64,000 nt of DNA, from the NCBI RefSeq assembly GCF_009857885.1, contig NZ_WWER01000007.1, positions 248,001-312,000 of the forward strand, given 5' to 3'. Of this stretch, positions 1 through 64,000 are shown piece by piece (position 1 is the first letter of the stretch; each line of letters begins with the position of its first letter). The stretch comes from Pusillimonas sp. TS35. Its GTDB lineage: Bacteria; Pseudomonadota; Gammaproteobacteria; Burkholderiales; Burkholderiaceae_B. A program made the translations under genes and the position numbers. Under the pieces are notes generated by a model. The model worked only from the letters and a program-made list of their open reading frames with translations. It had not been told where the DNA came from and did no database searches.

Positions 1-489
1 CTGCGCGCAGGAACAGACATTCCGCGTGAGCAACTACGCGCTGCGGCACGCTGGTCTCCAATCATCCGTCCCTCTGGGTTGCCAGCAGCAGACGGCCTTG
101 AGTTGGGTGAATTGTTCCGTGTGCATCGCGGCCAGGTCACCGGCGCCAACAGTATCTGGATCGCCGGCGAACATGCTGTAGGCCTGCCCGATCGCGTCAA
201 GCTCCCTGCCGTGACCAAGGCCAGAGACCTGATACTAGCCGGCGCGCATCTGCGCTCGACCGACGAGTTACGACGCGTCATCGACCTGCCTGCGGATTTG
301 GACGATTTTACAGGTGATGAACGGCGACGCATCTACGACTTTTTGTCATGGGCGCAATCACATGGCGCGGATCAAAGCTATATCGCAAGGCACCGCAAGG
401 CCTGGTGGTCGGTGGGCTTGAAGGCGCCTGCACCGATTCTCTGCACCTACATGGCCCGTCGACCACCGCAATTCACGCTCAATGCATGC
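1..489 (+). pseudogene. C-terminal remnant of a type II DNA N6-methyltransferase (XamI-type R-M)
   Basis: The frame is open to the left edge, so the 5' part lies outside the window. Residues matching the distal part of class I type II DNA methyltransferases are visible: FRVHRGQVTGAN, IWIAGEHA, ADQSYIARHRKAWWSVGL and PAPILCTYMARRPPQF. After TLNAC (about 489) the family similarity stops, where GARHINIAHG-like residues are expected, and the same frame becomes meaningless until a stop at 723. The following DNA belongs to the endonuclease gene in another frame, so this is a deletion scar. The catalytic NPPY/SAM region is not in view. Family assignment is from remembered family sequence; the junction position is good to about 10 bases. 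Confidence 0.72.
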
Positions 490-782
490 TTGGCACACGC
501 AAGGCCGATGTTGTCGTGCGCCTGCACGACACTCGCCTCATGGCCATCGAGTGCAAAGTTTCAAACAGTGCCACAAACAGCGTCAAGCGCCTCAATAATG
601 ACGCTGCCGCCAAGGCAGAACGCTGGATCAATCAGTTCGGGAAAGCGCAGGTGGTTCCAGCAGCCGCGCTCGCTGGCGTTTTCAAGGTTCTCAACCTTGA
701 GCAGGCCCAGGATCTGGGGCTGACCTTATTTTGGTCGCACGACCTGGACCAGCTCGGCACCTTCATCGAATCTACACGTTAA
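486..782 (+). pseudogene. C-terminal remnant of a XamI-family restriction endonuclease
   Basis: From about 486 a second frame encodes LGTRKADVVVRLHDTRL, then MAIECKVSNSATNSVKRLNND, AERWINQFGKAQVVPAAALAG and LTLFWSHDLDQL, ending at TAA 780-782. This looks like the C-terminal catalytic part of XamI-type endonucleases: the Asp of KADVVV and the ECK triplet fit a PD-(D/E)XK nuclease core. Upstream of 486 this frame has no endonuclease-like sequence because that DNA is methyltransferase. Most of the endonuclease N-terminus is therefore missing and the protein should be inactive. The stop overlaps the riboflavin synthase stop on the other strand. Confidence 0.7.
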
Positions 783-1486
783 TCGCCTGGTGGCACGTTC
801 GTGCTTAGAAGCTCGTCGAGCGACAGGCCTTTTTCTTTGAGCACCAGTTCAAGCGCAGGCCGCAGGCGGCCGAGGCTCTCGTTGACGGCGTCGCGGACCG
901 TGTCGACCATGACCTGTGTGCCCCGCTCGATCTCGATATTGAGGCGGTCGCCTGTGGCTTTTTGCTCGAATACCGTGGCGCGGCGAGTCTCGGGGATGAG
1001 CCAGACCTCGAACCAGCCTGCTTCGCGATCAACGTCGGACACCGTAAGGCTGGCACCGTTGACGGCAATATAGCCTTTTGCAAAGACGTATTTGCGAAAC
1101 GCACGCGGGATATGGATGCGCAGTACCTTGTTGTTGTCCAGCGTACGCACGGATTCGATGGCGGCAGCGAAGTCTACATGCCCCGACAGCGGGTGCCCAC
1201 CGATCTCGGCACCATCGCGCGCGGCGCGCTCGACATTGACCGCTGTGCCTGGCCGGTAAGCGCCCAGCGTGGTGAGATTGAGGCTTTGCAGCATGATGTC
1301 GAAGGTGACGCGCGTGGGAGAAAGCAACTCGGTGACAGTGAGGCACACGCCATCAACAGACACGCTGGCGCCGATGGCCAAGCCTTCGCAAAAGCCTTGC
1401 GGGAAGTCGATGGCGACGGTGCGCAGCCCCTCACGATCGTGGATGGAGGCAACCTGCGCAACCGCCTGAATGATACCTGTAAACAT
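779..1486 (-). CDS. ribE: Riboflavin synthase, alpha chain
   Basis: Converts two molecules of 6,7-dimethyl-8-ribityllumazine into riboflavin and the pyrimidinedione precursor in the cytoplasm. The start is the ATG giving MFTGIIQ, the diagnostic N-terminus; an upstream in-frame extension is not family-like. Two lumazine-binding barrels are visible: VDGVCLTV (about 44-51) leading to GGHPLSGHVD (about 97-105), and the second repeat with VNGASLTV (about 143-150). At 235 residues it is longer than the usual 200-215, through a helical tail (VDTVRDAVNES onward) seen in some proteobacterial homologues. It stands alone, with no other rib genes and no visible FMN riboswitch in the short leader. Confidence 0.93.
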   Translation of the reverse strand: MFTGIIQAVAQVASIHDREGLRTVAIDFPQGFCEGLAIGASVSVDGVCLTVTELLSPTRVTFDIMLQSLNLTTLGAYRPGTAVNVERAARDGAEIGGHPLSGHVDFAAAIESVRTLDNNKVLRIHIPRAFRKYVFAKGYIAVNGASLTVSDVDREAGWFEVWLIPETRRATVFEQKATGDRLNIEIERGTQVMVDTVRDAVNESLGRLRPALELVLKEKGLSLDELLSTNVPPGD

Positions 1487-1572
1487 AAGACCCGCCCGCC
1501 TCAGTCGAAAAAAGCATAGGTATAGCACACAGCCCAGCGCACCGGCCGCCATGCGCGGCACAGCGTTTCGCG

Positions 1573-2076
1573 TCAGCTTGCGACAGCCATGTGTTCAAGC
1601 ATCATTTTGAGCATCTGTTCGAGCTGCCGCGCCTGCCCCGGCGACAAGATGGAAAAGGCGTCACGCAGGCGCATACTGACATAAGGAAGCAGATCGTCGA
1701 GCAGGGTGCGGCCCGCATCGGTGAGCGAAACAACAATGCTGCGGCGATCGTTTTCACCGATGCTGCGCGAAACCAGGCCCCTTGCGGACAACTGGCCGAG
1801 AAGCCGAGTCATGTTGGGCCCTTTCTCGCCGCACACACTGGCCAGCGACGAGGGTGTCATGCTGTGCCCTTCAGTGCCGTGCAGCATTATCAGTATGTTG
1901 AACTCAGGAAAAGTAAGGCCCCAGGGCTGCACTGTCGCGGCGCCATGTTCTTGGATACGTTTGGCCGAAAGCTGAATAAAGCGCGAAAGCGCAGCGATCT
2001 GGCGCGGATAATCCGGAAACTGCTCGCACGAGTGGGCAAGCAACTGCTCTATCAACACAGGATTGGACATATGCAA
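1573..2076 (-). CDS. MarR family transcriptional regulator
   Basis: A 167-residue winged-helix protein of normal MarR length. The DNA-binding region spans about 55-122: TFPEFNILIMLH, then MTPSSLASVCG and the recognition helix NMTRLLGQLSARGLV, followed by the wing with the family signature NDRRSIVVSLTDAG (about 109-122). Helices at both ends would form the dimer interface. A second in-frame ATG two codons in (MSNP) is an alternative start. It lies 86 bases upstream of riboflavin synthase on the same strand, so co-transcription is possible. The ligand and targets cannot be deduced. Confidence 0.88.
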   Translation of the reverse strand: MHMSNPVLIEQLLAHSCEQFPDYPRQIAALSRFIQLSAKRIQEHGAATVQPWGLTFPEFNILIMLHGTEGHSMTPSSLASVCGEKGPNMTRLLGQLSARGLVSRSIGENDRRSIVVSLTDAGRTLLDDLLPYVSMRLRDAFSILSPGQARQLEQMLKMMLEHMAVAS

Positions 2077-2130
2077 TTACAGACAACGAGGGAGCCAATA
2101 TATTAATTCATTAATGAAATAAATATGCGC

Positions 2131-2982
2131 TCAGACCATCGTCCTCATCGGAAGACGGGCCGCCGGATCTTGACGATAGTATCTGCGCAACATGTCATAC
2201 CATGCTGGCATGGCGTGCAGCAACGGGCAGGGGTCGATAAAAAATGTCTCGGAACTGACGGCGAAGAACTCAGCGGGATCTGTGGCGGCGTAAGGGTCCA
2301 GCGGCAAAGCATCGAACCAAGGCGCCGCTTCGTCGGACTCGGGGTCGACATCAGGCGGCACCGCCTCTTCGGCAGCCGTGACCGCGTTGCAGAACAGTTT
2401 GAATGATGCATCCAGCACCCGCCGCCATTCGCGCACGGGAATGTCGCGGCGCCCTCCCAGGAACGGCACGCCGTCGGGGCCGCCGCCGTACAGGTCGAGC
2501 TTGTGCGCGAACTCGTGAATAACCACGTTGACATGCTCACACGGCATCGCCGACACGTCCTCCCAGGACAAGATCACTGGGCCGCCCTCCCAGGCTTCGC
2601 CGGCCGCTTCCTGGATGTATTCGTGCACCACGCCGCTTTCGTCCATTTCGGTGCGCGGGATCAGGAACCCACCGGGATAGACAATGATTTCCGTCCATCC
2701 CTCATATAAGGCGGGGTCGAGTTCGAGAATGGGCAGCGCGGCCTGAGCGGCGACGGACAACATGATGTCGTCGGTGACCGCGAAGCCGTGGGCGCCGCTG
2801 AAGGATTTGCTGGCCAGTATCCAGGCGGCGCGCTCGCGCAGCGCGGCGTCCTGGTGCTCGTCCAGCCCGTGCAGAAAGCCGTACCGGGCAAGCACGGCGC
2901 GCCACGCATCGGCGGAAATGAGCGCCAGCTCGCGAGCCACCTGACGCCGCGACGCGCCCCGCCCCGTTAACCACCTGAGCAT
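2131..2982 (-). CDS. Zinc-dependent peptidase, MtfA (M90) family
   Basis: A 283-residue cytosolic metallopeptidase-like protein. The zinc motif HEFAHKLD is at about 156-163 and the downstream PAEFFAVSSETFF (about 237-248) carries the third ligand Glu, as in MtfA, which in E. coli binds the Mlc glucose regulator and has aminopeptidase activity. The start chosen is the ATG at 2982 (MLRWL): homologues begin near here, and a longer in-frame extension lacks conservation and runs towards the kup promoter. No Mlc homologue is in the window, so the partner is unknown. Confidence 0.88.
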   Translation of the reverse strand: MLRWLTGRGASRRQVARELALISADAWRAVLARYGFLHGLDEHQDAALRERAAWILASKSFSGAHGFAVTDDIMLSVAAQAALPILELDPALYEGWTEIIVYPGGFLIPRTEMDESGVVHEYIQEAAGEAWEGGPVILSWEDVSAMPCEHVNVVIHEFAHKLDLYGGGPDGVPFLGGRRDIPVREWRRVLDASFKLFCNAVTAAEEAVPPDVDPESDEAAPWFDALPLDPYAATDPAEFFAVSSETFFIDPCPLLHAMPAWYDMLRRYYRQDPAARLPMRTMV

Positions 2983-3124
2983 ATCAGCCTCTGGCAAAAC
3001 TGCGGAACAATGCGATGGGATACTACCATAGCCTTCCTCGGCACGATCTTTGCTGCAATGCGACAGCGCATCGATCAAGCACAGTGCCAACCGCCGATTC
3101 TCCGGCCACTTCTATCGAAAATTG

Positions 3125-3154
3125 TTGATTGTGCAACGCAAAAATCACTAGAAT
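3125..3154 (+). promoter_or_regulatory. Candidate sigma70 promoter of kup
   Basis: TTGATT at 3125-3130 and TAGAAT at 3149-3154 are separated by 18 bases, in an AT-rich dip between mtfA and kup. Transcription would start near 3161, about 35 bases before the kup start codon. Confidence 0.5.
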
Positions 3155-3196
3155 CACTGCTTCAACCGGCAGCCGACTCCGCTGCGGAGACCCAAT

Positions 3197-5080
3197 TTGA
3201 CCAACCCCGATTCCCAGCCCAGCAGCAATCTCAAAACCCTCGCGCTTGCCGCCATTGGTGTTGTATACGGCGACATCGGCACCAGCCCGCTCTACACCAT
3301 GAAAGAGGCCTTTGCCCCGGTGCATGGCCTGGCGCCTACGCAAGATAACATTCTTGGCGTTGTCTCGCTGATCCTCTGGGGCCTGATCATTGTGGTCACC
3401 CTCAAGTACGTCATCCTCGTCATGCGGGCCGACAACGAAGGCGAAGGCGGGATCATGGCTTTGCTGGCGCTGGCGCTTTCAACGTTCAAGCGACAGTCGC
3501 GCACCCACTATGTGCTGACATTCATCGGCCTGGTCGGCACGGCGCTGTTCTTCGGCGACGGTGTCATCACGCCGTCCATTTCAGTGCTCAGCGCTGTAGA
3601 GGGCTTAAGCATCGCCACACCAGCACTGTCTGGTTACGTCATGCCGATGGCGGTGGGCATACTGGTGGGCCTTTATATGTTGCAGCGCAAAGGCGCAGCC
3701 CATATCGGCAAGTGGTTTGGCCCCATCATGCTCGTCTGGTTCATCGCCCTGGCCATCATGGGCAGTCTCAATATCATCCAGCACCCTATCGTGCTGGAGG
3801 CGTTCAACCCCATGCACGCATTCGGTTTCCTGGCGCAAAATGGCTGGCTCGCCTTCATTTCGCTGGGCGCTATCGTGCTGGCGCTGACGGGCGCCGAAGC
3901 GCTCTATGCCGACATGGGCCATTTCGGCGCCAAGCCGATACAAGTTGCCTGGCTGTATGCTGTGTTTCCCGCCCTTGCACTGAACTATTTGGGCCAGGGC
4001 GCGGTGCTGCTGGCCAATCCGGCAGCCATCGTAAACCCGTTCTTTCACCAGCTTGGCAGCTGGAGCATTTATCCTCTGGTCATGCTGGCCACCATTGCAG
4101 CCATCATTGCGTCACAGGCCACGATCTCAGGCACCTTCTCAATCGTGCAGCAGGCAGTTGCGCTGGGCTATCTGCCCCGGCTCAAGGTGAACTACACGTC
4201 CGAAAGGCATATGGGGCAAATCTATATCCCCTTTGCAAACTGGCTGCAGATGACGCTGGTACTGATGGTGGTGATCGGCTTCGGTTCGTCCGAGCACTTG
4301 GCCGCCGCATACGGCATTGCCGTAACCACCACCATGTTGGCCACCACCTGCCTCACTTTCTTTGTCATCCGCTTCAAGTGGCGCCTGAATCTTGCGCTGT
4401 GCATCGGCGCCACGCTGATGTTCCTGGTGATTGATGTCGCACTGCTCAGCGCCAACCTGCTCAAGGTGGCAAGCGGTGGCTGGTTCCCGTTGTTGCTGGG
4501 CGCCGGCGTCATGTTGCTGATGCTGACGTGGCAGACTGGCCGTCTGATGGTGGCCGAAACTATGGAACGGCATCTGATCCCGATTGATGATTTTCTGTCG
4601 TCGCTGTTCACACACGGCATCACCCGCATCGCCGGCACCGCCGTATTCTTCCGCTCCGTAGGCGACGGCGTGCCGCATGCATTGCTGCACAACCTGTCGC
4701 ACAATAAAGTACTGCACGAGCGCATCATTTTCCTTACCGTGCATGATGCCGACGTGCCTTACATACCTGCGGCGCGACGGATGAAGATCACCGAACTCGG
4801 CCACGGCTGTTACCAGATGGATCTGCATTACGGCTTCCAGGAAGAACGCGATATCCCCCGCGCCTTGGCGGCATGCGCGCCTTATGGCTTGACGTTCGAA
4901 ATGCTCGAAACCTCATTCTTTATTTCGCGCCAAACCATTCTTGCATCGGGCCGCGGCCGCATGGCGCACTGGCGCCAAGCGCTGTATGTCACCATGGCGC
5001 GCAACGCCCGCTCGGCGGCGGATTATTTCCGCCTGCCGCGCAACCGCGTCATCGAACTGGGCGCGCAAATCGAGATCTAG
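3197..5080 (+). CDS. kup: Low-affinity potassium uptake protein Kup
   Basis: Inner-membrane K+:H+ symporter of the KUP/HAK/KT family. The 627-residue product has the family N-terminus (LALAAIGVVYGDIGTSPLYT), VGTALFFGDGVITPSISVLSA, LTGAEALYADMGHFG and about twelve hydrophobic segments followed by a cytosolic tail, close to the E. coli length of 622. The start is TTG at 3197, supported by GGAGA at 3186-3190 with good spacing; the next ATG would remove conserved sequence. It is monocistronic, with its own likely promoter. Confidence 0.96.
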   Translation: MTNPDSQPSSNLKTLALAAIGVVYGDIGTSPLYTMKEAFAPVHGLAPTQDNILGVVSLILWGLIIVVTLKYVILVMRADNEGEGGIMALLALALSTFKRQSRTHYVLTFIGLVGTALFFGDGVITPSISVLSAVEGLSIATPALSGYVMPMAVGILVGLYMLQRKGAAHIGKWFGPIMLVWFIALAIMGSLNIIQHPIVLEAFNPMHAFGFLAQNGWLAFISLGAIVLALTGAEALYADMGHFGAKPIQVAWLYAVFPALALNYLGQGAVLLANPAAIVNPFFHQLGSWSIYPLVMLATIAAIIASQATISGTFSIVQQAVALGYLPRLKVNYTSERHMGQIYIPFANWLQMTLVLMVVIGFGSSEHLAAAYGIAVTTTMLATTCLTFFVIRFKWRLNLALCIGATLMFLVIDVALLSANLLKVASGGWFPLLLGAGVMLLMLTWQTGRLMVAETMERHLIPIDDFLSSLFTHGITRIAGTAVFFRSVGDGVPHALLHNLSHNKVLHERIIFLTVHDADVPYIPAARRMKITELGHGCYQMDLHYGFQEERDIPRALAACAPYGLTFEMLETSFFISRQTILASGRGRMAHWRQALYVTMARNARSAADYFRLPRNRVIELGAQIEI

Positions 5081-5316
5081 CCGGCAGCCGCAAGGCAGTT
5101 GCATGCCGCATACCACCTGCGGTGGCGGCAGGGTTTCCGGCAGGCCCCGCCGCTTTGCACCATGCTCAGCAAGGCCTGGCGTATGAAACAATCGCAGCAA
5201 GAAACGGGATGTTTTCAGTGGCGGTTCAGCCTATCGTATAGGCACGCAACAACACGGGCGCCCGCCTCCCGCATGTACTGGATTGCGCACGGGCCCTGCT
5301 GTCCAGGAGGCTGATC

Positions 5317-6255
5317 ATGGCGTATTCTTTTGCGAACAAACCATTCAACACGACCCCACCCCGCATGGCACAGAATGACGACGCACGCAGCCAAGCCTCG
5401 CGGGCCCACGCGGTGCGCCGTGCAGCGCTGATCGCGCGGGCTTGCCGCGAGATCGAGACGGCCGCCACGCCGCCTACGCTCGACAGTCTGGCCGCGCATG
5501 CTGGCATGAGCCCGTTTCATTTTCATCGCCAATTCAAGGCCGAGACCGGCCTGACGCCCAAAGCCTATGCCGACGCGCACCGAGCCCAACGGCTGCGCAG
5601 CGCACTGGCGCCGCAGGGCGGAGCCAGCGTGACGCAGGCTGCCTATGATGCGGGCTTCAACGCCAGCAGCCGCTTCTACGAAAAGTCCGACACACTGCTG
5701 GGCATGCCGCCACGCCACTATCGCGACGGCGGCGTGCAGGCCACTATCGTATTCGCTGTAGCGCAGTGCGCGCTGGGTGCCCTGCTGGTGGCGCGCAGCG
5801 ACCGCGGCCTGTGCGCGATTTCGCTGGGCGACGACCCTGACGCGCTGGTACGCGCGCTGCAGGATAGGTTTTCCAAGGCTCGGTTGGTGGGCGGAGACGC
5901 TGAATTCGAGCACCTGGTGGCACAGGTGGTGGGTTTTATTGAAGCACCTGCGGTGGGCCTGAACCTGCCTTTGGACATTCGCGGCACCGCCTTCCAGGAG
6001 CGCGTCTGGCGCGCGTTGCGCGAGATCCCTGCGGGCGCCACCGTCACATACACCGAACTAGCGCGCCGCATCGGGGCACCGGGCGCAGTACGCGCGGTCG
6101 CCAGCGCCTGCGCCGCCAATACCCTGGCGGTCGCCATCCCCTGCCATCGCGTAGTGCGGCTGAACGGCGATCTGGCGGGTTACCGCTGGGGCATAGACCG
6201 CAAGCGCGAGCTTCTGCGGCGCGAGGGACAATCCGGCCCAAACATGCAAGAATAG
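5317..6255 (+). CDS. AraC-domain / O6-methylguanine-DNA methyltransferase fusion (Ada-like, no N-terminal zinc domain)
   Basis: An Ada-like DNA repair and regulatory protein of 312 residues. An AraC helix-turn-helix region (about 54-137, with FHFHRQFKAETGLTPKAY) precedes an alkyltransferase domain (about 145-300) with the acceptor motif IPCHRVV; the active cysteine is about residue 276. The N-terminal Ada domain, whose zinc-bound cysteine takes methyl from phosphotriesters and switches E. coli Ada to an activator, is absent: only about 50 unrelated residues precede the AraC part. AGGAGG at 5305-5310 fixes the start, so this looks natural rather than truncated. Suicide repair of O6-methylguanine is expected; how it would sense damage is unclear. 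Confidence 0.9.
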   Translation: MAYSFANKPFNTTPPRMAQNDDARSQASRAHAVRRAALIARACREIETAATPPTLDSLAAHAGMSPFHFHRQFKAETGLTPKAYADAHRAQRLRSALAPQGGASVTQAAYDAGFNASSRFYEKSDTLLGMPPRHYRDGGVQATIVFAVAQCALGALLVARSDRGLCAISLGDDPDALVRALQDRFSKARLVGGDAEFEHLVAQVVGFIEAPAVGLNLPLDIRGTAFQERVWRALREIPAGATVTYTELARRIGAPGAVRAVASACAANTLAVAIPCHRVVRLNGDLAGYRWGIDRKRELLRREGQSGPNMQE

Positions 6256-6285
6256 GTGTAACAAAAACCACACCATTTACTTTCC

Positions 6286-7533
6286 ATGCATGTCTGCATC
6301 ATCGGCGCCGGCGTCATCGGCGTCGCCACCGCCTGGCAATTCGCGCAAGAAGGCGCGCGCGTCACACTGATCGATGCCGAGCCCGGCCCGGGCCAAGTCA
6401 CCAGTTTCGCCAATGGCGGCCAGCTCAGCTATAGCTACGTTGCTCCGCTGGCCGACCCAAGCGTGTTTCCCCATTTGCCCGCATGGCTGCTCGACAGCGG
6501 CTCGCCATTGCGTTTCCGGCCCAGGCTGGATCCACAACAATGGCAATGGTGCATGGCGTTCCTGAAAGCCTGCCGCGCCGATGCCGTGCGCGACACCACC
6601 GCTGCCCTGTTGACGCTGTCTTACCTCAGCCGCGATACGCTGCACCGCTGGCAGGAAGACGCCGCGCTGGATTTCTACCACCAGCGCAACGGCAAGCTCA
6701 TCGTCTACCGCAGCCATGCGCTGCTGGACAAGGCGCGCAGGCAGGTCGAATACCAAGCCACTCAGGGGGCGGATCAATCCGTGCTCGATCAGCGCCAGTG
6801 TGTCGCGCTCGAGCCTGCGCTGGAGGGCCTGGGCACGCGGCTAGCGGGCGCCATATATACCCCCGGCGAAGAAGTGGGCGATTGCTATCTTTTCACGCGC
6901 GGGCTGGCGGAGGCCTTGCAGCGCAATGGCGATGCTACGCTGATGTTCAACACCCGCGTTATTCGGCTGCGCCGTGAGCGCGGCCGAATTGTGGCCGCCC
7001 AATTCCAAAACGGCGGCGCGATCGAGGCCGACCATTTCGTGATTGCCGCCGGCCTGCACAGCCGCGCCCTTCTGCGCCCGCTGGGCGATGACGCGTTACT
7101 GTACGGCCTGAAAGGCTACAGCCTGAGCGTGCCCATGGGTGATTCCGCCGTACCCGCCATTAGTGTCACCGATTACGAACGCCGCATTGTCTACGCCCCC
7201 ATCGGCTCGATCCTGCGCATTGCGGCCATGGTCGACATGGGCCAACCGGGCGCGGTAATCAATGCGCGCCGTGTGGAGTTTCTGAAAAAGCAGGTGGATG
7301 ATACATTCCCTGGCCTGGCGCTGGGGCAGGCAGAAGCCTGGGCTGGCGAACGGCCCGCCACGCCCGATGGCAAGCCCATCATCGGGCGCAGCAAGGCAGC
7401 AGCCAACCTATGGCTCAACATCGGCCACGGGGCGCTGGGCTTCACACTGGCCTGCGGCAGCGCGGTATTGCTCGAATCGATGGTGTCGCATCATAAGCCG
7501 GCCATCGCGCCCGGCCCATTTGCACCACGATAG
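6286..7533 (+). CDS. dadA: D-amino acid dehydrogenase, small subunit type
   Basis: FAD-dependent membrane-associated oxidoreductase of the DAO family that deaminates D-amino acids to 2-oxo acids and passes electrons to quinone. The dinucleotide fold VCIIGAGVIGVATAW is at the extreme N-terminus, followed by SFANGGQLSYSY, typical of DadA, and the C-terminal TPDGKPIIGR and NIGHGALGFTLACGSA segments that close the flavin site. Its 415 residues are the usual size. It lies 30 bases after the alkyltransferase gene on the same strand with no obvious Shine-Dalgarno. No alanine racemase is adjacent, so the preferred substrate is inferred only from the family. Confidence 0.9.
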   Translation: MHVCIIGAGVIGVATAWQFAQEGARVTLIDAEPGPGQVTSFANGGQLSYSYVAPLADPSVFPHLPAWLLDSGSPLRFRPRLDPQQWQWCMAFLKACRADAVRDTTAALLTLSYLSRDTLHRWQEDAALDFYHQRNGKLIVYRSHALLDKARRQVEYQATQGADQSVLDQRQCVALEPALEGLGTRLAGAIYTPGEEVGDCYLFTRGLAEALQRNGDATLMFNTRVIRLRRERGRIVAAQFQNGGAIEADHFVIAAGLHSRALLRPLGDDALLYGLKGYSLSVPMGDSAVPAISVTDYERRIVYAPIGSILRIAAMVDMGQPGAVINARRVEFLKKQVDDTFPGLALGQAEAWAGERPATPDGKPIIGRSKAAANLWLNIGHGALGFTLACGSAVLLESMVSHHKPAIAPGPFAPR

Positions 7534-7536
7534 AGC

Positions 7537-7579
7537 GCCCCACCGGCGTATGGCAGCGCATACTCAAGTGGCGTGGGGC
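7537..7579. terminator. Hairpin between convergent dadA and regA
   Basis: GCCCCAC (7537-7543) pairs exactly with GTGGGGC (7573-7579), enclosing a smaller GTATG/CATAC stem. It fills the 53-base gap between two convergent genes, fitting a bidirectional terminator, although there is no clean T tract. Confidence 0.45.
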
Positions 7580-7586
7580 CTGCTGC

Positions 7587-8159
7587 TTACCTGACCTGTT
7601 TCTTTTCCAGCTTGCGTGCCAGCGTGCGGCGGTGCATGCCCAGGCGGCGCGCCGCCTCGGAGATATTGAAATCGGTGGCCACCAGCATTTCGTGGATGCG
7701 CTCCCATTCCAGCGTCTTGATAGAGGCCTGACGCGTAGCGAGCTCGACATCGGTATTGCCTTCCGTCTTCTGAAAGGCATGTTCGATGTCGTCGGTATTG
7801 GATGGCTTGGCCAGGTAATGGCAGGCGCCCAGTTTGATGGCTTCGACCGCCGTGGCGATACTGGCAAAACCAGTAAGCACCACGATCAACATCGCGGGAT
7901 CATGCTCATGCAGGGCCTGGACACAGGCCAGGCCCGAGGCATCGCCATGCAGCTTCAGGTCGACCACCGCATAGCCCGGCGAATACTCGGCCAGCAGCGC
8001 GCGCACACGCTCCAGGCTGTCGGCGGTGATCACCCGGTATCCGCGGCGCTCGAACGAGCGCGATAGCGTACGCGAAAGCGCCGCGTCGTCTTCCACCACC
8101 AGCAGCAGGCGCTCGGGCGCTGCCGTGGCGTGATCGCCGGATTCAGTCATCGTCATCAT
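7587..8159 (-). CDS. regA: RegA/PrrA/RoxR-type redox response regulator
   Basis: A 190-residue two-domain regulator. The receiver domain (about 17-130) has the acidic pair VVEDD, the phosphoacceptor Asp67 in VVDLKLHGDASG, the Thr of VVLTGFAS and the Lys of LAKPSN. The C-terminal Fis-type helix-turn-helix ends NISEAARRLGMHRRTLARKL, the nearly invariant RegA recognition helix. Its reading frame overlaps the kinase gene by 17 bases, indicating translational coupling. In relatives this pair adjusts terminal oxidases and other redox genes to the quinone state, which fits the upstream quinol oxidase operon. Confidence 0.92.
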   Translation of the reverse strand: MMTMTESGDHATAAPERLLLVVEDDAALSRTLSRSFERRGYRVITADSLERVRALLAEYSPGYAVVDLKLHGDASGLACVQALHEHDPAMLIVVLTGFASIATAVEAIKLGACHYLAKPSNTDDIEHAFQKTEGNTDVELATRQASIKTLEWERIHEMLVATDFNISEAARRLGMHRRTLARKLEKKQVR

Positions 8160-9465
8160 CGGTTTCCTCGGGCCTCAGGACGGACAACGGCAGCCGTATA
8201 GTGACTGACGCACCGCCAAAGGGTAGATTGCGCGCATGCAGCGTGCCGCTGAGCGTGCGCGCCACATTCAGCGACAGAAACAGGCCCAGCCCGCCGCCAG
8301 GGCGCCCTTTGCTGGACTGGTATGGCTTGCCCAGGCGCTCAAGCATGCCCGGCGGAAAACCCGGGCCAATGTCGGTAACATCGAGCACCAGCGTACCGCC
8401 GTCGCGCGCAACCGTCAGGCGCTGGCCCCGGGGCGAGGCTTCCTGGGCGTTGTCCAGCACATTACAAATCATCTGCTGCAGGGCGCGGTCGGAAATAATG
8501 CGCACATCGTCGCCAAAGTGATTGTCGTACGCCAGGCGATTGCCCGGCCGCGATGCCCGCCACTGTGACACCAGTGTATCCAGAAACGTGTTGACCGTGG
8601 TTTCGGTAAGTGCCTCGCTGCGCGCCTCGCCCGCCGACATCAGGATGCCGCTAACGATGGTTTTGCAGCGCTGCAACTGTGCCTGCATTTCAAGCACATC
8701 CTGGGCAAAATCGGGGTCGCGGCTGACGGGCTCGGCGTGCGCCCAGTCGCCCAGGATCACATCGATCGTCGACAAGGGCGTACCCAGTTCATGCGCCGCA
8801 CCCGACGCGAGCAGGCCCATGCGGACCACGTGCTCTTCTTCGGCCGCGCGCTGGCGCAGCGCGGCAAGCCGGGCGTCGCGCGCCCGCATGTTGTGCATGA
8901 TGCGCGTGATGAAAATCACCAGCAACACGGCATTGAGCACGAAACATACCAGCAGGCCGAGCACGAAGAGGGGCGGCACGCCCCGCAGAGGATCGATGGG
9001 CAAGGCCAGCGGACGGCTGGCGAAGGCAAGCCCGAGAAATGCCAGGGCCGTCAGCAGCACCACGACCCAGGTTGCGAGAGGCCTGAGCAGCACTGCGGCC
9101 AATGCAACCTGCAGCAGAAACAGGAACACAAAGGGGTTGGTGGTACCACCGCTGAGATACAGCTGAAGCGTCAGCGCGGCCACATCCAGCGCCAGTGCCA
9201 GGAACAGCTCTATTTGTGTGACCGGCGTGCGGATACGCAGGCGCAACAGGCTGAATAAGTTGAACAGCGCCAACCCCACCACGACGGCGAGCATGGGTTC
9301 GAGCGGGAGAGGAATGCCAAAGCTGACCCGTGTGATCAGGATCGTGAAAACCTGCCCAAGCACCGCGATCCAGCGCAGCTGGATCAACTGCCGCAAGTTC
9401 TGGCGGCTTGAGCCGCTGCTGCCTGCCTGCGCAGCATCTGCGGTGTGGCTGGCTGCCATCATCAT
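8143..9465 (-). CDS. regB: RegB/PrrB/RoxS-type redox sensor histidine kinase
   Basis: A 440-residue inner-membrane kinase with about six hydrophobic segments in the first 190 residues. Hallmarks of RegB are present: the quinone-site motif GGTTNPF (about 106-112), the H-box GAAHELGTPLSTI with His225, and the redox-active cysteine in QRCKTIV (about 267). Those features in R. capsulatus RegB sense the ubiquinone pool and oxidation. N, G1 and G2 boxes follow (NVLDNAQEAS, DIGPGFP, GGGLGLFLS). It starts at the ATGA overlap with the SURF1 stop, placing it in the cyo-surf1-regBA transcription unit. Confidence 0.92.
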   Translation of the reverse strand: MMMAASHTADAAQAGSSGSSRQNLRQLIQLRWIAVLGQVFTILITRVSFGIPLPLEPMLAVVVGLALFNLFSLLRLRIRTPVTQIELFLALALDVAALTLQLYLSGGTTNPFVFLFLLQVALAAVLLRPLATWVVVLLTALAFLGLAFASRPLALPIDPLRGVPPLFVLGLLVCFVLNAVLLVIFITRIMHNMRARDARLAALRQRAAEEEHVVRMGLLASGAAHELGTPLSTIDVILGDWAHAEPVSRDPDFAQDVLEMQAQLQRCKTIVSGILMSAGEARSEALTETTVNTFLDTLVSQWRASRPGNRLAYDNHFGDDVRIISDRALQQMICNVLDNAQEASPRGQRLTVARDGGTLVLDVTDIGPGFPPGMLERLGKPYQSSKGRPGGGLGLFLSLNVARTLSGTLHARNLPFGGASVTIRLPLSVLRPEETDDDDD

Positions 9466-10271
9466 GCCTCAGGTTCGCCTGCAGCAGCCGGCGTGCGGCA
9501 GCGCCGGCGCTCCAGCAAGCCCACAAATACGGCGGCAGCCGCCACCATCGCAGCCAGGATGTACCATGTAATCGCGTAGCTGAGATGGTTGTCGCGAAAA
9601 TGGACCACCGTCAGCCCTCGCACGGGCCAGGCATCCGGTAAGGCGGGGATTTCAGCCTGCTGGCGCAAGCCGTCGGGCCCGATTTCGTCGATGAAATACG
9701 GTGCCATGGGCGCCACGCCGTGCAGCGCCCCAATCGCTGCGACATCGCGAGAATACCAACGGCCGGCGGCCGGGTCGTTGTCGCGCAGAAACCCGCCGCC
9801 CGGTTCGGGCATCCGCAATAAACCCGTTACGGTGACCACCCCTTGCGGCTGGGGTGAGCCGCGTCGGGCTGGGTCGCGCTTATCGGGCGTAACAAAACCA
9901 CGGTTGACCAGGACATAGCTGCTGTCGGTCAGACGCAGCGGCACAAGCACCCAGAAGCCCGCGCCAAAGTCGGTGGCCGCCTGCACCAGGGTTTCGTCTT
10001 GGTTGAGGAAGGTGCCGGTGACCGTAACGCGGCGGTATTCATCGGCCTGCGCGGTGACGGTGGACCACTGCGGCCGTGTGGGCGCGGGTACCGGCGCGGC
10101 ATTAATGCGCAGGTTGACCCGGGCGATGAGATCGCGCTTCCAGTGCAGGCGCTGCACCTGCCAGGAGCCCAGCGCAACAAAGGCGCTGAAGGCCATAACG
10201 GCCGCCAGCGCCCACAGTATCAACACCCCCGCGCGATGTGCGCGGGGATGCGGTGATTGGACAGGTGTCAT
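9462..10271 (-). CDS. SURF1 family oxidase assembly protein
   Basis: A 269-residue protein with one transmembrane helix near each end (LILWALAAVMAFSAFVALGS; TWYILAAMVAAAAVFVGLL) flanking a periplasmic domain, the SURF1 topology. Family motifs are GSWQVQRLHWK, NRGFV and the C-terminal NHLSYAITWY. SURF1 proteins assist haem insertion into haem-copper oxidases. The start is the ATG at 10269-10271, which shares a base with the cyoD stop (TGATG); a longer in-frame start would invade cyoD. Its place directly after cyoD suggests a role in maturing this bo-type oxidase. Confidence 0.9.
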   Translation of the reverse strand: MTPVQSPHPRAHRAGVLILWALAAVMAFSAFVALGSWQVQRLHWKRDLIARVNLRINAAPVPAPTRPQWSTVTAQADEYRRVTVTGTFLNQDETLVQAATDFGAGFWVLVPLRLTDSSYVLVNRGFVTPDKRDPARRGSPQPQGVVTVTGLLRMPEPGGGFLRDNDPAAGRWYSRDVAAIGALHGVAPMAPYFIDEIGPDGLRQQAEIPALPDAWPVRGLTVVHFRDNHLSYAITWYILAAMVAAAAVFVGLLERRRCRTPAAAGEPEA

Positions 10272-10648
10272 CAATCGTGGAGCATGTTCGGCATCATATT
10301 GGTGTTCATATGGTACATCACCCATAGTGAACCAGCCATGACGATCACCACGATCACCACCGTGAAAATCAGCGCCAGAACCGTCCAGCCGCTTTCGGAT
10401 CGCGGGTTCATGTGCAGGAAGTAAACCATGTGTACGACCATCTGCACCGCGCCAATGGCCAGGATCACCAGGCCGGTGACGCCGGGCTTCTCGAACACAT
10501 TGCCCATGACCAGCCAGAACGGGATGACGGTGAGGATAACCGAGAGGATAAACCCGGTCATGTACCCCTTGAACGTAATGTGGGCGTGCCCGCCTTCGTC
10601 GTGATGGGCACCGTGGTGGGCGTCATGGTGTTGGTGATTCGCGCTCAT
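10271..10648 (-). CDS. cyoD: Cytochrome bo(3) ubiquinol oxidase subunit IV
   Basis: The smallest oxidase subunit, 125 residues, with a His-rich N-terminus (HHDAHHGAHHDEGGHAH) and three transmembrane helices, including the conserved QMVVHMVYFLHMN segment. The start is the ATG at 10646-10648, overlapping the cyoC stop (TAATG), so translation is coupled. It stabilises the haem-copper core in the inner membrane. Confidence 0.94.
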   Translation of the reverse strand: MSANHQHHDAHHGAHHDEGGHAHITFKGYMTGFILSVILTVIPFWLVMGNVFEKPGVTGLVILAIGAVQMVVHMVYFLHMNPRSESGWTVLALIFTVVIVVIVMAGSLWVMYHMNTNMMPNMLHD

Positions 10649-11298
10649 TACAGCACCCCCATGAGATAGACAAAGGTAAACACGCCGATCCAGATCACAT
10701 CCAGGAAGTGCCAGAACATCGACAGGCACATCAGGCGGCGGCGGTTGGCAGCGATCAGGCCATGGCGCTTGATCTGGAACAGCAAGGTTACGAGCCAGAT
10801 GACGCCAAAGGTAACGTGCAGGCCGTGCGTACCCACCAGCGTGAAGAAGCTGGACAGGAAAGCGCTGCGCTGCGGGCCGGCCCCCAGGTGGATCAGATGC
10901 TGGAACTCGTACAGCTCGATGGCCAGGAAGGCGAGCCCGAACAGGCCGGTGACGATCAGCCAGCCAAGGGTGCCTCCCACGCGATTCTGCTGCGCCTTGA
11001 TCATGGCAAAGCCGTAAGTGATGGACGAGAACAGCAGCATGGCCGTGTTCAGTGCGATCAGATTCAGGTCGAACAGGTCGGCGCCCGACGGGCCGCCCGC
11101 GTACGCCCGGCCCTGCACGCCATAGACGACGAACAGGCAGGCAAAAATCAGGCAGTCGCTCATCAGGTAGATCCAGAACCCGAGCATGGTGCCGTTCTCG
11201 GGGTGGTGGTCTTCCCTGACGATGAAGTCAGGCTTGGCGCCCGCCACGGCCGGCTGGCCGGCGGCGCCCGTTTGGTGCATGGCGATAGTATTAGACAT
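10648..11298 (-). CDS. cyoC: Cytochrome bo(3) ubiquinol oxidase subunit III
   Basis: A 216-residue subunit with five transmembrane segments. Recognisable stretches are [55 protein letters not shown] and [20 protein letters not shown], as in E. coli CyoC. The start is the ATG at 11298, overlapping the end of cyoB by 8 bases; the longer in-frame extension lies wholly inside cyoB and is rejected. Confidence 0.94.
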
Positions 11299-13282
11299 GG
11301 TTGGCAAGCTGCAGAGTACGCGCTTCTTCGACACGGGCGACTTCGTTGGCGGGGATGTGATAATCGCGCTTGTAGTTGAAGGTGTGATAGATCGTATAAG
11401 CCACGGTGGCGATGAAAGACACCGCCGCCAGCGGCCACATGTGCCAGATCAGGGCGAAGCCGCACGCCGTGCTAAGCATCGCGACAATGAATCCCGCACC
11501 CGTGTTCTTGGGCATGTGCACAGGCACGAAGCCATCGATCGGACGCTGGTAGCCCCGCTGCTTCATGTCCCACCACGCATCAAGGCTATGTACGCGGGGG
11601 GTGAAGGCAAAGTTATAGCTGGGCGGCGGCGACGACGTGGACCATTCCAGCGTGCGGCCATTCCAGGGGTCGCCCGTGTGGTCGCGCAACGCTTCGCGGT
11701 TGCGGTAGCTGACGTAGATCTGGATCAAGAAGCAGGCAATGCCCAGCGCGATCAGGAACGCGCCCACCGCTGCGACCTGGAACCAGATCTGCAGCGAAGG
11801 ATCATCAAAATGGCTGACACGGCGCGTGATACCCATCAGGCCCAGGATATAGATAGGCATGAAGGCGACCCAAAAGCCCACCACCCAGAACCAGAACGAC
11901 CACTTGCCCCAGAACACATCAAGCTTGAAGCCAAAAGCCTTGGGGAACCAATAGTTGATGGCGGCAAACAGGCCGAACAGCACGCCACCGATGATCACGT
12001 TATGGAAGTGAGCAATCAGGAACAGGCTGTTGTGCAGGATGAAGTCTGCAGGCGGTACAGCCAGCATCACGCCTGTCATGCCGCCGATCACAAAGGTGAG
12101 CATGAAAGCGACCGTCCACATCATGGGCAGCTCGAAGTGAATGCGACCGCGATACATGGTGAACAGCCAGTTGAAGATCTTGGCCCCGGTCGGGATCGAG
12201 ATGATCATGGTAGTGATGCCGAAGAAGGCATTCACACTGGCGCCCGAGCCCATGGTGAAGAAGTGGTGCAGCCACACCAGATAGGACAGCACAGTGATGA
12301 CCATCGTGGCGTACACCATGGAGGTGTAGCCGAACAGGCGCTTGCGGCAGTATGTGGCCACCACTTCGGAGAACACGCCGAACAGCGGCAGGATCAGGAT
12401 ATACACCTCGGGGTGGCCCCAGATCCAGATCAGGTTCACGTACATCATGGGATTGCCGCCCAGGTCGTTCGTGAAAAACTGCGTGCCCAAGTAGCGGTCC
12501 ATGCTAAGCAAGCCCAGCGTCGCCGTCAGCACGGGGAAGGAGATGATGATCAGGATGTTGGTACACAGCGTCGTCCAGGCAAACACCGGCATCTTCATCA
12601 GGCCCATGCCTGGGGCGCGCATCTTAACGACGGTAACCACCATGTTGATGCCCGACAGCAGCGTGCCGACCCCGGCGATCTGCAAGGCCCAGATGTAGTA
12701 ATCCACCCCTACATCGGGGCTGAACTCAAGCCCCGAGAGCGGCGGATAGGCCAGCCAGCCCGTCTTGGCGAATTCGCCCACGAACAGCGAGATCATTACC
12801 AGTACCGCACCGCTTGCCGTCATCCAGAAACTGAAGTTGTTCAGAAATGGGAACGCTACGTCGCGGGCGCCGATCTGCAGGGGCATGACGTAGTTCATCA
12901 GGCCCGTGACCAGCGGCATGGCTACGAAAAAGATCATGATCACGCCATGGGCGGTGAAAATCTGATCGTAGTGATGCGGCGGCAGGTAGCCTGCGGCATC
13001 ACCGAATGCTATTGCCTGCTGGATACGCATCATGAGCGCGTCGGCAAAGCCGCGCAGCAGCATGATGATGCCCAGGATCATGTACATGATCCCGATCTTC
13101 TTGTGGTCGATGCTGCAGATCCAGTCGTGCCAGATCGTGCCCCACAGGCGGTTTCGGGAAATCAGATAGAGCAGCACGAAGCCGCCCAACACCACGGCGG
13201 CGAACGTCGCGACCAGGATCGGTTCGTGATAGGGAATGGATTCCCAGGTCAGACGACCGAATACCAGTTTTTGCAGGTCCAT
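11291..13282 (-). CDS. cyoB: Cytochrome bo(3) ubiquinol oxidase subunit I
   Basis: Catalytic subunit of the quinol oxidase, 663 residues, with about fifteen hydrophobic segments. The haem-copper core is intact: [11 protein letters not shown], the His-Tyr cross-link motif [18 protein letters not shown] for the CuB histidines, and [11 protein letters not shown] for the haem ligands. It reduces oxygen with electrons from ubiquinol and pumps protons. The start MDLQKL at 13282 matches other CyoB proteins. A 169-base gap with no gene separates it from cyoA. Confidence 0.96.
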
Positions 13283-13451
13283 AAGTCTTACATCTGGTTT
13301 TGCCGGAACGGCAAGGATTGAAAAACGGCGGCGCACAAGGCGCGTCGGGGCGAAACAGGGCGGGTTGCCGTGGCAGCCCGCTTAGGACGAACGCGGCGCG
13401 CAGGCCCGGGGACTCCGCCCCAAGACGCCTGACGCGCGCACGTCGGATCAG

Positions 13452-14582
13452 TTACGAGCGCGCCTCGTGGGCAGCATGGCTACCATGGCTCGTTGGCGCA
13501 GCGGCCGGGGTGCTCATGTTGTGGCCTCCATGGGAGGACGACGCGGCGTTGGTCATGGCGGGCTGGTGCCCGGCGCTGCCAGCCTTTGCCGGTTGGTGCC
13601 CGGCGTCGCCGGTCGCGACGGGCTGGTGCCCGGCCTCGTCGCGGCCGCCCTGCAGGCTGCCCAGACCACCGCCGCCTTGGGCGTCAAGGTGCATGATGTC
13701 TCGCATGCACGCCGTGCCGGGCGTGACGCAGCGGTTGAGGATGGCGTCGTAGAGGTCGGGCGCAACGCTGGCATAGCGGCGCACAGGTTCGTTTTCGCTG
13801 GGGCGCTCGAGCGCAAGGTAGGACGTGCGGTCAAGGCTGGCGCCAGCGGCGCGGCCCTTCTCGATCCAGGCGTCGAAATCAGCCTGGGACAAGCCATGGA
13901 ACTTGAAATTCATACCCGAAAAGCCTGCGCCACTGTAGTTGGCAGACATACCCTCGTAGACGCCGGGCTGGTTGATGACCGCGTGCAGCTTGGTCTGCAT
14001 GCCGGCCATCGCGTAGATCTGGCCTGCCAGCGCCGGCACGAAGAACGAGTTCATGACCGACGAGGCCGTAATCTTGAATTCGATGGGACGGTCGACCGGC
14101 GCGGCCAGCTCGTTGACAGTGGCGATGCCGTATTCGGGATAGATGAACAGCCACTTCCAGTCCATCGCCACCACTTCGACCGTAAGGTTGCGCGTTTCGG
14201 CGGGGATGGGCCGCTGCGCATCGAGGCGGTCGAGCGGGCGATAGGGGTCGAGCTGGTGCGTACTGACCCAGGTAACGATACCCAGGGCGATGATGATCAG
14301 CAGCGGCACGGACCAGATCACCAATTCGAGCTTGGTGGAATGGTGCCAATCGGGATCGTAGTGAGCCGAGGTGTTCGACGCGCGGTAACGCCAGGCAAAA
14401 ACCACCACCGCAATCATGACGGGCACGACAACGATAAGCATCAGCCCGGTGGCCAGAAGCAGAAGATCGCGCTGCTGAACGGCAATATCGCCCGACGGAT
14501 TGAGCAACACAGCGTTACATCCAGAGAGGAGAACAGCGATGGAGGAAAGGAGGAAAAGCCGCAGATATTTGATACGAATCAT
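13452..14582 (-). CDS. cyoA: Cytochrome bo(3) ubiquinol oxidase subunit II, with a His-rich repeat tail
   Basis: A lipoprotein (lipobox LLSGC, about 18-22) with two transmembrane helices and a periplasmic cupredoxin-like domain. MDWKWLFIYPE and MNSFFVPALAGQIYAM are typical, and the CuA cysteine ligands of cytochrome c oxidases are absent, which supports a quinol oxidase. The core ends near residue 305 (GTACMRDIMHLDAQ). Beyond it comes an unusual 70-residue tail with three 10-residue units beginning AGHQP, then SSHGGHNM and SHGSHAAH. The tail is not part of the catalytic fold; metal binding is a guess. It is the first gene of the cyo unit. Confidence 0.94.
   Translation of the reverse strand: MIRIKYLRLFLLSSIAVLLSGCNAVLLNPSGDIAVQQRDLLLLATGLMLIVVVPVMIAVVVFAWRYRASNTSAHYDPDWHHSTKLELVIWSVPLLIIIALGIVTWVSTHQLDPYRPLDRLDAQRPIPAETRNLTVEVVAMDWKWLFIYPEYGIATVNELAAPVDRPIEFKITASSVMNSFFVPALAGQIYAMAGMQTKLHAVINQPGVYEGMSANYSGAGFSGMNFKFHGLSQADFDAWIEKGRAAGASLDRTSYLALERPSENEPVRRYASVAPDLYDAILNRCVTPGTACMRDIMHLDAQGGGGLGSLQGGRDEAGHQPVATGDAGHQPAKAGSAGHQPAMTNAASSSHGGHNMSTPAAAPTSHGSHAAHEARS
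13561..13650 (-). repeat. Three tandem 30-bp units inside cyoA
   Basis: Units start at 13561, 13591 and 13621 and share the plus-strand core GGYTGGTGCCCGGC, diverging in their other half. The exact 30-base period keeps the frame and gives three AGHQP-x5 decapeptides in the CyoA tail. Confidence 0.85.
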
Positions 14583-14639
14583 TGCCGCAAGGCCGGAAAT
14601 AGCTTAGGAGGACTGACGGCCGCTACTATAGGCTTGAAC

Positions 14640-14714
14640 TTCCCCCGAGGGGAATTGGACATTTTGTCCTACTTTGTCTGATCGACGCAACACTTCAAGA
14701 CAAGGGTTTTGTCC
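14640..14714. promoter_or_regulatory. Symmetric motifs in the divergent cyoA / MFS control region
   Basis: The 232-base gap between the divergent genes holds TTCCCC-CGA-GGGGAA (14640-14654), GGACA-TTT-TGTCC (14657-14669) and GACAA-N5-TTGTC (14699-14713). TTTTGTCC occurs twice, 45 bases apart. TATAGT facing cyoA lies just left of the first palindrome. They look like operators, possibly for a redox regulator, but I do not recognise the binding protein. Confidence 0.35.
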
Positions 14715-14814
14715 AATGGCGCACCGGCTGGGCGGATGGGATGCTTGAGGCGTCAACTGTAGCAAATGACAGTGCAAATGAAAGTGCTTTCGACACTGGA
14801 AGGATGAACAGCTT

Positions 14815-16173
14815 ATGAATGTCCAGGCTCTGCAATACCCCGGTCCCGGCGCACGCGCCCAGGCGGATGACGACGCCCGCCTCGCCCGGGCCGCCCAAGG
14901 CCACGAATCCGTCACGCCAGGTGACATTGCGGTCGGCGTCATTATTGGCCGAACCTCAGAATTCTTCGACTTCTTCACCTACGGTATTGCGTCCGTCCTG
15001 GTGTTTCCCTACGTCTTCTTCCCTTTTGCCGACCCTTTCACTGGCACTATCTATTCCTTCGCGCTGTTTGCCCTGGCCTTTGTGTTCAGGCCGCTGGGCA
15101 CTGCAATATTCATGGGTATTCAACGCCGCTGGAGCCGCGGCGCCAAGCTAGCGTCGGCATTGTTCCTGCTGGGTTCGGCCACGGCGGGGATCGCCTTCCT
15201 GCCCGGCTATGCCACGGCGGGGGCCACAGCCATCGTACTGCTGGGGGTGTTCCGCAGCCTGCAGGGCATCGCCTACGGCGGCTCCTGGGATGGCCTGCCC
15301 TCGCTGCTGGCCCTGAATGCCCCCGCGCGCAAGCGCGGCTGGTACGCCATGCTGGGGCAACTGTCGGCGCCGTTGGGCTTTGTGGTGGCTGGCGCGTTGT
15401 TCCTGTACCTGCACCAGAGCGTTTCGAAAGCTGATTTCCTCGACTGGGGCTGGCGCTTCCCGTTCTTCGTGGCCTTTGCCATCAACGTGGTCGGTCTGTT
15501 CGCCCGCCTTCGCCTGGTGCTGGCCAGCGAATATACCCAGATGCTGGAAGAACGCGAACTCAAACCAATCCGCGTTTTTGAAATGCTGCACACCCAGGGC
15601 TACAACCTGTTCATCGGCGCTTTTGCGTCGCTGGCCAGCTACGCGCTTTTCCATGTGGTCACCATCTTTCCGCTGTCATGGATCGCGCTGAATGAAAGCC
15701 AGGCCATTGGCGATGTGCTGATCGTGCAAATGATTGGCGCAGTGATCGCGGCCGGTTTTATGCTGCTGTCGGGTCTGCTTGCCGATCGCATCGGGCGACG
15801 CACCACACTGGGCTTGGTCGCCATCCTGATTGCAATCTACGCCATCGGTTCGCCTTGGTTGCTTGCCGGCGGGGTCGTGGGCCAGGATGCCTTCATTCTC
15901 GTGGGCTTCGCCCTGCTCGGCCTCTCTTACGGCCAGTCTTCGGGCACGGTGACCGCCAATTTCGTCCCGCAGTGCCGCTATATGGGCGCCGCGCTGACAT
16001 CCGACCTGGCCTGGTTGCTGGGCGCCGCGTTTGCGCCGCTGGTGGTGCTGGGCCTCACGACCTACTTCGGCTTGGGTTCGATCAGCCTATACCTGCTGTC
16101 CGGCTGCGTGTGTACGCTGATAGCGCTACGCATCAATCGCCGTGTGCGGCATCCACGCAACGTGACATTCTGA
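14815..16173 (+). CDS. MFS transporter, metabolite:H+ symporter type
   Basis: A 452-residue inner-membrane carrier with about twelve hydrophobic segments. The first helix region (GVIIGRTSEFFDFFTYGIASV) resembles the ShiA/ProP/KgtP-type symporters, and the loop motif LADRIGRRTT between helices 8 and 9 is typical. The usual 2-3 loop motif GxLGDRxGRR is replaced by MGIQRRWSRGAKLAS, a departure from the family. The substrate is unknown. It is divergent from cyoA across a 232-base control region. GGAAGG lies about 10 bases before the start. Confidence 0.85.
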   Translation: MNVQALQYPGPGARAQADDDARLARAAQGHESVTPGDIAVGVIIGRTSEFFDFFTYGIASVLVFPYVFFPFADPFTGTIYSFALFALAFVFRPLGTAIFMGIQRRWSRGAKLASALFLLGSATAGIAFLPGYATAGATAIVLLGVFRSLQGIAYGGSWDGLPSLLALNAPARKRGWYAMLGQLSAPLGFVVAGALFLYLHQSVSKADFLDWGWRFPFFVAFAINVVGLFARLRLVLASEYTQMLEERELKPIRVFEMLHTQGYNLFIGAFASLASYALFHVVTIFPLSWIALNESQAIGDVLIVQMIGAVIAAGFMLLSGLLADRIGRRTTLGLVAILIAIYAIGSPWLLAGGVVGQDAFILVGFALLGLSYGQSSGTVTANFVPQCRYMGAALTSDLAWLLGAAFAPLVVLGLTTYFGLGSISLYLLSGCVCTLIALRINRRVRHPRNVTF

Positions 16174-16290
16174 ACGCGACCGTCGTATCCACTTACATCG
16201 CGTCGCCGTCGTTTCAATTTGCAACCCATAGGGCGGGCGAGACCATTACACTGGTTTCGTCGGCCCCACGGGCCAAATGGACTACGACGA

Positions 16291-16842
16291 ATGAACCGCA
16301 AACTATTGATTGCGACGCTTGTGTCGGCAGCCTTGGCCAGCACAGCGTATGCCGCCCCTCCTGAAGGCAAAGGCAACCCCGGGCACAGTGGCAAAGGCAA
16401 CAGCCAAGTGCATGGACAAGGCAAAAGCAACGCGGGCGGCAAAGGCCAAGGCAACGGCAACGCGCACCGCGCCGACAAAGGCAACTCCGACAAAGTCTAC
16501 CGCGCCGGCGGCCGCCACGATGGCGACGGTTACCGCGGCAGTGTACGCGGTGGCTCGGGCACAGACGTGCTGATACGGGCCGGCATCACGCTGGCGACGG
16601 CGCGCAGCTACGCCAGCGAATACGGCTACCACGGCTATTCCCCGCTGCCCCCGGGTATCCGCAAGAACCTGGCGCGCGGCAAGCCGCTGCCTCCGGGCAT
16701 CGCAAAAAAACTTGTACCGGGGCCCATGCTCGCCCGTCTGCCTCATTACGATGGCTACGAGTGGCGGATCGCTGGCCGGGATCTGATCCTCGTGGCGCTG
16801 GGCACCGCCATCATCGCTGACGTCCTATTCGATGTCTTTTAA
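16291..16842 (+). CDS. CigR-like exported protein (anti-virulence regulator family)
   Basis: A 183-residue protein with a clear signal peptide (MNRKLLIATLVSAALASTAYA). A low-complexity Gly/Lys/Asn/His segment (about 22-75) is followed by LPPGIRKNLARGKPLPPGI and a C-terminal YEWRIAGRDLILVAL then a hydrophobic end (GTAIIADVLFDVF). This LPPGI repeat plus hydrophobic tail is typical of CigR-like proteins and RcnB-like relatives; in Salmonella CigR restrains virulence gene output. The start is the ATG at 16291; an upstream in-frame extension would bury the signal peptide. Its function here is unknown. Confidence 0.8.
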   Translation: MNRKLLIATLVSAALASTAYAAPPEGKGNPGHSGKGNSQVHGQGKSNAGGKGQGNGNAHRADKGNSDKVYRAGGRHDGDGYRGSVRGGSGTDVLIRAGITLATARSYASEYGYHGYSPLPPGIRKNLARGKPLPPGIAKKLVPGPMLARLPHYDGYEWRIAGRDLILVALGTAIIADVLFDVF

Positions 16843-16853
16843 GCAATAACTGC

Positions 16854-16879
16854 CCCTGGGGCGCACAGGCGCCCCAGGG
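16854..16879. terminator. Strong hairpin between convergent cigR-like and sensor kinase genes
   Basis: CCCTGGGGCG (16854-16863) pairs perfectly with CGCCCCAGGG (16870-16879) around a 6-base loop. It lies 11 bases after the CigR-like stop and just past the kinase stop on the other strand, so it may serve both. There is no strong T tract. Confidence 0.6.
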
Positions 16880-16884
16880 TGCGC

Positions 16885-18201
16885 TCACTGCGCTTGCGCC
16901 ACAGGCAAGCGGATTTCCGCGACGGTTCCACCCTCGGCATCCTGCCGAAGTTCGAAACTGCCGCCAAAACGCCTGACGATCGCATCGACGATGGACAAAC
17001 CCAGGCCGCTGCCCTGCCCCGGGCCCGCGCGCCAGAAGCGCTGGACGACGAATGGCCTGTCCTTGGCCCAGAGCCCCTGGCCCGTGTTGTGCACGGCAAA
17101 GCGGCACATCGCCTCATCGGGCTCCACGCACAGCAACACTGTCGTCCCCTCCGGCGAGTAGCGCAGCGCATTGTCGAGCAGGTTGCGCAACGCGGTAATC
17201 ACCAGCACCGGCGGCATGTCGATCAGGCAGTCGGGCGCTTGCGCCCGCAGGCATATGCGGCGCGCCCCGGCGGCGGGAATATCATCGATGGCGAAGCGGG
17301 CGATATCCTTGGCATAGGCGATGTCCTGGCCTTCAAAATCGAACGGCCCCTCGACGCGAACCAGCATAAGTAACTGCTCCAGCGTGCGCTGCAGGCGTTG
17401 GACGCCCTGCTCAGCATTAGCCAGGGCGATCGCCCTGTCTTCACCCTGCGCCAGGCGCGCAACCTGGATGTGCGTCTTGACCACAGTCAATGGCGTACGC
17501 AGCTCGTGCGCCGCGTCGCCGGCAAATCGGCGCTCACGTTCGATAGCGCGCTGGGTGCGGTCGAGCAGCGAGTTAATAGTCTGCACGAGCGGCGTGAGTT
17601 CGGCCGGCAGCCTCGACAACGAAAGAGCATCGGTTGCTTCGGGTTGACGCCGGGCAAGCACTTGGCGCAATGACTCGAGTGGCGCCAGACCTTTGCGTAT
17701 GCCGAACCATAGCACCACCAGGCTGCCCGCCATGGCGACAAGTACAGGAAGAATGGTGGACAGCAAAATTTTGCGCAGCAGCGCAAGCCGGTTTTCGACC
17801 CTGTCAGCGGCTGTCACCCGTTTGCCCGCCTGTTCGAGCGTATAGCTGCGCCAGCGCACCCCATTGATCGTGCGGGTACGGTAGCCGACGCTGACGGCGC
17901 CCAGCCCTTCGGGGCTGTCCAATGTACGGGCAATCACCCCCCCGTTCAGCATGCGAATCTCACACGCCACACCGTCTTTCGCAATCACATCCAGAATACT
18001 GCGCGGCTCGGATGACGCGGCGCCCGGCCCCGAAAAATCAGCGACCAACCCGGCCACCATGCTCGCGGAGGCAGCCAGCCTACTGTCGAGTGCGCGGCGG
18101 AACTCCGCCCGCACATCGGCGTACATCCAGACCGACGTCGCCAGCCACAGCACGGTATAAGACAGGCCGATAATGACCATGAGCCGCAAGCGCAGGGTCA
18201 T
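16885..18201 (-). CDS. Sensor histidine kinase, TctE/QseC type
   Basis: A 438-residue inner-membrane kinase with two transmembrane helices (about 7-27 and 148-170) enclosing a periplasmic sensor region of about 120 residues. The H-box is ERRFAGDAAHELRTPLTVVKTH, then the N-box LRNLLDNALRYSPEG and the G2 box GQGSGLGLSIVDAIVRRFGG. Its start overlaps the preceding regulator stop (ATGA), so the pair is co-translated. Nearest recognised types are the QseC and TctE kinases; the signal is unknown. Confidence 0.9.
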   Translation of the reverse strand: MTLRLRLMVIIGLSYTVLWLATSVWMYADVRAEFRRALDSRLAASASMVAGLVADFSGPGAASSEPRSILDVIAKDGVACEIRMLNGGVIARTLDSPEGLGAVSVGYRTRTINGVRWRSYTLEQAGKRVTAADRVENRLALLRKILLSTILPVLVAMAGSLVVLWFGIRKGLAPLESLRQVLARRQPEATDALSLSRLPAELTPLVQTINSLLDRTQRAIERERRFAGDAAHELRTPLTVVKTHIQVARLAQGEDRAIALANAEQGVQRLQRTLEQLLMLVRVEGPFDFEGQDIAYAKDIARFAIDDIPAAGARRICLRAQAPDCLIDMPPVLVITALRNLLDNALRYSPEGTTVLLCVEPDEAMCRFAVHNTGQGLWAKDRPFVVQRFWRAGPGQGSGLGLSIVDAIVRRFGGSFELRQDAEGGTVAEIRLPVAQAQ

Positions 18202-18863
18202 GGACCAGCCTCTCCGAGCCGAAAGCCTACGCCCCGTATGGTTTCGACGATATGGGGCCCCAGCTTGCGCCGCAGATGGTGGATGTGGACATTGATCGCG
18301 TTGCTTTCGACATCACCTTCCATGCCGTACAAGCTGTCCTTGACTTGTTCGGGCGTGAGGATGCGGCCGGGGTTATTCAGCAGCGCCTGCAACAGCGCGA
18401 ACTCGCGCCGCGACAGTTCCACCGGCTTGCCGGCCAGCAAGACCCGCTGATCGGCCGGATTGACACACAGGAGGCCATGCTGCACAACATTGGCGCTGCG
18501 CCCCGCCGCTCGGCGCAATAATGCCTGCAGGCGGGCCACAAGCTCGCCGAGGTCAAAGGGCTTGAGCAGGTAATCGTCCGCGCCGGACTGCAGGCCCGCA
18601 ATACGGTGCTCGATGGCGTCACGTGCGGTAAGAATGAGAACGGGCAACGACTGTCCGCCGCTGCGCAGCCGTGCCAGCAGGCTCATCCCGTCTTCGTCAG
18701 GAAGGCCGAGATCCAGCACCACGATATCGAAATGGCCTGTGGCCAGCGACGTTTCGGCAGCCTGCGCACTGCTGACGTGATCAACGGTCATGGCGTGCAG
18801 GCGCAGGCCGGCGGAGATGCCGCTGGCCACAAGTGCGTCGTCTTCAATCAACAGAACATGCAT
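18198..18863 (-). CDS. OmpR-family response regulator, TctD/QseB type
   Basis: A 221-residue regulator. The receiver has IEDD at 7-10, phosphoacceptor Asp51 in VVLDLGLPDEDG and LLKPF with the conserved Lys. The C-terminal winged helix (about 125-221) ends with ESNAINVHIHHLRRKLG and a GVGF-containing wing (VETIRGVGFRLG). The start is the ATG giving MHVLLIEDDA; a longer upstream frame is out of register with the family. It is the first gene of the pair, so it is read from the divergent gap shared with the PIG-L gene. Confidence 0.92.
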   Translation of the reverse strand: MHVLLIEDDALVASGISAGLRLHAMTVDHVSSAQAAETSLATGHFDIVVLDLGLPDEDGMSLLARLRSGGQSLPVLILTARDAIEHRIAGLQSGADDYLLKPFDLGELVARLQALLRRAAGRSANVVQHGLLCVNPADQRVLLAGKPVELSRREFALLQALLNNPGRILTPEQVKDSLYGMEGDVESNAINVHIHHLRRKLGPHIVETIRGVGFRLGEAGP

Positions 18864-19119
18864 GACATCCAGATAAAAACAAGTGTTGCGGAGAGGCACG
18901 ACAGCCACGGGCGGCCGTTGACGCTGACACCCGCGGCATGCGGCATCCGCGTCGTGCTGCGCAACCGCCATCATAGGCCATACATGGCACCGCCTGTGAG
19001 CGTAATCCCTAGTGTTCGAACTCGCTGAAAAGCCGCCTTATTCAGCAAGCTGACAACTGCGCTCCGTTATACTCCTTCGCGTCCATAAGCGCGCGGGCGG
19101 CCAGCCCGGCAATGGCTGT

Positions 19120-21336
19120 ATGATGCCTACCCTTCCGGCTCGACTCGTCCGCCTGCTTGCTGCAGCCATCCTGTGCGCAGCCGCGCATGCCGGCGCATAC
19201 GCCGACACGGCGGCAACGGTGGCATTACCCACCGCCCCAAGCGCAACAACCGCGCTTCCAGTTCCAATAGCCAACGCAGCGGCAACGGTATCGCCCGCCC
19301 CCGCTACCTGCAATTTCCTCAAAGACTTGGCTTTTGTCGCGCACCAGGACGACGATCTGCTGTTCATGAACCCCGATCTGCGCGATGGCATCGCAGCAGG
19401 CGGCTGCTTGCGCATGGTGTATCTGACCGCCAGCGATCGCGGCGAGGGGAACCCATACATGCTGGGACGCGAGCGCGGCGTGCGTGCGGCTTATGCCTAT
19501 ATGGCCGGCGTGCCTGACCAGTGGCGCGAAGACAGCGTCGTTGTCGGGCATCACCATATCGCCCGCTTTACGCTGCAGGGCAACCCACGGGTGGAGCTAT
19601 GGCATTTGCGGTTGCAGGATCCCTGGCTGGGCCGCGGCTGGGGCAGCCTGACCCCACTGAGCCAAACGGAATCCGTGTCCGGTGCGGTCGTCGAAACACT
19701 TGGCGACTACCGCGAGCAATACACCCGTGCCGATCTCGTCGCTACGCTCGCGGCCATCATCCAGGCTTACCAGCCCACCTCCGTGCGGCACCTGGACGAC
19801 ACGATCAGCGTACCCTACACCCAGCTTTGCTGGCGCTGTGCCGGGCATGACCACCCCGATCACATCGCCAGCGCACGCCTGGTGCGCGACGCCATGCTGC
19901 TGGCACCGGGCACTTATGCGGAAATCGGGTACGTGAATTACCCCACCCAGGAACGAACGGCTAATTTAAGCAATTCAGAAACCAGCCTTAAGGCGGACGT
20001 TTTCAGGCATTACGCCTGGAATGACTACCGCTATTGCGCGCGCGCCGACACCTGCAACGAACCTGCGGGGCCGGCGGCAGCATGGGTGGGCCGCACCTAT
20101 TTCGTTTCACGCCGCAACACCCCGCCGGCCGCCCTGCTGGACGCCCAAGGCGGCCTGTTGCTGGCCGCGCCTGGCGAATACAACAACGCAGTCAATATAT
20201 GGCAGGGCGGAACAATGGGTTGGCATGCCTTGGGCGGGCGCACTGCCAGCCCGGTGCTTGCCGTCGCCGGCACAGGCGGCCAAGCGGGTTTGATTTCCCG
20301 GGATACGCTGGGCCATCTCTGGTACAACCACCAACTCGCGGGTACTGCCTGGTCTGGCTGGCAGCCCCTGGGCGGACGTCGCACGCCACACCTGCCAGCG
20401 CAGACGGCCGCAGGCGCCCCCGCCCTACTGCTGCTGGCCAACGACGGGTTGTACTACTGGGCAGCCCTGCCTTCGCATACCCACACTTGGAGCAGTTGGC
20501 AGCCCCTGCCGCCCCTGCCGGGCGCCACGCGCTACACCGCCCTGCTGCGCGAACCCAGCGGCGGCCTGCGCGCCTTCGCGGCTGACTCCCAGGGGCGTCT
20601 GTACACCCTGGCTTGGCATAACACAACGGCCGGAGCCGTATGGCAGCATGTGGCCGCACCTGCCATACAGGGCGACATGGCTGTGATACGCGATGGCGCT
20701 GGCGATGTCGAGCTGTACCTGCGCAAACGCGACGATGGGCATCTACTGCGCATGACTGGCCGCTACCGCAATCCAGCCGCGCCGCGCATCATCCCGGCAA
20801 TGCTTGCCAACCACCAAGGCGCAATCGCCGCGCCCGCCCTGGGCGCGGCCGCCGCGCACCTTACACCGTCCGCCCCCTCCCTGCCCCGCAGGGCCGACAC
20901 GCTGGACTGGCTGGGCACAAGCGACCTGGGCATCGTTTTCAGCGGCCCACCCGCCATCGCCCTGAACAGCGCAGGCAATGTCATGGTCGCCACACTGGAA
21001 ACCCCAGGCGGCGCGCTGTGGCTGACAGAGGCCGGGCAGCCACAGCGCCTGCCTGCCATCGCCGCCTCGCCACCTGCCCTGCTGACCTCCAACGCCGGCA
21101 CGTACATCATCGCGCGGGCCACAGGCCCGACGCAGCACTACGAAATGCTCATGCGCCAACATGATGCCTGGCGGCCTTCGGCCACCGCCTCACCCCTTGC
21201 CTTTGGCGGCGGTGCATATCGCAGCACACCTGTTGGCACGCAGCATGCTCCGGCAGCCATCGCGACGCCCCTGAGCGTCCCGACGCACACCGTGTCACTC
21301 AATATAGGCAACGCTAGCGCCCACGCCGCGCCATAG
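19120..21336 (+). CDS. Exported PIG-L family deacetylase fused to a C-terminal beta-propeller
   Basis: A 738-residue protein with a signal peptide (about 1-28), an Ala/Thr/Pro linker, then a PIG-L (LmbE-like) domain of about 65-330. The zinc and catalytic motif AHQDDDLLF is at about 74-82 and the late His motif CAGHDHPDHIASARL at about 240-254. PIG-L enzymes remove acetyl from N-acetylglucosaminyl groups. The remaining 400 residues show repeated blades rich in Trp/Gly (GWHALGGR, GWQPLGGR, WSSWQPLPPL) resembling PLL-type lectin propellers. A secreted deacetylase carrying its own glycan-binding propeller is the likely reading; the substrate is unknown. It is transcribed divergently from the two-component system. 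Confidence 0.82.
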   Translation: MMPTLPARLVRLLAAAILCAAAHAGAYADTAATVALPTAPSATTALPVPIANAAATVSPAPATCNFLKDLAFVAHQDDDLLFMNPDLRDGIAAGGCLRMVYLTASDRGEGNPYMLGRERGVRAAYAYMAGVPDQWREDSVVVGHHHIARFTLQGNPRVELWHLRLQDPWLGRGWGSLTPLSQTESVSGAVVETLGDYREQYTRADLVATLAAIIQAYQPTSVRHLDDTISVPYTQLCWRCAGHDHPDHIASARLVRDAMLLAPGTYAEIGYVNYPTQERTANLSNSETSLKADVFRHYAWNDYRYCARADTCNEPAGPAAAWVGRTYFVSRRNTPPAALLDAQGGLLLAAPGEYNNAVNIWQGGTMGWHALGGRTASPVLAVAGTGGQAGLISRDTLGHLWYNHQLAGTAWSGWQPLGGRRTPHLPAQTAAGAPALLLLANDGLYYWAALPSHTHTWSSWQPLPPLPGATRYTALLREPSGGLRAFAADSQGRLYTLAWHNTTAGAVWQHVAAPAIQGDMAVIRDGAGDVELYLRKRDDGHLLRMTGRYRNPAAPRIIPAMLANHQGAIAAPALGAAAAHLTPSAPSLPRRADTLDWLGTSDLGIVFSGPPAIALNSAGNVMVATLETPGGALWLTEAGQPQRLPAIAASPPALLTSNAGTYIIARATGPTQHYEMLMRQHDAWRPSATASPLAFGGGAYRSTPVGTQHAPAAIATPLSVPTHTVSLNIGNASAHAAP

Positions 21337-21375
21337 TCCGCGAAGCCGCACTGCCCACGCACGCCGCGCGGAGCG

Positions 21376-22296
21376 TTAACCGCGCAGCAACGCATCCTGC
21401 GCATAGCCAGCCGCGGACTCCCGGATCTGAACGATGAAATGGCTGAGCGCCATCGACAAGGCGCGGCGGTTATAGGCAATCGCAAGATGGGCCTGCGGCA
21501 CCGCCTCGTCTGCAATCCGCACGTACGCCACCCCTTCGGCCCGCAGCTGCTGCATAGTGTGCGGCACCAGCGAAACCCCCATGCCTGCGGCCACAAACGT
21601 GATCACTGATGTCATCTGCGGCACCTCGACCCTTACCTCCGGTTCAAATCCGCAACTCGCGCACGCCTGGACAACGGCGTCGTAGATACCGGTCCCCACC
21701 TTGCGTGGGTAGAAAATGAACGGTTCGCCGTTCAGATCGCGCAGACTGATAGCGGCTCGGCCCGAGAGGCGATGCGCGCTTGGAAGCACGGCCACCATGG
21801 GTTCATGCAGCAGCGTTTCGATCTGCACATCGGCGGCTGACGGTGCCGGTGCGCGGATAAAGGCCAAGTCAGCCTGGCCGTCCCTGACAGCGCTGACCAG
21901 CTCATTGGTGGTGCGCTCCAGCAAGGTAATGGCGACGCTTGGAAAACGCTCTCGGCAGGCATGTATGACGCGGGGCACGAAGGGATGAATACTCGCTGAC
22001 ACGGTAAACCCGACTGTCAGCGTGTCGATCTCGCTTCGCCCCACACGGCGCGCAGTCTCGACCGCGCGATCTGCGCTCTGAAGCAATCGCGTGGCCTCAT
22101 CGAGAAAGGCCTGCCCCGCCTCGGTCAGTTCCACGCCCCGACGCCCTCTGAGCAGTAAAGTCACGCCGAGCTCGCGCTCGAGCTGCTGGATCTGCTGGCT
22201 GAGCGGCGGCTGGCCTATCCCGAGCCGCTCCGCCGCGCGGGTGAAGTGCAGCTCTTGCGCCACCGCCACGAAGTACCGAAGATGCCTCAGTTCCAT
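21376..22296 (-). CDS. LysR family transcriptional regulator
   Basis: A 306-residue LTTR. The N-terminal helix-turn-helix reads MELRHLRYFVAVAQELHFTRAAERLGIGQPPLSQQIQQLE, close to the CatM/BenM subgroup, followed by the effector domain (about 90-300, beginning LTVGFTVSASIHPFVP). It is divergent from the hydrolase-Bug-isomerase-lactonase operon and probably controls it; the inducer would be an intermediate of that pathway. It converges with the PIG-L gene across a 39-base gap. Confidence 0.92.
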   Translation of the reverse strand: MELRHLRYFVAVAQELHFTRAAERLGIGQPPLSQQIQQLERELGVTLLLRGRRGVELTEAGQAFLDEATRLLQSADRAVETARRVGRSEIDTLTVGFTVSASIHPFVPRVIHACRERFPSVAITLLERTTNELVSAVRDGQADLAFIRAPAPSAADVQIETLLHEPMVAVLPSAHRLSGRAAISLRDLNGEPFIFYPRKVGTGIYDAVVQACASCGFEPEVRVEVPQMTSVITFVAAGMGVSLVPHTMQQLRAEGVAYVRIADEAVPQAHLAIAYNRRALSMALSHFIVQIRESAAGYAQDALLRG

Positions 22297-22322
22297 ATCA
22301 ATAACATATCAAATCATCTTTT

Positions 22323-22341
22323 TCATATATTGGACGAATGA
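22323..22341. promoter_or_regulatory. Candidate LysR operator
   Basis: TCAT-N11-ATGA fits the T-N11-A dyad typical of LysR-type sites. It lies 27 bases before the regulator start and about 77 bases before the hydrolase start, the expected position for autoregulation and activation. Confidence 0.35.
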
Positions 22342-22417
22342 TACAACCCTTCGTAGTATTACAGCATTGCGTCAATCGGGCGCACCGCCTCCACGCCTCC
22401 TAGAACGGAATTACGCC

Positions 22418-23260
22418 ATGCCTATCGTCTCCCGCGCCGATTCTCCCTCCCTGCACTACACACTTTGTGATTACACCGACCCTTGGACGGATGCACCCTA
22501 TCTGTTTCTTCAACACGGCTACGGGCGCAACGGCGGCTTCTGGTTCCAATGGGTTCCACAGCTGTGCCGTCATTTCAAAGTGATTTGCCCGGATCTTCGC
22601 GGACATGGACAGTCTGATCGGGCATTCGACCTGGATACAGGGTTCACGCTCGAAACCCTGAGCGATGATGTAATCGCCATCGCAGACTCTCTCGGCATCA
22701 AGCAGTTTCATTATGCGGGCGAATCCATCGGCGGACTGGTCGGCCTGGCCGTTGCTGGTCGATACGCAAACAGAGTCGCAACGCTGACCAACATATCCGG
22801 CCCCGTATTCATTTCGCAAGGTGCCCGAACCGCTTATGCGCTGGGCCAGGGTTCTTGGCCCGATGCCGTCCGCAAACTTGGCCCGCGCGAATGGCTGGAC
22901 CGCACAAATGCTTCGACCCGCTTTCCGCCCCAGACCGAGGCGGGCTTCCTGGCATGGTATACGGCAACTGTAGAAAAAACAGGTACGGACGTCCTGGCGG
23001 CTTTGGCCCAGTTTGCGCTCGATGCCGACGCCACCCGTTACCTTGCTGATATCACTGCACCCACGCTGTGCCTCTACCCCCAACAAGGCGCCATTGCCAA
23101 CCGCGAACAGCAGGAAACATTGGAACGCCACGTAAAGAATCTGACCATTCAACAGGTCAGCACAACCTACCACATGATTCAGCACATCGTGCCTGACGAG
23201 TGCACTGCCATGCTCCGGGCCCATATTGCCCGTAATTCGTCCAATGGAGACAAACAATGA
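22418..23260 (+). CDS. Alpha/beta hydrolase (enol-lactonase-like)
   Basis: A 280-residue cytosolic hydrolase. The oxyanion-hole segment FLQHGYGRNGGFW (about 30-42), ICPDLRGHGQSD, the nucleophile elbow AGESIGGLVG (Ser about 103) and a late His in YHMIQHIVPDE are in order, resembling 3-oxoadipate enol-lactonases. The start is the ATG giving MPIVSRAD; the frame is open far upstream but that part overlaps the divergent regulator. Its stop overlaps the next start (ATGA). Being first in an operon with a LigI-like lactonase suggests ring-fission or lactone hydrolysis. Confidence 0.85.
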   Translation: MPIVSRADSPSLHYTLCDYTDPWTDAPYLFLQHGYGRNGGFWFQWVPQLCRHFKVICPDLRGHGQSDRAFDLDTGFTLETLSDDVIAIADSLGIKQFHYAGESIGGLVGLAVAGRYANRVATLTNISGPVFISQGARTAYALGQGSWPDAVRKLGPREWLDRTNASTRFPPQTEAGFLAWYTATVEKTGTDVLAALAQFALDADATRYLADITAPTLCLYPQQGAIANREQQETLERHVKNLTIQQVSTTYHMIQHIVPDECTAMLRAHIARNSSNGDKQ

Positions 23261-24216
23261 TTAAACGGCTCGTATACACGCTGATCCTCTCGGCCACAGC
23301 CAGCACCGCGGCCATCGGGCAAGCCTTGCCTGACGGCCCGCTGCGCATGCTGGTGCCATTCTCCGCCGGCGGCTCCACAGACATTCTGGCCCGACTGATG
23401 GCCAATGAAATGGGAAACACGCTGGGTAGAACAATCGTGGTGGAAAACAAACCGGGCGCCGAAGGGTTTATTGCAGCCCGCGACTTGAAAAACAGCGCAT
23501 CCGATGGCCGCACCATGATGATGGTCACCACAAGCGTCTACGCCATCAACCCGGCCATCTTCTCGCAGATCCCATACTCGCCGGCCAAGGATTTCTCGAC
23601 CGTGGCCATGATTGCGTCATCGCCGAACGTATTCCTAGCGCCGTCCAATTCCCGCTTTAATTCGCTTGCAGACCTGCTCAAGCAGGCGGAATCATCCCCA
23701 GAAAGCGTGGCCTATGCAACCGGGGCAACCATGCATCTACTCAATGCAAAATGGCTGGAGGCCAAATCCTCAGCCAAAATGGTGAGTGTCCCTTACAAGG
23801 GTAGCGCCGCGGCGTATCCCGACCTGGTGTCGGGGCGCGTCGACTTCATGGTCGACCAGCCCTTGTCATCGATGTCGCTGATCAAGGACGGCAAGCTGAA
23901 GGTGCTTGCCGTCAGCTCGCAGAAACGCTGGGATCAGTTGCCAGACGTGCCAACCGTTGCGGAACAAGGGTTTCCGGATTTCGAGACAACGTCATGGTGG
24001 GCCGTGCTGACACCATCTGGCACGCCTCCCGAAACGATGAAGCAGTTGCACGCCGCCGCGGCCAAGGCGCTGGAAAGTGACGCAGTCAAGGAAAAGGTGC
24101 GCCAACTGGGCGCGGATATCGCCGCCTACAGTCTCGAGGACGGACAGCGCTACACCGCCGAAGAGCTCAAGAGATGGCAGAAGATCGCTGCGGAAGCCAA
24201 CGTCAAGATGAACTGA
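23257..24216 (+). CDS. Bug-type (TctC-like) periplasmic substrate-binding receptor
   Basis: A 319-residue exported protein with a signal peptide (about 1-23). Motifs of the tripartite tricarboxylate transporter receptors are present: LRMLVPFSAGGSTDILARLMA, VVENKPGAEGFIAARDL, VSVPYKGSAAAYPDLVSGRVDFM and KLKVLAVSSQKRWDQLPDVPT. These bind carboxylates and related acids. No TctA/TctB membrane genes lie near, so it must work with partners elsewhere or act as a sensor. It is translationally coupled to the hydrolase. Confidence 0.92.
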   Translation: MIKRLVYTLILSATASTAAIGQALPDGPLRMLVPFSAGGSTDILARLMANEMGNTLGRTIVVENKPGAEGFIAARDLKNSASDGRTMMMVTTSVYAINPAIFSQIPYSPAKDFSTVAMIASSPNVFLAPSNSRFNSLADLLKQAESSPESVAYATGATMHLLNAKWLEAKSSAKMVSVPYKGSAAAYPDLVSGRVDFMVDQPLSSMSLIKDGKLKVLAVSSQKRWDQLPDVPTVAEQGFPDFETTSWWAVLTPSGTPPETMKQLHAAAAKALESDAVKEKVRQLGADIAAYSLEDGQRYTAEELKRWQKIAAEANVKMN

Positions 24217-24235
24217 GAACGGTGCGCGAACGACG

Positions 24236-25048
24236 ATGCTCAAGCTGTCCGCCAATATTTCCCTGCTCTATCCCGATCTCCCGTTTCTGCAGCGTGTCGA
24301 AGCGGCCGCACAGTCGGGTTTCGGGGCTATCGAGGTTATGTACCCTTATGAGCACAACGCAGACGACCTCGCGCACGCACTGCGTAAATTCGGCCTGACG
24401 CTCTCTGTGCTCAATGCACCGCCAGGAGACTATGCGGCAGGCGAGCGCGGGCTCGCTGCCATACCGGGGCGTGAGCAGGACTTCCGCGACAGCATTACGC
24501 GCGCAATCGACTACGCCAACGTCACAGGCTGCCAAAATGTGCATGTGCTGACGGGCAACATTCCCGCGGGTGCGCCCAGCGAGGCTGTGCGCCAGACCAT
24601 GCTCGGCAACCTCATCTATGCGGCCGAGCGCTTCGCCCCCCATGGCATCGCGCTGCTGCTCGAACCGTTGAGCAGCCAGGTGCTGCCCGACTACTCCCTG
24701 ACACGGGTTGAAGCCGCCTCGGAATTGCTACAAGCGATCCGACACGCGGGATGCGCCAACGTGGGCCTACAGGTTGACCTTTACCACACCCAGATGGAGC
24801 AAGGTAATCTTGCGGCCCTGCTGCGGCGATATTGCGACGAGATCGACTACATCCAGATCGCGGGCGTTCCCGGCCGGCATGAGCCCACCGTCGGCGAGAT
24901 CAACTATCGCTATCTCCTGGATCTTCTCGCCTCGCAGGGTTTCGAGGGGTGGGTGGGCTGCGAGTACACCCCCCGCGAAGATACGGACACGGGCCTGGCA
25001 TGGGCGCGCAGTTGGGGGCTGTTGAATTCAACGGGACGCAAACAATGA
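24236..25048 (+). CDS. Hydroxypyruvate isomerase-like TIM-barrel protein
   Basis: A 270-residue xylose isomerase-like TIM barrel of the Hyi/OtnI family. It starts LKLSANISLLYPDLPFLQRV and contains LLLEPLSSQVLPDYSL (metal Glu), VGLQVDLYHTQM, IQIAGVPGRHEP and a final metal Glu in GWVGCEYTPRED. Such enzymes interconvert hydroxypyruvate and tartronate semialdehyde, or related 2-oxo/hydroxy acids. It follows the receptor by 19 bases and overlaps the next gene by 4, so it belongs to the operon. Confidence 0.88.
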   Translation: MLKLSANISLLYPDLPFLQRVEAAAQSGFGAIEVMYPYEHNADDLAHALRKFGLTLSVLNAPPGDYAAGERGLAAIPGREQDFRDSITRAIDYANVTGCQNVHVLTGNIPAGAPSEAVRQTMLGNLIYAAERFAPHGIALLLEPLSSQVLPDYSLTRVEAASELLQAIRHAGCANVGLQVDLYHTQMEQGNLAALLRRYCDEIDYIQIAGVPGRHEPTVGEINYRYLLDLLASQGFEGWVGCEYTPREDTDTGLAWARSWGLLNSTGRKQ

Positions 25049-25935
25049 GCACTGCACATACCGAGCCCCCGCTGTGCCTGCCGCCCCACAGCGAGCTTAC
25101 GCGTGCAGACTACACCTTGCCGGTGGGCGCCTGCGACACTCATGCCCACGTTGTATCGCCGGACACTACGCAGTTCCCACTGTCTGCTGATCGCAGCTAC
25201 ACACCTCAACCCGCACCAGAAGGCGACTATCTGCGAATGCTTGCCGCGCAAGGCATGACGCGCGGTGTACTTGTGCAGATCAGCGTCTACGGCACCGACA
25301 ACCGCTATATGCTCGATGTACTCAGGCGCCACCCCCAGCGCCTGCGCGGCGTGGCCGTGGTCAGCCCCGACGTTTCCGACGCTGAACTCGAAGCCATGCA
25401 TCGTGCCGGCGTCCGCGGCGTGAGGCTCAATGTGCTGTTCAAGGGCGGCATCGGATTTGATGCAATGGTGCGGCTGGCCCATCGCATACGCGATTTGGGC
25501 TGGCACATGCAGTTTCTGCTCGACGCCCGGCAACTGCCCGATCTCATGCCTCTGATGCAACGGCTTCCCATACCCGGCGTGCTCGATCATATGGGCCATA
25601 TGCCAGTTGCCGAAGGGCCTGATGCGCAAGGCCGGCAGGCGCTCCTGCACCTGCTCCAGGCGCATGGCTGGTGGGTCAAGCTTTCGGGTGCGTACCGCAT
25701 CAGCGACGACTGGCAAGCCTTTCGCGACGTCACAGCCTGGGCACAGACGTTGGCCAACGCAGCGCCCGACAATATCCTGTGGGGCAGCGATTGGCCCCAC
25801 GTACACATCAGCCGCATGGTGGATACCGGCATACTCAGGAACCAACTGGCGCAATGGATTCCCGATGAAACGCAGCGCCGCAAGACGCTGGTTGACAACC
25901 CCGCAAGGCTTTACGGCTTCGACACCGCTTCCTGA
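25045..25935 (+). CDS. Amidohydrolase, 2-pyrone-4,6-dicarboxylate lactonase (LigI)-like
   Basis: A 296-residue TIM-barrel amidohydrolase. Motifs in order are VGACDTHAHV (HxH), LVQISVYGTDN, GVRGVRLN, GVLDHMGHMP and NILWGSDWPHVH with the catalytic Asp. The pattern matches the LigI-type group, which hydrolyses 2-pyrone-4,6-dicarboxylate in protocatechuate and syringate breakdown without a metal. The start is the ATG overlapping the isomerase stop (ATGA). Together with the enol-lactonase-like first gene it points to a lactone or dicarboxylate intermediate. The exact substrate is unproven. Confidence 0.85.
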   Translation: MSTAHTEPPLCLPPHSELTRADYTLPVGACDTHAHVVSPDTTQFPLSADRSYTPQPAPEGDYLRMLAAQGMTRGVLVQISVYGTDNRYMLDVLRRHPQRLRGVAVVSPDVSDAELEAMHRAGVRGVRLNVLFKGGIGFDAMVRLAHRIRDLGWHMQFLLDARQLPDLMPLMQRLPIPGVLDHMGHMPVAEGPDAQGRQALLHLLQAHGWWVKLSGAYRISDDWQAFRDVTAWAQTLANAAPDNILWGSDWPHVHISRMVDTGILRNQLAQWIPDETQRRKTLVDNPARLYGFDTAS

Positions 25936-26071
25936 TCCTCCCTAGCCTGCAACGCGGCCATGGCTTGCCTGAGGCGTGAAAGCGGTGGGCCGCTGTCGGC
26001 AACGGGGCATAGCTTCGTCCCCGGTGTTTCGTCAGGGTATAGTTCCTGAACACGGCAGCCGCGACCGACGA

Positions 26072-26187
26072 CGCGTTCGCGATTCACGATGCGCGATGCG
26101 CGATTCATGGTTCGCGATGGGCGATTCACGATTCCTCATTCATAGCTGACGATTCGTCGTTCGCTGTTCGTCGCTCGTGATTCGCCT
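26072..26187 (+). repeat. Irregular GATTC/TTCG-rich repeat tract
   Basis: The gap of 289 bases between the lactonase and reductase genes ends in a low-complexity tract built from short words (CGATTC, TTCGCGATG, TTCGTCG). GCGATTCACGAT occurs twice exactly (26079-26090 and 26121-26132). Spacing is irregular and no coding frame is convincing. The first part of the gap (25936-26071) shows nothing recognisable. Confidence 0.6.
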
Positions 26188-26224
26188 GCCAACCTTGCAA
26201 ACAAACATACAGGGGCAATACGAA

Positions 26225-27256
26225 ATGGTGTCATATCACTCACTCGGCCGTAGCGGCCTCAAGGTGCCGCGTCTTTGGCTGGGCGCAATGATGTTCGGCA
26301 ACCAGGCCGACGAGACAGCCGCACGCGAAATCGTCGCCGCCACGCGCGACGCAGGGCTCAACGCCATTGACACGGCGGACAACTACGCCGACGGCGAGTC
26401 CGAGCGCATCGTGGGCCGGCTGATCGCGCAGGAACGTTCACGCTGGGTCGTCGCCAGCAAGGTGGCCAACCCCATTGGCAACGACCCAAACAGCCGCGGC
26501 CTGTCTCGGCGCTGGCTACTGCAGGAAGTGGAGAACAGCCTGCAGCGTCTGGGCACCGACTGGATCGACCTGTATTACATGCACCGCGACGACCCGGACA
26601 CGCCGATCGAAGAAATCCTCTCTACGTTCGCCCGCCTCATCGACCAAGGCAAGATTCGCTATTACGGCCTCTCCAATTTCCGAGCCTGGCGCGTGGCACA
26701 GTTTGTCGAAACCGCGCGCCGCATGGGTATCCCGCAGCCTGTGGCATGCCAGCCGCCCTACAGTGCCGTCACGCGCCTGATCGAAACCGAACTTCTTCCC
26801 AGTTGCGCCCACTATGGCGTGGGTGTCGTAGCCTACAGCCCGCTGGCGCGCGGGGTGCTTTCAGGCAAGTACGAACCAGGCACAGCCCCCGCCGCGGATA
26901 CGCGAGCAGGCCGCAGCGACAGGCGCATTATGCAGACCGAGTTCCGAACCGAATCGCTGGACGCGGCACAGAAACTGAAGGCCCATGCACAATCACGCGG
27001 CTTGAGCCCCACCCAGTTCGCAATCGCCTGGGCGCTGAACAATCAATTGATCAATGGCGTTATCGGGGGGCCGCGAACCCTGGCGCAATGGGCCGACTAC
27101 ATCGCGGCACTGTCGGTGCGCATTACCGAAGAAGACGAAGCTGCGGTCGACGCATTGGTGCCGCCTGGGTATGCGTCGACGCACGGCTATACGGATCCTG
27201 CATACCCGCTGACGGGGCGGGTGGTGTCCCAACACATCACCGCTCGGCGTATCTGA
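26225..27256 (+). CDS. Aldo/keto reductase
   Basis: A 343-residue NAD(P)H-dependent (beta/alpha)8 reductase of the YajO/Gpr type. The tetrad is complete: Asp and Tyr in NAIDTADNYADGESE, Lys in VVASKV and His in DLYYMHRDDPD. The cofactor end shows VVAYSPLARGVLSGKY and GVIGGPRTLAQ. It starts at the ATG giving MVSYHSLGRSGLKVPRL, with AGGGG upstream; a 16-codon in-frame extension is not family-like. It follows the lactonase operon in the same direction but after 289 bases containing the repeat tract, so it may be separately transcribed. Confidence 0.92.
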   Translation: MVSYHSLGRSGLKVPRLWLGAMMFGNQADETAAREIVAATRDAGLNAIDTADNYADGESERIVGRLIAQERSRWVVASKVANPIGNDPNSRGLSRRWLLQEVENSLQRLGTDWIDLYYMHRDDPDTPIEEILSTFARLIDQGKIRYYGLSNFRAWRVAQFVETARRMGIPQPVACQPPYSAVTRLIETELLPSCAHYGVGVVAYSPLARGVLSGKYEPGTAPAADTRAGRSDRRIMQTEFRTESLDAAQKLKAHAQSRGLSPTQFAIAWALNNQLINGVIGGPRTLAQWADYIAALSVRITEEDEAAVDALVPPGYASTHGYTDPAYPLTGRVVSQHITARRI

Positions 27257-27334
27257 CACCCGAATCGCTGCGATATACGCGTCAGTGTGATCTGGCGCAA
27301 AGAGTGGGAGTATTTCCTGGGGCGATGCGTCACT

Positions 27335-27357
27335 TTCTATCGTACGTGCCGATAGAA
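27335..27357. repeat. Inverted repeat upstream of the SCO gene
   Basis: TTCTATCG (27335-27342) and CGATAGAA (27350-27357) form perfect 8-base arms around 7 bases. It lies 78 bases after the reductase stop and 111 before the SCO start. It could be an operator or a terminator; there is no T tract. Confidence 0.4.
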
Positions 27358-27467
27358 TGCAGACATGGACGTTTGGCGGCATTCATTTGCCGGGCAGCGG
27401 TTCCGCAGGCGGCACCGCTGTGCGGCTATTCATGTCGCTCATGATCGCAACGACTGGAGCACTCAGC

Positions 27468-28067
27468 ATGTCAATAAGCAGAAGAGCGGTTCTGCTGGCA
27501 GCCACCAGCCTGGCCACGCTATTGCTGGCCGGATGCAGCGGCGAGAAAAAACTCGATAACGTGTCCGGCATGGATCTTTATGGCTCGGGTATCGGCACAG
27601 GCTTTGCGCTGCAAGGCGCGGACGGGCGACAGTACTCGCTGCCCGACTTCAAGGGCAAAGTTTTGCTGGTTTTCTTCGGGTTCACCCAATGTCCCGACAT
27701 CTGCCCCACCGCGCTGTATCGCGCATCCGAAGTAAAACGGGAACTCGGTGCTGATGGCAACAGACTGCAGGTCGCCTTCATCTCAGTCGATCCCGAACGG
27801 GATACACCGGAGATACTGCGCGCCTACACCGAGGCATTCGATCCGAGCTTTCTTGGCCTGTATGGCACTCCTGAACAAATCGCCGCAACGGCGGCGGACT
27901 TCAAAGCGTACTACCGCAAGGTGCCAACGGGCTCGTCCTACACCATGGATCACACGGCCTTGAGCTACGTCTTTGACGCAGACGGAAAGCTGCGGCTGGC
28001 ACTTGGCCATAATCAGCCCATTGAAGAATTCGTAAGCGATATCCGCAAAGTAATGGCTCTCGGTTAA
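27468..28067 (+). CDS. SCO family copper chaperone lipoprotein
   Basis: A 199-residue membrane-anchored thioredoxin-fold protein. A lipobox (LLLAGCSG) follows the signal peptide. The copper motif FTQCPDICPT supplies the CxxxC pair, and the distal His is in MDHTALSYVFD. VDPERDTPEILRAY is also typical. SCO proteins deliver copper to or reduce the CuA site of oxidases. GGAG at 27456-27459 supports the ATG at 27468. A PCu(A)C gene follows, the usual partner in copper delivery. The quinol oxidase in this window lacks CuA, so the client must be encoded elsewhere. Confidence 0.92.
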   Translation: MSISRRAVLLAATSLATLLLAGCSGEKKLDNVSGMDLYGSGIGTGFALQGADGRQYSLPDFKGKVLLVFFGFTQCPDICPTALYRASEVKRELGADGNRLQVAFISVDPERDTPEILRAYTEAFDPSFLGLYGTPEQIAATAADFKAYYRKVPTGSSYTMDHTALSYVFDADGKLRLALGHNQPIEEFVSDIRKVMALG

Positions 28068-28178
28068 TCCAGCCGGCTGATCCCGCCCGAACGCCTTACA
28101 CGTGCTTCTTGCTCATCACTGTTCAGTTTCATTGCAACGGGCCGTCGCGCCCGCGTCCGCACTCTCAGGAGAATAACC

Positions 28179-28694
28179 ATGCGCACAGTTTTCCCTACTT
28201 CCATGAACAAAGCCACCGCCATACTGAGCACAGCACTGATGGCGCTCACGGTGGCGTTGGCGACGCCCGCCCATGCGCAAGTTTCGGTTGAGGATGCCTG
28301 GGTGCGCGGCACTGTCTCTGGCCAACAGGCCACGGGGGTATTCATGACGCTGAAGTCGAAGACCGACGCGAAACTCGTGGCAGCCGATTCGCCCATAGCC
28401 GGCACGGTGGAAATCCACGAGATGGCCATGGACGGGAACGTCATGAAAATGCGGCAGATCCCATCGCTGGCGCTGCCCGCCGGCCAGACGGTCATGCTCA
28501 AGCCCGGCGGCTATCACATCATGCTGCTGGACCTGAAGCAGCCGATAAAGGCGGGCGAGAAGATCCCCGTCTCGCTGGTTGTCGAAGCCGCATCCGGCAA
28601 GCGTGAAACCCTGCAGATCGAAGCGGCCGCGCAAGAACTCGGTGGTGGCAATATGCACCGGGGTGGCGGCCCGCACAATATGCGGCAACGTTAG
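28179..28694 (+). CDS. Periplasmic copper chaperone PCu(A)C
   Basis: A 171-residue exported protein with a signal peptide ending AHA (about 33). The Cu(I) ligand pattern is complete: HEMAMDGNVMKMR and GGYHIMLLDLKQP supply the H-x-M and paired Met/His ligands. AGGAGA stands before the start. The family passes copper to CuA oxidases together with SCO proteins, encoded 111 bases upstream. The C-terminus has an added Gly/His/Met stretch (GGGNMHRGGGPHNM) that could also bind metal. Confidence 0.92.
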   Translation: MRTVFPTSMNKATAILSTALMALTVALATPAHAQVSVEDAWVRGTVSGQQATGVFMTLKSKTDAKLVAADSPIAGTVEIHEMAMDGNVMKMRQIPSLALPAGQTVMLKPGGYHIMLLDLKQPIKAGEKIPVSLVVEAASGKRETLQIEAAAQELGGGNMHRGGGPHNMRQR

Positions 28695-28844
28695 GCCATG
28701 ATTGGGCCGGCGTCGGGCCATGCGGCAGCGACGCCAACCGCACCCACAACGGCACCACGGTGACCGGACGGCAACGCCACGCTATGCCGGCGGTGGGCCA
28801 AGCCGACGGAAGCGTCAAACCGTGGCCCGCCGCAACGCACCGGC

Positions 28845-30272
28845 TCAGCGCTGGGTAATAAACTTCGTTACCAGATAGCCATCGAATGTCTCCTGGCCAC
28901 CCTCACTGCCGATGCCACTTTCCTTGACGCCGCCGAACGGGCATTCCGGGAAGGCCATGCCAAAGTGGTTGATGTTCACCATGCCAGCTTCCAGCGCCGT
29001 CGATATCCGGTGCGCGCGCTGGAGCGAGTTAGTGAAAACAAAAGCGGCCAGCCCGTAGGGCACGCTATTGGCGCGCGCGAGTACGGAATCTATATCATCG
29101 AAGCGCGCGATGGGCACCAAGGGGCCAAACGGTTCCTCTGTCATCACACGCGCCGCATCAGGCGGATCAAGCAATACCGTAGGCGGGAAGAAATAACCTG
29201 CGCCTTGCAGCCGCTCCCCACCAAGGGCGAGCGATGCCCCCAGGCAACGCGCATCCGCCGTCAAACTTTCCATAGCGAGCAGGCGCGCCTCGCTCGCCAA
29301 CGGCCCCATATCCGTATCCGGAAGCAGGCCATCACCCACGCGCAGCGTTGCGAGCGCATCAGTGAAGGCCTGGACGAAGCGGTCGTGAATGCCGCGTTGC
29401 ACATAGAAGCGGGTGGGCGATACGCAGACCTGCCCCGCATTGCGCATTTTGTATCGAGCCAGCATCCCAGCCGCACCTTCCACATCTGCGTCGTCGCAGA
29501 CAATAACCGGTGCGTGTCCGCCCAACTCCATGGTCGCGCGCTTCATATGCGCGCCCGCCTGCGCTGCCAGCTTTTTGCCAACTGCCGTTGAGCCAGTGAA
29601 GGTAATCTTTCTGACGATGGGCGATGCGATCAGATAGCTGGAGATGTCAGCCGGCTCGCCCCATACGATGCTCAGTACCCCGGGCGGCAGACCTGCCTCG
29701 TGAAAAGCACGTGCCAACGCAAGCACTGCGCTGGGGGACTCTTCCGGCCCTTTCAGGATCATCGGGCAACCTGCGCCGATAGCGGCGGCAACTTTCTTGA
29801 TGGCTTGGTGAAGCGGGAAGTTCCATGGTGTGAACGCCGCGCATACACCGACCGCCTCGCGCACCACCATCTGCCGCACCGTGGGGTCACGCGGCGGAAT
29901 AACGCGTCCGTAGATGCGCCGACATTCCTCCGCGTGCCACTCTGCGATCTCAGCGCTGGCGATCACCTCACCCACCGCTTCCTTTAACGGTTTGCCCTGA
30001 TCCTGAGTAATCCCGCGGCCGATCTCTTCCGCGCGCTCCCGCAGCAGGCTCGCCGCCGCGCGAAGAATGCGCGAACGCTCCATGGGGTCCGAAGCTTTCC
30101 AGTGCGCGAATGCGCGCTGCGCGCTTTGCAGCGCACGATCCAGATCATCGCGATCCGCACACGGCAGCGATGCGATGCGCAATGCCGTGGCCGGGTTGAT
30201 CACCGCCCGCACTTCGCGGCGGCCGGCATCGATAAACTCGCCGTCTAGATACAGTTGAAGTTGGGGATACAT
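28845..30272 (-). CDS. NAD(P)-dependent aldehyde dehydrogenase, succinate semialdehyde dehydrogenase-like
   Basis: A 475-residue class 3-layer aldehyde dehydrogenase. [20 protein letters not shown], the [13 protein letters not shown] loop, the general base Glu249 in MELGGHAPV and the nucleophile Cys283 in [12 protein letters not shown] are all present, with [10 protein letters not shown] and [14 protein letters not shown] near the end. The start is the ATG giving [11 protein letters not shown]; the longer frame runs into the upstream gene. It is the last gene of the ten-gene minus-strand operon, where it would oxidise the aldehyde produced by the ThDP-dependent decarboxylase-like enzyme. Confidence 0.92.
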
Positions 30273-30339
30273 TGTGGCGCCTGCTGGTTTGACTGATCCG
30301 AATGCCTGGGCAGCCGCGATCGGCGGCCCAGGATCGGCC

Positions 30340-31374
30340 CTACTCGGGCTTGATGCCGAGTTCATTCACAATCTGCTTGTACTGCCCAGCCTCCGTCAAC
30401 ATCTGCTGTTTGACTTGCTGCGGGGTTCCGCGGCGCACAATCAAGCCGCGCGCCTGGTACGACTTCAACAGCGCGGGCTCTTCGAGCACCTTGTTCACCT
30501 TCTCGTTGATCTGTGCCACTACCGCATCGGGCGTTGTGCCCGGCGCCACCAACGTGAACGTCGTCGAAGGAATACTCGCCGGCTTGCCGCCCGCTTGCTG
30601 CAGCGTTGGTACATCTGGCATCAACGCTGTGCGCTCGTCCGTACCCACCGCCAGCACCTTCACATTGCCAGCCTTGCTTTGCTGAGACATCACCAGCCCG
30701 CCCGCGATCATCGCATCGGTTTCGCCCGCCAACAGGCCATTGAGCGCGGGACTCACACCGCGATACGGAACATAGGTAAAGTCGACGCCTTCCGCATTCG
30801 CCAAAGAAGCCATGCCAAGGTGTGTCACGTGGCCCTTGCCGCCCGTCGCCACATTGACCGCATTAGGGTTCTTCTTTGCGTAAGCGATGAATTCCTCAAA
30901 GCTATTGACCGGAAAATCCTTGCGCACGGCCAGATAGAGATTGACACTAGCCAGATCGGCCACCGGCTTCAGATCCTTGTGCCAATCGTAGGTAAGCTTG
31001 GTATACAGGTACGGATTGGTCTCGAGCGCAAGGCGATCCACCATCAGCAGCGTATTGCCGTCACCTTCTGAACGCGCGACGCTCTCGGTGCCAATAATCG
31101 CGTTCGCGCCGGGGCGGTTCTCCACCACGAATGTCTGCCCCGTCTGCTTGTTCAGGTGATTGCCAAGATCACGAGCGAGCACATCAGGCTCCGTGCCGGG
31201 CGGATAGGGCACCACAATTCGCACCTGTCCAGTAGGCCACGCCGCGCCGCGTATCGCTGGGGCATCGGTTTTTTTGCCGTTTTGCCCGGTATTGGCAATG
31301 CCCACACCGGCGGCAATCGTGCACAGCCCCACCACCGCGCCGATCAGGCTTATCTTCAGCAACTTGGTCATCAT
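30340..31374 (-). CDS. Bug-type (TctC-like) periplasmic substrate-binding receptor
   Basis: A 344-residue exported receptor. After a signal segment it has [64 protein letters not shown] and [20 protein letters not shown]. The PYPPGTEPD loop departs from the common PFPPGGPTD pattern, so its ligand may differ. It lies inside the ester/aromatic operon between the sulfatase and aldehyde dehydrogenase genes and probably captures the pathway substrate. No TctA/TctB genes accompany it. Confidence 0.9.
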
Positions 31375-31437
31375 TGTCTCCAGGGTATTAATAATTAATA
31401 TTTCATTCGAGGGATGCGTTGATGCGGCGGATCGTGC

Positions 31438-33072
31438 TTACCAGCGGCCGATCAAAATATTCATCATTCGCTCATGCGCGTTGGTTCGGTCTATCACCTG
31501 GCGCGTTGTCTCGGAGGCGCGGCCCTTCAACTGATCGTGCCAATCCATCAAGGCTTCCTCCAGCCGCCGGCGCACCGGCGCCAGCGCCTGGCATTGCCCG
31601 AGGTCGGTAAGTTCGTGGGGGTCATCCCTCAGGTTGAACAACTGCGGCCGATACCCCTGCCAGAACATGGCTTTGTAGTGGCCGTCGTACACCATCATGC
31701 CTTTGCATTCGGTCACGTCGCGCCCAAGAAACTGGCGCGCCTCGCGATATGCGTAATCCAGGCTGCCCACCGTATATGCGCGCGCCACGTCGCCCTCGCC
31801 TCTAATCCCGGGCAGCAGGGAACGGCCTTCCACGCGATGATCGGGGATCTCGATGGACAGCGCATCCAGAATCGTAGGTGTCACATCAACGCACTCGGCC
31901 AGCGCACGGCTCACCGTGCCGCGCGAGCCATCCGCACGCGCTGACGGGTCGTAGACGATCAGCGGTACCCGCATCGCACCCTCGAAGAAATACTCTTTCT
32001 CGCCCAGCCAGTGATCCCCCAGCAGATCGCCGTGATCCGAGCAAAACACGATCAATGTATCCGCCAGACGCCCCGCTTCTTCCAAGTGATCCAGCAAGCG
32101 GCCGATATGATCGTCGATCTGTTTGACCAGACCCTTGTAGACGGGTTTGACGGTGCGCCACACCTCGTCCCTGGCTAGCGACTCAGACTCTTCGTGCCGC
32201 TGATAGGCGGCATGTACAGGATGCGCCGCATCCGAACGCTCAGCCTCGGTACGCACAGGCGCCGCAAGCGCATCGTCCTTGTACATATCGTGGTAGGGCG
32301 CGGGAGCCTTGTACGGCCAGTGCGGCTTGATATAAGACAAATGCAATACCCACGGCAGCTCGCCCTGCTCGTCAATGAAGCGCATGGCGCGCGTCGTCAG
32401 ATACGCGGTTTCGGAATCCTCTTCGCGCACGCGTGCTGGCAGGCCCGCGTTGCGCAGATACCAGCCCGACTTGAATTCTCCGTCCGACCCAACGCTGCCG
32501 ATGACGTACTGCTCCCAGGGCCGCTCGCCCGCATAGCCTTTTTCATGCAGGTACGCGCGATAGGGCGAATCTGGCTTCATTTCGAAATGGCCATCGTAGC
32601 GTTCCAGCGGTTTGAATCCGCCCTCCCAGAACCGTGTAGCCGCATCCTGCCCCACCATGAACCCCCGCCGTTCCAGGCCCTGCCGATCCGAAACATGGTG
32701 CGTTTTACCGAGCAGCCAGCAGTCGCGCCCGTTCTCGGCGAGATAGTCGCCCAGATATAACTCATCGATCGGGTGGGGCACGCGGTTCCAGGTCACCCGG
32801 TGGGAGTGCGGATAACGCCCGGTGTAGTAGGAGGCGCGCGAAGGCCCACACACCGCAGAGCTTACATATGCGCGATCAAAGCGCACCCCCATGCCGGCCA
32901 GCCTGTCCAGATTGGGCGTATCCACCGCCCCAGGCGCGCCGTAGCACGAAAGCGCATCGGCCCGCAGTTGGTCGCACATGATGAAAAGCACATTGCGCAC
33001 CACCCGGCCGGCGGCGCCTTGTCGTGCTGCGGCGCTACCGGGGGTAGCCATGCCGGATGACTTCGGGTTCAT
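31438..33072 (-). CDS. Sulfatase superfamily hydrolase (arylsulfatase / phosphonate monoester hydrolase type)
   Basis: A 544-residue alkaline phosphatase-superfamily enzyme. The metal Asp is in NVLFIMCDQLRADAL (about 34) and the formylglycine motif CGPSR has Cys75, followed by ASYYTGRYPHSH. DTLIVFCSDHGDLLGDHWLGEKEY supplies the second metal pair. No signal peptide is visible, so it should act in the cytoplasm, as phosphonate monoester hydrolases do and many arylsulfatases do not. The start is the ATG giving MNPKSSG. It sits 13 bases after the monooxygenase gene. A formylglycine-generating enzyme is not in the window. Confidence 0.88.
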   Translation of the reverse strand: MNPKSSGMATPGSAAARQGAAGRVVRNVLFIMCDQLRADALSCYGAPGAVDTPNLDRLAGMGVRFDRAYVSSAVCGPSRASYYTGRYPHSHRVTWNRVPHPIDELYLGDYLAENGRDCWLLGKTHHVSDRQGLERRGFMVGQDAATRFWEGGFKPLERYDGHFEMKPDSPYRAYLHEKGYAGERPWEQYVIGSVGSDGEFKSGWYLRNAGLPARVREEDSETAYLTTRAMRFIDEQGELPWVLHLSYIKPHWPYKAPAPYHDMYKDDALAAPVRTEAERSDAAHPVHAAYQRHEESESLARDEVWRTVKPVYKGLVKQIDDHIGRLLDHLEEAGRLADTLIVFCSDHGDLLGDHWLGEKEYFFEGAMRVPLIVYDPSARADGSRGTVSRALAECVDVTPTILDALSIEIPDHRVEGRSLLPGIRGEGDVARAYTVGSLDYAYREARQFLGRDVTECKGMMVYDGHYKAMFWQGYRPQLFNLRDDPHELTDLGQCQALAPVRRRLEEALMDWHDQLKGRASETTRQVIDRTNAHERMMNILIGRW

Positions 33073-33085
33073 CGTGTCTCCTCGC

Positions 33086-34774
33086 TTAGGCGGCTTCGGC
33101 CGTGCACCGGGCGGCAATGGCCTCGCCCGCAGGCACCATCTCAACGCCGATGGTTGGCACGGGCGCCATGAAGCCCGCCTCAAATTCTTTCATGATGGGC
33201 TGCAGCGCTTCGCGAGCCCCCATCGCCGCCACGTAGCGGTCGGGCCTGATCAGCACCCAGTCGACGCCGGCCTTCTGAAACCAGAAATGCAGGGCATTCT
33301 CCGCATCCTCTACGACGCGCACGCCCTCCGGTACACCAGGCCTGCGGCCCGGGCCGTCGCCGCTGCGAGCGCGCACCGCCGCCACCGCGCGGCAATCCAG
33401 GCGCCGCAGAATAGCCCGCATATCGGCGTCCAGCGCATCCGCCGCCTCGGCCCCCCAGAACAGCAAGGAAAACCCGGCGCCAAGCGCGTCGTCGAGCCGA
33501 ACGACACGCCCGTCGCCGCACTCGACATTGGGTTGAACAAACATTCGCCCTATCAGCGCATTCGCGGCGCCTGTTCCCGTGTTCAACACCACTCCGTTGC
33601 TGTAGCGCGGCATAGGCTTGAATTTGAATTGCATAACGTAATCACGCACCTTGGGCACATACTGGATACCATGCAGAAAGCAGTCTCTGACCCACGCCAG
33701 GAGCCGATTGCGCTGCGACAGGATCGCCCCCACCTTGTCGGCCAGATCGATCATGGCCTTGGTATGCGCATGACGCTCGTCGTGATACGTCTGGAACACC
33801 TCCGGCTTGAGGCGCCCCTTGACGATCCAAGCTGTTTTCCAGGCCAGATTCGCGGCGTCCCGCAGCCCGGCATTCAAGCCTTGTCCTATCCAAGGCGGCG
33901 TCAAATGCGCCGCATCCCCGGCAACGGCAACGCGGCCATCGACAAAGTATTCCGCCACCCTGGAATGATGGGTATAAACGCGCGCACGGATCACATTCAA
34001 CGTTTCTGGATGGGCAACATGATTGCGCAGCAGATCGCGCACTTTCTCGGGGCGCAGCATCTGATCACCGTCTTCACCTTCGAACAGCATGAATTCCCAA
34101 CGGCGCAGACCGTAGGGCAGCTTCAGACAGACATAAGGGCGCGCCGGCTCGCAGTGCAGGGCCGTATAAGGCGCATCGAGCGGATCATGGTTGCATTCGA
34201 TGACCACCCACTTGCGCTCGTGGGTATTGCCATGAAAGGGGATCTTCAGGAGCTTCTCGCGTACAGTGCTACGCCCGCCGTCGGCGCCCAGAAGATAGTG
34301 GGCGCGCACCGTGCGTTCAGTTCCATCTGCAAAGCGCACCCGAGCATCCACGCCGTGCGCATCCTGCACGATATCCATCAGCTCCGCGCCAAGCGCCATC
34401 TCGACCTCTGCGAACCGGGCCAGGTTCTTGCGCAGGGTGCGTTCGCCCAGCGGCTGCGAGAACAAATTGCGGCGAAACCAGCCGAACTCCCGCGTGGCGG
34501 GCAGAATCTCCGCAAAGCATTTCTTTCTGGCGCTGTACATGCGCATGGGCACGTTCTGAATCATGTCCTTGAGCATCTCGTCGGCGGCGCCAGCCGCCTG
34601 AAACGTACGCATTGCCTCATCGTCCAACCCGACAGCCCGCGGATAATCCAGGATGGACGCAGACCGTTCGAGCACGAGGGTTCTCACACCATAGGTCCCC
34701 AACAGGTTCGCCAGTGTCACACCCACAGGCCCACCGCCAACAACAATTACTTCGACGTCATGTTTCTGCGCCAT
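33086..34774 (-). CDS. FAD-dependent aromatic monooxygenase, MhpA-like
   Basis: A 562-residue class A flavin hydroxylase. The FAD fold VIVVGGGPVGVTLANLLGTYG begins the protein, the second motif YLLGADGGRSTVRE is mid-way, and VAVAGDAAHLTPPWIGQGLNAGLRDAANLAWK is the flavin ribityl site. The length and C-terminal thioredoxin-like extension match 3-(3-hydroxyphenyl)propionate hydroxylases. It probably adds an ortho hydroxyl to a phenol. The start is the ATG giving MAQKHD, 29 bases from the hydrolase gene. Confidence 0.9.
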   Translation of the reverse strand: MAQKHDVEVIVVGGGPVGVTLANLLGTYGVRTLVLERSASILDYPRAVGLDDEAMRTFQAAGAADEMLKDMIQNVPMRMYSARKKCFAEILPATREFGWFRRNLFSQPLGERTLRKNLARFAEVEMALGAELMDIVQDAHGVDARVRFADGTERTVRAHYLLGADGGRSTVREKLLKIPFHGNTHERKWVVIECNHDPLDAPYTALHCEPARPYVCLKLPYGLRRWEFMLFEGEDGDQMLRPEKVRDLLRNHVAHPETLNVIRARVYTHHSRVAEYFVDGRVAVAGDAAHLTPPWIGQGLNAGLRDAANLAWKTAWIVKGRLKPEVFQTYHDERHAHTKAMIDLADKVGAILSQRNRLLAWVRDCFLHGIQYVPKVRDYVMQFKFKPMPRYSNGVVLNTGTGAANALIGRMFVQPNVECGDGRVVRLDDALGAGFSLLFWGAEAADALDADMRAILRRLDCRAVAAVRARSGDGPGRRPGVPEGVRVVEDAENALHFWFQKAGVDWVLIRPDRYVAAMGAREALQPIMKEFEAGFMAPVPTIGVEMVPAGEAIAARCTAEAA

Positions 34775-34803
34775 TTTTTGTCTCCTGTACTGCTGTTCTG
34801 ATG

Positions 34804-35679
34804 TCAGCGACACGCGGCCGCCTTGCCGGGCAGCGGGCCGCCGTCCAGCAGAAACTCCCTGACCACGCGCGACACCAGGGCCGGCTGGTCATCGTGGATA
34901 TAGTGGCCGGCATCCGGGATGTCGGCCCATTCAATACACGCGTTGCGCCTGGTCATCTCCTCGGCCGCACTGGCCTGCAGATAGTCCGAGGCGCCGCCCC
35001 GCAGCACGAGTGTCGAACAGGCGATCCGTTCAACGCATGGCCAAAGATCCACCACACGAGCTGGATCCGGATTCAGGCGGGTGTGCGCGATGCCCGCGTG
35101 ATCATAGCGCCAGGTATACCCACCGGCCGCCGCGGGCTTGAGCATATTCCTGAGCCGGGATTCCCGCGCCGCTTCCGTGACGCCGGGCCGTAATCCTCGC
35201 ATGAAATCGCGGGCCTGCGCCCAAGTGGCGAACGACACGGGCGTTGTCTCGAGCTCCCCGCGAATGCGAGTGGCCCCGCGGCTGTTCTCAAACGCGCCAG
35301 GGCCGGCATCTTCGATGACCATGCGGCGCAGGCCGGATGGCCGCTGCGCGGCATACACCATTGCATTGATACCGCCCATGGAGTGCCCCAGCATGTCGTA
35401 ACGCGTCAGGCCCAAGCTGGCGATGAGGGCCTGCAGATCGCTCACATAGGCGTCGGTGTAGTACTCGCGGGCGGGATCCCATTCACTCTCGCCACGCCCG
35501 CGCTGATCGTAGGCAATCACACGAAACTCCGGCGCCAGCGCCTGCGCAAGCGTTGCAAACGTCTCCGCGTATCCGCGGATGCCATGCATCATCACCACCG
35601 GAAAGGCCGAGGTATCTCCCCATTCCAGCACACGAAGACGCAGACCGTTGATCGTTTGAAAATATTCCCGGCGCTCCAT
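34804..35679 (-). CDS. Alpha/beta hydrolase
   Basis: A 291-residue hydrolase with VVMMHGIRGYAETFATL, IAYDQRGRGESEW, the nucleophile elbow LGHSMGGINAMVY (Ser100) and the late His in IPDAGHYIHDDQP. These fit ester or C-C bond hydrolases. Within the operon it may cut a ring-cleavage product or an ester. It begins 28 bases after the DUF1185 gene on the minus strand. Confidence 0.87.
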   Translation of the reverse strand: MERREYFQTINGLRLRVLEWGDTSAFPVVMMHGIRGYAETFATLAQALAPEFRVIAYDQRGRGESEWDPAREYYTDAYVSDLQALIASLGLTRYDMLGHSMGGINAMVYAAQRPSGLRRMVIEDAGPGAFENSRGATRIRGELETTPVSFATWAQARDFMRGLRPGVTEAARESRLRNMLKPAAAGGYTWRYDHAGIAHTRLNPDPARVVDLWPCVERIACSTLVLRGGASDYLQASAAEEMTRRNACIEWADIPDAGHYIHDDQPALVSRVVREFLLDGGPLPGKAAACR

Positions 35680-35707
35680 GATTTACCTCCTTGCCTTCGA
35701 GTCGGTC

Positions 35708-36307
35708 TCAGTACAGCCCGTCTTCGCCCTTGATCTCGCTGGCCTTGGGGCCGCCCAGTCGGGCATGTAGACGCCCGCGGGTGGAAAAGCCGAAAATAAT
35801 CAGCACCTCATCCGGCATCGGCGCATCGCCGAATGTTGCGGAGATGGTGTCGTAATGGGAGCGCACATAAAGCGCATCTTTGTGCGCCAATGGCACGTCA
35901 ATCTCGGTGCCCGGCACGCCACGTTTGCCGGTGGACGGCACCCATGCCTTGGCGCCGCCCAGCGCCTCGCGCACCGGGTTGGCAAAATCCGACGAAAGAA
36001 AGGCATTCCCGTGCTCGTACTCGCCATTCACGCCCACCAGACAAGCCTTGCCGTAGCTGACAACACGGTTTCCCGCCAGTTCGCGGATGCGGCGGCCGAA
36101 CTCCTTGCCCAACGCCACCGACGCCTTGATTGTGCCCGTCAGATCCTGATCGTCGCGCCCAGCGTGAGGGTTCTGAATCGCGGCAGCGATGAGGTACTTG
36201 TGCACGGGTTCGCCATCCGCAAGCCGGCCAGTCTCGTTGGCGTGGGTTTCTTCCATCTGCGTATACCATTTGCGTACATGCAGTTCGCCGAAATTCTTTT
36301 CCTTCAT
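35708..36307 (-). CDS. Amino acid synthesis (DUF1185) family protein
   Basis: A 199-residue protein with the family features VRKWYTQMEETHANETG, AAAIQNPHAGRDDQDL and FSTRGRLHARLGGPKASEIKGEDGLY. Despite the name, members (PF06684) have no firm biochemical role and often lie in catabolic operons with Bug receptors. The start is the ATG giving MKEKNF; a longer in-frame start is not supported. No signal or transmembrane segment. Confidence 0.85.
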   Translation of the reverse strand: MKEKNFGELHVRKWYTQMEETHANETGRLADGEPVHKYLIAAAIQNPHAGRDDQDLTGTIKASVALGKEFGRRIRELAGNRVVSYGKACLVGVNGEYEHGNAFLSSDFANPVREALGGAKAWVPSTGKRGVPGTEIDVPLAHKDALYVRSHYDTISATFGDAPMPDEVLIIFGFSTRGRLHARLGGPKASEIKGEDGLY

Positions 36308-36388
36308 TTCTATCTCCTGTTGGCGGCATCCGCCGCCGTAGTGTTCAGTCATTCTTGATGCACGATGCGCAGGGCTGCCTCGGTGCGC

Positions 36389-36871
36389 TCACAGCGGATC
36401 CAGCAAAATCGGCTCGCTGGGCGCGTTGTAGAGATTGAGAACGCGCTTGCCTTCTTCGTCATCGGTGACGGTTTCGCAGAAGAACTCAAAACGGTGTCCA
36501 TCTGGATCGGTGAAGTAAACGCCCACGCCCACTTTGTGATCGGTGACCTTCACAATCGGCACGTTCTTGGACAGCAGCATGCCGTATAGGCGCCGCAGCG
36601 CGTCCATGCCACCCTCGATCTCCAGGCCATAGTGCTGCATGTTCACCTCGCCCCGCATCAGCGCGCGCTCTTCAGGTGTTTCCGCTTTGATCAGCGCAAT
36701 ATCGTGATGCTTGACGCCGAAGGAAAGAAACACCCATTTCTCGCCACGCGCGGTTTCCGTCATGCCCAGCACATCTTCGTACCACGGCGCCGACGCGAAC
36801 GGATCCGCCACAAACAATGCAAGGTGCGTGCGCGCGATGCGCGGCTTGACCAGGGAATAATCCGTCGCCAT
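36389..36871 (-). CDS. VOC family protein, extradiol dioxygenase-like single module
   Basis: A 160-residue vicinal-oxygen-chelate protein. Possible metal ligands are His in RIARTHLALFV, His in NMQHYGLEIEGG and Glu in HRFEFFCET, the 2-His-1-carboxylate order of extradiol dioxygenases. DPDGHRFEFF is the common VOC signature. Type I ring-cleavage enzymes usually have two modules, so this one-module protein may act as a dimer or have another role. Position between the propeller and DUF1185 genes suggests a step in the operon's pathway. Confidence 0.82.
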   Translation of the reverse strand: MATDYSLVKPRIARTHLALFVADPFASAPWYEDVLGMTETARGEKWVFLSFGVKHHDIALIKAETPEERALMRGEVNMQHYGLEIEGGMDALRRLYGMLLSKNVPIVKVTDHKVGVGVYFTDPDGHRFEFFCETVTDDEEGKRVLNLYNAPSEPILLDPL

Positions 36872-36882
36872 GTTCCCGCCTC

Positions 36883-37920
36883 TCAGTCTATGGATTGTGG
36901 ATGGGCCACAATGGCGGCCTTGTAGGGCGTCCAGGCCACGGCGGTTATCTCGCTGAAATCGCGCCACTCTTTGAACCAGCTTTTGCCTGCATCCATCGAG
37001 CGGAACAGATGGCCGTACTTAGTGCCCGCGAATACCAGCGTTGGCTCGGACGCATGTACCCCAAACGCCCAGAAGGTTGAATTCGGCTGCGTATGCAGCG
37101 TCGCTGGTGTCCAGCTCGCGCCACGGTCAGTAGACCGGTACAGTTTGCTTCGCGTGCCAGGTGTGCCGTCGCCAATGGCCAGCATCAGCGCCTGCTCGCC
37201 ATCGCCCAGCGGCTGCACAGTGCGGGTGTAATACATGCCGTCGAAGCGGGTCTTCGAGGGCACGCCTGTCCAGGTTATGCCGTCGTCGATGCTGGTATAA
37301 ACCGTGTTCACAGACAGCACCATGGTCGTCTTGGGCACATCGCCATCACCCGGCACGATGCTGACGGCATGAATATCACTGTTGGCAATTGCACCACCCT
37401 CGCTATCCACGCGCGTGAAGGTGTCGCCTCGGTTATCGCTGCGCCATACGCCGCCTTCTTCGACGCCGAACCATACCTGGCGTGTGTCGGTTGGATCAAC
37501 GCAGATCGTCAGAATGCGCGGGCGATTCACGCCCTTGCAGTACTCGGGCAGCTCCGGTGGCAGGCGCTTCCAGTGCTTGCCACCGTCGTCGGAGCGGAAC
37601 ATCGCCGCCCGCGACGGGGCGCCGGTGCCTGCATAGACGATGTTCGAATCGGACGGATCAATGGCCAGCGCCCAAACCGTCATATCGTTCAAGGGCGAGT
37701 CGAGGCGCTCGAAATGCACCCCGCCATCTGTGCTCAAGCATATGCCCACATCGGCGCCCGCGTAGATCCGCGCGGAGTCGGCGGGATCCACAGCGAGGCT
37801 GCGCACCGTGCCATCGAACTCGATCGCTTCCTTCAGGCCCAACCTGTGCCAGGTCGCCCCATTGTCGGCGCTGCGCACAATACCTTGGCCAGCCGTTCCA
37901 ACCAGAATGGTTCCTTCCAT
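36883..37920 (-). CDS. Seven-Asp-box beta-propeller protein (BNR/sialidase-like fold)
   Basis: A 345-residue protein with seven Asp-box turns: RSADNGATW, LSTDGGVHF, RSDDGGKHW, RSDNRGDTF, TSIDDGITW, RSTDRGASW and RSMDAGKSW. That count suggests a seven-bladed propeller. No signal peptide is visible, which is unusual as most Asp-box proteins are exported. The start is the ATG at 37920, with GAGGAG six bases upstream; a TTG two codons earlier would sit on the ribosome site. No catalytic residues of sialidases are evident. It lies 11 bases before the VOC gene. Function unknown. Confidence 0.78.
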   Translation of the reverse strand: MEGTILVGTAGQGIVRSADNGATWHRLGLKEAIEFDGTVRSLAVDPADSARIYAGADVGICLSTDGGVHFERLDSPLNDMTVWALAIDPSDSNIVYAGTGAPSRAAMFRSDDGGKHWKRLPPELPEYCKGVNRPRILTICVDPTDTRQVWFGVEEGGVWRSDNRGDTFTRVDSEGGAIANSDIHAVSIVPGDGDVPKTTMVLSVNTVYTSIDDGITWTGVPSKTRFDGMYYTRTVQPLGDGEQALMLAIGDGTPGTRSKLYRSTDRGASWTPATLHTQPNSTFWAFGVHASEPTLVFAGTKYGHLFRSMDAGKSWFKEWRDFSEITAVAWTPYKAAIVAHPQSID

Positions 37921-37949
37921 GTTCAACTCCTCGAATAGGGTCTGGAGAT

Positions 37950-38744
37950 CTAGAGAAATACGCCGCGCGATATGCCGCCATCCACACCGATGGATTCTCC
38001 GGTGATGGCGCCGGCGCGGGGCGATGCCAGGAACAGCACGGTGTCGGCAATTTCGTTCGGCTGCAAGACGCGGCGTATCGGCGTTACCTTGACGTAGTTG
38101 GCTTCGACCTGGCCCGCGGTCAAGCCTTGCTTGATCGCCTCTTTTTCGTACAGCTCGTGAATATGCGGTGTCTCCACAACCCCGGGGTGTATGACGTTGA
38201 CGGTGATGCCGCTTGGGCCGAGCTGGTCGGACAGCACCTTGGTCATGTGGCAGATCGCCACATTGCGCATACCCGACAACTGCTTGCTGCCCCGCCCTGT
38301 CAGGCCGCCGATGTTGATGATGCGGCCATAGCTATTCTTCTTCATGTGCGGCGATGCGGCCTTGGCGCACCGCATATAGCCCACCACCTTGATATCGATA
38401 TCCTTGAGCAGTCCCTCAGGATCCGCTTCATCAATGTCGCTGCGCACCAGCCCGCCCGGATGGGCGGCACCATTCACTAGAATGTCGATCCTGCCGAAGT
38501 GCGCCGCTACCTGATCCATCATTGACGTGATCTGCTCGGTGCTCGAGACATCCGCAGCTACCGGCATGATTTCAGTGCCAGTCTGCGCAGCGATCTCCCT
38601 GGCCGCTTCTTCGAGGCGTTCGCGGCCTCGGGCCACGATGGCCACACGCACACCCTCGCGGGCAAGCGCCTCCGTTACTGCACGGCCAATGCCCAAACTG
38701 CCGCCCGTCACCACTGCCACTTTGCCTTTCAATTGCAGATCCAT
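37950..38744 (-). CDS. SDR-fold oxidoreductase-like protein lacking the catalytic triad
   Basis: A 264-residue classical short-chain dehydrogenase fold. The cofactor glycine motif VVTGGSLGIGRA (about 11-22), ILVNGAAHPGG and C-terminal GESIGVDGG are present. The active site is altered: the expected Ser is Gly in INIGGLTG, and the YxxxK position aligns with S157-GMR-N161 before VAICHMTKVLSDQLGPSGITVN. Thus neither the Tyr nor the Lys is present. It may bind nucleotide without classical chemistry or use other residues. It follows the ThDP enzyme by 114 bases. Confidence 0.85.
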   Translation of the reverse strand: MDLQLKGKVAVVTGGSLGIGRAVTEALAREGVRVAIVARGRERLEEAAREIAAQTGTEIMPVAADVSSTEQITSMMDQVAAHFGRIDILVNGAAHPGGLVRSDIDEADPEGLLKDIDIKVVGYMRCAKAASPHMKKNSYGRIINIGGLTGRGSKQLSGMRNVAICHMTKVLSDQLGPSGITVNVIHPGVVETPHIHELYEKEAIKQGLTAGQVEANYVKVTPIRRVLQPNEIADTVLFLASPRAGAITGESIGVDGGISRGVFL

Positions 38745-38858
38745 TGCTTTCCATCCTCCGGTTTCGTGATTACGTTCGGTCGCCAGCCGCCCTGCGGCAT
38801 GGCCGCCCGGACGCTTCTTGACACTTGTTTTTGTACCGATGTTTTGTGTGCCGACACC

Positions 38859-40499
38859 CTACATGCTCATTTCAATGAGCATCGGGCCATCCACGGCAAA
38901 GGCGCGCTCGAGCGCATCGGACAGCGTCTCGGCGCTTTCCACCCGTACCGCGCCGACGCCATAGCTGGTGGCCAGGCCCACCCAATCGATACGCGGGTGA
39001 TCCAGCGCCGTCATCTGCGTTGCGCTCGGGCTAAGCGCCTTGCCGTCGCGGCGCAACTCATTGCGCAGCACCGCATACTGGTGATTGGCGACGATCAGCA
39101 CCGTTACACGAAGGTTTTCATGGGCCAGCGACCAGAGCGTCTGTATGGTGTATTGCGTGCTGCCATCGGACAGCAGCGCCACGACACGGCGGTCTGGGCA
39201 GGCTATAGCCGCCCCCATAGCAACAGGAAGGCCCTGCCCAATCGCACCGCCCGTGTTGGTAAGCGCGGTATGCGGCCGGGCGGCCGCCGATGCGGCATAG
39301 AACGGGTAGCCGCACGTCCCGCCTTCCACCGAAACAATCGCACCCTCTGGCAGCATGCGCGCAAGCGTGGCCGAGGCATTACGCGCATCGAGCGGACCCG
39401 CCTGCGGCGCGATCACAGGCGCTTCGGAGGCGGCATATTGCGCGGCGCCAAGCTCCTCGACCACGGCTTCCAGGATTGCCACCGCATCTTCGCCCGGCCC
39501 CGCCAGCGTAAGGAGGCGTGCATCTTCCACCATCTGGCTGGGTTGGCCTTCATAGCCAAAATAGGTAATCGGCCGCAACGCACCTACCAGCACAACAATA
39601 TCGGCGAGGTCGAGTACGGCACGCGCCGGCTCAGGGAAGTACGGCAGCCTGTCAAAATCGGGCAGCCCCTGCCCGCGTTCGGCGCGCGACGGAAATGTCT
39701 CCGCGTAAGCCTTGGCACCCAATGCAGCACACAGGCGGGCAACGAGCTTTTGCCCCGCAGCGCTCAGCGCGGCGGTTTCGCCCCCGCCTCCCAACAGAAA
39801 CAAGGGCTTGCGCGCCGCGCGCAAGCGCGCCGCCACCGCCTGGATGTGTGCCCGCGTAACCGCGGGCGCGGCTTTTTCCACCAGACGAACCGCTTGTGGC
39901 GCGTGCGGCAACTGCGCCGCCTGGAAATCCGCCGGCACAATCAGGGTAGCGCCTTGCCCGCCGTTCGCCCGGCTTTGCGCGACGGCCTGATGTGCCGACG
40001 CAGCCATGTCCTGCGCATTCGCGACGCGATGCACCCAACCCGATACGGGCTTCGCCAGTGACTCAATATCGGAGGACAGCGGCGCATCGTAAGGCAGATG
40101 CCAACTGGTGTGATCGCCGATCAAGTTGACGATGGGCGTGCGGGCGCGGCGCGCATTGTGCAGATTAGCGATGCCATTGGCAAAGCCGGGCCCCAGATGC
40201 AGCAGCGTTGCAGCTGGTTTACCGCGCATGCGGCCATACCCGTCGGCCGCGCCGGTACAGACGTTTTCCTGCAAACCGACAATACACCGCATTTCAGGGT
40301 GGGCCTGCGCAGCCCGCACAAAATCCAGCTCCGTCGTGCCAGGGTTTGCGAAGCAGACCGATACGCCGGACTGCACCAGTGCACCAAGCATGGCGCCGGC
40401 GCCGCTTTGCGCGCACCCACCCATCTGCTCGCCCGCCCGTTCACCTTCGTGCTCGCGCGTCGCGTCCGAGCCAACTGATACGACTGCCTTCGCTTCCAT
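38859..40499 (-). CDS. Thiamine diphosphate-dependent enzyme (acetolactate synthase / benzoylformate decarboxylase-like)
   Basis: A 546-residue ThDP enzyme. The N-terminal domain carries the catalytic Glu in VGLQENVCTGAADGYGRM, and the C-terminal domain the Mg-ThDP motif VALLSDGSTQYTIQTLWSLAHENLRV, a variant of GDG-N with Ser for the first Gly. NTGGAIGQGLPVAMGAA also fits. Benzoylformate decarboxylases and acetolactate synthases share this layout; decarboxylation of a 2-oxo acid to an aldehyde would supply the operon's aldehyde dehydrogenase. It is the first gene of the operon, divergent from the IclR regulator. Confidence 0.88.
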   Translation of the reverse strand: MEAKAVVSVGSDATREHEGERAGEQMGGCAQSGAGAMLGALVQSGVSVCFANPGTTELDFVRAAQAHPEMRCIVGLQENVCTGAADGYGRMRGKPAATLLHLGPGFANGIANLHNARRARTPIVNLIGDHTSWHLPYDAPLSSDIESLAKPVSGWVHRVANAQDMAASAHQAVAQSRANGGQGATLIVPADFQAAQLPHAPQAVRLVEKAAPAVTRAHIQAVAARLRAARKPLFLLGGGGETAALSAAGQKLVARLCAALGAKAYAETFPSRAERGQGLPDFDRLPYFPEPARAVLDLADIVVLVGALRPITYFGYEGQPSQMVEDARLLTLAGPGEDAVAILEAVVEELGAAQYAASEAPVIAPQAGPLDARNASATLARMLPEGAIVSVEGGTCGYPFYAASAAARPHTALTNTGGAIGQGLPVAMGAAIACPDRRVVALLSDGSTQYTIQTLWSLAHENLRVTVLIVANHQYAVLRNELRRDGKALSPSATQMTALDHPRIDWVGLATSYGVGAVRVESAETLSDALERAFAVDGPMLIEMSM

Positions 40500-40552
40500 A
40501 ATCACTCCATTCCGGGGCACTTCTTATCTGATCTAATTTTTAGCAAGATTAT

Positions 40553-40570
40553 CGTAATTTGATAATTACG
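40553..40570. promoter_or_regulatory. Palindrome in the divergent IclR / ThDP-enzyme promoter
   Basis: CGTAATT-TGAT-AATTACG is an 18-base palindrome in the AT-rich 255-base gap between the two divergent starts. GATAAT read on the minus strand, next to it, could be a -10 for the ThDP gene. The position fits an IclR operator. Confidence 0.45.
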
Positions 40571-40754
40571 TAAATAGTATAGGTTTAAAAATAGCAAATC
40601 TAATGGAAAATACCGATATTGGATAAATATGCAGAATTTTCGAACAGCCCTACCGTCATGCGTTCCGCACGCGCTCAGCAGGTCACGCAAGCGGCGATCC
40701 GGTTCGCCCTGCCCCTCGGGCTATGATGTTCTCGCTCGTCAAATAAAAAACACC

Positions 40755-41510
40755 ATGAACAGTCTCCGCCGCATGCTCCAGATCCTTGATCTGTTCGGCC
40801 CCGAACAATCCGTCGTCGACGCGGAATCAATCTGCGCGCAGCTGGCGTTCGCGCCGGCCACCGCCTACCGATACATCAAGGAGTTGTGCGATGCCGGCTT
40901 GCTCACCCGCTTCCCCAAGGGATATGCGCTGGGCCCCCGCATCATCGAGCTCGACCTGCTGATGCGCGACCACGATCCGCTCGTCGCGGGCAGCCGCGAC
41001 CTCATGGTTGAGATCGTTGAAAAGACAGGCATGGACATATTGCTGAGCCAGCTCTACGGCGACTCTGTCGTCAGTGTTCACCAACAATCGCGCGGGGATC
41101 CGTTCAAGCTGAAGTTCGGGCGCGGCAAGGCAATGGGTTTGTTCCAGAATGCGACTGGCCGGGTCATCCTCGCTCATCTACCGCCGCGCAAGCTGCGACG
41201 CATCTTCGACGAGCACGAAGGCAACGCGCAACTGAAGCGCCTGGGCTCAGACTGGAAGCATTTTTCACGCACTCTGCGCGATATCCGCAAGTGTGGTTAT
41301 TGCATCACTCACGGCGAAGCCGACGTCAATCTCAGCGGCGTTGCGGCGGCGATTTTCGATGAGCAGCAGCGCGTGCTGGGCAGTATCACCCTGCTTGCCC
41401 AACGCGAACGGTATCGTGCATTCAATGAAGATTACCTGGCGGAGCTGGCCACCAGCACAGCAGCGAAGATCAGTGCGCGCATCGCCACATCCGGGCAGGA
41501 TTCAACGTAG
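40755..41510 (+). CDS. IclR family transcriptional regulator
   Basis: A 251-residue regulator. The N-terminal winged helix (MNSLRRMLQILDLF, then SICAQLAFAPATAYRYIKELCDAGLL) is followed by the effector-binding GAF-like domain (about 85-245) with FKLKFGRGKAMGLFQNATGRVILAHL and CGYCITHGEADVNLSGVAAAIFD. The ATG at 40755 gives the family start. It is divergent from the ten-gene operon and most likely controls it in response to an aromatic or carboxylate ligand. Confidence 0.92.
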   Translation: MNSLRRMLQILDLFGPEQSVVDAESICAQLAFAPATAYRYIKELCDAGLLTRFPKGYALGPRIIELDLLMRDHDPLVAGSRDLMVEIVEKTGMDILLSQLYGDSVVSVHQQSRGDPFKLKFGRGKAMGLFQNATGRVILAHLPPRKLRRIFDEHEGNAQLKRLGSDWKHFSRTLRDIRKCGYCITHGEADVNLSGVAAAIFDEQQRVLGSITLLAQRERYRAFNEDYLAELATSTAAKISARIATSGQDST

Positions 41511-41540
41511 ACGGCCGCATGCACCAGACCGCCGGCGGCG

Positions 41541-42434
41541 TCAGGCATATTGCAGGCAAATATCGCGAAGACGCCCGACCAACGGCGTCGGCGCATCGCG
41601 CTTTGCAACCAGCGACAAAGACAGGCATGCGTGTGCACCGACGTCGGCCAGTTCTATGAAACGCACGTGCGCAGTTGGATAGGCCCGCGTTACGCCGGGC
41701 ACCAAGGTAATGCCCATGCCGCTCGCCACCAGGCTGACCAGGGTCTGTACCTGTATGGCTTCCTGGCTGATGCGGGGCGTGAAGCCCGCCGCATAGCAGA
41801 GCGCCAGCGCAACACCGTACAGGCCAGGCACCTTGACGGCGTCATACATCACGAAATTCTCGCCTCGACAATCAGCCAGTTGTACATCGCGCTTCGCGGC
41901 CAGGGGATGCTGGGCCGGCACGGCCAGCACCAAATCATCGCGCTGGAGAATACACGCGCCCAGCCGCGGATCATCTGCAATCGGGCCGCGTACCACACAG
42001 GCGTCCAGTTCACGGCTGTGAATCAATTCAATAAGCTCGACCGTACTCCCTTCGCGCAGGTCCAGACGAGCATCCGGATAGCGTTCACGAAATGCATTGA
42101 GCGCCGGCGGCAGCAGCGTATACGTGGCCGATCCCACGAAACCAAGCCGCAGCGTACCGCCCTCGCCACTGGCCACCATCCTCGCCGCCCTGCAGGCCTG
42201 CTCGGCATGGTGGATGGCTATGCGCGCATCGTCCAGCATGGCATGCCCGGCGGGCGTCAAGGACACGCCACGCGCACCGCGCACAAACAGCGGCGTACCC
42301 ACGGTTTGCTCCAGCCGCTGTATCGACACGGATAACGCCGGCTGTGCAATGAACAACTGTTCCGCCGCGCGGCGGAAGGTACCCGTTTCGGCAATGGCAA
42401 TGAGCTGCTGGAGCTGGCGCAGGCTTACAGACAT
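41541..42434 (-). CDS. LysR family transcriptional regulator
   Basis: A 297-residue LTTR with the helix-turn-helix LRQLQQLIAIAETGTFRRAAEQLFIAQPALSVSIQRLEQ and an effector domain (about 90-295) beginning LRLGFVGSATYTLLPPAL. It is divergent from the CoA-transferase-MaoC-Bug unit and probably regulates it. It converges with the IclR gene across 30 bases. Confidence 0.92.
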   Translation of the reverse strand: MSVSLRQLQQLIAIAETGTFRRAAEQLFIAQPALSVSIQRLEQTVGTPLFVRGARGVSLTPAGHAMLDDARIAIHHAEQACRAARMVASGEGGTLRLGFVGSATYTLLPPALNAFRERYPDARLDLREGSTVELIELIHSRELDACVVRGPIADDPRLGACILQRDDLVLAVPAQHPLAAKRDVQLADCRGENFVMYDAVKVPGLYGVALALCYAAGFTPRISQEAIQVQTLVSLVASGMGITLVPGVTRAYPTAHVRFIELADVGAHACLSLSLVAKRDAPTPLVGRLRDICLQYA

Positions 42435-42449
42435 AACATTTATGTATCG

Positions 42450-42459
42450 ATCAATTGAT
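42450..42459. promoter_or_regulatory. Candidate LysR operator palindrome
   Basis: ATCAATTGAT is a perfect 10-base palindrome 15 bases before the LysR start and within the 199-base divergent gap. Its location would allow autorepression; contact is not shown. Confidence 0.3.
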
Positions 42460-42633
42460 AAACAATATTAGACCATTATGAGTCGATTGGATATGCTCAG
42501 AAAATCCATCTGGAAGCGGGGCTGCAGTGCACAACAGCCGAGTCGCGCATCCGCAGGCCATCACCGGCGCCCCTTAGGCGCGCCACGACAATAGCCGGAG
42601 CGCATTGATCGCCTGGCCGGAGCAGAAAACCAC

Positions 42634-43845
42634 ATGCTGTCTTCTACAACCGCTGCGCTAGGCGGCATCCGGGTTCTTGATCTGACCTCGGTTGTGTTCG
42701 GCCCCTATGCTTCACAGATTCTGGCCGACTATGGCGCCGATGTAGTGAAGATCGAATCGCCGGCCGGCGACTCCACGCGCAATACCGGCCCGGCCCTGGA
42801 AACAGGCATGTCCGCTGTGTTTCTGGGCATCAACCGAAACAAGCGCAGCATTGTTCTGGACCTGAAGAAGGCGTCGGCCAGAGAGGCACTGTTGTCGCTG
42901 ATCGATAGCGCGGATGTCCTGATGCACAGCGTCCGGCCGCAAAAAATGGCTGCGCTTGGCCTGGACGCGGACACGGTTCGCGCACGCAACCCACGGCTCA
43001 TTTACGCCGGGCTGCACGGCTTCGGCAACGGCGGCGCCTATTCGGGCGATCCGGCATACGACGACACCATACAGGGGCTGAGCGGGATTGCAGATATTGT
43101 CGCTCGTCAGTCGGGCGAACCGCGCTACTTGCCCACCATCGCCGCAGACAAAACCTGCGGTCTGGTTGCCGCGCATGCCATCCTGGCCGCACTGTTTCAA
43201 CGCGAACGAACCGGCCAGGGGCAGTTCGTCGAGATACCCATGTTCGAATCCATGGCTTCGTACACCCTGGTGGAACATTTCTATGGCCGCCATCTGGTCG
43301 ACGCCGGCGAACCCGCGGGGTACCCGCGCCTGCTCTCGGCCTGGCGCCGCCCCTACCAGACCCGCGACGGCTATCTGTGCATCATGCCGTATACCGATAC
43401 CCACTGGCAGCGCTTCTTTGCCGGCACAGGGCATCCGGAATGGGCCAATGACCCGCGTTTCACGAGTATTTCCGCGCGCACCCAGCACATCGATGCACTT
43501 TACGAAATCACCGGCACGCTCATGCGAGAGCGCGACAGCGCCGAATGGCTGGCCTTCTTTGCGGACCACGAGATCCCCGCCACACGCGTGAACACGCTGG
43601 AAGACCTGGAGCGAGATGCACATCTGAAAAGCGTGGACTTCTTCGTCGACCTGCGCGACCCGCAAGAGAATACATACCGCTTCACCCGCAACCCTGTGCG
43701 GATGGAGCAATCAGTGGTCCCTGTCGCCATGCCGCCACGCCTGGGCCAACATACCCGTGAAGTTCTTGCCGAAGCGGGGCTGTCGGCCGACACGATCGAT
43801 AACCTGCTTCGCAGCGGCGCCGCGAAGCACCACGCGAAACTCTGA
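42634..43845 (+). CDS. Class III CoA-transferase (CaiB/BaiF family)
   Basis: A 403-residue family III CoA-transferase moving CoA between carboxylates. RVLDLTSVVFGPYASQILADYGADVVKIE opens the protein, and the catalytic Asp143 lies in GDPAYDDTIQGLSG, followed by RTGQGQFVEIPMFESMASY and the C-terminal PPRLGQHTREVLAEAGL. It is the first gene of a unit with a MaoC-like protein and Bug receptor, suggesting activation of an imported acid. Confidence 0.93.
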   Translation: MLSSTTAALGGIRVLDLTSVVFGPYASQILADYGADVVKIESPAGDSTRNTGPALETGMSAVFLGINRNKRSIVLDLKKASAREALLSLIDSADVLMHSVRPQKMAALGLDADTVRARNPRLIYAGLHGFGNGGAYSGDPAYDDTIQGLSGIADIVARQSGEPRYLPTIAADKTCGLVAAHAILAALFQRERTGQGQFVEIPMFESMASYTLVEHFYGRHLVDAGEPAGYPRLLSAWRRPYQTRDGYLCIMPYTDTHWQRFFAGTGHPEWANDPRFTSISARTQHIDALYEITGTLMRERDSAEWLAFFADHEIPATRVNTLEDLERDAHLKSVDFFVDLRDPQENTYRFTRNPVRMEQSVVPVAMPPRLGQHTREVLAEAGLSADTIDNLLRSGAAKHHAKL

Positions 43846-43909
43846 TTACTGGACGCCATCCAGTGCCCTTGACACTTTACTGACTCGCTTTTCATTTCTC
43901 GGATATAGC

Positions 43910-44374
43910 ATGCACGATACCCCTCCCACACTCGGCCTAGGTTATTACTGGCAGGATCTGAACGCCGGCCAACGCTTCCAGACTTTTCGCCGCACCATCA
44001 CCGAAACCGATCTGGTCAACTTCATTAGCACAACCGGCATGCTGGAGACGATATTCATCGACACCACCTATGCCAGCGGCGCGATCAAAGGGCGGCCTGT
44101 CCCGGGCGCGCTTACCTATGGGCTGATCGAAGGGTTGCTTATGCAAGGCATGGTTCAGGGCACAGGCCTCGCACTGCTGGAGGTGCATAAAAAAATGATC
44201 GCCCCTGTCATGGTGGGCGACACCGTCCATGCCCTGGTGGAAATTCTGTCCGTGCGGCCTACATCGAAAAACAACCGAGCCATTGTCGGATCACGCGTCG
44301 ACGTCAAGAATCAGCATGGCCAGGACGTCATGACCTACACCGTCACCCGCATGCTGGCCGGCAGGCCGGATTAG
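43910..44374 (+). CDS. MaoC-like hotdog-fold protein with altered hydratase site
   Basis: A 154-residue single-hotdog protein. GYYWQDLNAGQRFQTFRRTITETDLVNF and GRPVPGALTYGLIEGLL match MaoC-type acyl dehydratases. In the helix where hydratases carry D-x-N-P-x-H, this protein reads TGMLETIFID, so the catalytic Asp and His are Met and Phe. It may be a non-hydrating binder or thioesterase-like member. It follows the CoA-transferase by 64 bases. The start is the ATG giving MHDTPPTLGLGYY. Confidence 0.82.
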   Translation: MHDTPPTLGLGYYWQDLNAGQRFQTFRRTITETDLVNFISTTGMLETIFIDTTYASGAIKGRPVPGALTYGLIEGLLMQGMVQGTGLALLEVHKKMIAPVMVGDTVHALVEILSVRPTSKNNRAIVGSRVDVKNQHGQDVMTYTVTRMLAGRPD

Positions 44375-44429
44375 GCTGCACGACACCCTGCAAAGAACGC
44401 AACCCACAATAAGGAAGAAGGAGACAACA

Positions 44430-45410
44430 ATGAAACTCATACGAAAAATGCTTTTTGTATCGCTGGCCGCACTGGCCATGACGACGGGCCCCGCCGCCAT
44501 GGCACAGGAGGCCAAGTGGCCGTCCCGAGCCATGAACATGATCGTGCCCTTCCCGCCCGGCGGGCCCACAGACCTAATCGCTCGCGTGCTGGCAAAACAT
44601 CTCGGCGATCAGTTAGGGCAGCCCATCGTTGTTGAAAACAAGGCTGGCGCCAACGCCACCATCGGCATGGCCGCCGCCGCTAAAGCCAACGCCGATGGCT
44701 ATACATTGTTGTACAACACCTCATCGATCGCTCTGGCGCCTGCGCTATACAAACAACTTTCATTTGATCCACTGAAAGATTTCGACGCGGTGTCTTCCAC
44801 GGCCGTCATCCCGATGGTGCTGCTAACGCACCCATCCGTTCCGGCCAGCACTGTGCAAGAGTTCGTTGCCTATGCCCGCAAGCATGCTCAACAGCTTTCC
44901 TACGGCTCGGCGGGTGCCGGCAACATCACCCACTTGGGCGCATTTCTCTTCAATCAAACTACAGGCATCGATGCCACGCACATCCCCTATCGCGGCAGCG
45001 CCCCCGCACTGACTGATCTGGTCGGCGGACAAGTCCAGTTCATGGCCAACACCTTGAACGACTCGCTGCCCTTCATCAAAGAAAAACGCGTCAAGGCATT
45101 GGCCATCACCAGTATCGCCCGCAACCCCGCCGTACCCGACGTCCCGACCATCGCCGAAACCGTGATCCCCGGCTTTGAAATGGGTGCGTGGCAAGGCATT
45201 ATGGTCCCCGCCGGCACACCCACCGCCATCGTGACACGGCTGAACAGCGAAATCCGCAAGGCGCTGCAAACCGATACAGTACGCGCACAGCTGAAGCTCC
45301 AAGGCGCCGAACCCCTGGGCGCAACGCCCCAGGAGTATCAACAGTACATCGTCGCCGAAACCAAACGGCTCGGCGACGTGATCGCATCCGCAGGGGTCAA
45401 GCTCAATTGA
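44430..45410 (+). CDS. Bug-type (TctC-like) periplasmic substrate-binding receptor
   Basis: A 326-residue exported receptor with a signal peptide ending AMA (about 25). It has the classical MIVPFPPGGPTDLIARVLAKHL, VVENKAGANATIGMAAAA, HIPYRGSAPALTDLVGGQVQFM and VKALAITSIARNPAVPDVPT motifs. AAGGAG precedes the start. It follows the MaoC-like gene by 55 bases, so the likely cargo is the acid that the CoA-transferase activates. Confidence 0.93.
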   Translation: MKLIRKMLFVSLAALAMTTGPAAMAQEAKWPSRAMNMIVPFPPGGPTDLIARVLAKHLGDQLGQPIVVENKAGANATIGMAAAAKANADGYTLLYNTSSIALAPALYKQLSFDPLKDFDAVSSTAVIPMVLLTHPSVPASTVQEFVAYARKHAQQLSYGSAGAGNITHLGAFLFNQTTGIDATHIPYRGSAPALTDLVGGQVQFMANTLNDSLPFIKEKRVKALAITSIARNPAVPDVPTIAETVIPGFEMGAWQGIMVPAGTPTAIVTRLNSEIRKALQTDTVRAQLKLQGAEPLGATPQEYQQYIVAETKRLGDVIASAGVKLN

Positions 45411-45416
45411 TCAATC

Positions 45417-45450
45417 GACGCTCATGCCCTCGGCCTTGAGGGTGGGCGTC
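45417..45450. terminator. Hairpin between the Bug and ChbG-like genes (convergent)
   Basis: GACGC (45417-45421) pairs with GCGTC (45446-45450) and CCCTC (45427-45431) with GAGGG (45438-45442), giving a two-part stem directly after the Bug stop and before the convergent ChbG-like stop. No T tract follows. Confidence 0.35.
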
Positions 45451-45508
45451 AAACTGCCGCCGCGGCAAGGGCGGCGCACCCCACAATTCCGAAATGGAAA
45501 GAAGGGTG

Positions 45509-46345
45509 TTAGGGAAATCGAAAGCCGTCTGGCCGCGCCAGCGAGAAGCCTGTGTCTCGCAAAAGCTGCGCCATACCGTCGCCGGCGAGCACCCTGAATT
45601 CGGCCACCCGCTGGGCGCCCAGGACGTCGTCATCGGCCGCCGCCGTCGCGGGATGGCACATCAACAGCGCGCCATCGCCGGCCGCGCGCAGCCAACAGGC
45701 AAGCAGCCGGCGGTAGGCTGCTTCGCCGCCAGAAAAACCATATACACCGAGAAACCCTTTATTGAGCGTGAAGCCGCGTGCACCTGCCTGCCGCGCAAAC
45801 CGACGCGCCCCCAGCATCTGGATCACGAGCGCCTTGCCGCGCAGCGGCCATGGTACGCCCGGCTGCGCCGCAGCGATGGTCGATCGCAACCAAGGCCGAT
45901 CCGCGACCGCATAGCGGCGCACCAGCTCGCGCAGCAGACAATCGCGAATGATGGGCAACTGGTGCACATGTTGATGGCCATCGATGAAATCCGGGCCTCG
46001 CCGCAGCACCTCCTCGAATGCATCAAGCTGGTGTACGATCTGGCGCTCCACCGCTGCCGCATCCAGGCGCCGCCCATACGCGGCGGCAATCAGCCACGGC
46101 AAGGGCCGATACAGGCCTTCGCCATTCAAGGCTTCGGTAAAGTTAAGATGCAGGCCAAGCTGCAGGCCCGACGTGGAAAGTGCGTCGGCATGGCTGCGAA
46201 AGGACGGCCCGTACGGCATACAGCTGGCTGCGCTCAGGCGCCCCAGCTCCGCCAACCGTAAAATAGCCTCGTCGATAGCCGGATTCATGCCGAAATCATC
46301 GGCACAAATTGTCAGGAATTTGCCGCAGCCGGCATCATTGCCCAC
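45509..46345 (-). CDS. ChbG/YdjC (NaxD/HpnK-like) carbohydrate deacetylase
   Basis: A 278-residue deacetylase of the YdjC superfamily. The metal and catalytic Asp pair is in TICADDFGMNPAIDEAIL and the His cluster in FIDGHQHVHQLP, with GLQLGLHLNFTEA between. The start is GTG at 46345, with AGAGG five bases upstream. Relatives include HpnK and the Bordetella/Francisella NaxD enzyme that removes acetyl from a lipid-linked N-acetylhexosamine before transfer to lipid A. Divergent GtrA and a GT2 gene lie next door, which supports an envelope glycan role. Confidence 0.87.
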   Translation of the reverse strand: MGNDAGCGKFLTICADDFGMNPAIDEAILRLAELGRLSAASCMPYGPSFRSHADALSTSGLQLGLHLNFTEALNGEGLYRPLPWLIAAAYGRRLDAAAVERQIVHQLDAFEEVLRRGPDFIDGHQHVHQLPIIRDCLLRELVRRYAVADRPWLRSTIAAAQPGVPWPLRGKALVIQMLGARRFARQAGARGFTLNKGFLGVYGFSGGEAAYRRLLACWLRAAGDGALLMCHPATAAADDDVLGAQRVAEFRVLAGDGMAQLLRDTGFSLARPDGFRFP

Positions 46346-46370
46346 ATTAACCTCTACTGGAAACGTTCAC

Positions 46371-46760
46371 ATGCGGCACCTTATCGGACAGCTCGGCTGG
46401 TTCGTCGCAGTTGGCTGCGCAGCATCTGCCACACACTGGCTCACCGCTGTGCTGGTGGTGAGTTATGCACACCTGACGCCGCTGATCGCCAACATTGCCG
46501 GCTGGCTCGCGGCGTTTGTTGTGTCGTTTACAGGACATTATCACTTGACCTTCCGGCACGGTAAAGCGCCCATACGCACGGCAGCCAGGCGCTTCTTCGC
46601 GGTGTCGGCGCTAGGCTTCGCCGTCAACGAAGCCTCGTATGCTTTTCTGCTCAATATCACGCCAATCCGCTACGACATTCTGCTGGCTATGATTCTGATC
46701 GGCATCGCCGCCATGACATTCGTCCTGGGGCGCTTCTGGGCGTTTCATCACAGGCCTTAG
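46371..46760 (+). CDS. GtrA family membrane protein
   Basis: A 129-residue protein with four hydrophobic segments, the GtrA/DPMS flippase-like size and topology. It begins LIGQLGWFVAVGCAASATHW and ends with VLGRFWAFHHRP, the RFWVF-type signature of the family. GtrA proteins are thought to move undecaprenyl-phosphate sugars across the inner membrane. It starts 25 bases from the ChbG-like start on the opposite strand and converges with the GT2 gene. Confidence 0.88.
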   Translation: MRHLIGQLGWFVAVGCAASATHWLTAVLVVSYAHLTPLIANIAGWLAAFVVSFTGHYHLTFRHGKAPIRTAARRFFAVSALGFAVNEASYAFLLNITPIRYDILLAMILIGIAAMTFVLGRFWAFHHRP

Positions 46761-46786
46761 ACACCAACTGCGCGCAGGCGCCCAGA

Positions 46787-47758
46787 TTACTTGCGCGAAT
46801 CGCTCGACGACGAGACGCCCAGCCCCTCGCCGGATTTGTGCCGCACCACATAAAGCGGGCGATGCTTGACCTCACCGAATATGCGGGCAATGTACTCACC
46901 CACCACGCCTACCGAAAGCAGGCTCACGCCCTCGAAGAACAAAATGAGTGTAATCAATGTCGCCCAACCCTGCACCGGATCACCATACAACCAATGTGCC
47001 AACACGATATATAAACCATAGGTGAACGACAGCAGGGCCAAGCACAGGCCAACCAGGCTCAGCAGGCGCAAGGGCCAGGTTGTGAACGCCGTGAGCCCTT
47101 CCATCGCAAGACGAAACAGCTTCAGTGCCTTGAAATGCGACTGACCGTGCAGGCGCTCAGGGGGCGAATAATACATAGGCTCCGAACGGAAGCCGACCCA
47201 TGCAAAAAGGCCCTTCATGAAACGCGTGCGCTCAGGAAGCGCCATCAAGGCGTCTACCACGACGCGATCCATCAGGCGAAAATCGCCAGCGTTCTCGGGC
47301 ACGTGCAAGCCGTCCGATGTACGCAGCATGTGGTAGAACAAGCGGGTGCCTAGCCGTTTGAAGATTGTTTCATCGGCCCTCGATGCGCGCACCGCATACA
47401 CCATCTCGACGCCCTGAGACCAACGTTCGACCATGGCGGGGATTAAGGCGGGAGGGTGCTGAAAATCGGCATCCATAAGCACCACGACTTGGCCTTGCGC
47501 GGCCTCCAGGCCCGCACTGATCGCAGCCTCTTTACCAAAATTGCGGGAAAGCTGAATACAGACGACTTCGGGTTGGCGGCTCGCCCATTCGGCCAGCACG
47601 GCATGCGTTGCATCGGTACTGCCGTCGTCGACAACAATGATTTCAAAGCGGGGCGCGAGCGTACCCAGCAATGCGACCAGTTCCGGCAACAGAACCCTCA
47701 GACTTGCCGCTTCATTGAGGCACGGAATAACGCAACTGATTGACGATGGCTGCTGCAT
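46787..47758 (-). CDS. GT2 glycosyltransferase (ArnC/GtrB-like)
   Basis: A 323-residue enzyme with an N-terminal GT-A domain (SCVIPCLNEAASLRVLLPEL, VVDDGSTDAT, LSRNFGKEAAISAGLEAA, DxD in VLMDADFQHPP) and two C-terminal transmembrane helices (about 235-255 and 270-295), the layout of polyprenyl-phosphate sugar transferases. It would load a sugar on undecaprenyl phosphate at the inner leaflet. Neighbouring GtrA and deacetylase genes fit use of an aminosugar for lipid A or another envelope glycan. Confidence 0.92.
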   Translation of the reverse strand: MQQPSSISCVIPCLNEAASLRVLLPELVALLGTLAPRFEIIVVDDGSTDATHAVLAEWASRQPEVVCIQLSRNFGKEAAISAGLEAAQGQVVVLMDADFQHPPALIPAMVERWSQGVEMVYAVRASRADETIFKRLGTRLFYHMLRTSDGLHVPENAGDFRLMDRVVVDALMALPERTRFMKGLFAWVGFRSEPMYYSPPERLHGQSHFKALKLFRLAMEGLTAFTTWPLRLLSLVGLCLALLSFTYGLYIVLAHWLYGDPVQGWATLITLILFFEGVSLLSVGVVGEYIARIFGEVKHRPLYVVRHKSGEGLGVSSSSDSRK

Positions 47759-47806
47759 ATATTTCTAATTTTGAACAGACCCGGCGGGCACTGCCTGATT
47801 TACCCT

Positions 47807-47834
47807 ATTATGGCACGCGAAGACATGGTGGCAA
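47807..47834 (-). promoter_or_regulatory. Candidate sigma70 promoter for the GT2 gene
   Basis: On the minus strand TTGCCA (47834-47829) and CATAAT (47812-47807) are separated by 16 bases, about 48 bases before the GT2 start. It lies in the 232-base divergent gap shared with gltS. Confidence 0.35.
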
Positions 47835-47990
47835 CGCGGTAATTAGGCGGCAATTATGGCGCACACACCCATCCTGTCAATGTGTCATGAATGATGCATG
47901 CATATAAACAACGCACAGCCTGGCACGTAAAATGCTGCCGCGGCCAGGCAAAGCGCCGTACCACCTTTTCGCAGCCGTACACGCACCACA

Positions 47991-49187
47991 ATGAGCCTCA
48001 ACGTCCCACCCCTGCTTTCGCTACTGGCGGCCATCGCTATGCTGCTGATCGGTACCATCGTCAATCGCAAGGTACCGTTTCTTTCGCGCTACAACATCCC
48101 GGATCCGATCACTGGCGGCTTAATCTTCGCCATAGCGGCCGCAATCGCCTTGGCGTCCGCGGATTTCCAGATCTCGTTCGAGCAATCCATCAAACCGGTT
48201 CTTCTGCTGATGTTTTTCAGCGGCGTGGGCCTGTGTGCGGATCTTCGCCAGCTCAAGCGCGGCGGCAAGGCGCTGCTGATTTTCCTGCTCGTGCTGCTGC
48301 CCTTTATCGTGGTTCAGAATCTGGTCGGCGTGGGTGTGGCGAAGCTGCTCGATCTGCACCCCATCTTCGGGCTGGTGGCTGGCTCTATCACCCTGGTGGG
48401 CGGCCATGGCACCGGCGCCGCGTATGCCGACCGCTTTGCCGAGATCAACAACCTGCAGATGGTCATGGACCTGACCATGACCGTCGCCACCATAGGCCTG
48501 ATCATCGGCGGCCTTATCGGGGGCCCCGTGGCGCAGTACCTGATCAACCGCCATAAGCTTCGATCAACGGCCGAGCAGGCCTCCGATACGCACGAATATC
48601 ACGAAACGGCCGCTCCCATCAGCACCACCGGCGCCCTGGGGGCGTTGGCGGGTATTTTCACCGCAGTCATCATCGGCCAGTGGCTGGCCGAGCGCTACTC
48701 CGGTGGCGCGGTGACCATACCCGCCTTTCTCTGGTGCATGCTGATCGGGATCGCGATCCGCAATCTGCTGCCTTTCACAGGCATGCGCTTCGACGACCGG
48801 GCCTCAGACCTGATCGCCAATGTCTGCCTGTCGCTGTTTCTCGTGATGACAATGATGACGCTGAACCTGGTCGAGGTTGCGCTGTCTGCCGGCCCCTTCC
48901 TGGTCATCATCGCGGCCCAGGTCGTGGCGATCGTCCTGTATGTTGTCTTCGTCTGCTTCCGTTTCATGGGGCGCGATTATGAAGCCGCAGTCACGTCGGC
49001 GGCGTTTATCGGCTTCAATATGGGATCCACCGCCACGGCCATGGCCAACATGCAAGCCATCGTGGCCAAGCATGGGCCGGCGCCCACCAGTTATCTCATC
49101 GCACCGCTAGCCGGCGCTTTTTTCGTGGACATCATGAATGCGTTTGTGTTGACCGGCCTGCTGGCACTGCCATTCATCGGAGGCTGA
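47991..49187 (+). CDS. gltS: Sodium/glutamate symporter GltS
   Basis: A 398-residue inner-membrane carrier with two inverted sets of about five helices. Family features include TIVNRKVPFLSRYNIPDPITGGL near the start and GHGTGAAYADRFAE at about 138-151; the second half has GFNMGSTATAMANM at about 341-354, the paired glycine-rich reentrant loops of GltS. It imports L-glutamate with sodium. No clear Shine-Dalgarno precedes the ATG. The next gene starts two bases after its stop, an unusual pairing described separately. Confidence 0.93.
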   Translation: MSLNVPPLLSLLAAIAMLLIGTIVNRKVPFLSRYNIPDPITGGLIFAIAAAIALASADFQISFEQSIKPVLLLMFFSGVGLCADLRQLKRGGKALLIFLLVLLPFIVVQNLVGVGVAKLLDLHPIFGLVAGSITLVGGHGTGAAYADRFAEINNLQMVMDLTMTVATIGLIIGGLIGGPVAQYLINRHKLRSTAEQASDTHEYHETAAPISTTGALGALAGIFTAVIIGQWLAERYSGGAVTIPAFLWCMLIGIAIRNLLPFTGMRFDDRASDLIANVCLSLFLVMTMMTLNLVEVALSAGPFLVIIAAQVVAIVLYVVFVCFRFMGRDYEAAVTSAAFIGFNMGSTATAMANMQAIVAKHGPAPTSYLIAPLAGAFFVDIMNAFVLTGLLALPFIGG

Positions 49188-49189
49188 AG

Positions 49190-50725
49190 ATGCGCGCCCT
49201 GCTTGCCAGCCTGATTCTCATTTTTCTTGCCGCCTGCGGCGGCGGCCCCGACGTGCAAGCATTGCGCACAGGCGTAGACACGCGCCTGGAGCATGCCTTG
49301 CCCGCCGGCGTGCTTGATCTAACGAGCCTCATCCGGCGCGGTTCGCAACGCGATACACGCGCACCCGCCGGGGAAAACCGCCGTATTGTGTACTTCGACG
49401 CAGAGCTCAAATTGCTGCGCGACATCGATTTTGGCGCCTGGAATGCACTCGGTATCGCCGGGCTGGTATCGGCGCTAGGCGCTGGCCCAAAAGGTATTGA
49501 GGGCATTAGAGCGGGCGGCAACAAAGCCGGCGACGTCATCCGCGCCCACGGCACCGCACTATACCGCGAAGAAAACAACACCTGGACACTGATCGTACCG
49601 GCGGGTTATCAGCCGCCCATCGCGCCGGGCGTAGCAACCGGCTATACAGAGCGCACCAATGCCTTGCTGGCCGCACTGCGCCGCGCAGTCGAATCATTTC
49701 CGCGGGACACCTCACCAGAGCAGCATGCCGCAATCGAAGAAGAACTCGCTGCCGCACAAGCAAGTATACGGGCCCGCCTGGCAAGGGTTTCAGACGGCTA
49801 CGCCATTGCCGCCGGCGCGGAGCATGGGCAGTACCTGCGCGTCGCACAAGCGCTGTTCGGAGAAAAGGGATCGCGCGCGGTTCCGCTGATCACACGCGGC
49901 GGCGAAGAAAACCTGAGGCTGCTGCGCTCTGGAAAAGTACCCATCGCACTTGCTCAGGGCGACGCGGCCCTGGATGCGTACCAGGGCACCGGGGTGTTCA
50001 AAGACCAGGGGCCACAGGTCGCCTTGCGCGGCATTGCCAGCCTGTACCCAGAGCCCATGCACATCCTGGTGCGCGCTGAAAGCAGCCTGAAGAAAGTGGC
50101 GGATCTGCGCGGCAAGCGCGTCGCCATCGGAGAAACAGGCGCCGCCTCGCGCACGACGGCGCTGCGTGTATTGGCCGCCCACGGGCTGGAACCGAAAGAC
50201 ATCATTGCAGAAGCGCTGACCATAGGTGGCGCCCTGCAGGCACTACAGAACAACCAGACCGATGCTGTCATGCAAGTCATCGGCACACCGGCCGACGCCA
50301 TCCGCGAAGCACAAACTGACATGCCCCTGCGCATGCTGCCGCTTTCAGAAACGGCCATCCACACACTGGTCGGCGCGCGACAGGGTTACTTTCCCTACAC
50401 CGTGGCACGCGGCACCTACCCTGGGCAGAACGATGATGTGCACACCATCGCCACCGCTGCTCTACTGCTCACCGATACGGCATTCTCCGATGCGGAAATC
50501 ACCGCCCTGACCCAAAACATTTTCGCCCCTGGGCGCGACTACTCTGCCCTGGGCAGCACACAGGGCGCGCAAATATCGGTCTCCACCAGCCGCATCGGCA
50601 TGTCTGTGCCCATGCACGCGGCAGCTGCCCGGGCGCTGGACGGCTTGGCAGGCGAAGCATCTGCGGCACAAAACGTGGAACCGCCCGGGCAGATCAAGCA
50701 GGACGGTGCGGCGCGCGCACAGTAG
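49190..50725 (+). CDS. TAXI-family (TRAP-type) substrate-binding lipoprotein with N-terminal extension
   Basis: A 511-residue lipoprotein (lipobox FLAACG, Cys about 16). The C-terminal 320 residues match TAXI receptors: VSDGYAIAAGAEHGQYLRVAQAL, LLRSGKVPIALAQGDAALDAYQG, LRGKRVAIGETGAASRTTALRVLAAHGL and TIGGALQALQNNQTDAVMQV. The preceding 170 residues contain a long extension (including DIDFGAWNALGIAGLVSALG) not usual in TAXI proteins. TAXI receptors normally serve fused TRAP permeases, yet none is here; the gene is coupled to gltS by GGAGG (49180-49184) inside the gltS end. A known Vibrio TAXI protein binds glutamate. Confidence 0.87.
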   Translation: MRALLASLILIFLAACGGGPDVQALRTGVDTRLEHALPAGVLDLTSLIRRGSQRDTRAPAGENRRIVYFDAELKLLRDIDFGAWNALGIAGLVSALGAGPKGIEGIRAGGNKAGDVIRAHGTALYREENNTWTLIVPAGYQPPIAPGVATGYTERTNALLAALRRAVESFPRDTSPEQHAAIEEELAAAQASIRARLARVSDGYAIAAGAEHGQYLRVAQALFGEKGSRAVPLITRGGEENLRLLRSGKVPIALAQGDAALDAYQGTGVFKDQGPQVALRGIASLYPEPMHILVRAESSLKKVADLRGKRVAIGETGAASRTTALRVLAAHGLEPKDIIAEALTIGGALQALQNNQTDAVMQVIGTPADAIREAQTDMPLRMLPLSETAIHTLVGARQGYFPYTVARGTYPGQNDDVHTIATAALLLTDTAFSDAEITALTQNIFAPGRDYSALGSTQGAQISVSTSRIGMSVPMHAAAARALDGLAGEASAAQNVEPPGQIKQDGAARAQ

Positions 50726-50741
50726 GCCGCACCGCTATGTC

Positions 50742-50996
50742 TTAACGCTTGGACTTTCCGTACCGATGTCCGCGATCGCCCTTGTTCGTATGCTCGATCG
50801 TCTTGCGGTCAGCGGCTCGCTCACGGCCTTTGAACCGATCAGTGGCGTTTGGGCCGTTGGTATTAAAGAGCCCTTGCTGGCTGATAGAGCTACCAGACTT
50901 GCCGCCCGGATGCCCGTTTCCTTGTTTAGCGTGCGCGACCGAACCGGCCCCCAACGCGATCGACGCAACCATAACCGCTAGTAATTTACTTGCCAT
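50742..50996 (-). CDS. Small exported protein, conserved hypothetical
   Basis: An 84-residue protein with a signal peptide (MASKLLAVMVASIALGAGSVAHA). The mature part is Gly/Lys/Arg-rich: KQGNGHPGGKSGSS, then FNTNGPNATDRFKGRERAADRKT and a basic tail. I have the impression of similar small Burkholderiales proteins but know no function. The start is the ATG at 50996, with GGAG upstream at fair spacing; an in-frame extension upstream would bury the signal sequence. It converges with the TAXI gene across 16 bases. Confidence 0.75.
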   Translation of the reverse strand: MASKLLAVMVASIALGAGSVAHAKQGNGHPGGKSGSSISQQGLFNTNGPNATDRFKGRERAADRKTIEHTNKGDRGHRYGKSKR

Positions 50997-51149
50997 GCTT
51001 AATAGCTCCAAAAAATAGCGGGCGCCAGCACCAACAGAAGAGGCGCGCACCCGCCCTACATTGTCATGGTGGCCACAGCATTTGCCGTGAACCACTTCGA
51101 TACAATCATTGAGTTGCATGTAACCAGGCTGTAATGGCCGAGTGGGCTT

Positions 51150-51482
51150 TTAACAACGGCCCTTCTTTGCCTGCCCGGGGGGGCAGAAGTAGCCGCGACC
51201 TCGGCGATCGTCATCCCACTCCCGGTAATGATGGTGATGGCGGTGGCGGCGCTCCCGCACGTAGCGTGGCCGCTCTTCGCCATAGTCGTAGCCGGCCGCG
51301 GCGCCCACGCCGCCGCCCAACGCGCCGCCGATGATTGCGCCATCACGCCCACCGACATACTCGCCCACTGCGGCGCCAACACCGCCACCCAGCGCGCCGC
51401 CGACAATCGTCGAACCACCGGCGTGAGCCGCCCCGGATATCGCAAGCGCGAGTACGGTAGGCAGCAGAATTCGGGTAATCAT
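51150..51482 (-). CDS. Glycine-zipper exported protein with His-rich segment
   Basis: A 110-residue protein with a signal peptide (MITRILLPTVLALAISGAAHA). Two repeats of GGALGGGVGAA at about 28-60 form a glycine zipper (YMGG-like), followed by RRHRHHHHYREWDDDRRGRG and a C-terminal pair of cysteines in FCPPGQAKKGRC. The start is the ATG at 51482, with GGAGAG upstream. Such proteins are usually envelope-associated; function unknown. Confidence 0.78.
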   Translation of the reverse strand: MITRILLPTVLALAISGAAHAGGSTIVGGALGGGVGAAVGEYVGGRDGAIIGGALGGGVGAAAGYDYGEERPRYVRERRHRHHHHYREWDDDRRGRGYFCPPGQAKKGRC

Positions 51483-51656
51483 TTTATTGCTCTCCAGAAA
51501 ATGACCGTCGAGCAAAGGCTACTGGCAGGGTGACCTGCCAGCTGTTTTTATCTGTGCGGGGATGTAACAAACTTGCAATCAGGCATATTGCTGTTGAGCG
51601 ACTGCCGCTGGGCAAAATCACATCAAGGATTCAAGGGCTGCGAAGCCGTATCCAGG

Positions 51657-52313
51657 TCAATCCGCCAAAATCCCTTTGATGGCTTGCGTGGATAACTGAT
51701 CGGCTACGCGCCGCCTGAAGTCGGCGGGTTCGGTTTCACGGGGGCGATACCAGACCGTGATCCAGTTCAGCATGCCCAATATGCCTTTTGCGGCAAGCGA
51801 GGCATTGATCGCAGCGAACTGGCCCTGCTCAATGCCCGCTCCGATAACATCGATAAACAAGTTTTCGTAGGCGTCGCGCATGGCAATGACCTCTGCCAGC
51901 GCTTCGCGCTCCATGGGGGTGGTGCTGACAGATTGGTGCAGTTCAACACCCTGCACCGTGACGCGTTGATAATAAAGCGTATCCATCATCAGCCTGGCGT
52001 GGGAATGCGCCATGCGATCCAGTTTTTCCTTGGCATCGAGCGTGTTGTCCGTAGCGATGGGAACCTGAGCTTTCAGGTTCATGAGCATCGCGCGCTTGTG
52101 TACCGCAAAGAAAAGATCAATCTTACTGCGATAGTGATAATAGACGCTGCCTTTGGTAGCGCCAATCTGGCTTGCGATCAAATCTATGGATGCGGCGCTA
52201 AACCCGTATGTTGTAAATGCCTTGGCCGCTGCATCAAGCAAGCTGAGCTGAATGGGCGGCAGATTCTCGTAGTCGATATCCACCCATTTTTCAAGTTCGG
52301 AGGTAAGGTTCAC
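51657..52313 (-). CDS. TetR family transcriptional regulator
   Basis: A regulator of about 218 residues if translation begins at the GTG at 52313. The helix-turn-helix reads LLDAAAKAFTTYGFSAASIDLIASQIGATKGSVYYHYRSKIDLF, typical of TetR, and the C-terminal half (about 95-215) resembles the KstR2-like ligand domain. The start is uncertain: a TTG at 52385 is in frame, and neither has a good ribosome site. Its gene begins the CoA-thioester island. Two ATACT-N4-AGTAT operators lie in the divergent promoter 3.6 kb away, suggesting it as their repressor. Confidence 0.85.
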   Translation of the reverse strand: MNLTSELEKWVDIDYENLPPIQLSLLDAAAKAFTTYGFSAASIDLIASQIGATKGSVYYHYRSKIDLFFAVHKRAMLMNLKAQVPIATDNTLDAKEKLDRMAHSHARLMMDTLYYQRVTVQGVELHQSVSTTPMEREALAEVIAMRDAYENLFIDVIGAGIEQGQFAAINASLAAKGILGMLNWITVWYRPRETEPADFRRRVADQLSTQAIKGILAD

Positions 52314-52452
52314 GGTGTTTTGTTCGCAGTGTTTGCAAGACAACGGGGTTGGCGGGGCCAGTATAGCTATAAACACTCTGCACAATCGGCATTACCCGAA
52401 CAGGGCGCCCCGCCCGCGCAGCGGCGGTGGAAAATGCTGCGCGCTGGTTTGA

Positions 52453-53604
52453 TCAGGTTTCAAAAACATCATCGTTGCCCGCCAGGCTGGTGCCGCCCAA
52501 CGCAGGAGGCGGACGCTGTATGCTGGCCGGCGTGTCCGCGAGCTTGATGGGGATGCCCGGCCCGGTGTAGCCGGGGGTGCGGACAATCATATTCCGAAAC
52601 TGCGCGTGCGGGGAATTGGCAACGGCTTCTATATCCAGAATCGGCGCGGCCGGCACGCCGTCGGCGAGCAGCATGGGCCCAAGCGCTTCGCCATCTATGC
52701 GTTCGAATGCGGCACACAGCTCGGCCTCCAGCGCCTCCCGGTTTTCAACCCTCGCGCGGTTGGTACTGAACCGCGGATCCTGCGGCAATGCGGGCACTTG
52801 AAGATGCCCGCACAGTTTGATGAACAGCCTGTCGTTGGCAACCGCGACGAACAACGGCGTTGTACTGGTTTTGTAGACGTTATACGGAACAATGTTCGCG
52901 TGCCGATTTCCGGACGGCCCTGGGACTTTCCCAGAATGCAGGTAGTTGGTCAGGAAAGGATGGGCCACTGACACCGCGCTGTCGTACAGGCTGACATCCG
53001 CCATCTGCCCGCGCCCCGTCCGGTGGCGGGCCTGCAAGGCCAGCAGCACCGCCATGGCGGCATTCATACCTGTTGTCAGATCGACGACAGGAACCCCCAG
53101 GCGCACCGGCTCGCCGTCTACATCGCCATTGATGGAAAGCAGGCCAGCCATAGCCTGAACGGCGGCATCATAGCCGGGCAGCCCCCCGTAGGGCCCGTCA
53201 TCGCCAAAACCGGTGATGCGGCAATGTATGAGCCGTGGATATTGGCGGGAGAACCATGACGGATGATCGATGCCCCATGCCTGCAGCGTGCTCAGCTTGA
53301 AGTTCTCGATGAGCACATCCGCCGTTTCCAGCAGTGAAAACAGCCGGTCGCGATCCGCCTGCTCGCCCAGGTCCAGGATGGCGCTGCGCTTATTCCGGTT
53401 GACTGCGTTGAAGTAAGCAGAGCTGCCATTTACAAAGGGTGGGCCGAAGCCGCGACACTCGTCGCCCTCGGGGCTTTCGATCTTGATCACAGCCGCGCCG
53501 TGGTCGCCCAGTATCTGGCCGGCAAACGGGCCGGCAAGCACTCTGGAAGCGTCCACAACCTTCAACCCGGCCAGGGCGCCCAAGGTCTGTTTTTGAGTAT
53601 TCAT
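52453..53604 (-). CDS. Class III CoA-transferase (CaiB/BaiF family)
   Basis: A 383-residue family III CoA-transferase. KVVDASRVLAGPFAGQILGDHGAAVIKIESPEGDECR begins the conserved core, and the catalytic Asp146 is in GLPGYDAAVQAMAGL. RTGRGQMADVSLYDSAVS follows. It is the last gene of the minus-strand arm (acyl-CoA dehydrogenase, unknown protein, CoA-transferase), separated by 44 bases from the unknown gene. The substrate may be the acid that the dehydrogenase works on as a CoA ester. Confidence 0.92.
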   Translation of the reverse strand: MNTQKQTLGALAGLKVVDASRVLAGPFAGQILGDHGAAVIKIESPEGDECRGFGPPFVNGSSAYFNAVNRNKRSAILDLGEQADRDRLFSLLETADVLIENFKLSTLQAWGIDHPSWFSRQYPRLIHCRITGFGDDGPYGGLPGYDAAVQAMAGLLSINGDVDGEPVRLGVPVVDLTTGMNAAMAVLLALQARHRTGRGQMADVSLYDSAVSVAHPFLTNYLHSGKVPGPSGNRHANIVPYNVYKTSTTPLFVAVANDRLFIKLCGHLQVPALPQDPRFSTNRARVENREALEAELCAAFERIDGEALGPMLLADGVPAAPILDIEAVANSPHAQFRNMIVRTPGYTGPGIPIKLADTPASIQRPPPALGGTSLAGNDDVFET

Positions 53605-53648
53605 GGCAGTAAGACGTTAGTTAGTTTGCGGTTTTCGTGTTGGCTTTG

Positions 53649-54716
53649 TTAGCCACCGTTGTTGCGTATCCGCCAGATCGGCCCGCTTTCCTGGTTACCC
53701 AGCGGCGCGGAATAATCGATCTGAAGCCGCCGGTTATGGGCGTATGCGGCGCCCTCCATAAGGCCATTCCATGCGCCGCCCAGCGCAGGGTGATACTCGT
53801 TCAGCCCTTTCATGAAGGCCCAACCCTTCTGGCTGACTTCATAAGCACCGTCCGCCAGGCGTTCTACGCCACACTCGTCGCCATGCGCCCGGGCCAGATC
53901 GGCGACAAAGCCTGCAAACCCCTTGGCGTCGCTTGTATATGCGCCGCCCAGCCCTCGCGCGGTTTCATGATAGAACTGCATGCCAACCATTTTCCCTATC
54001 GTGCGCAAGCGGTGGGCGGCCTCGTCCGGCCCCCAAAGCTGCAAGGCGGTCGGATACACGGAGCGCATATATTCCATTGCGTAGTTGCGGTGCGCTTTGG
54101 CCAACCTGGCTGTTGGCCATTGATCCGTGGGTAGCCGGGGCGCTTTCTCGGGATCGAAATCAGGCGCGTCCTCGTCGCGTGCGAAACGTAAACGCTCATG
54201 CGGCGCAAGATCGCGATCGTACTCGTAGTAATAGCCCTCCAGCCCCGACTGCCCGTCCACGGTTTGCTTGGTGCAGACGAAGCCCAGCCTCGGATTCTTG
54301 AGCATGACGCCATTCTGGGCATGCCATCCCGCCAGCATGGCGCGAGAGGCTTCCGGCGGTATCCCGCATAATGCCGTGCCAGACCAGATCCAACGCGGGG
54401 CCGCGTAGCGGATCCACGCCTTCTGCTCCGACTCATACATGTACTCCACCGCAACCCCGCCAATATGGTTCGATAGATAATGGTACTGAGCCGCCGCGAC
54501 AGCATGGGGCAGCTTGGCGAGGCCGAGCTTTTCCAGCCCCGCAAGGAATCGCTCGCGACGCTGGCGGCAAAAGACTTCATAGACAAGCTCGGCGGCGTTT
54601 GCGGCCCCATGCCGGGAGGAAACATACAGCACTGTGCCAGTGAAGTACGCGTGGTAAAGCTCTGCGACGGCGCGCCATGCCTGTATAGGTTCGTCGGTGA
54701 TGTGATCAGTGTTCAA
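53649..54716 (-). CDS. Protein of unknown function in a CoA-thioester operon
   Basis: A 355-residue cytosolic protein with no signal or membrane segment. I do not recognise the family. Visible features are HYHYLSNHIGGVAVEYMYESEQKAWIRY at the end of the first quarter, GFVCTKQTVDGQSGLEGYYYEYDRDL mid-way, and WAFMKGLNEYHPALGGAWNGLMEGAAYAHNRRL in the last quarter. It is rich in Tyr, Trp and His. It lies 29 bases downstream of the acyl-CoA dehydrogenase gene and 44 upstream of the CoA-transferase gene, so it probably takes part in the same pathway. Confidence 0.72.
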   Translation of the reverse strand: MNTDHITDEPIQAWRAVAELYHAYFTGTVLYVSSRHGAANAAELVYEVFCRQRRERFLAGLEKLGLAKLPHAVAAAQYHYLSNHIGGVAVEYMYESEQKAWIRYAAPRWIWSGTALCGIPPEASRAMLAGWHAQNGVMLKNPRLGFVCTKQTVDGQSGLEGYYYEYDRDLAPHERLRFARDEDAPDFDPEKAPRLPTDQWPTARLAKAHRNYAMEYMRSVYPTALQLWGPDEAAHRLRTIGKMVGMQFYHETARGLGGAYTSDAKGFAGFVADLARAHGDECGVERLADGAYEVSQKGWAFMKGLNEYHPALGGAWNGLMEGAAYAHNRRLQIDYSAPLGNQESGPIWRIRNNGG

Positions 54717-54745
54717 TTCTCATTCCTCGATGCTGTACAGCGGCC

Positions 54746-55903
54746 TCAGGACAAGGCATTTTGCTTGATTGCCCGCCCAATTACCACGCGCTGAATCTCC
54801 GATGTGCCTTCGTAGATTTCAGTGATGCGCTGGTCCCGGTAGCATCGCTCGACCGCGCTGGGCTTGACATACCCGCGGCCGCCCAGCGTCTGCATGCCGG
54901 CGTCGCACACGCTATGCGCGACCTCGCTGGTGAACAGCTTGGCCATGGCGCCAAGGGTGCGGACATCTTGCCCGTTGTCATAGGCTTTGGCGGCCTCATA
55001 GAGCATCATGCGCGCGGCAGATAACTGCGTCGCGGCGTCGGCCAGTTTGAAGCCTATGGCCTGGTGGTCGATAATGGCGCGCCCGAAGGTTTTGCGCGAC
55101 GACGCAAATTCAACGGCGGCATGGTAGCTGCACAGTGCAATACCCATCGCCTGCGCGGCAACGACGATCCTGCCCACATTCAAGGTGGACAATGCCAAGC
55201 GCAAGCCGCCGCCCACCTCGCCCACAATGCTCGACGACGGTACGCGAACGTCGACCTTGAAGTTGGTGGTGGTTGTACCGCGTATACCCATTTTGTCTTC
55301 ATAGAAATCGACGACCGCGCCTTCCGTATCGCGCGGCACCCAGAATGCGGTGATATTGTCGCGCACGCTTGGGTCTGCCGTTTTTGCGAAGACAATGAAG
55401 TGCCTGGAATGGCCGCCGTTGCCGAGCCAGCACTTTTCCCCTTTGATGCGCCACATATCGCCTTCCCGCACGGCAGTGGTTTGAATGGCCGCGGCGTCGG
55501 AGCCGGCATCCCGCTCGCTCAAAGCGAAGTTCACTGCCTCGCCATTTTGTGCCAGACCGCCAAGCAGCACTTGCTTTTGTTGTTCGCTGCCGCCCAGCAG
55601 CACGGGGAAGGCACCCAGGGAAAGGGCGGCCATTATGGCCGCTGTGGAACCGCAACTCTCGGCAATTGCTTCGACCGCCGCTACAAGCGACGTCAATGAG
55701 CTGCCGCCGCCGCCATATGCCTTGGGCAGGAACATGCCCGAAACACCCGACTGCCGTAAAGGCTCAAGATGCTCAACCGGATAGCGCTGATCCTGATCAA
55801 TGGCATGCGCGAGCGGTTGAAAGTACTTTGCGCCCAAGCCCCGCGCGATATCGCGCCATTGCACCGCGTCCTCGTCCAGTTGCGGTTCCCATATTACGGC
55901 CAT
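54746..55903 (-). CDS. Acyl-CoA dehydrogenase
   Basis: A 385-residue FAD enzyme. Conserved segments are FLPKAYGGGGSSLTSLVAAVEAIAE, VNFALSERDAGSDAAAIQTTA (FAD/CoA binding), CWLGNGGHSRHFIVFAKT and near the end GGRGYVKPSAVERCYRDQRITEIYEGTSEIQRVVIG, whose YEGT Glu is at the catalytic base position. It inserts an alpha-beta double bond into an acyl-CoA, giving electrons to ETF. First gene of the minus arm, under the operator-bearing promoter at 55966-55997. Confidence 0.93.
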   Translation of the reverse strand: MAVIWEPQLDEDAVQWRDIARGLGAKYFQPLAHAIDQDQRYPVEHLEPLRQSGVSGMFLPKAYGGGGSSLTSLVAAVEAIAESCGSTAAIMAALSLGAFPVLLGGSEQQKQVLLGGLAQNGEAVNFALSERDAGSDAAAIQTTAVREGDMWRIKGEKCWLGNGGHSRHFIVFAKTADPSVRDNITAFWVPRDTEGAVVDFYEDKMGIRGTTTTNFKVDVRVPSSSIVGEVGGGLRLALSTLNVGRIVVAAQAMGIALCSYHAAVEFASSRKTFGRAIIDHQAIGFKLADAATQLSAARMMLYEAAKAYDNGQDVRTLGAMAKLFTSEVAHSVCDAGMQTLGGRGYVKPSAVERCYRDQRITEIYEGTSEIQRVVIGRAIKQNALS

Positions 55904-55965
55904 TGAAGCTCCCTTTCAGTATTTTCAATGTGCAGAATCCCATGCGTGGAACTGCCCAGACCAGA

Positions 55966-55987
55966 CAACATACTACTCAGTATCTTG
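55966..55987. promoter_or_regulatory. Operator 1, ATACT-N4-AGTAT (probable TetR-family site)
   Basis: CAACATACT-ACTC-AGTATCTTG: the 9-base arms match at 8 positions. It covers the -10 of the acyl-CoA dehydrogenase promoter, as expected for repression. A second copy is at 56078-56099. Confidence 0.65.
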
Positions 55988-55997
55988 TTTATGTCAA
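55970..55997 (-). promoter_or_regulatory. Promoter of the acyl-CoA dehydrogenase arm
   Basis: On the minus strand a consensus -35 TTGACA (55997-55992) is 16 bases from TAGTAT (55975-55970). Transcription would start about 60 bases before the dehydrogenase start. The -10 lies inside operator 1. Confidence 0.6.
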
Positions 55998-56057
55998 GCA
56001 TAGAGCTTAAGAATAAAACCTCATCCACACCATGAGTAATGGATGTTATTGGTCGAA

Positions 56058-56086
56058 TTGCAATTTCAAAATAAATATATGATACT
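56058..56086 (+). promoter_or_regulatory. Promoter of the CoA-transferase/oxidoreductase/Bug arm
   Basis: TTGCAA (56058-56063) and GATACT (56081-56086) are exactly 17 bases apart. The -10 is the left half of operator 2, mirroring the arrangement at the minus-strand promoter. Confidence 0.5.
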
Positions 56087-56099
56087 GCGTAGTATCTCA
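56078..56099. promoter_or_regulatory. Operator 2, ATACT-N4-AGTAT (probable TetR-family site)
   Basis: TATGATACT-GCGT-AGTATCTCA, with the same half-site core GATACT as operator 1. The two centres are 112 bases apart. The nearest TetR gene is at 51657-52313. Confidence 0.65.
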
Positions 56100-56320
56100 A
56101 AGCGAGGATGTCGATCAGAGTAACTCGATGAAGGTGACTCGATGAACGGGCGCGCAGATTCGCAATATGGGAGGCCGCGCCATGAGTCATCAGGTTCTGG
56201 GCTGTTATGCCGTGCTTCGTCATGACGCGATCCAGCGTGCCGCGCATCTCTCGCCGGGCTGCGTAACGCAATCGTCCTCCGCATACATCAGCGGGCAAGC
56301 ACAGAAGGAGGTTCAACGAT

Positions 56321-57514
56321 ATGAGCGGACCATTGAATGGCGTCAGGGTTCTGGATCTGACCACAGCCCTGTCGGGGCCCGTCGCTTCCCAGATTCTCGG
56401 CGACATGGGGGCGGATGTCATCAAGGTGGAGCACCCCGAGGGCGACAGCATTCGCGATATCGGTCCGGCCCGCAATCAAGGCATGGGCGCCATGTTTCTG
56501 CATACCAACCGCGGCAAACGCAGCATTGTTCTCAATCTGAAGTCGCCGGCAGGTTGTGCGGCCTTCAAGCGTCTGGCGGCCGTGTCCGACGTTTTCGTCT
56601 GTAATGCGCGCCCCAAAGCCATGAGGCGCCTGGGTTTGTCGTACGCCGATCTTGCTGACGTCAATCCGGAAATTATCTATGTCAACATCGTTGGATACGG
56701 CAGCGATGGTTCCTACGCCAACAAGCCCGCCTACGATGATCTCATTCAGGCCGCGGCCGGCATTGCGTCGCTGCGGCCCGCACACGCGGCCGCCCGCTAT
56801 GCGCCCATCGCCATCGCGGATCGCATCACTGGAATCCTTGCAGCCAACGCGGCGTTGGGAGCGCTTTATCATCGCGCGCAAAGCGGCCAGGGCCAGCATG
56901 TTGAAGTACCTATGTTCGAATCCCTTGCCTCGCTGGTGCTGGCCGACCATATGGCGGGCCTGACCTTCGAGCCGCCGCTCGGGCCGCCTGTTTTCCGGCG
57001 TTATGCCGAGATTCGCCGGCCTATTCAGACTCGCGATGGGTTTCTTTCCATGATGGTGTTGACAGACAGACAGTGGAAGACATTTTTTACGGCTGTCGGC
57101 GAGCCGCAAATCATTGAGGATCCGCGTTTCAAGCTGATGGCGGATCGCACAAACAACCTGGAAGCGCTGTACGCCATTGTGTCCGAGATACTGGTAAAGC
57201 GCGGCACGGAAGAGTGGATTGCGCTGCTGGAGGCGGCAGACATCCCCGTCGCCAAAATCGAAACAATGGAATCACTGATGACGCATCCACATCTGGCGGC
57301 ATCCGGGTTCTTCGCCACCACCAATCACCCATCCGAAGGCACCATCCGAACCATGGCTAAAACCAGCACCTGGTCGCGCACACAGCCCAGTTCCACACGG
57401 CATGCGCCGCGTCTGGGCGAACATACCGAGGAAGTTCTGGCTGAAGCAGGCTTCAGCGATGCGGACATCGCAACGATTCTCGCTGAAAACACCGCTGCGG
57501 GAGCTGGATCATGA
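56321..57514 (+). CDS. Class III CoA-transferase (CaiB/BaiF family)
   Basis: A 397-residue family III CoA-transferase. RVLDLTTALSGPVASQILGDMGADVIKVEHPEGDS and the catalytic Asp139 in NKPAYDDLIQAAAG are visible, with SGQGQHVEVPMFESLASLV following. It resembles the CoA-transferase at 42634 more than the one at 52453 in these motifs. GGAGG supports the start. Its stop overlaps the oxidoreductase start (ATGA). Confidence 0.93.
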   Translation: MSGPLNGVRVLDLTTALSGPVASQILGDMGADVIKVEHPEGDSIRDIGPARNQGMGAMFLHTNRGKRSIVLNLKSPAGCAAFKRLAAVSDVFVCNARPKAMRRLGLSYADLADVNPEIIYVNIVGYGSDGSYANKPAYDDLIQAAAGIASLRPAHAAARYAPIAIADRITGILAANAALGALYHRAQSGQGQHVEVPMFESLASLVLADHMAGLTFEPPLGPPVFRRYAEIRRPIQTRDGFLSMMVLTDRQWKTFFTAVGEPQIIEDPRFKLMADRTNNLEALYAIVSEILVKRGTEEWIALLEAADIPVAKIETMESLMTHPHLAASGFFATTNHPSEGTIRTMAKTSTWSRTQPSSTRHAPRLGEHTEEVLAEAGFSDADIATILAENTAAGAGS

Positions 57515-58515
57515 AGGCTGTGGTTTGTCGTCGCTATGGCGGGCCCGACGTGGCGAAACTGGAAACGATCGCCGCCCCCGCGATGCTTCCCGGCGGGGTG
57601 CGTATCCGCGTGGACGCATGTGCGGCAAGCTTCGCAAGCTTGCTGGTCATGGAAGGGAAACACCAGAATCGCGCGCCTCTCCCGCTTATACCGGGCACCG
57701 AGATCGCCGGCACCGTTGTCGAGGTGGACGGCGCGTCGTCGCGCTTTCGACCTGGAGATCGGGTGATCGCAGGCGTTCAGTCAGGCGGCTATGCGCAAGA
57801 GGTCGTCGCGCCTGAAACAACTGTATTCCATCTGCCCGACGATATCGGTTTTGACGCCGGTGCACAGTTGCCAACGATCTATGGCACCGCGTATGGCGCG
57901 CTGAAGTGGCGCGCGCAAGTCGAGCCCGGAGAGGTCGTTCTGGTGCATGGGGCGGCAGGCGGCAGCGGCCTGGCGGCGGTCGAGGTCGCCAAGGCGCTGG
58001 GCGCGAAAGTAATCGCGGTTGCAGGCTCGGCGGCCAAACAATCTATTGTGCGAGAGCACGGCGCCGATCACGCGATCAACTACCACGATACAGACTGGCG
58101 AACGGAGGTCCTGAACCTGACCGGCCAGCGCGGCGCGGATGTGATCTACGACCCCGTGGGCGGCGCCACGTTCGACACCTCGCTCCGATGTATCGCCCCG
58201 GAAGGCAGCATCATCCCTATGGGTTTTGCCAGCGGCACGATCCCCAGCATTCCCGCCAATATCGCGTTGGTCAAGAACATCAGCGTTCTAGGCGTTTACT
58301 GGGGGTACTACTTCGGCTGGGGGCGCCATGCTCCGCGCGCGGGCAATGATGCCAGATTGCGCGAAGGTTACGCCCAGATCTTCGATTGGGTGCGCGAGGG
58401 TCAAATCAAGCCGCGAGCCCACGCCGTATTGCCGCTGTCCCGCTTTCGCTCGGCGCTGGAAATGCTCACCACACGGGATGTGATCGGAAGAGTGGTCATG
58501 CATCCGCACGAATAA
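57511..58515 (+). CDS. Zinc-independent NADPH:quinone oxidoreductase (Qor/MDR family)
   Basis: A 334-residue medium-chain reductase. It opens MKAVVCRRYGGPDVAKLE, has PGTEIAGTVVEVDG in the catalytic domain and the nucleotide motif VLVHGAAGGSGLAAVEVAKALGAKVIAV. The zinc ligands of alcohol dehydrogenases are absent. Such enzymes reduce quinones or enoyl groups; in a CoA-thioester operon an enoyl-CoA reductase-like or crotonyl-type role is possible. Translationally coupled to the CoA-transferase. Confidence 0.9.
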   Translation: MKAVVCRRYGGPDVAKLETIAAPAMLPGGVRIRVDACAASFASLLVMEGKHQNRAPLPLIPGTEIAGTVVEVDGASSRFRPGDRVIAGVQSGGYAQEVVAPETTVFHLPDDIGFDAGAQLPTIYGTAYGALKWRAQVEPGEVVLVHGAAGGSGLAAVEVAKALGAKVIAVAGSAAKQSIVREHGADHAINYHDTDWRTEVLNLTGQRGADVIYDPVGGATFDTSLRCIAPEGSIIPMGFASGTIPSIPANIALVKNISVLGVYWGYYFGWGRHAPRAGNDARLREGYAQIFDWVREGQIKPRAHAVLPLSRFRSALEMLTTRDVIGRVVMHPHE

Positions 58516-58557
58516 AACCAACTTCAACCAAACGTGAATTCAAACAAGGAGACAACA

Positions 58558-59544
58558 ATGTTCAAACGTATCACTTCAGCCAGCCTTGCCCGAATTGCAG
58601 GCATAGCCGCATTGATGGGCGTGGTCTCGGCCGCCAGTGCCCAAGATGCCTACCCAACACGCCCAATCACCCTGGTTATTCCCTATCAGGCGGGTGGAAC
58701 AACTGAAACGTTCGCACGCGTGATTATCGATGACGTTGCGAAGCTGCTCGGCCAGCCTATCGTCGTTCATCCCAAACCAGGTGCAGCCGGCACTATCGGC
58801 GCGCGCAGCGTGGCCGACACTGCCCCAGACGGCTATACGCTGCTAGCCAATACCTCGCAGCATGTCATGTACGACGGCATGTTCAAGAACTTGCCGTTCG
58901 ATCCGGTGAAAGACTTTGTGCCGGTTGGCCTGCTCGGCTCCGCGCCTATCATTGTCGTTACCAGCGCCGATGCGCCGTACAAAACGTTCAAGGATGTCGT
59001 CGCCGCGGCAAAAACCAAGAACATCACCTACGCATCGGGCGCACAAGGTTCCCTGCCCCACCTGACCGGCGAACGCGTTGCATTGCAGGGTAAGCTGGAT
59101 ATGACGCATGTAGCGTTCAGCGGAACAGCACCGGCACTGACAAACGTGATGGGCGGCCATGTGGATCTACTGTATTCAACTGCTGCCAGCGTTATGCCTC
59201 AGATCTATGCGGGCAAATTGAAGGCGCTTGCCGTATCCAGCCAGAAACGCATGCCTGAGCTGCCGAACGTGCCGACGATAGCGGAAGAAATGGGCCTGGA
59301 CAACTTCGACGTCACCGCATGGTACGCCGTCTGGGCACCCAAGGGCACCAACCCCAAGATCATCGATGCCTTCAACAAAGCGATGCGCGAGGCTTCCGCA
59401 ACACCCGCCGCGCTAGAGCGCATGAAGAAGTTCAGTGTCATGCCCAGCCAGCTAACCGCGCAGCAGTTCTCTGCGTTTGCCCTGAAAGAACGCAATACGT
59501 GGCTTGACGTCATGAAGCAAGCAAATATGCAGCCGAGCAACTGA
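58558..59544 (+). CDS. Bug-type (TctC-like) periplasmic substrate-binding receptor
   Basis: A 328-residue exported receptor with a signal peptide ending ASA (about 28). Motifs are YPTRPITLVIPYQAGGTTETFARVI, VVHPKPGAAGTIGARSVA, HVAFSGTAPALTNVMGGHVDLL and LKALAVSSQKRMPELPNVPT. AAGGAGA precedes the ATG at 58558. It closes the plus arm of the CoA-thioester island, 42 bases after the oxidoreductase, and is followed by strong hairpins. Confidence 0.93.
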   Translation: MFKRITSASLARIAGIAALMGVVSAASAQDAYPTRPITLVIPYQAGGTTETFARVIIDDVAKLLGQPIVVHPKPGAAGTIGARSVADTAPDGYTLLANTSQHVMYDGMFKNLPFDPVKDFVPVGLLGSAPIIVVTSADAPYKTFKDVVAAAKTKNITYASGAQGSLPHLTGERVALQGKLDMTHVAFSGTAPALTNVMGGHVDLLYSTAASVMPQIYAGKLKALAVSSQKRMPELPNVPTIAEEMGLDNFDVTAWYAVWAPKGTNPKIIDAFNKAMREASATPAALERMKKFSVMPSQLTAQQFSAFALKERNTWLDVMKQANMQPSN

Positions 59545-59567
59545 GATATCGCCGCAGCTTGATCAAA

Positions 59568-59627
59568 CCCGCATGCGCGGGGGCTTGTATCTGTATATGG
59601 GTGGGAGGGACCGGGCATCCCTCCCAC
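59568..59627 (+). terminator. Double hairpin after the Bug gene
   Basis: CCCGC-ATGC-GCGGG (59568-59581) is followed by a perfect 10-base stem, GTGGGAGGGA (59601-59610) with TCCCTCCCAC (59618-59627), loop 7. They lie 24-83 bases after the stop and would end the plus arm of the island. Confidence 0.65.
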
Positions 59628-59714
59628 TCCGCCAAATCAGCACCGCCATTCGTCGGATGCCCAGCTATGTTTATGACCCGCACAATAAGTGTCAAAAATT
59701 GCGGGGGATAGGAC

Positions 59715-61370
59715 ATGGAGCGGCAGACACTGGCTGCCAGCACGCTCGGGGTATCGCTTGGGCGCGGGGATATATTATCGGGCTTGCGCGCGTGGCGGCT
59801 GGCCGAATGGCTCATCGTAGCGGCCTGCGCGATGGAACGCCCCTTCATCCTGATACAAATCCAGCGGCTGTTCGGCACGCCCGACCTCATTAAAAACATT
59901 GCGCTTGCCATGCTGGTCCTCACGAGCTGGCTGCTCATTGTTCTTCTATATCTGTACGCTGCCCGCTGCCGCGGCGTCCTCAAATGGGCGCTGTTCGCCG
60001 CCCTCACACTTTCATCCATGCTCGCCGATTTCTTCTACGTTGTGTCCGGGCATGCGTTGATGTACTCGGATTACATTGTTCTGCAGCACGCGCTCAGCAA
60101 CACCACTGACGCCCTGGCGGAATACGCCACCGCCTCGCCCTACACCCTCCTGCGCCATACGATGCTCTTGGCGGGGTTTTGCCTGATGCCCCCCGCCTCC
60201 CGCGCGGCGCCCAAGGCGCTGGCGATGCTGCTGATATCAGTTGCGCTCGTCACGGCGGTATGCGTGGCTAAAAAGGGCGCAGTAACCCATTTGCTGCCGG
60301 GCACCGTCGCAGCCTATGGCCTGCACGCGGCCACATATTTCGACCGCGACCGCGAGCGCCAACCGTATCTCTACACAACAGCCATGCTGCCGGCGCAGCA
60401 GGTAGCCGACCGGAACATCGTACTGGTGATCGACGAAAGCATACGGTCTGACTTCATGAATGGCGAACGGCTCAGGGCCATCATGCAAAGCACACGCAGC
60501 CCTTGGAACGCCTATGACTTCGGCCCCACGCTTGCCGGCAACAATTGCAGCTCAGCCAGCAACCTGATCCTGCGCAAAGGCCCGCGGCCCAGCTATATTG
60601 CCTCTGATCTGCATCGTCACGCGCTGATCTGGAGCTATGCCGCCAACGCAGGCTTTGAACGGTACTTGCTCGATGCACAGGGTGACGGCAGCGGCCACAA
60701 CCATTTTGACAAAGCTGAGCTAAATATGCTGACCGCCAACATCCCGGTCATGTCATTGCCGCACGATGCACAGATCCTGGACGCCATGCCTTTTCTTCAA
60801 GCGCCCGGCAAGACGTTTTCCATCATCCTCAAAAAAGGAGCACACTTTCCGTACAGCAAGAACTATCCGGAAGATTATGTGCTGATTCGCACATCAAACT
60901 ACATCGCCGCCAACAACGAACGCCAAGAGTACGCCAAGGCAGTCGAATGGCAGACCGAACGCTTCCTCAAGAAACTGCTGCAACTCGACCTGAATATGCC
61001 TACCGTAGTCATTTATACGTCGGATCACGGCCAGAACCTGGCCGATCAGCCTGGCGCCACACACTGCACTGCATCGAGCAAGCCCTACAAGGGCGAGGGC
61101 TTGGTGCCATTGATCGCATTCACCAATTACCCCGATGCGGATCTGGCACAAAGCACGCATGCACATTATGGCCGCCTCTCGCACTTCAACGTCCCGCCTA
61201 CGCTGCTCAATTACATGGGCTACCGCACGGATTCAGCCCCGAATATCTTCAGCGGCTCGATGTTCAACCCCGGCACCCCAGTGAGCGGATTCAGCTACGG
61301 CAGCCCCTTTGGTTATTTCGGCAGCCCCGTCATGATGATGGCTGTGGATGATCGGCAGCTCTCGGAGTAG
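59715..61370 (+). CDS. EptA-like phosphoethanolamine transferase homologue (sulfatase-fold)
   Basis: A 551-residue inner-membrane protein. About five hydrophobic segments (about 30-220) precede a periplasmic alkaline phosphatase-superfamily domain. IVLVIDESIRSDF gives the metal Glu, and the nucleophile site is NNCSSASNLI, where EptA-type enzymes have CGTAT: the expected Thr is Ser. YTSDHGQNL carries the Asp-His metal pair, and ATHCTASSKPYKGEG follows. Phosphoethanolamine transferases modify lipid A or other glycans; donor and acceptor here are unproven. Preceded by hairpins, so probably its own unit. Confidence 0.82.
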   Translation: MERQTLAASTLGVSLGRGDILSGLRAWRLAEWLIVAACAMERPFILIQIQRLFGTPDLIKNIALAMLVLTSWLLIVLLYLYAARCRGVLKWALFAALTLSSMLADFFYVVSGHALMYSDYIVLQHALSNTTDALAEYATASPYTLLRHTMLLAGFCLMPPASRAAPKALAMLLISVALVTAVCVAKKGAVTHLLPGTVAAYGLHAATYFDRDRERQPYLYTTAMLPAQQVADRNIVLVIDESIRSDFMNGERLRAIMQSTRSPWNAYDFGPTLAGNNCSSASNLILRKGPRPSYIASDLHRHALIWSYAANAGFERYLLDAQGDGSGHNHFDKAELNMLTANIPVMSLPHDAQILDAMPFLQAPGKTFSIILKKGAHFPYSKNYPEDYVLIRTSNYIAANNERQEYAKAVEWQTERFLKKLLQLDLNMPTVVIYTSDHGQNLADQPGATHCTASSKPYKGEGLVPLIAFTNYPDADLAQSTHAHYGRLSHFNVPPTLLNYMGYRTDSAPNIFSGSMFNPGTPVSGFSYGSPFGYFGSPVMMMAVDDRQLSE

Positions 61371-61730
61371 GCGGATGTGCGCATCACCCGGCGCCCTGCG
61401 TATTACGCCCCCCCGGCGGCTGCAGCGCGCTGATCGCCCCACCCGCCCAGGTTGCTCGAACCAGCGTAGTCATATGTGGCGGCAGCCCGTTCCGAGTGGC
61501 GTTGTGGCGCGGATGCCGAAAATCAGGCACGGCACACTTGACCTTCCAACAACAAGAAGGATTATGCTAGTTCTGTTTGAAGTTTCCAGGCACCCACTGG
61601 GCCACTGACACCTTCGGACGGAACTTTCCACGAACGGATCGACTGTTCTGGCGTCTACCATCACCTGCCCCACTACAGCCATGCATATCAATAAGCCATA
61701 CCCGCCCGTTCAACATAGAGGCTGCTGATC
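61371..61730. other. Gap of 360 bases, no gene; contains a CueR-type promoter
   Basis: No coding frame with a ribosome site was found. The only feature seen is the MerR/CueR-type promoter at 61538-61568; the first 165 bases show nothing. Confidence 0.6.
61538..61568 (+). promoter_or_regulatory. CueR-like (MerR-family) copper-responsive promoter
   Basis: TTGACC (61538-61543) and TATGCT (61563-61568) have the overlong 19-base spacer of MerR-family promoters. Between them is the dyad CCTTC-N9-GAAGG, the same spacing as in the E. coli copA promoter. It points to two small Met/His-rich genes that begin 163 bases downstream. No cueR gene is in the window. Confidence 0.65.
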
Positions 61731-61928
61731 ATGAAAAACCTTGTCCACGCCTACGCTCCCTTGGTCTGGTTTGCGTTGGCGATCATGCCCGGCCAGGCAC
61801 ACGCGCACTTTGCAGACGGCTCAATGATGGGCGGGATGATGTGGCTGATGATACTTTTCTGGCTGCTCATTGTCGCCGTACTTGTCCTCACCATCGCAGC
61901 ACTTATCAAATACCTCTTCGGCAAGTAG
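61731..61928 (+). CDS. Small membrane protein, Met-rich loop
   Basis: A 65-residue protein with a hydrophobic leader (MKNLVHAYAPLVWFALAIMPGQAHA), a short HFADGSMMGGMMW segment and one transmembrane helix (about 38-61) ending LIKYLFGK. The leader could be a cleaved signal peptide or a second helix. The Met/His loop resembles copper-handling proteins. It is first after the CueR-type promoter, 40 bases before the Met-rich gene. Confidence 0.72.
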   Translation: MKNLVHAYAPLVWFALAIMPGQAHAHFADGSMMGGMMWLMILFWLLIVAVLVLTIAALIKYLFGK

Positions 61929-61968
61929 TAGGCTGCCGAGTGCTACATCTCACGATCAGGAGATCGCT

Positions 61969-62370
61969 ATGAATACCAAAGCCATTCTTATTGCATCCCT
62001 CGCTGCCTTGACGTTGGGTGCGGGCATGCCAAGCCTCGCGGCAACGCATGCGCAGGGCCAAACCCCTTCTTCCTCGGGGATGTCCAGCGATCAAGCAGCC
62101 CCTCAGCATAAGCCCGGTGGCCCCATGATGGACGGCGGGATGATGGGGCGAGGCATGATGGGCGGAGGCATGGGGGGCATGATGGGTGGGGGTATGGGTG
62201 ACATGATGAATAGCGGTATGGCGGGCATGATGGGCGGTTGCCACGCCGCGATGGACACCGGCCTGGATCGCAAGACAGCGATGCAGATGCATGGGGAGAT
62301 GATGCGCGCGATGGGTGACATACTTGTCAAGTATGCAGACAAAGTCACGGAGCCGGCGCCGAAGCATTGA
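61969..62370 (+). CDS. Exported Met/Gly/His-rich protein, probable copper binding
   Basis: A 133-residue protein with a signal peptide ending SLA (about 24). The middle (about 47-95) is a run of Met-Met-Gly repeats (PGGPMMDGGMMGRGMMGGGM and similar) with a Cys-His pair in MMGGCHAAM. The C-terminal helix has KTAMQMHGEMMRAMGDILVKYAD. AGGAGA precedes the ATG at 61969. Met-rich repeats bind Cu(I)/Ag(I) in CopA/PcoA-type and SilE-like systems; with the CueR-type promoter upstream, periplasmic copper buffering is inferred. Confidence 0.78.
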   Translation: MNTKAILIASLAALTLGAGMPSLAATHAQGQTPSSSGMSSDQAAPQHKPGGPMMDGGMMGRGMMGGGMGGMMGGGMGDMMNSGMAGMMGGCHAAMDTGLDRKTAMQMHGEMMRAMGDILVKYADKVTEPAPKH

Positions 62371-62561
62371 ACACGAACGGCTGCCCAGGCACGGGAGCCT
62401 CAATGCCCGGCACCCGTGCCCGTAGCGGCTTTACCTCATGCAGTGCAAGCGCCCGTCGGGCCCGCAAATTGCATGCACAGCAGCAGCGCTGCCACAGCAC
62501 GGCAAAATGCCGGTGGGGCTCAATGCAGTGACATTAGTGCGGCCCACAGCACGCCCGTACA

Positions 62562-63326
62562 TCACTGATTTACCTTTCCGGGTAGGGACAGATCACCCGA
62601 CGCCACCTTGAAGACGTTGGCTACGCACAGCAATGGCGTATGCATGCTGGCATTGACTCGCAGCGCGGCGGTCACCCCGTCGAAGCTGCCTGCCTTGATA
62701 ACGCCGATATCATCGAAAGGCACACGCACCGCTACCGTTTGCGCGTTGAATACCGGCGCCCATCCCGGGCTGTCAATCAGGATGGGCAATCCAGGCCAGG
62801 TCTTGGGCAGGCTCGGCTTACTGCCGTCGGGGATGTCCACGACTTTCAAGGCGTCCTTTCCGCAGGCCGCATCCGGTTGCAGAACCACCCAATGCGAATG
62901 CCAAAGGTCGCCATCGTTGTCCAGTTTTCCATCGCCGTTCTCATCGAACAGCGGTGTGTCATCAAAATCGGGATGCGCGGTAACCGCAAAAGCAAGAATG
63001 CCCGCTTTCGGCGCAAAACCGACGACGGATGGGTCCAGGCTGGTTGGCCAGACGTAGGAGAAAACCGTACTGCCAGCCAACTTGCCCGTGGCGGCGGGCT
63101 TCGTCTCACCGGCCCTCCCGGATACGGCCATTTGGAAGGTGGCAACATTGCCCTCAGTGGTGATTGTCGTGCGGACGATGTCGAAGGGTGCATTGACGCC
63201 TGTCAGGGTTTTGCCCGCGTCGGAAGCGATACCGTGATAGCTACTCGTGCCGTAAGCGGGTATACCGCCGGCCATGCCCGCCAACAGTGCACCGAAGAGA
63301 AGAAATGACTTTGACGATTTCATCAT
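62562..63326 (-). CDS. Exported protein of unknown function with an EF-hand-like loop
   Basis: A 254-residue protein with a signal peptide ending AYG (about 25). The core (about 40-250) has no family I recognise; it contains TTITTEGNVATFQMAVSGRAGE, SYVWPTSLDPS, AFAVTAHPDFDDTPL, then DENGDGKLDNDGD (about 145-157), an EF-hand-like calcium loop, and WHSHWVVLQPD. AAGGA lies just before the ATG at 63326 (a second ATG follows directly). It is divergent from the AraC-type regulator, which may control it. The 191-base gap downstream of the Met-rich gene shows only a weak hairpin. Confidence 0.72.
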   Translation of the reverse strand: MMKSSKSFLLFGALLAGMAGGIPAYGTSSYHGIASDAGKTLTGVNAPFDIVRTTITTEGNVATFQMAVSGRAGETKPAATGKLAGSTVFSYVWPTSLDPSVVGFAPKAGILAFAVTAHPDFDDTPLFDENGDGKLDNDGDLWHSHWVVLQPDAACGKDALKVVDIPDGSKPSLPKTWPGLPILIDSPGWAPVFNAQTVAVRVPFDDIGVIKAGSFDGVTAALRVNASMHTPLLCVANVFKVASGDLSLPGKVNQ

Positions 63327-63435
63327 TGATCCTTTGTCCTTAGCTTTGGTATGGACAAGTATATGCAGTCCCGTTGTATTATTTGAGTTAATTAGTTCAT
63401 AAAACATATCATTTCGTTCAAATAAACATCCTGCA

Positions 63436-64000
63436 ATGAGCACCCTACAAACAGCACCCGCCATCGACCGTCTTTCAGGCATCCTGGAACGCTTCCAGGT
63501 ACAGGCGCAGCTGCATCACGCAGGCGTGCTGTGCGGGCTGACGCATTTCGATGCCAGTGAAGGGTATGGGTATTTGCATGTACTGCGCCGTGGACGGCTG
63601 ACGGTAAGCCATCCGGGCGCACAAGGCGTCCCCCCGTCGATACAGTTCGACGAGCCAGCTCTATTGCTGTATGCGCGCCCTATCACACATCGCTTCCACA
63701 ATCCGCCGGCGGAAGGGTCGGACTTCGTCTGTGCACGGCTGCTCTTCGATGGCGGCGCACACAACCCACTGGCCAGAGCGCTGCCATCCTTGATTGCGGT
63801 TCCGCTCGCATACGTGCCTGGCCTTCATGCAGCACTTGAATTGCTGTTCGCCGAGACCGAACGTGTACGCTGCGGCCAGCGCTTGCTGGCCGATCGACTC
63901 TTCGAAGTGGTTGTCCTCCAGCTGCTGCGCTGGCTGCTCGACCACCCGCAGGAGGCCGGCATACAGGCAGGCCTGATCACGGGCCTGTCTGATCATCGCC
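63436..64000 (+). CDS. AraC family regulator, N-terminal cupin part (cut by window end)
   Basis: The frame opens at ATG 63436 and runs without a stop to the last base, giving at least 188 residues. It matches AraC-type regulators with an N-terminal AraC-binding cupin: LHVLRRGRLTVSHPG and DEPALLLYARPITHRF in the cupin, FVCARLLFDGGAHNPLARALPSLIAVPL, then LADRLFEVVVLQLLRWLLDHP leading to GLITGLSDHR, just where the helix-turn-helix domain should begin. The DNA-binding part is outside the window. It is divergent from the EF-hand-like exported protein. Confidence 0.82.
   Translation, partial: MSTLQTAPAIDRLSGILERFQVQAQLHHAGVLCGLTHFDASEGYGYLHVLRRGRLTVSHPGAQGVPPSIQFDEPALLLYARPITHRFHNPPAEGSDFVCARLLFDGGAHNPLARALPSLIAVPLAYVPGLHAALELLFAETERVRCGQRLLADRLFEVVVLQLLRWLLDHPQEAGIQAGLITGLSDHR

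Follow-up and report, generated by a model that had tools for sequence, protein, structure and literature searches.

The gene order at this locus raises the question of whether a Na+/glutamate carrier of the GltS type is served by a TAXI-type receptor lipoprotein encoded directly beside it. The window, by which we mean the whole 64,000-nucleotide stretch of Pusillimonas sp. TS35 DNA that was analysed, carries gltS followed after 2 nt by a gene coding for an elongated TAXI lipoprotein. An earlier note had proposed that a membrane-anchored receptor hands glutamate to GltS, and that this would be a new transport architecture. The first of these proposals provides the best reading of the locus and fits most of the evidence, but the claim of novelty does not stand, as a TAXI-GltS system, from Bordetella pertussis BP0402/BP0403, has been in print in Commun Biol since August 2025 (PMC12344293). 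From sequence comparison, we think it probable (roughly 0.8) that the window pair is a two-gene receptor-assisted secondary L-glutamate importer orthologous to B. pertussis TAXI-GltS. The basis of this reading is the gene order, the orthology, the binding and dimer residues, the pairing in other genomes, the absence of TRAP permeases from some of these, and a residue signature on the paired carriers. The features to which we refer are as follows:

47991..49187, + strand: gltS, Na+/glutamate symporter, ESS family, 398 aa (TIGR00210, PF03616, AF2 model)
48351..48458, + strand: signature codons 121-156 of gltS, around the first re-entrant hairpin (paired versus unpaired comparison, AF2 model)
49179..49183, + strand: ribosome-binding site GGAGG of the TAXI gene, within the final gltS codons, ATC GGA GGC TGA (similar junctions in relatives)
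49190..50725, + strand: elongated TAXI receptor lipoprotein, 511 aa, apparent BP0403 ortholog (TIGR02122, 30-row alignment A1, AF2 model)
49190..49237, + strand: lipoprotein signal peptide, lipobox LAAC, Cys16 lipidated by motif (C16 invariant in 30/30)
49238..49615, + strand: N-terminal alpha/beta domain, residues 17-142 (alignment A1, AF2 model, A2 profile matches)
49649..49789, + strand: helical (dimerisation) domain, helices 154-168 and 176-200, with Leu197 equivalent to L201 of BP0403 (alignment, AF2 model)
49799..50671, + strand: TAXI substrate-binding domain, with Tyr215 and Gln256 equivalent to the glutamate-binding Y219 and Q263 of BP0403 (alignment, Foldseek)

The window GltS passes the NCBIfam gltS model TIGR00210 (385.2 bits against a cut-off of 310.75), scores 370 bits with PF03616, and is the sole GltS match in its 4.1 Mb genome; its AF2 model (pLDDT 82.5) has CitS (5a1s), an elevator-type citrate carrier, as best Foldseek match, with a TM-score by query of 0.66. 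The receptor passes TRAP_TAXI TIGR02122 (204.3 bits against a cut-off of 84.35) over residues 225-483, and the large N-terminal extension described in the earlier note is borne out, with about 200 residues lying ahead of this match. The AF2 model of the receptor has pLDDT 83.2 and pTM 0.80, with pLDDT of about 55-64 across residues 161-200 of the helical domain. Its best Foldseek matches are glutamate-binding TAXI-type structures (8u79, 8s4j, 9ibo, and 1us4), with TM-scores by target of 0.81-0.83 for 8u79, 8s4j, and 1us4, and phmmer finds the C-terminal domain homologous to 8s4j (E 1.1e-32).

The ORF coordinates and the GGAGG site also agree with the earlier description of a 2-base gap with the ribosome site of the second gene inside the first, and the two genes are apparently translationally coupled. 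The nearest large gene-like ORFs on either side (46787-47758 and 50742-51119) are both on the opposite (-) strand, so that gltS and the TAXI gene look like a two-gene unit. A scan for promoters and terminators around the pair found none that is convincing, the sole + strand promoter-like site 5' of gltS having 9/12 matches. Elsewhere in the window there is a TctC-type receptor gene, at 44430-45410.

BP0403, which is coupled to gltS, is a lipoprotein made up of three domains (N-terminal, helical, and TAXI); it binds L-glutamate with a Kd of 180 nM, binding is 250-fold weaker in a Q263A mutant, and it dimerises via the helical domain, with L201R giving a monomer (PMC12344293). Locus L050 served as the numbering reference, since it shares the signal peptide given for BP0403. 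From the ATG used, its frame codes for 501 residues; the published peptide has two more at the N-terminus, which brings L050 to the published length of 503, and when positions are shifted by these two residues, L, Y, and Q fall at 201, 219, and 263, as in BP0403. By this comparison the window receptor looks like an ortholog of BP0403, having the same domains and L197, Y215, and Q256 at the positions of L201, Y219, and Q263. The Y219 and L201 equivalents are kept in 30/30 aligned receptors, and the Q263 equivalent in 26/30.

The survey of gltS-TAXI pairs that the earlier note had called for found the pairing not to be confined to a few strains. An elongated receptor is present in at least 31/121 genomes of the family, and in 30/30 testable loci the gene immediately upstream, on the same strand, is gltS, the 31st (G094) ending at a contig end. 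With six further loci from outside the family (6/6), the tally is 36/36 testable loci, spanning six families (by survey codes) and at least two orders. There is a GltS match in 58/121 family genomes, 57 over cut-off, including all 31 receptor genomes; both genes occur in 31 genomes, gltS (over cut-off) alone in 26, and the elongated TAXI gene alone in none (Fisher p 1.8e-13, with related genomes counted as independent). Within the same genus, both genes are present in 3/5 genomes and neither in 2/5. A profile of the N-terminal and helical part (A2) matches in at least 4/398 phylum genomes and at least 5/250 order genomes, the window's own genome being counted in both, and a TAXI domain and gltS adjoin in all eight matching genomes. 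All presence counts in these family, order, and phylum surveys are lower bounds. The gap between the genes is -4 to +3 nt in 26/29 junctions (exceptions L049, L051, and L054; L055 is outside this set), as called by a script that picked start codons close to the gltS stop. We found no point in support of chance adjacency or an annotation artefact, an explanation that we regard as having negligible probability and that is rejected by the 36/36 upstream placements.

A second alternative is that the receptor works with a TRAP permease from another part of the genome, and there is reason to consider it: fused TRAP permeases are the usual partners of TAXI proteins, and two such permeases score over cut-off in this genome. 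Genome-wide, TRAP_fused TIGR02123 gives 17 matches and DctM PF06808 gives 21, with none inside the window, as the earlier note had said of the pair's surroundings. Three TAXI genes of the genome score over cut-off, and the two TRAP_fused permeases over cut-off, on another contig, each adjoin a TAXI gene of their own, which argues against their sharing the window receptor. A 659-aa frame on contig C11 (142946-144736) has DctM matches and no TRAP_fused match, and is a further potential partner. However, five of the 31 receptor genomes have no PF06808 or TIGR02123 match at E 0.001 (G007, G048, G078, G101, and G039; about 0.8-0.9 Mb and 93-99% complete), and in another five no TRAP_fused match exceeds the cut-off. 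Since the pair is kept in five genomes without a TRAP permease match, such a permease is not needed for retention of the receptor; a TRAP partner as a general requirement, which the earlier note had named as grounds for refuting its proposal, is therefore excluded, and we consider use of a distant TRAP permease in this genome very unlikely.

The remaining alternative is that gltS and the receptor gene are operon partners without physical hand-over, GltS transporting alone and the lipoprotein acting as a glutamate sensor or periplasmic buffer. In its favour, no TAXI reading frame was found near any of 93 other GltS loci (61 from the phylum and 32 unpaired from the family) when searched with our own profile at E 1e-10 in flanks of mostly 3-4 kb per side, seven of these loci having one flank shorter than 2.5 kb (L060, L062, L078, L086, L145, L159, and L169); as a family, then, GltS needs no such receptor. 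The phylum loci are PF03616 matches of at least 100 bits, from a survey with a GltS match in at least 65/398 genomes, in which 4 of 65 matches above 100 bits adjoin an elongated receptor. L088, a weak GltS-like match with no match to the window GltS, is outside every count. Pairs of gltS with a short TAXI gene, which occur in other organisms (PMC12344293), were not met in the 93-locus sample.

Also in favour of this alternative is the anchor, in that Asp follows the lipidated Cys in 0/30 receptors. By the E. coli +2 rule, lipoproteins without this Asp are favoured for export to the outer membrane, and the receptors would then be ill-suited to docking on an inner-membrane carrier. The anchoring of BP0403 in the inner membrane is itself an assumption of its authors (PMC12344293). 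Against the absence of hand-over are the strict co-occurrence and co-inheritance of the two genes, the keeping of both in genomes of ~0.8 Mb, a cluster of GltS residues specific to paired carriers, and natural TAXI-GltS fusions among BP0403 relatives in Lachnospiraceae (PMC12344293). On balance we find partnership without hand-over improbable, and favour the receptor-assisted importer; two of the points that weigh here, co-inheritance and the residue cluster, are given below.

In a tree of 61 GltS proteins of the family, the 29 paired carriers form one side of a branch (support 98/95), and a larger tree of 127 GltS from the family, order, and phylum samples separates 35 paired from 92 unpaired (support 98/88); nine of its end branches are long, two of them paired. 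The GltS trees leave out duplicates (L009-L011, whose genomes are those of L026, L028, and L032, and L014, L024, and L089-L094), L053 (on account of a contig end), and L039 (whose assembled gltS is in two frames, and which is also left out of the pair trees), and the larger tree leaves out L169 (a 309-aa fragment). The GltS and receptor trees of the 35 pairs have 22/32 splits in common, with no conflict between splits supported at 95 or above, and their distances correlate (r 0.969; highest value under permutation 0.392). A single clade of the family's pairs is rejected by both trees (AU p 1.1e-6 and 1.4e-9, two long rows included). Pairs from outside the family join the window type too: L103 and L106 (other families) by both trees, L104 and L105 (another order) by the receptor tree alone (support 87/87). 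Because the trees agree and the family's pairs are not one clade, the two genes seem to have travelled, or undergone duplication and loss, together. Plasmids gave no close copy of the paired GltS among the 60 matches listed of 499, all at below 60% identity.

Six positions count as paired-specific, by the criterion that their residue is kept by 90% or more of the paired GltS and shared by no more than 20% of the unpaired ones: D121, H123, Y145, N154, Q156, and G397. The first five occur all together in 33/35 paired and 0/92 unpaired carriers, the exceptions (L107 and L108) each differing at one position. In the GltS model, hairpin 1 comprises helices 124-136 and 140-153 with GGHG at 137-140; the loop leading into it carries D121 and H123, its second helix carries Y145, and N154 and Q156 lie where the chain turns into the following helix, with low model confidence in this region (pLDDT 58-63 for residues 131-160). 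The chance of five of six positions falling within 36 residues is 0.0013 for random and 0.0057 for random conserved positions, for a region not named in advance. Eleven unpaired clades of comparable depth in the larger tree, some of them nested, have 0-3 clade-specific positions in 115-160, of 3-24 each, and ancestry alone may account for clade-specific residues in GltS. The N-terminus of E. coli GltS is outside. With the basic loops read from the window sequence (26-33, 86-93, and 187-191) placed inside, positive-inside topology predicts that the base of hairpin 1 faces the periplasm. We infer from these positions that residues 121-156 are a candidate receptor docking or gating site.

How the importer could operate is suggested in part by the published AlphaFold 3 model, in which the receptor N-terminal domain lies on the GltS transport domain and the binding domain lies above the scaffold-transport interface (PMC12344293). 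The earlier note's suggestion that the N-terminal extension might contact GltS agrees with this model. For the window pair, ligand, dimerisation, docking, hand-over, and Na+ coupling are drawn by analogy: the lipoprotein would be anchored through Cys16 and dimerise via its helical domain, glutamate would be caught in the C-terminal Venus-flytrap domain, and the receptor would dock on a GltS dimer from the periplasmic side, acting at residues 121-156 (re-entrant hairpin 1), with GltS, as a CitS-like elevator carrier, bringing glutamate in with Na+.

Variation in the receptor itself is seen in reduced genomes. The equivalent of Q263 is P in 4/30 receptors (L038, L040, L041, and L046), all from 0.8 Mb genomes of one genus with a locus GC of 0.29-0.35; L048, a fifth reduced genome, of another genus, keeps the Q. 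Ca. Kinetoplastibacterium are trypanosomatid endosymbionts of the Alcaligenaceae with genomes of ~0.8 Mb and 30-33% GC, according to PMC5632650, and we infer that the four genomes fit this group. By analogy with the BP0403 mutant, the P-variant receptors may have a weaker glutamate affinity, which might suit a glutamate-rich host cytoplasm. Neither endosymbionts nor Kinetoplastibacterium are mentioned in the main text of PMC12344293; no paper on Kinetoplastibacterium with TAXI was found in the open-access literature (preprints excluded), and the accessible part of PMC3846528, which came up for Kinetoplastibacterium glutamate transporters, mentions neither GltS nor a symporter. The GltS signature, like the endosymbiont variant, is absent from the main text of PMC12344293, and both are additions of this analysis.

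A broader proposal, possible but doubtful as a whole, is that paired GltS constitute a receptor-gated subfamily with a single origin in the sampled Pseudomonadota, that the hairpin signature is a docking or gating site absent from stand-alone GltS, and that the Q-to-P change of the symbionts retunes the receptor for a glutamate-rich host cell. If this is true, the signature alone would foretell which GltS need a receptor. In any case, the signature narrows the questions of receptor need and docking site to a few point mutations. The locus itself is a non-Bordetella example of TAXI-GltS, a new instance of a principle already known; the pair, seemingly inherited as a unit, persists in severely reduced genomes that have no TRAP permease match, and sets apart a GltS clade of its own.

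Before TAXI-GltS, TRAP and TTT transporters were the only secondary carriers known to be assisted by a receptor, and its authors propose a new class of receptor-dependent secondary transporter whose functional coupling awaits experimental proof (PMC12344293); a search of the open-access literature (preprints excluded) found no later report of receptor-dependent uptake by TAXI-GltS. As in TTT (TctABC), a secondary carrier would use a periplasmic receptor (PMC12344293), but TTT has another receptor family (TctC/Bug) and another permease. The C-terminal domain of the window receptor is homologous to TAXI-TRAP receptors (VcGluP, 8s4j), but its partner would be GltS and it has the N-terminal part of ~200 residues in addition; despite the TAXI domain, we do not class the pair as TAXI-TRAP, because no fused TRAP permease adjoins it. 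The window GltS belongs with stand-alone GltS (ESS family, TC 2.A.27) by family and by its CitS-like predicted fold, whereas paired GltS form their own clade with the D121-H123-Y145-N154-Q156 signature. The closest likeness is to B. pertussis TAXI-GltS, with which the window locus has in common a three-domain lipoprotein with a TAXI domain, gltS directly upstream, no TRAP permease in the operon, and the equivalents of Y219, Q263, and L201. The two differ in sequence, the window receptor and GltS being 40% and 52% identical to their L050 counterparts, and in the junction, with a 2-nt gap in the window and a 3-bp overlap in B. pertussis (PMC12344293); glutamate binding and the dimer were measured on BP0403, whereas the window pair is known from its sequence.

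In the alignment of 30 elongated TAXI receptors (A1), the residue directly after the lipidated cysteine (Cys16 in the window receptor) is never Asp (0/30), and position +3 is Arg in 21 of the 30 receptors; in the window, this stretch lies at 49235-49243. The receptor may therefore be anchored in either the inner or the outer membrane. Further into the receptor, the position equal to window Q256, which corresponds to the glutamate-site residue Q263 of BP0403, is changed from Gln to Pro at four loci (L038, L040, L041, and L046). The four genomes are small (~0.8 Mb) and low in GC, and all retain the TAXI-GltS pair; we infer that these bacteria are probably trypanosomatid endosymbionts.

At L039 (G055:C24), the gltS match is split into two pieces in different frames, reflecting either a frameshift or an assembly error, and the receptor frame there is open. 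Genomes G073 (L084) and G016 (L085) each have a second, stand-alone GltS beyond the receptor-paired copy, and in both it falls in a different clade from the paired GltS.

Two other probable transport genes lie in the window's own genome (G000):

Window 44430-45410: TctC/Bug-type TTT receptor gene
Beyond the window, on contig C11:142946-144736: a 659-aa frame that holds two DctM pieces

The TRAP_fused model (TIGR02123) does not match the 659-aa frame, which could possibly be a further type of TRAP permease or another carrier.

Pairs are also present in genomes outside the family. Because two of these (L103 and L106) group in both gene trees with the window type, and not with the Bordetella type (BP0402/BP0403; PMC12344293), and two others (L104 and L105) do so less surely, joining the window type in the receptor tree only, their placement suggests that the TAXI-GltS pair has been transferred as a unit.
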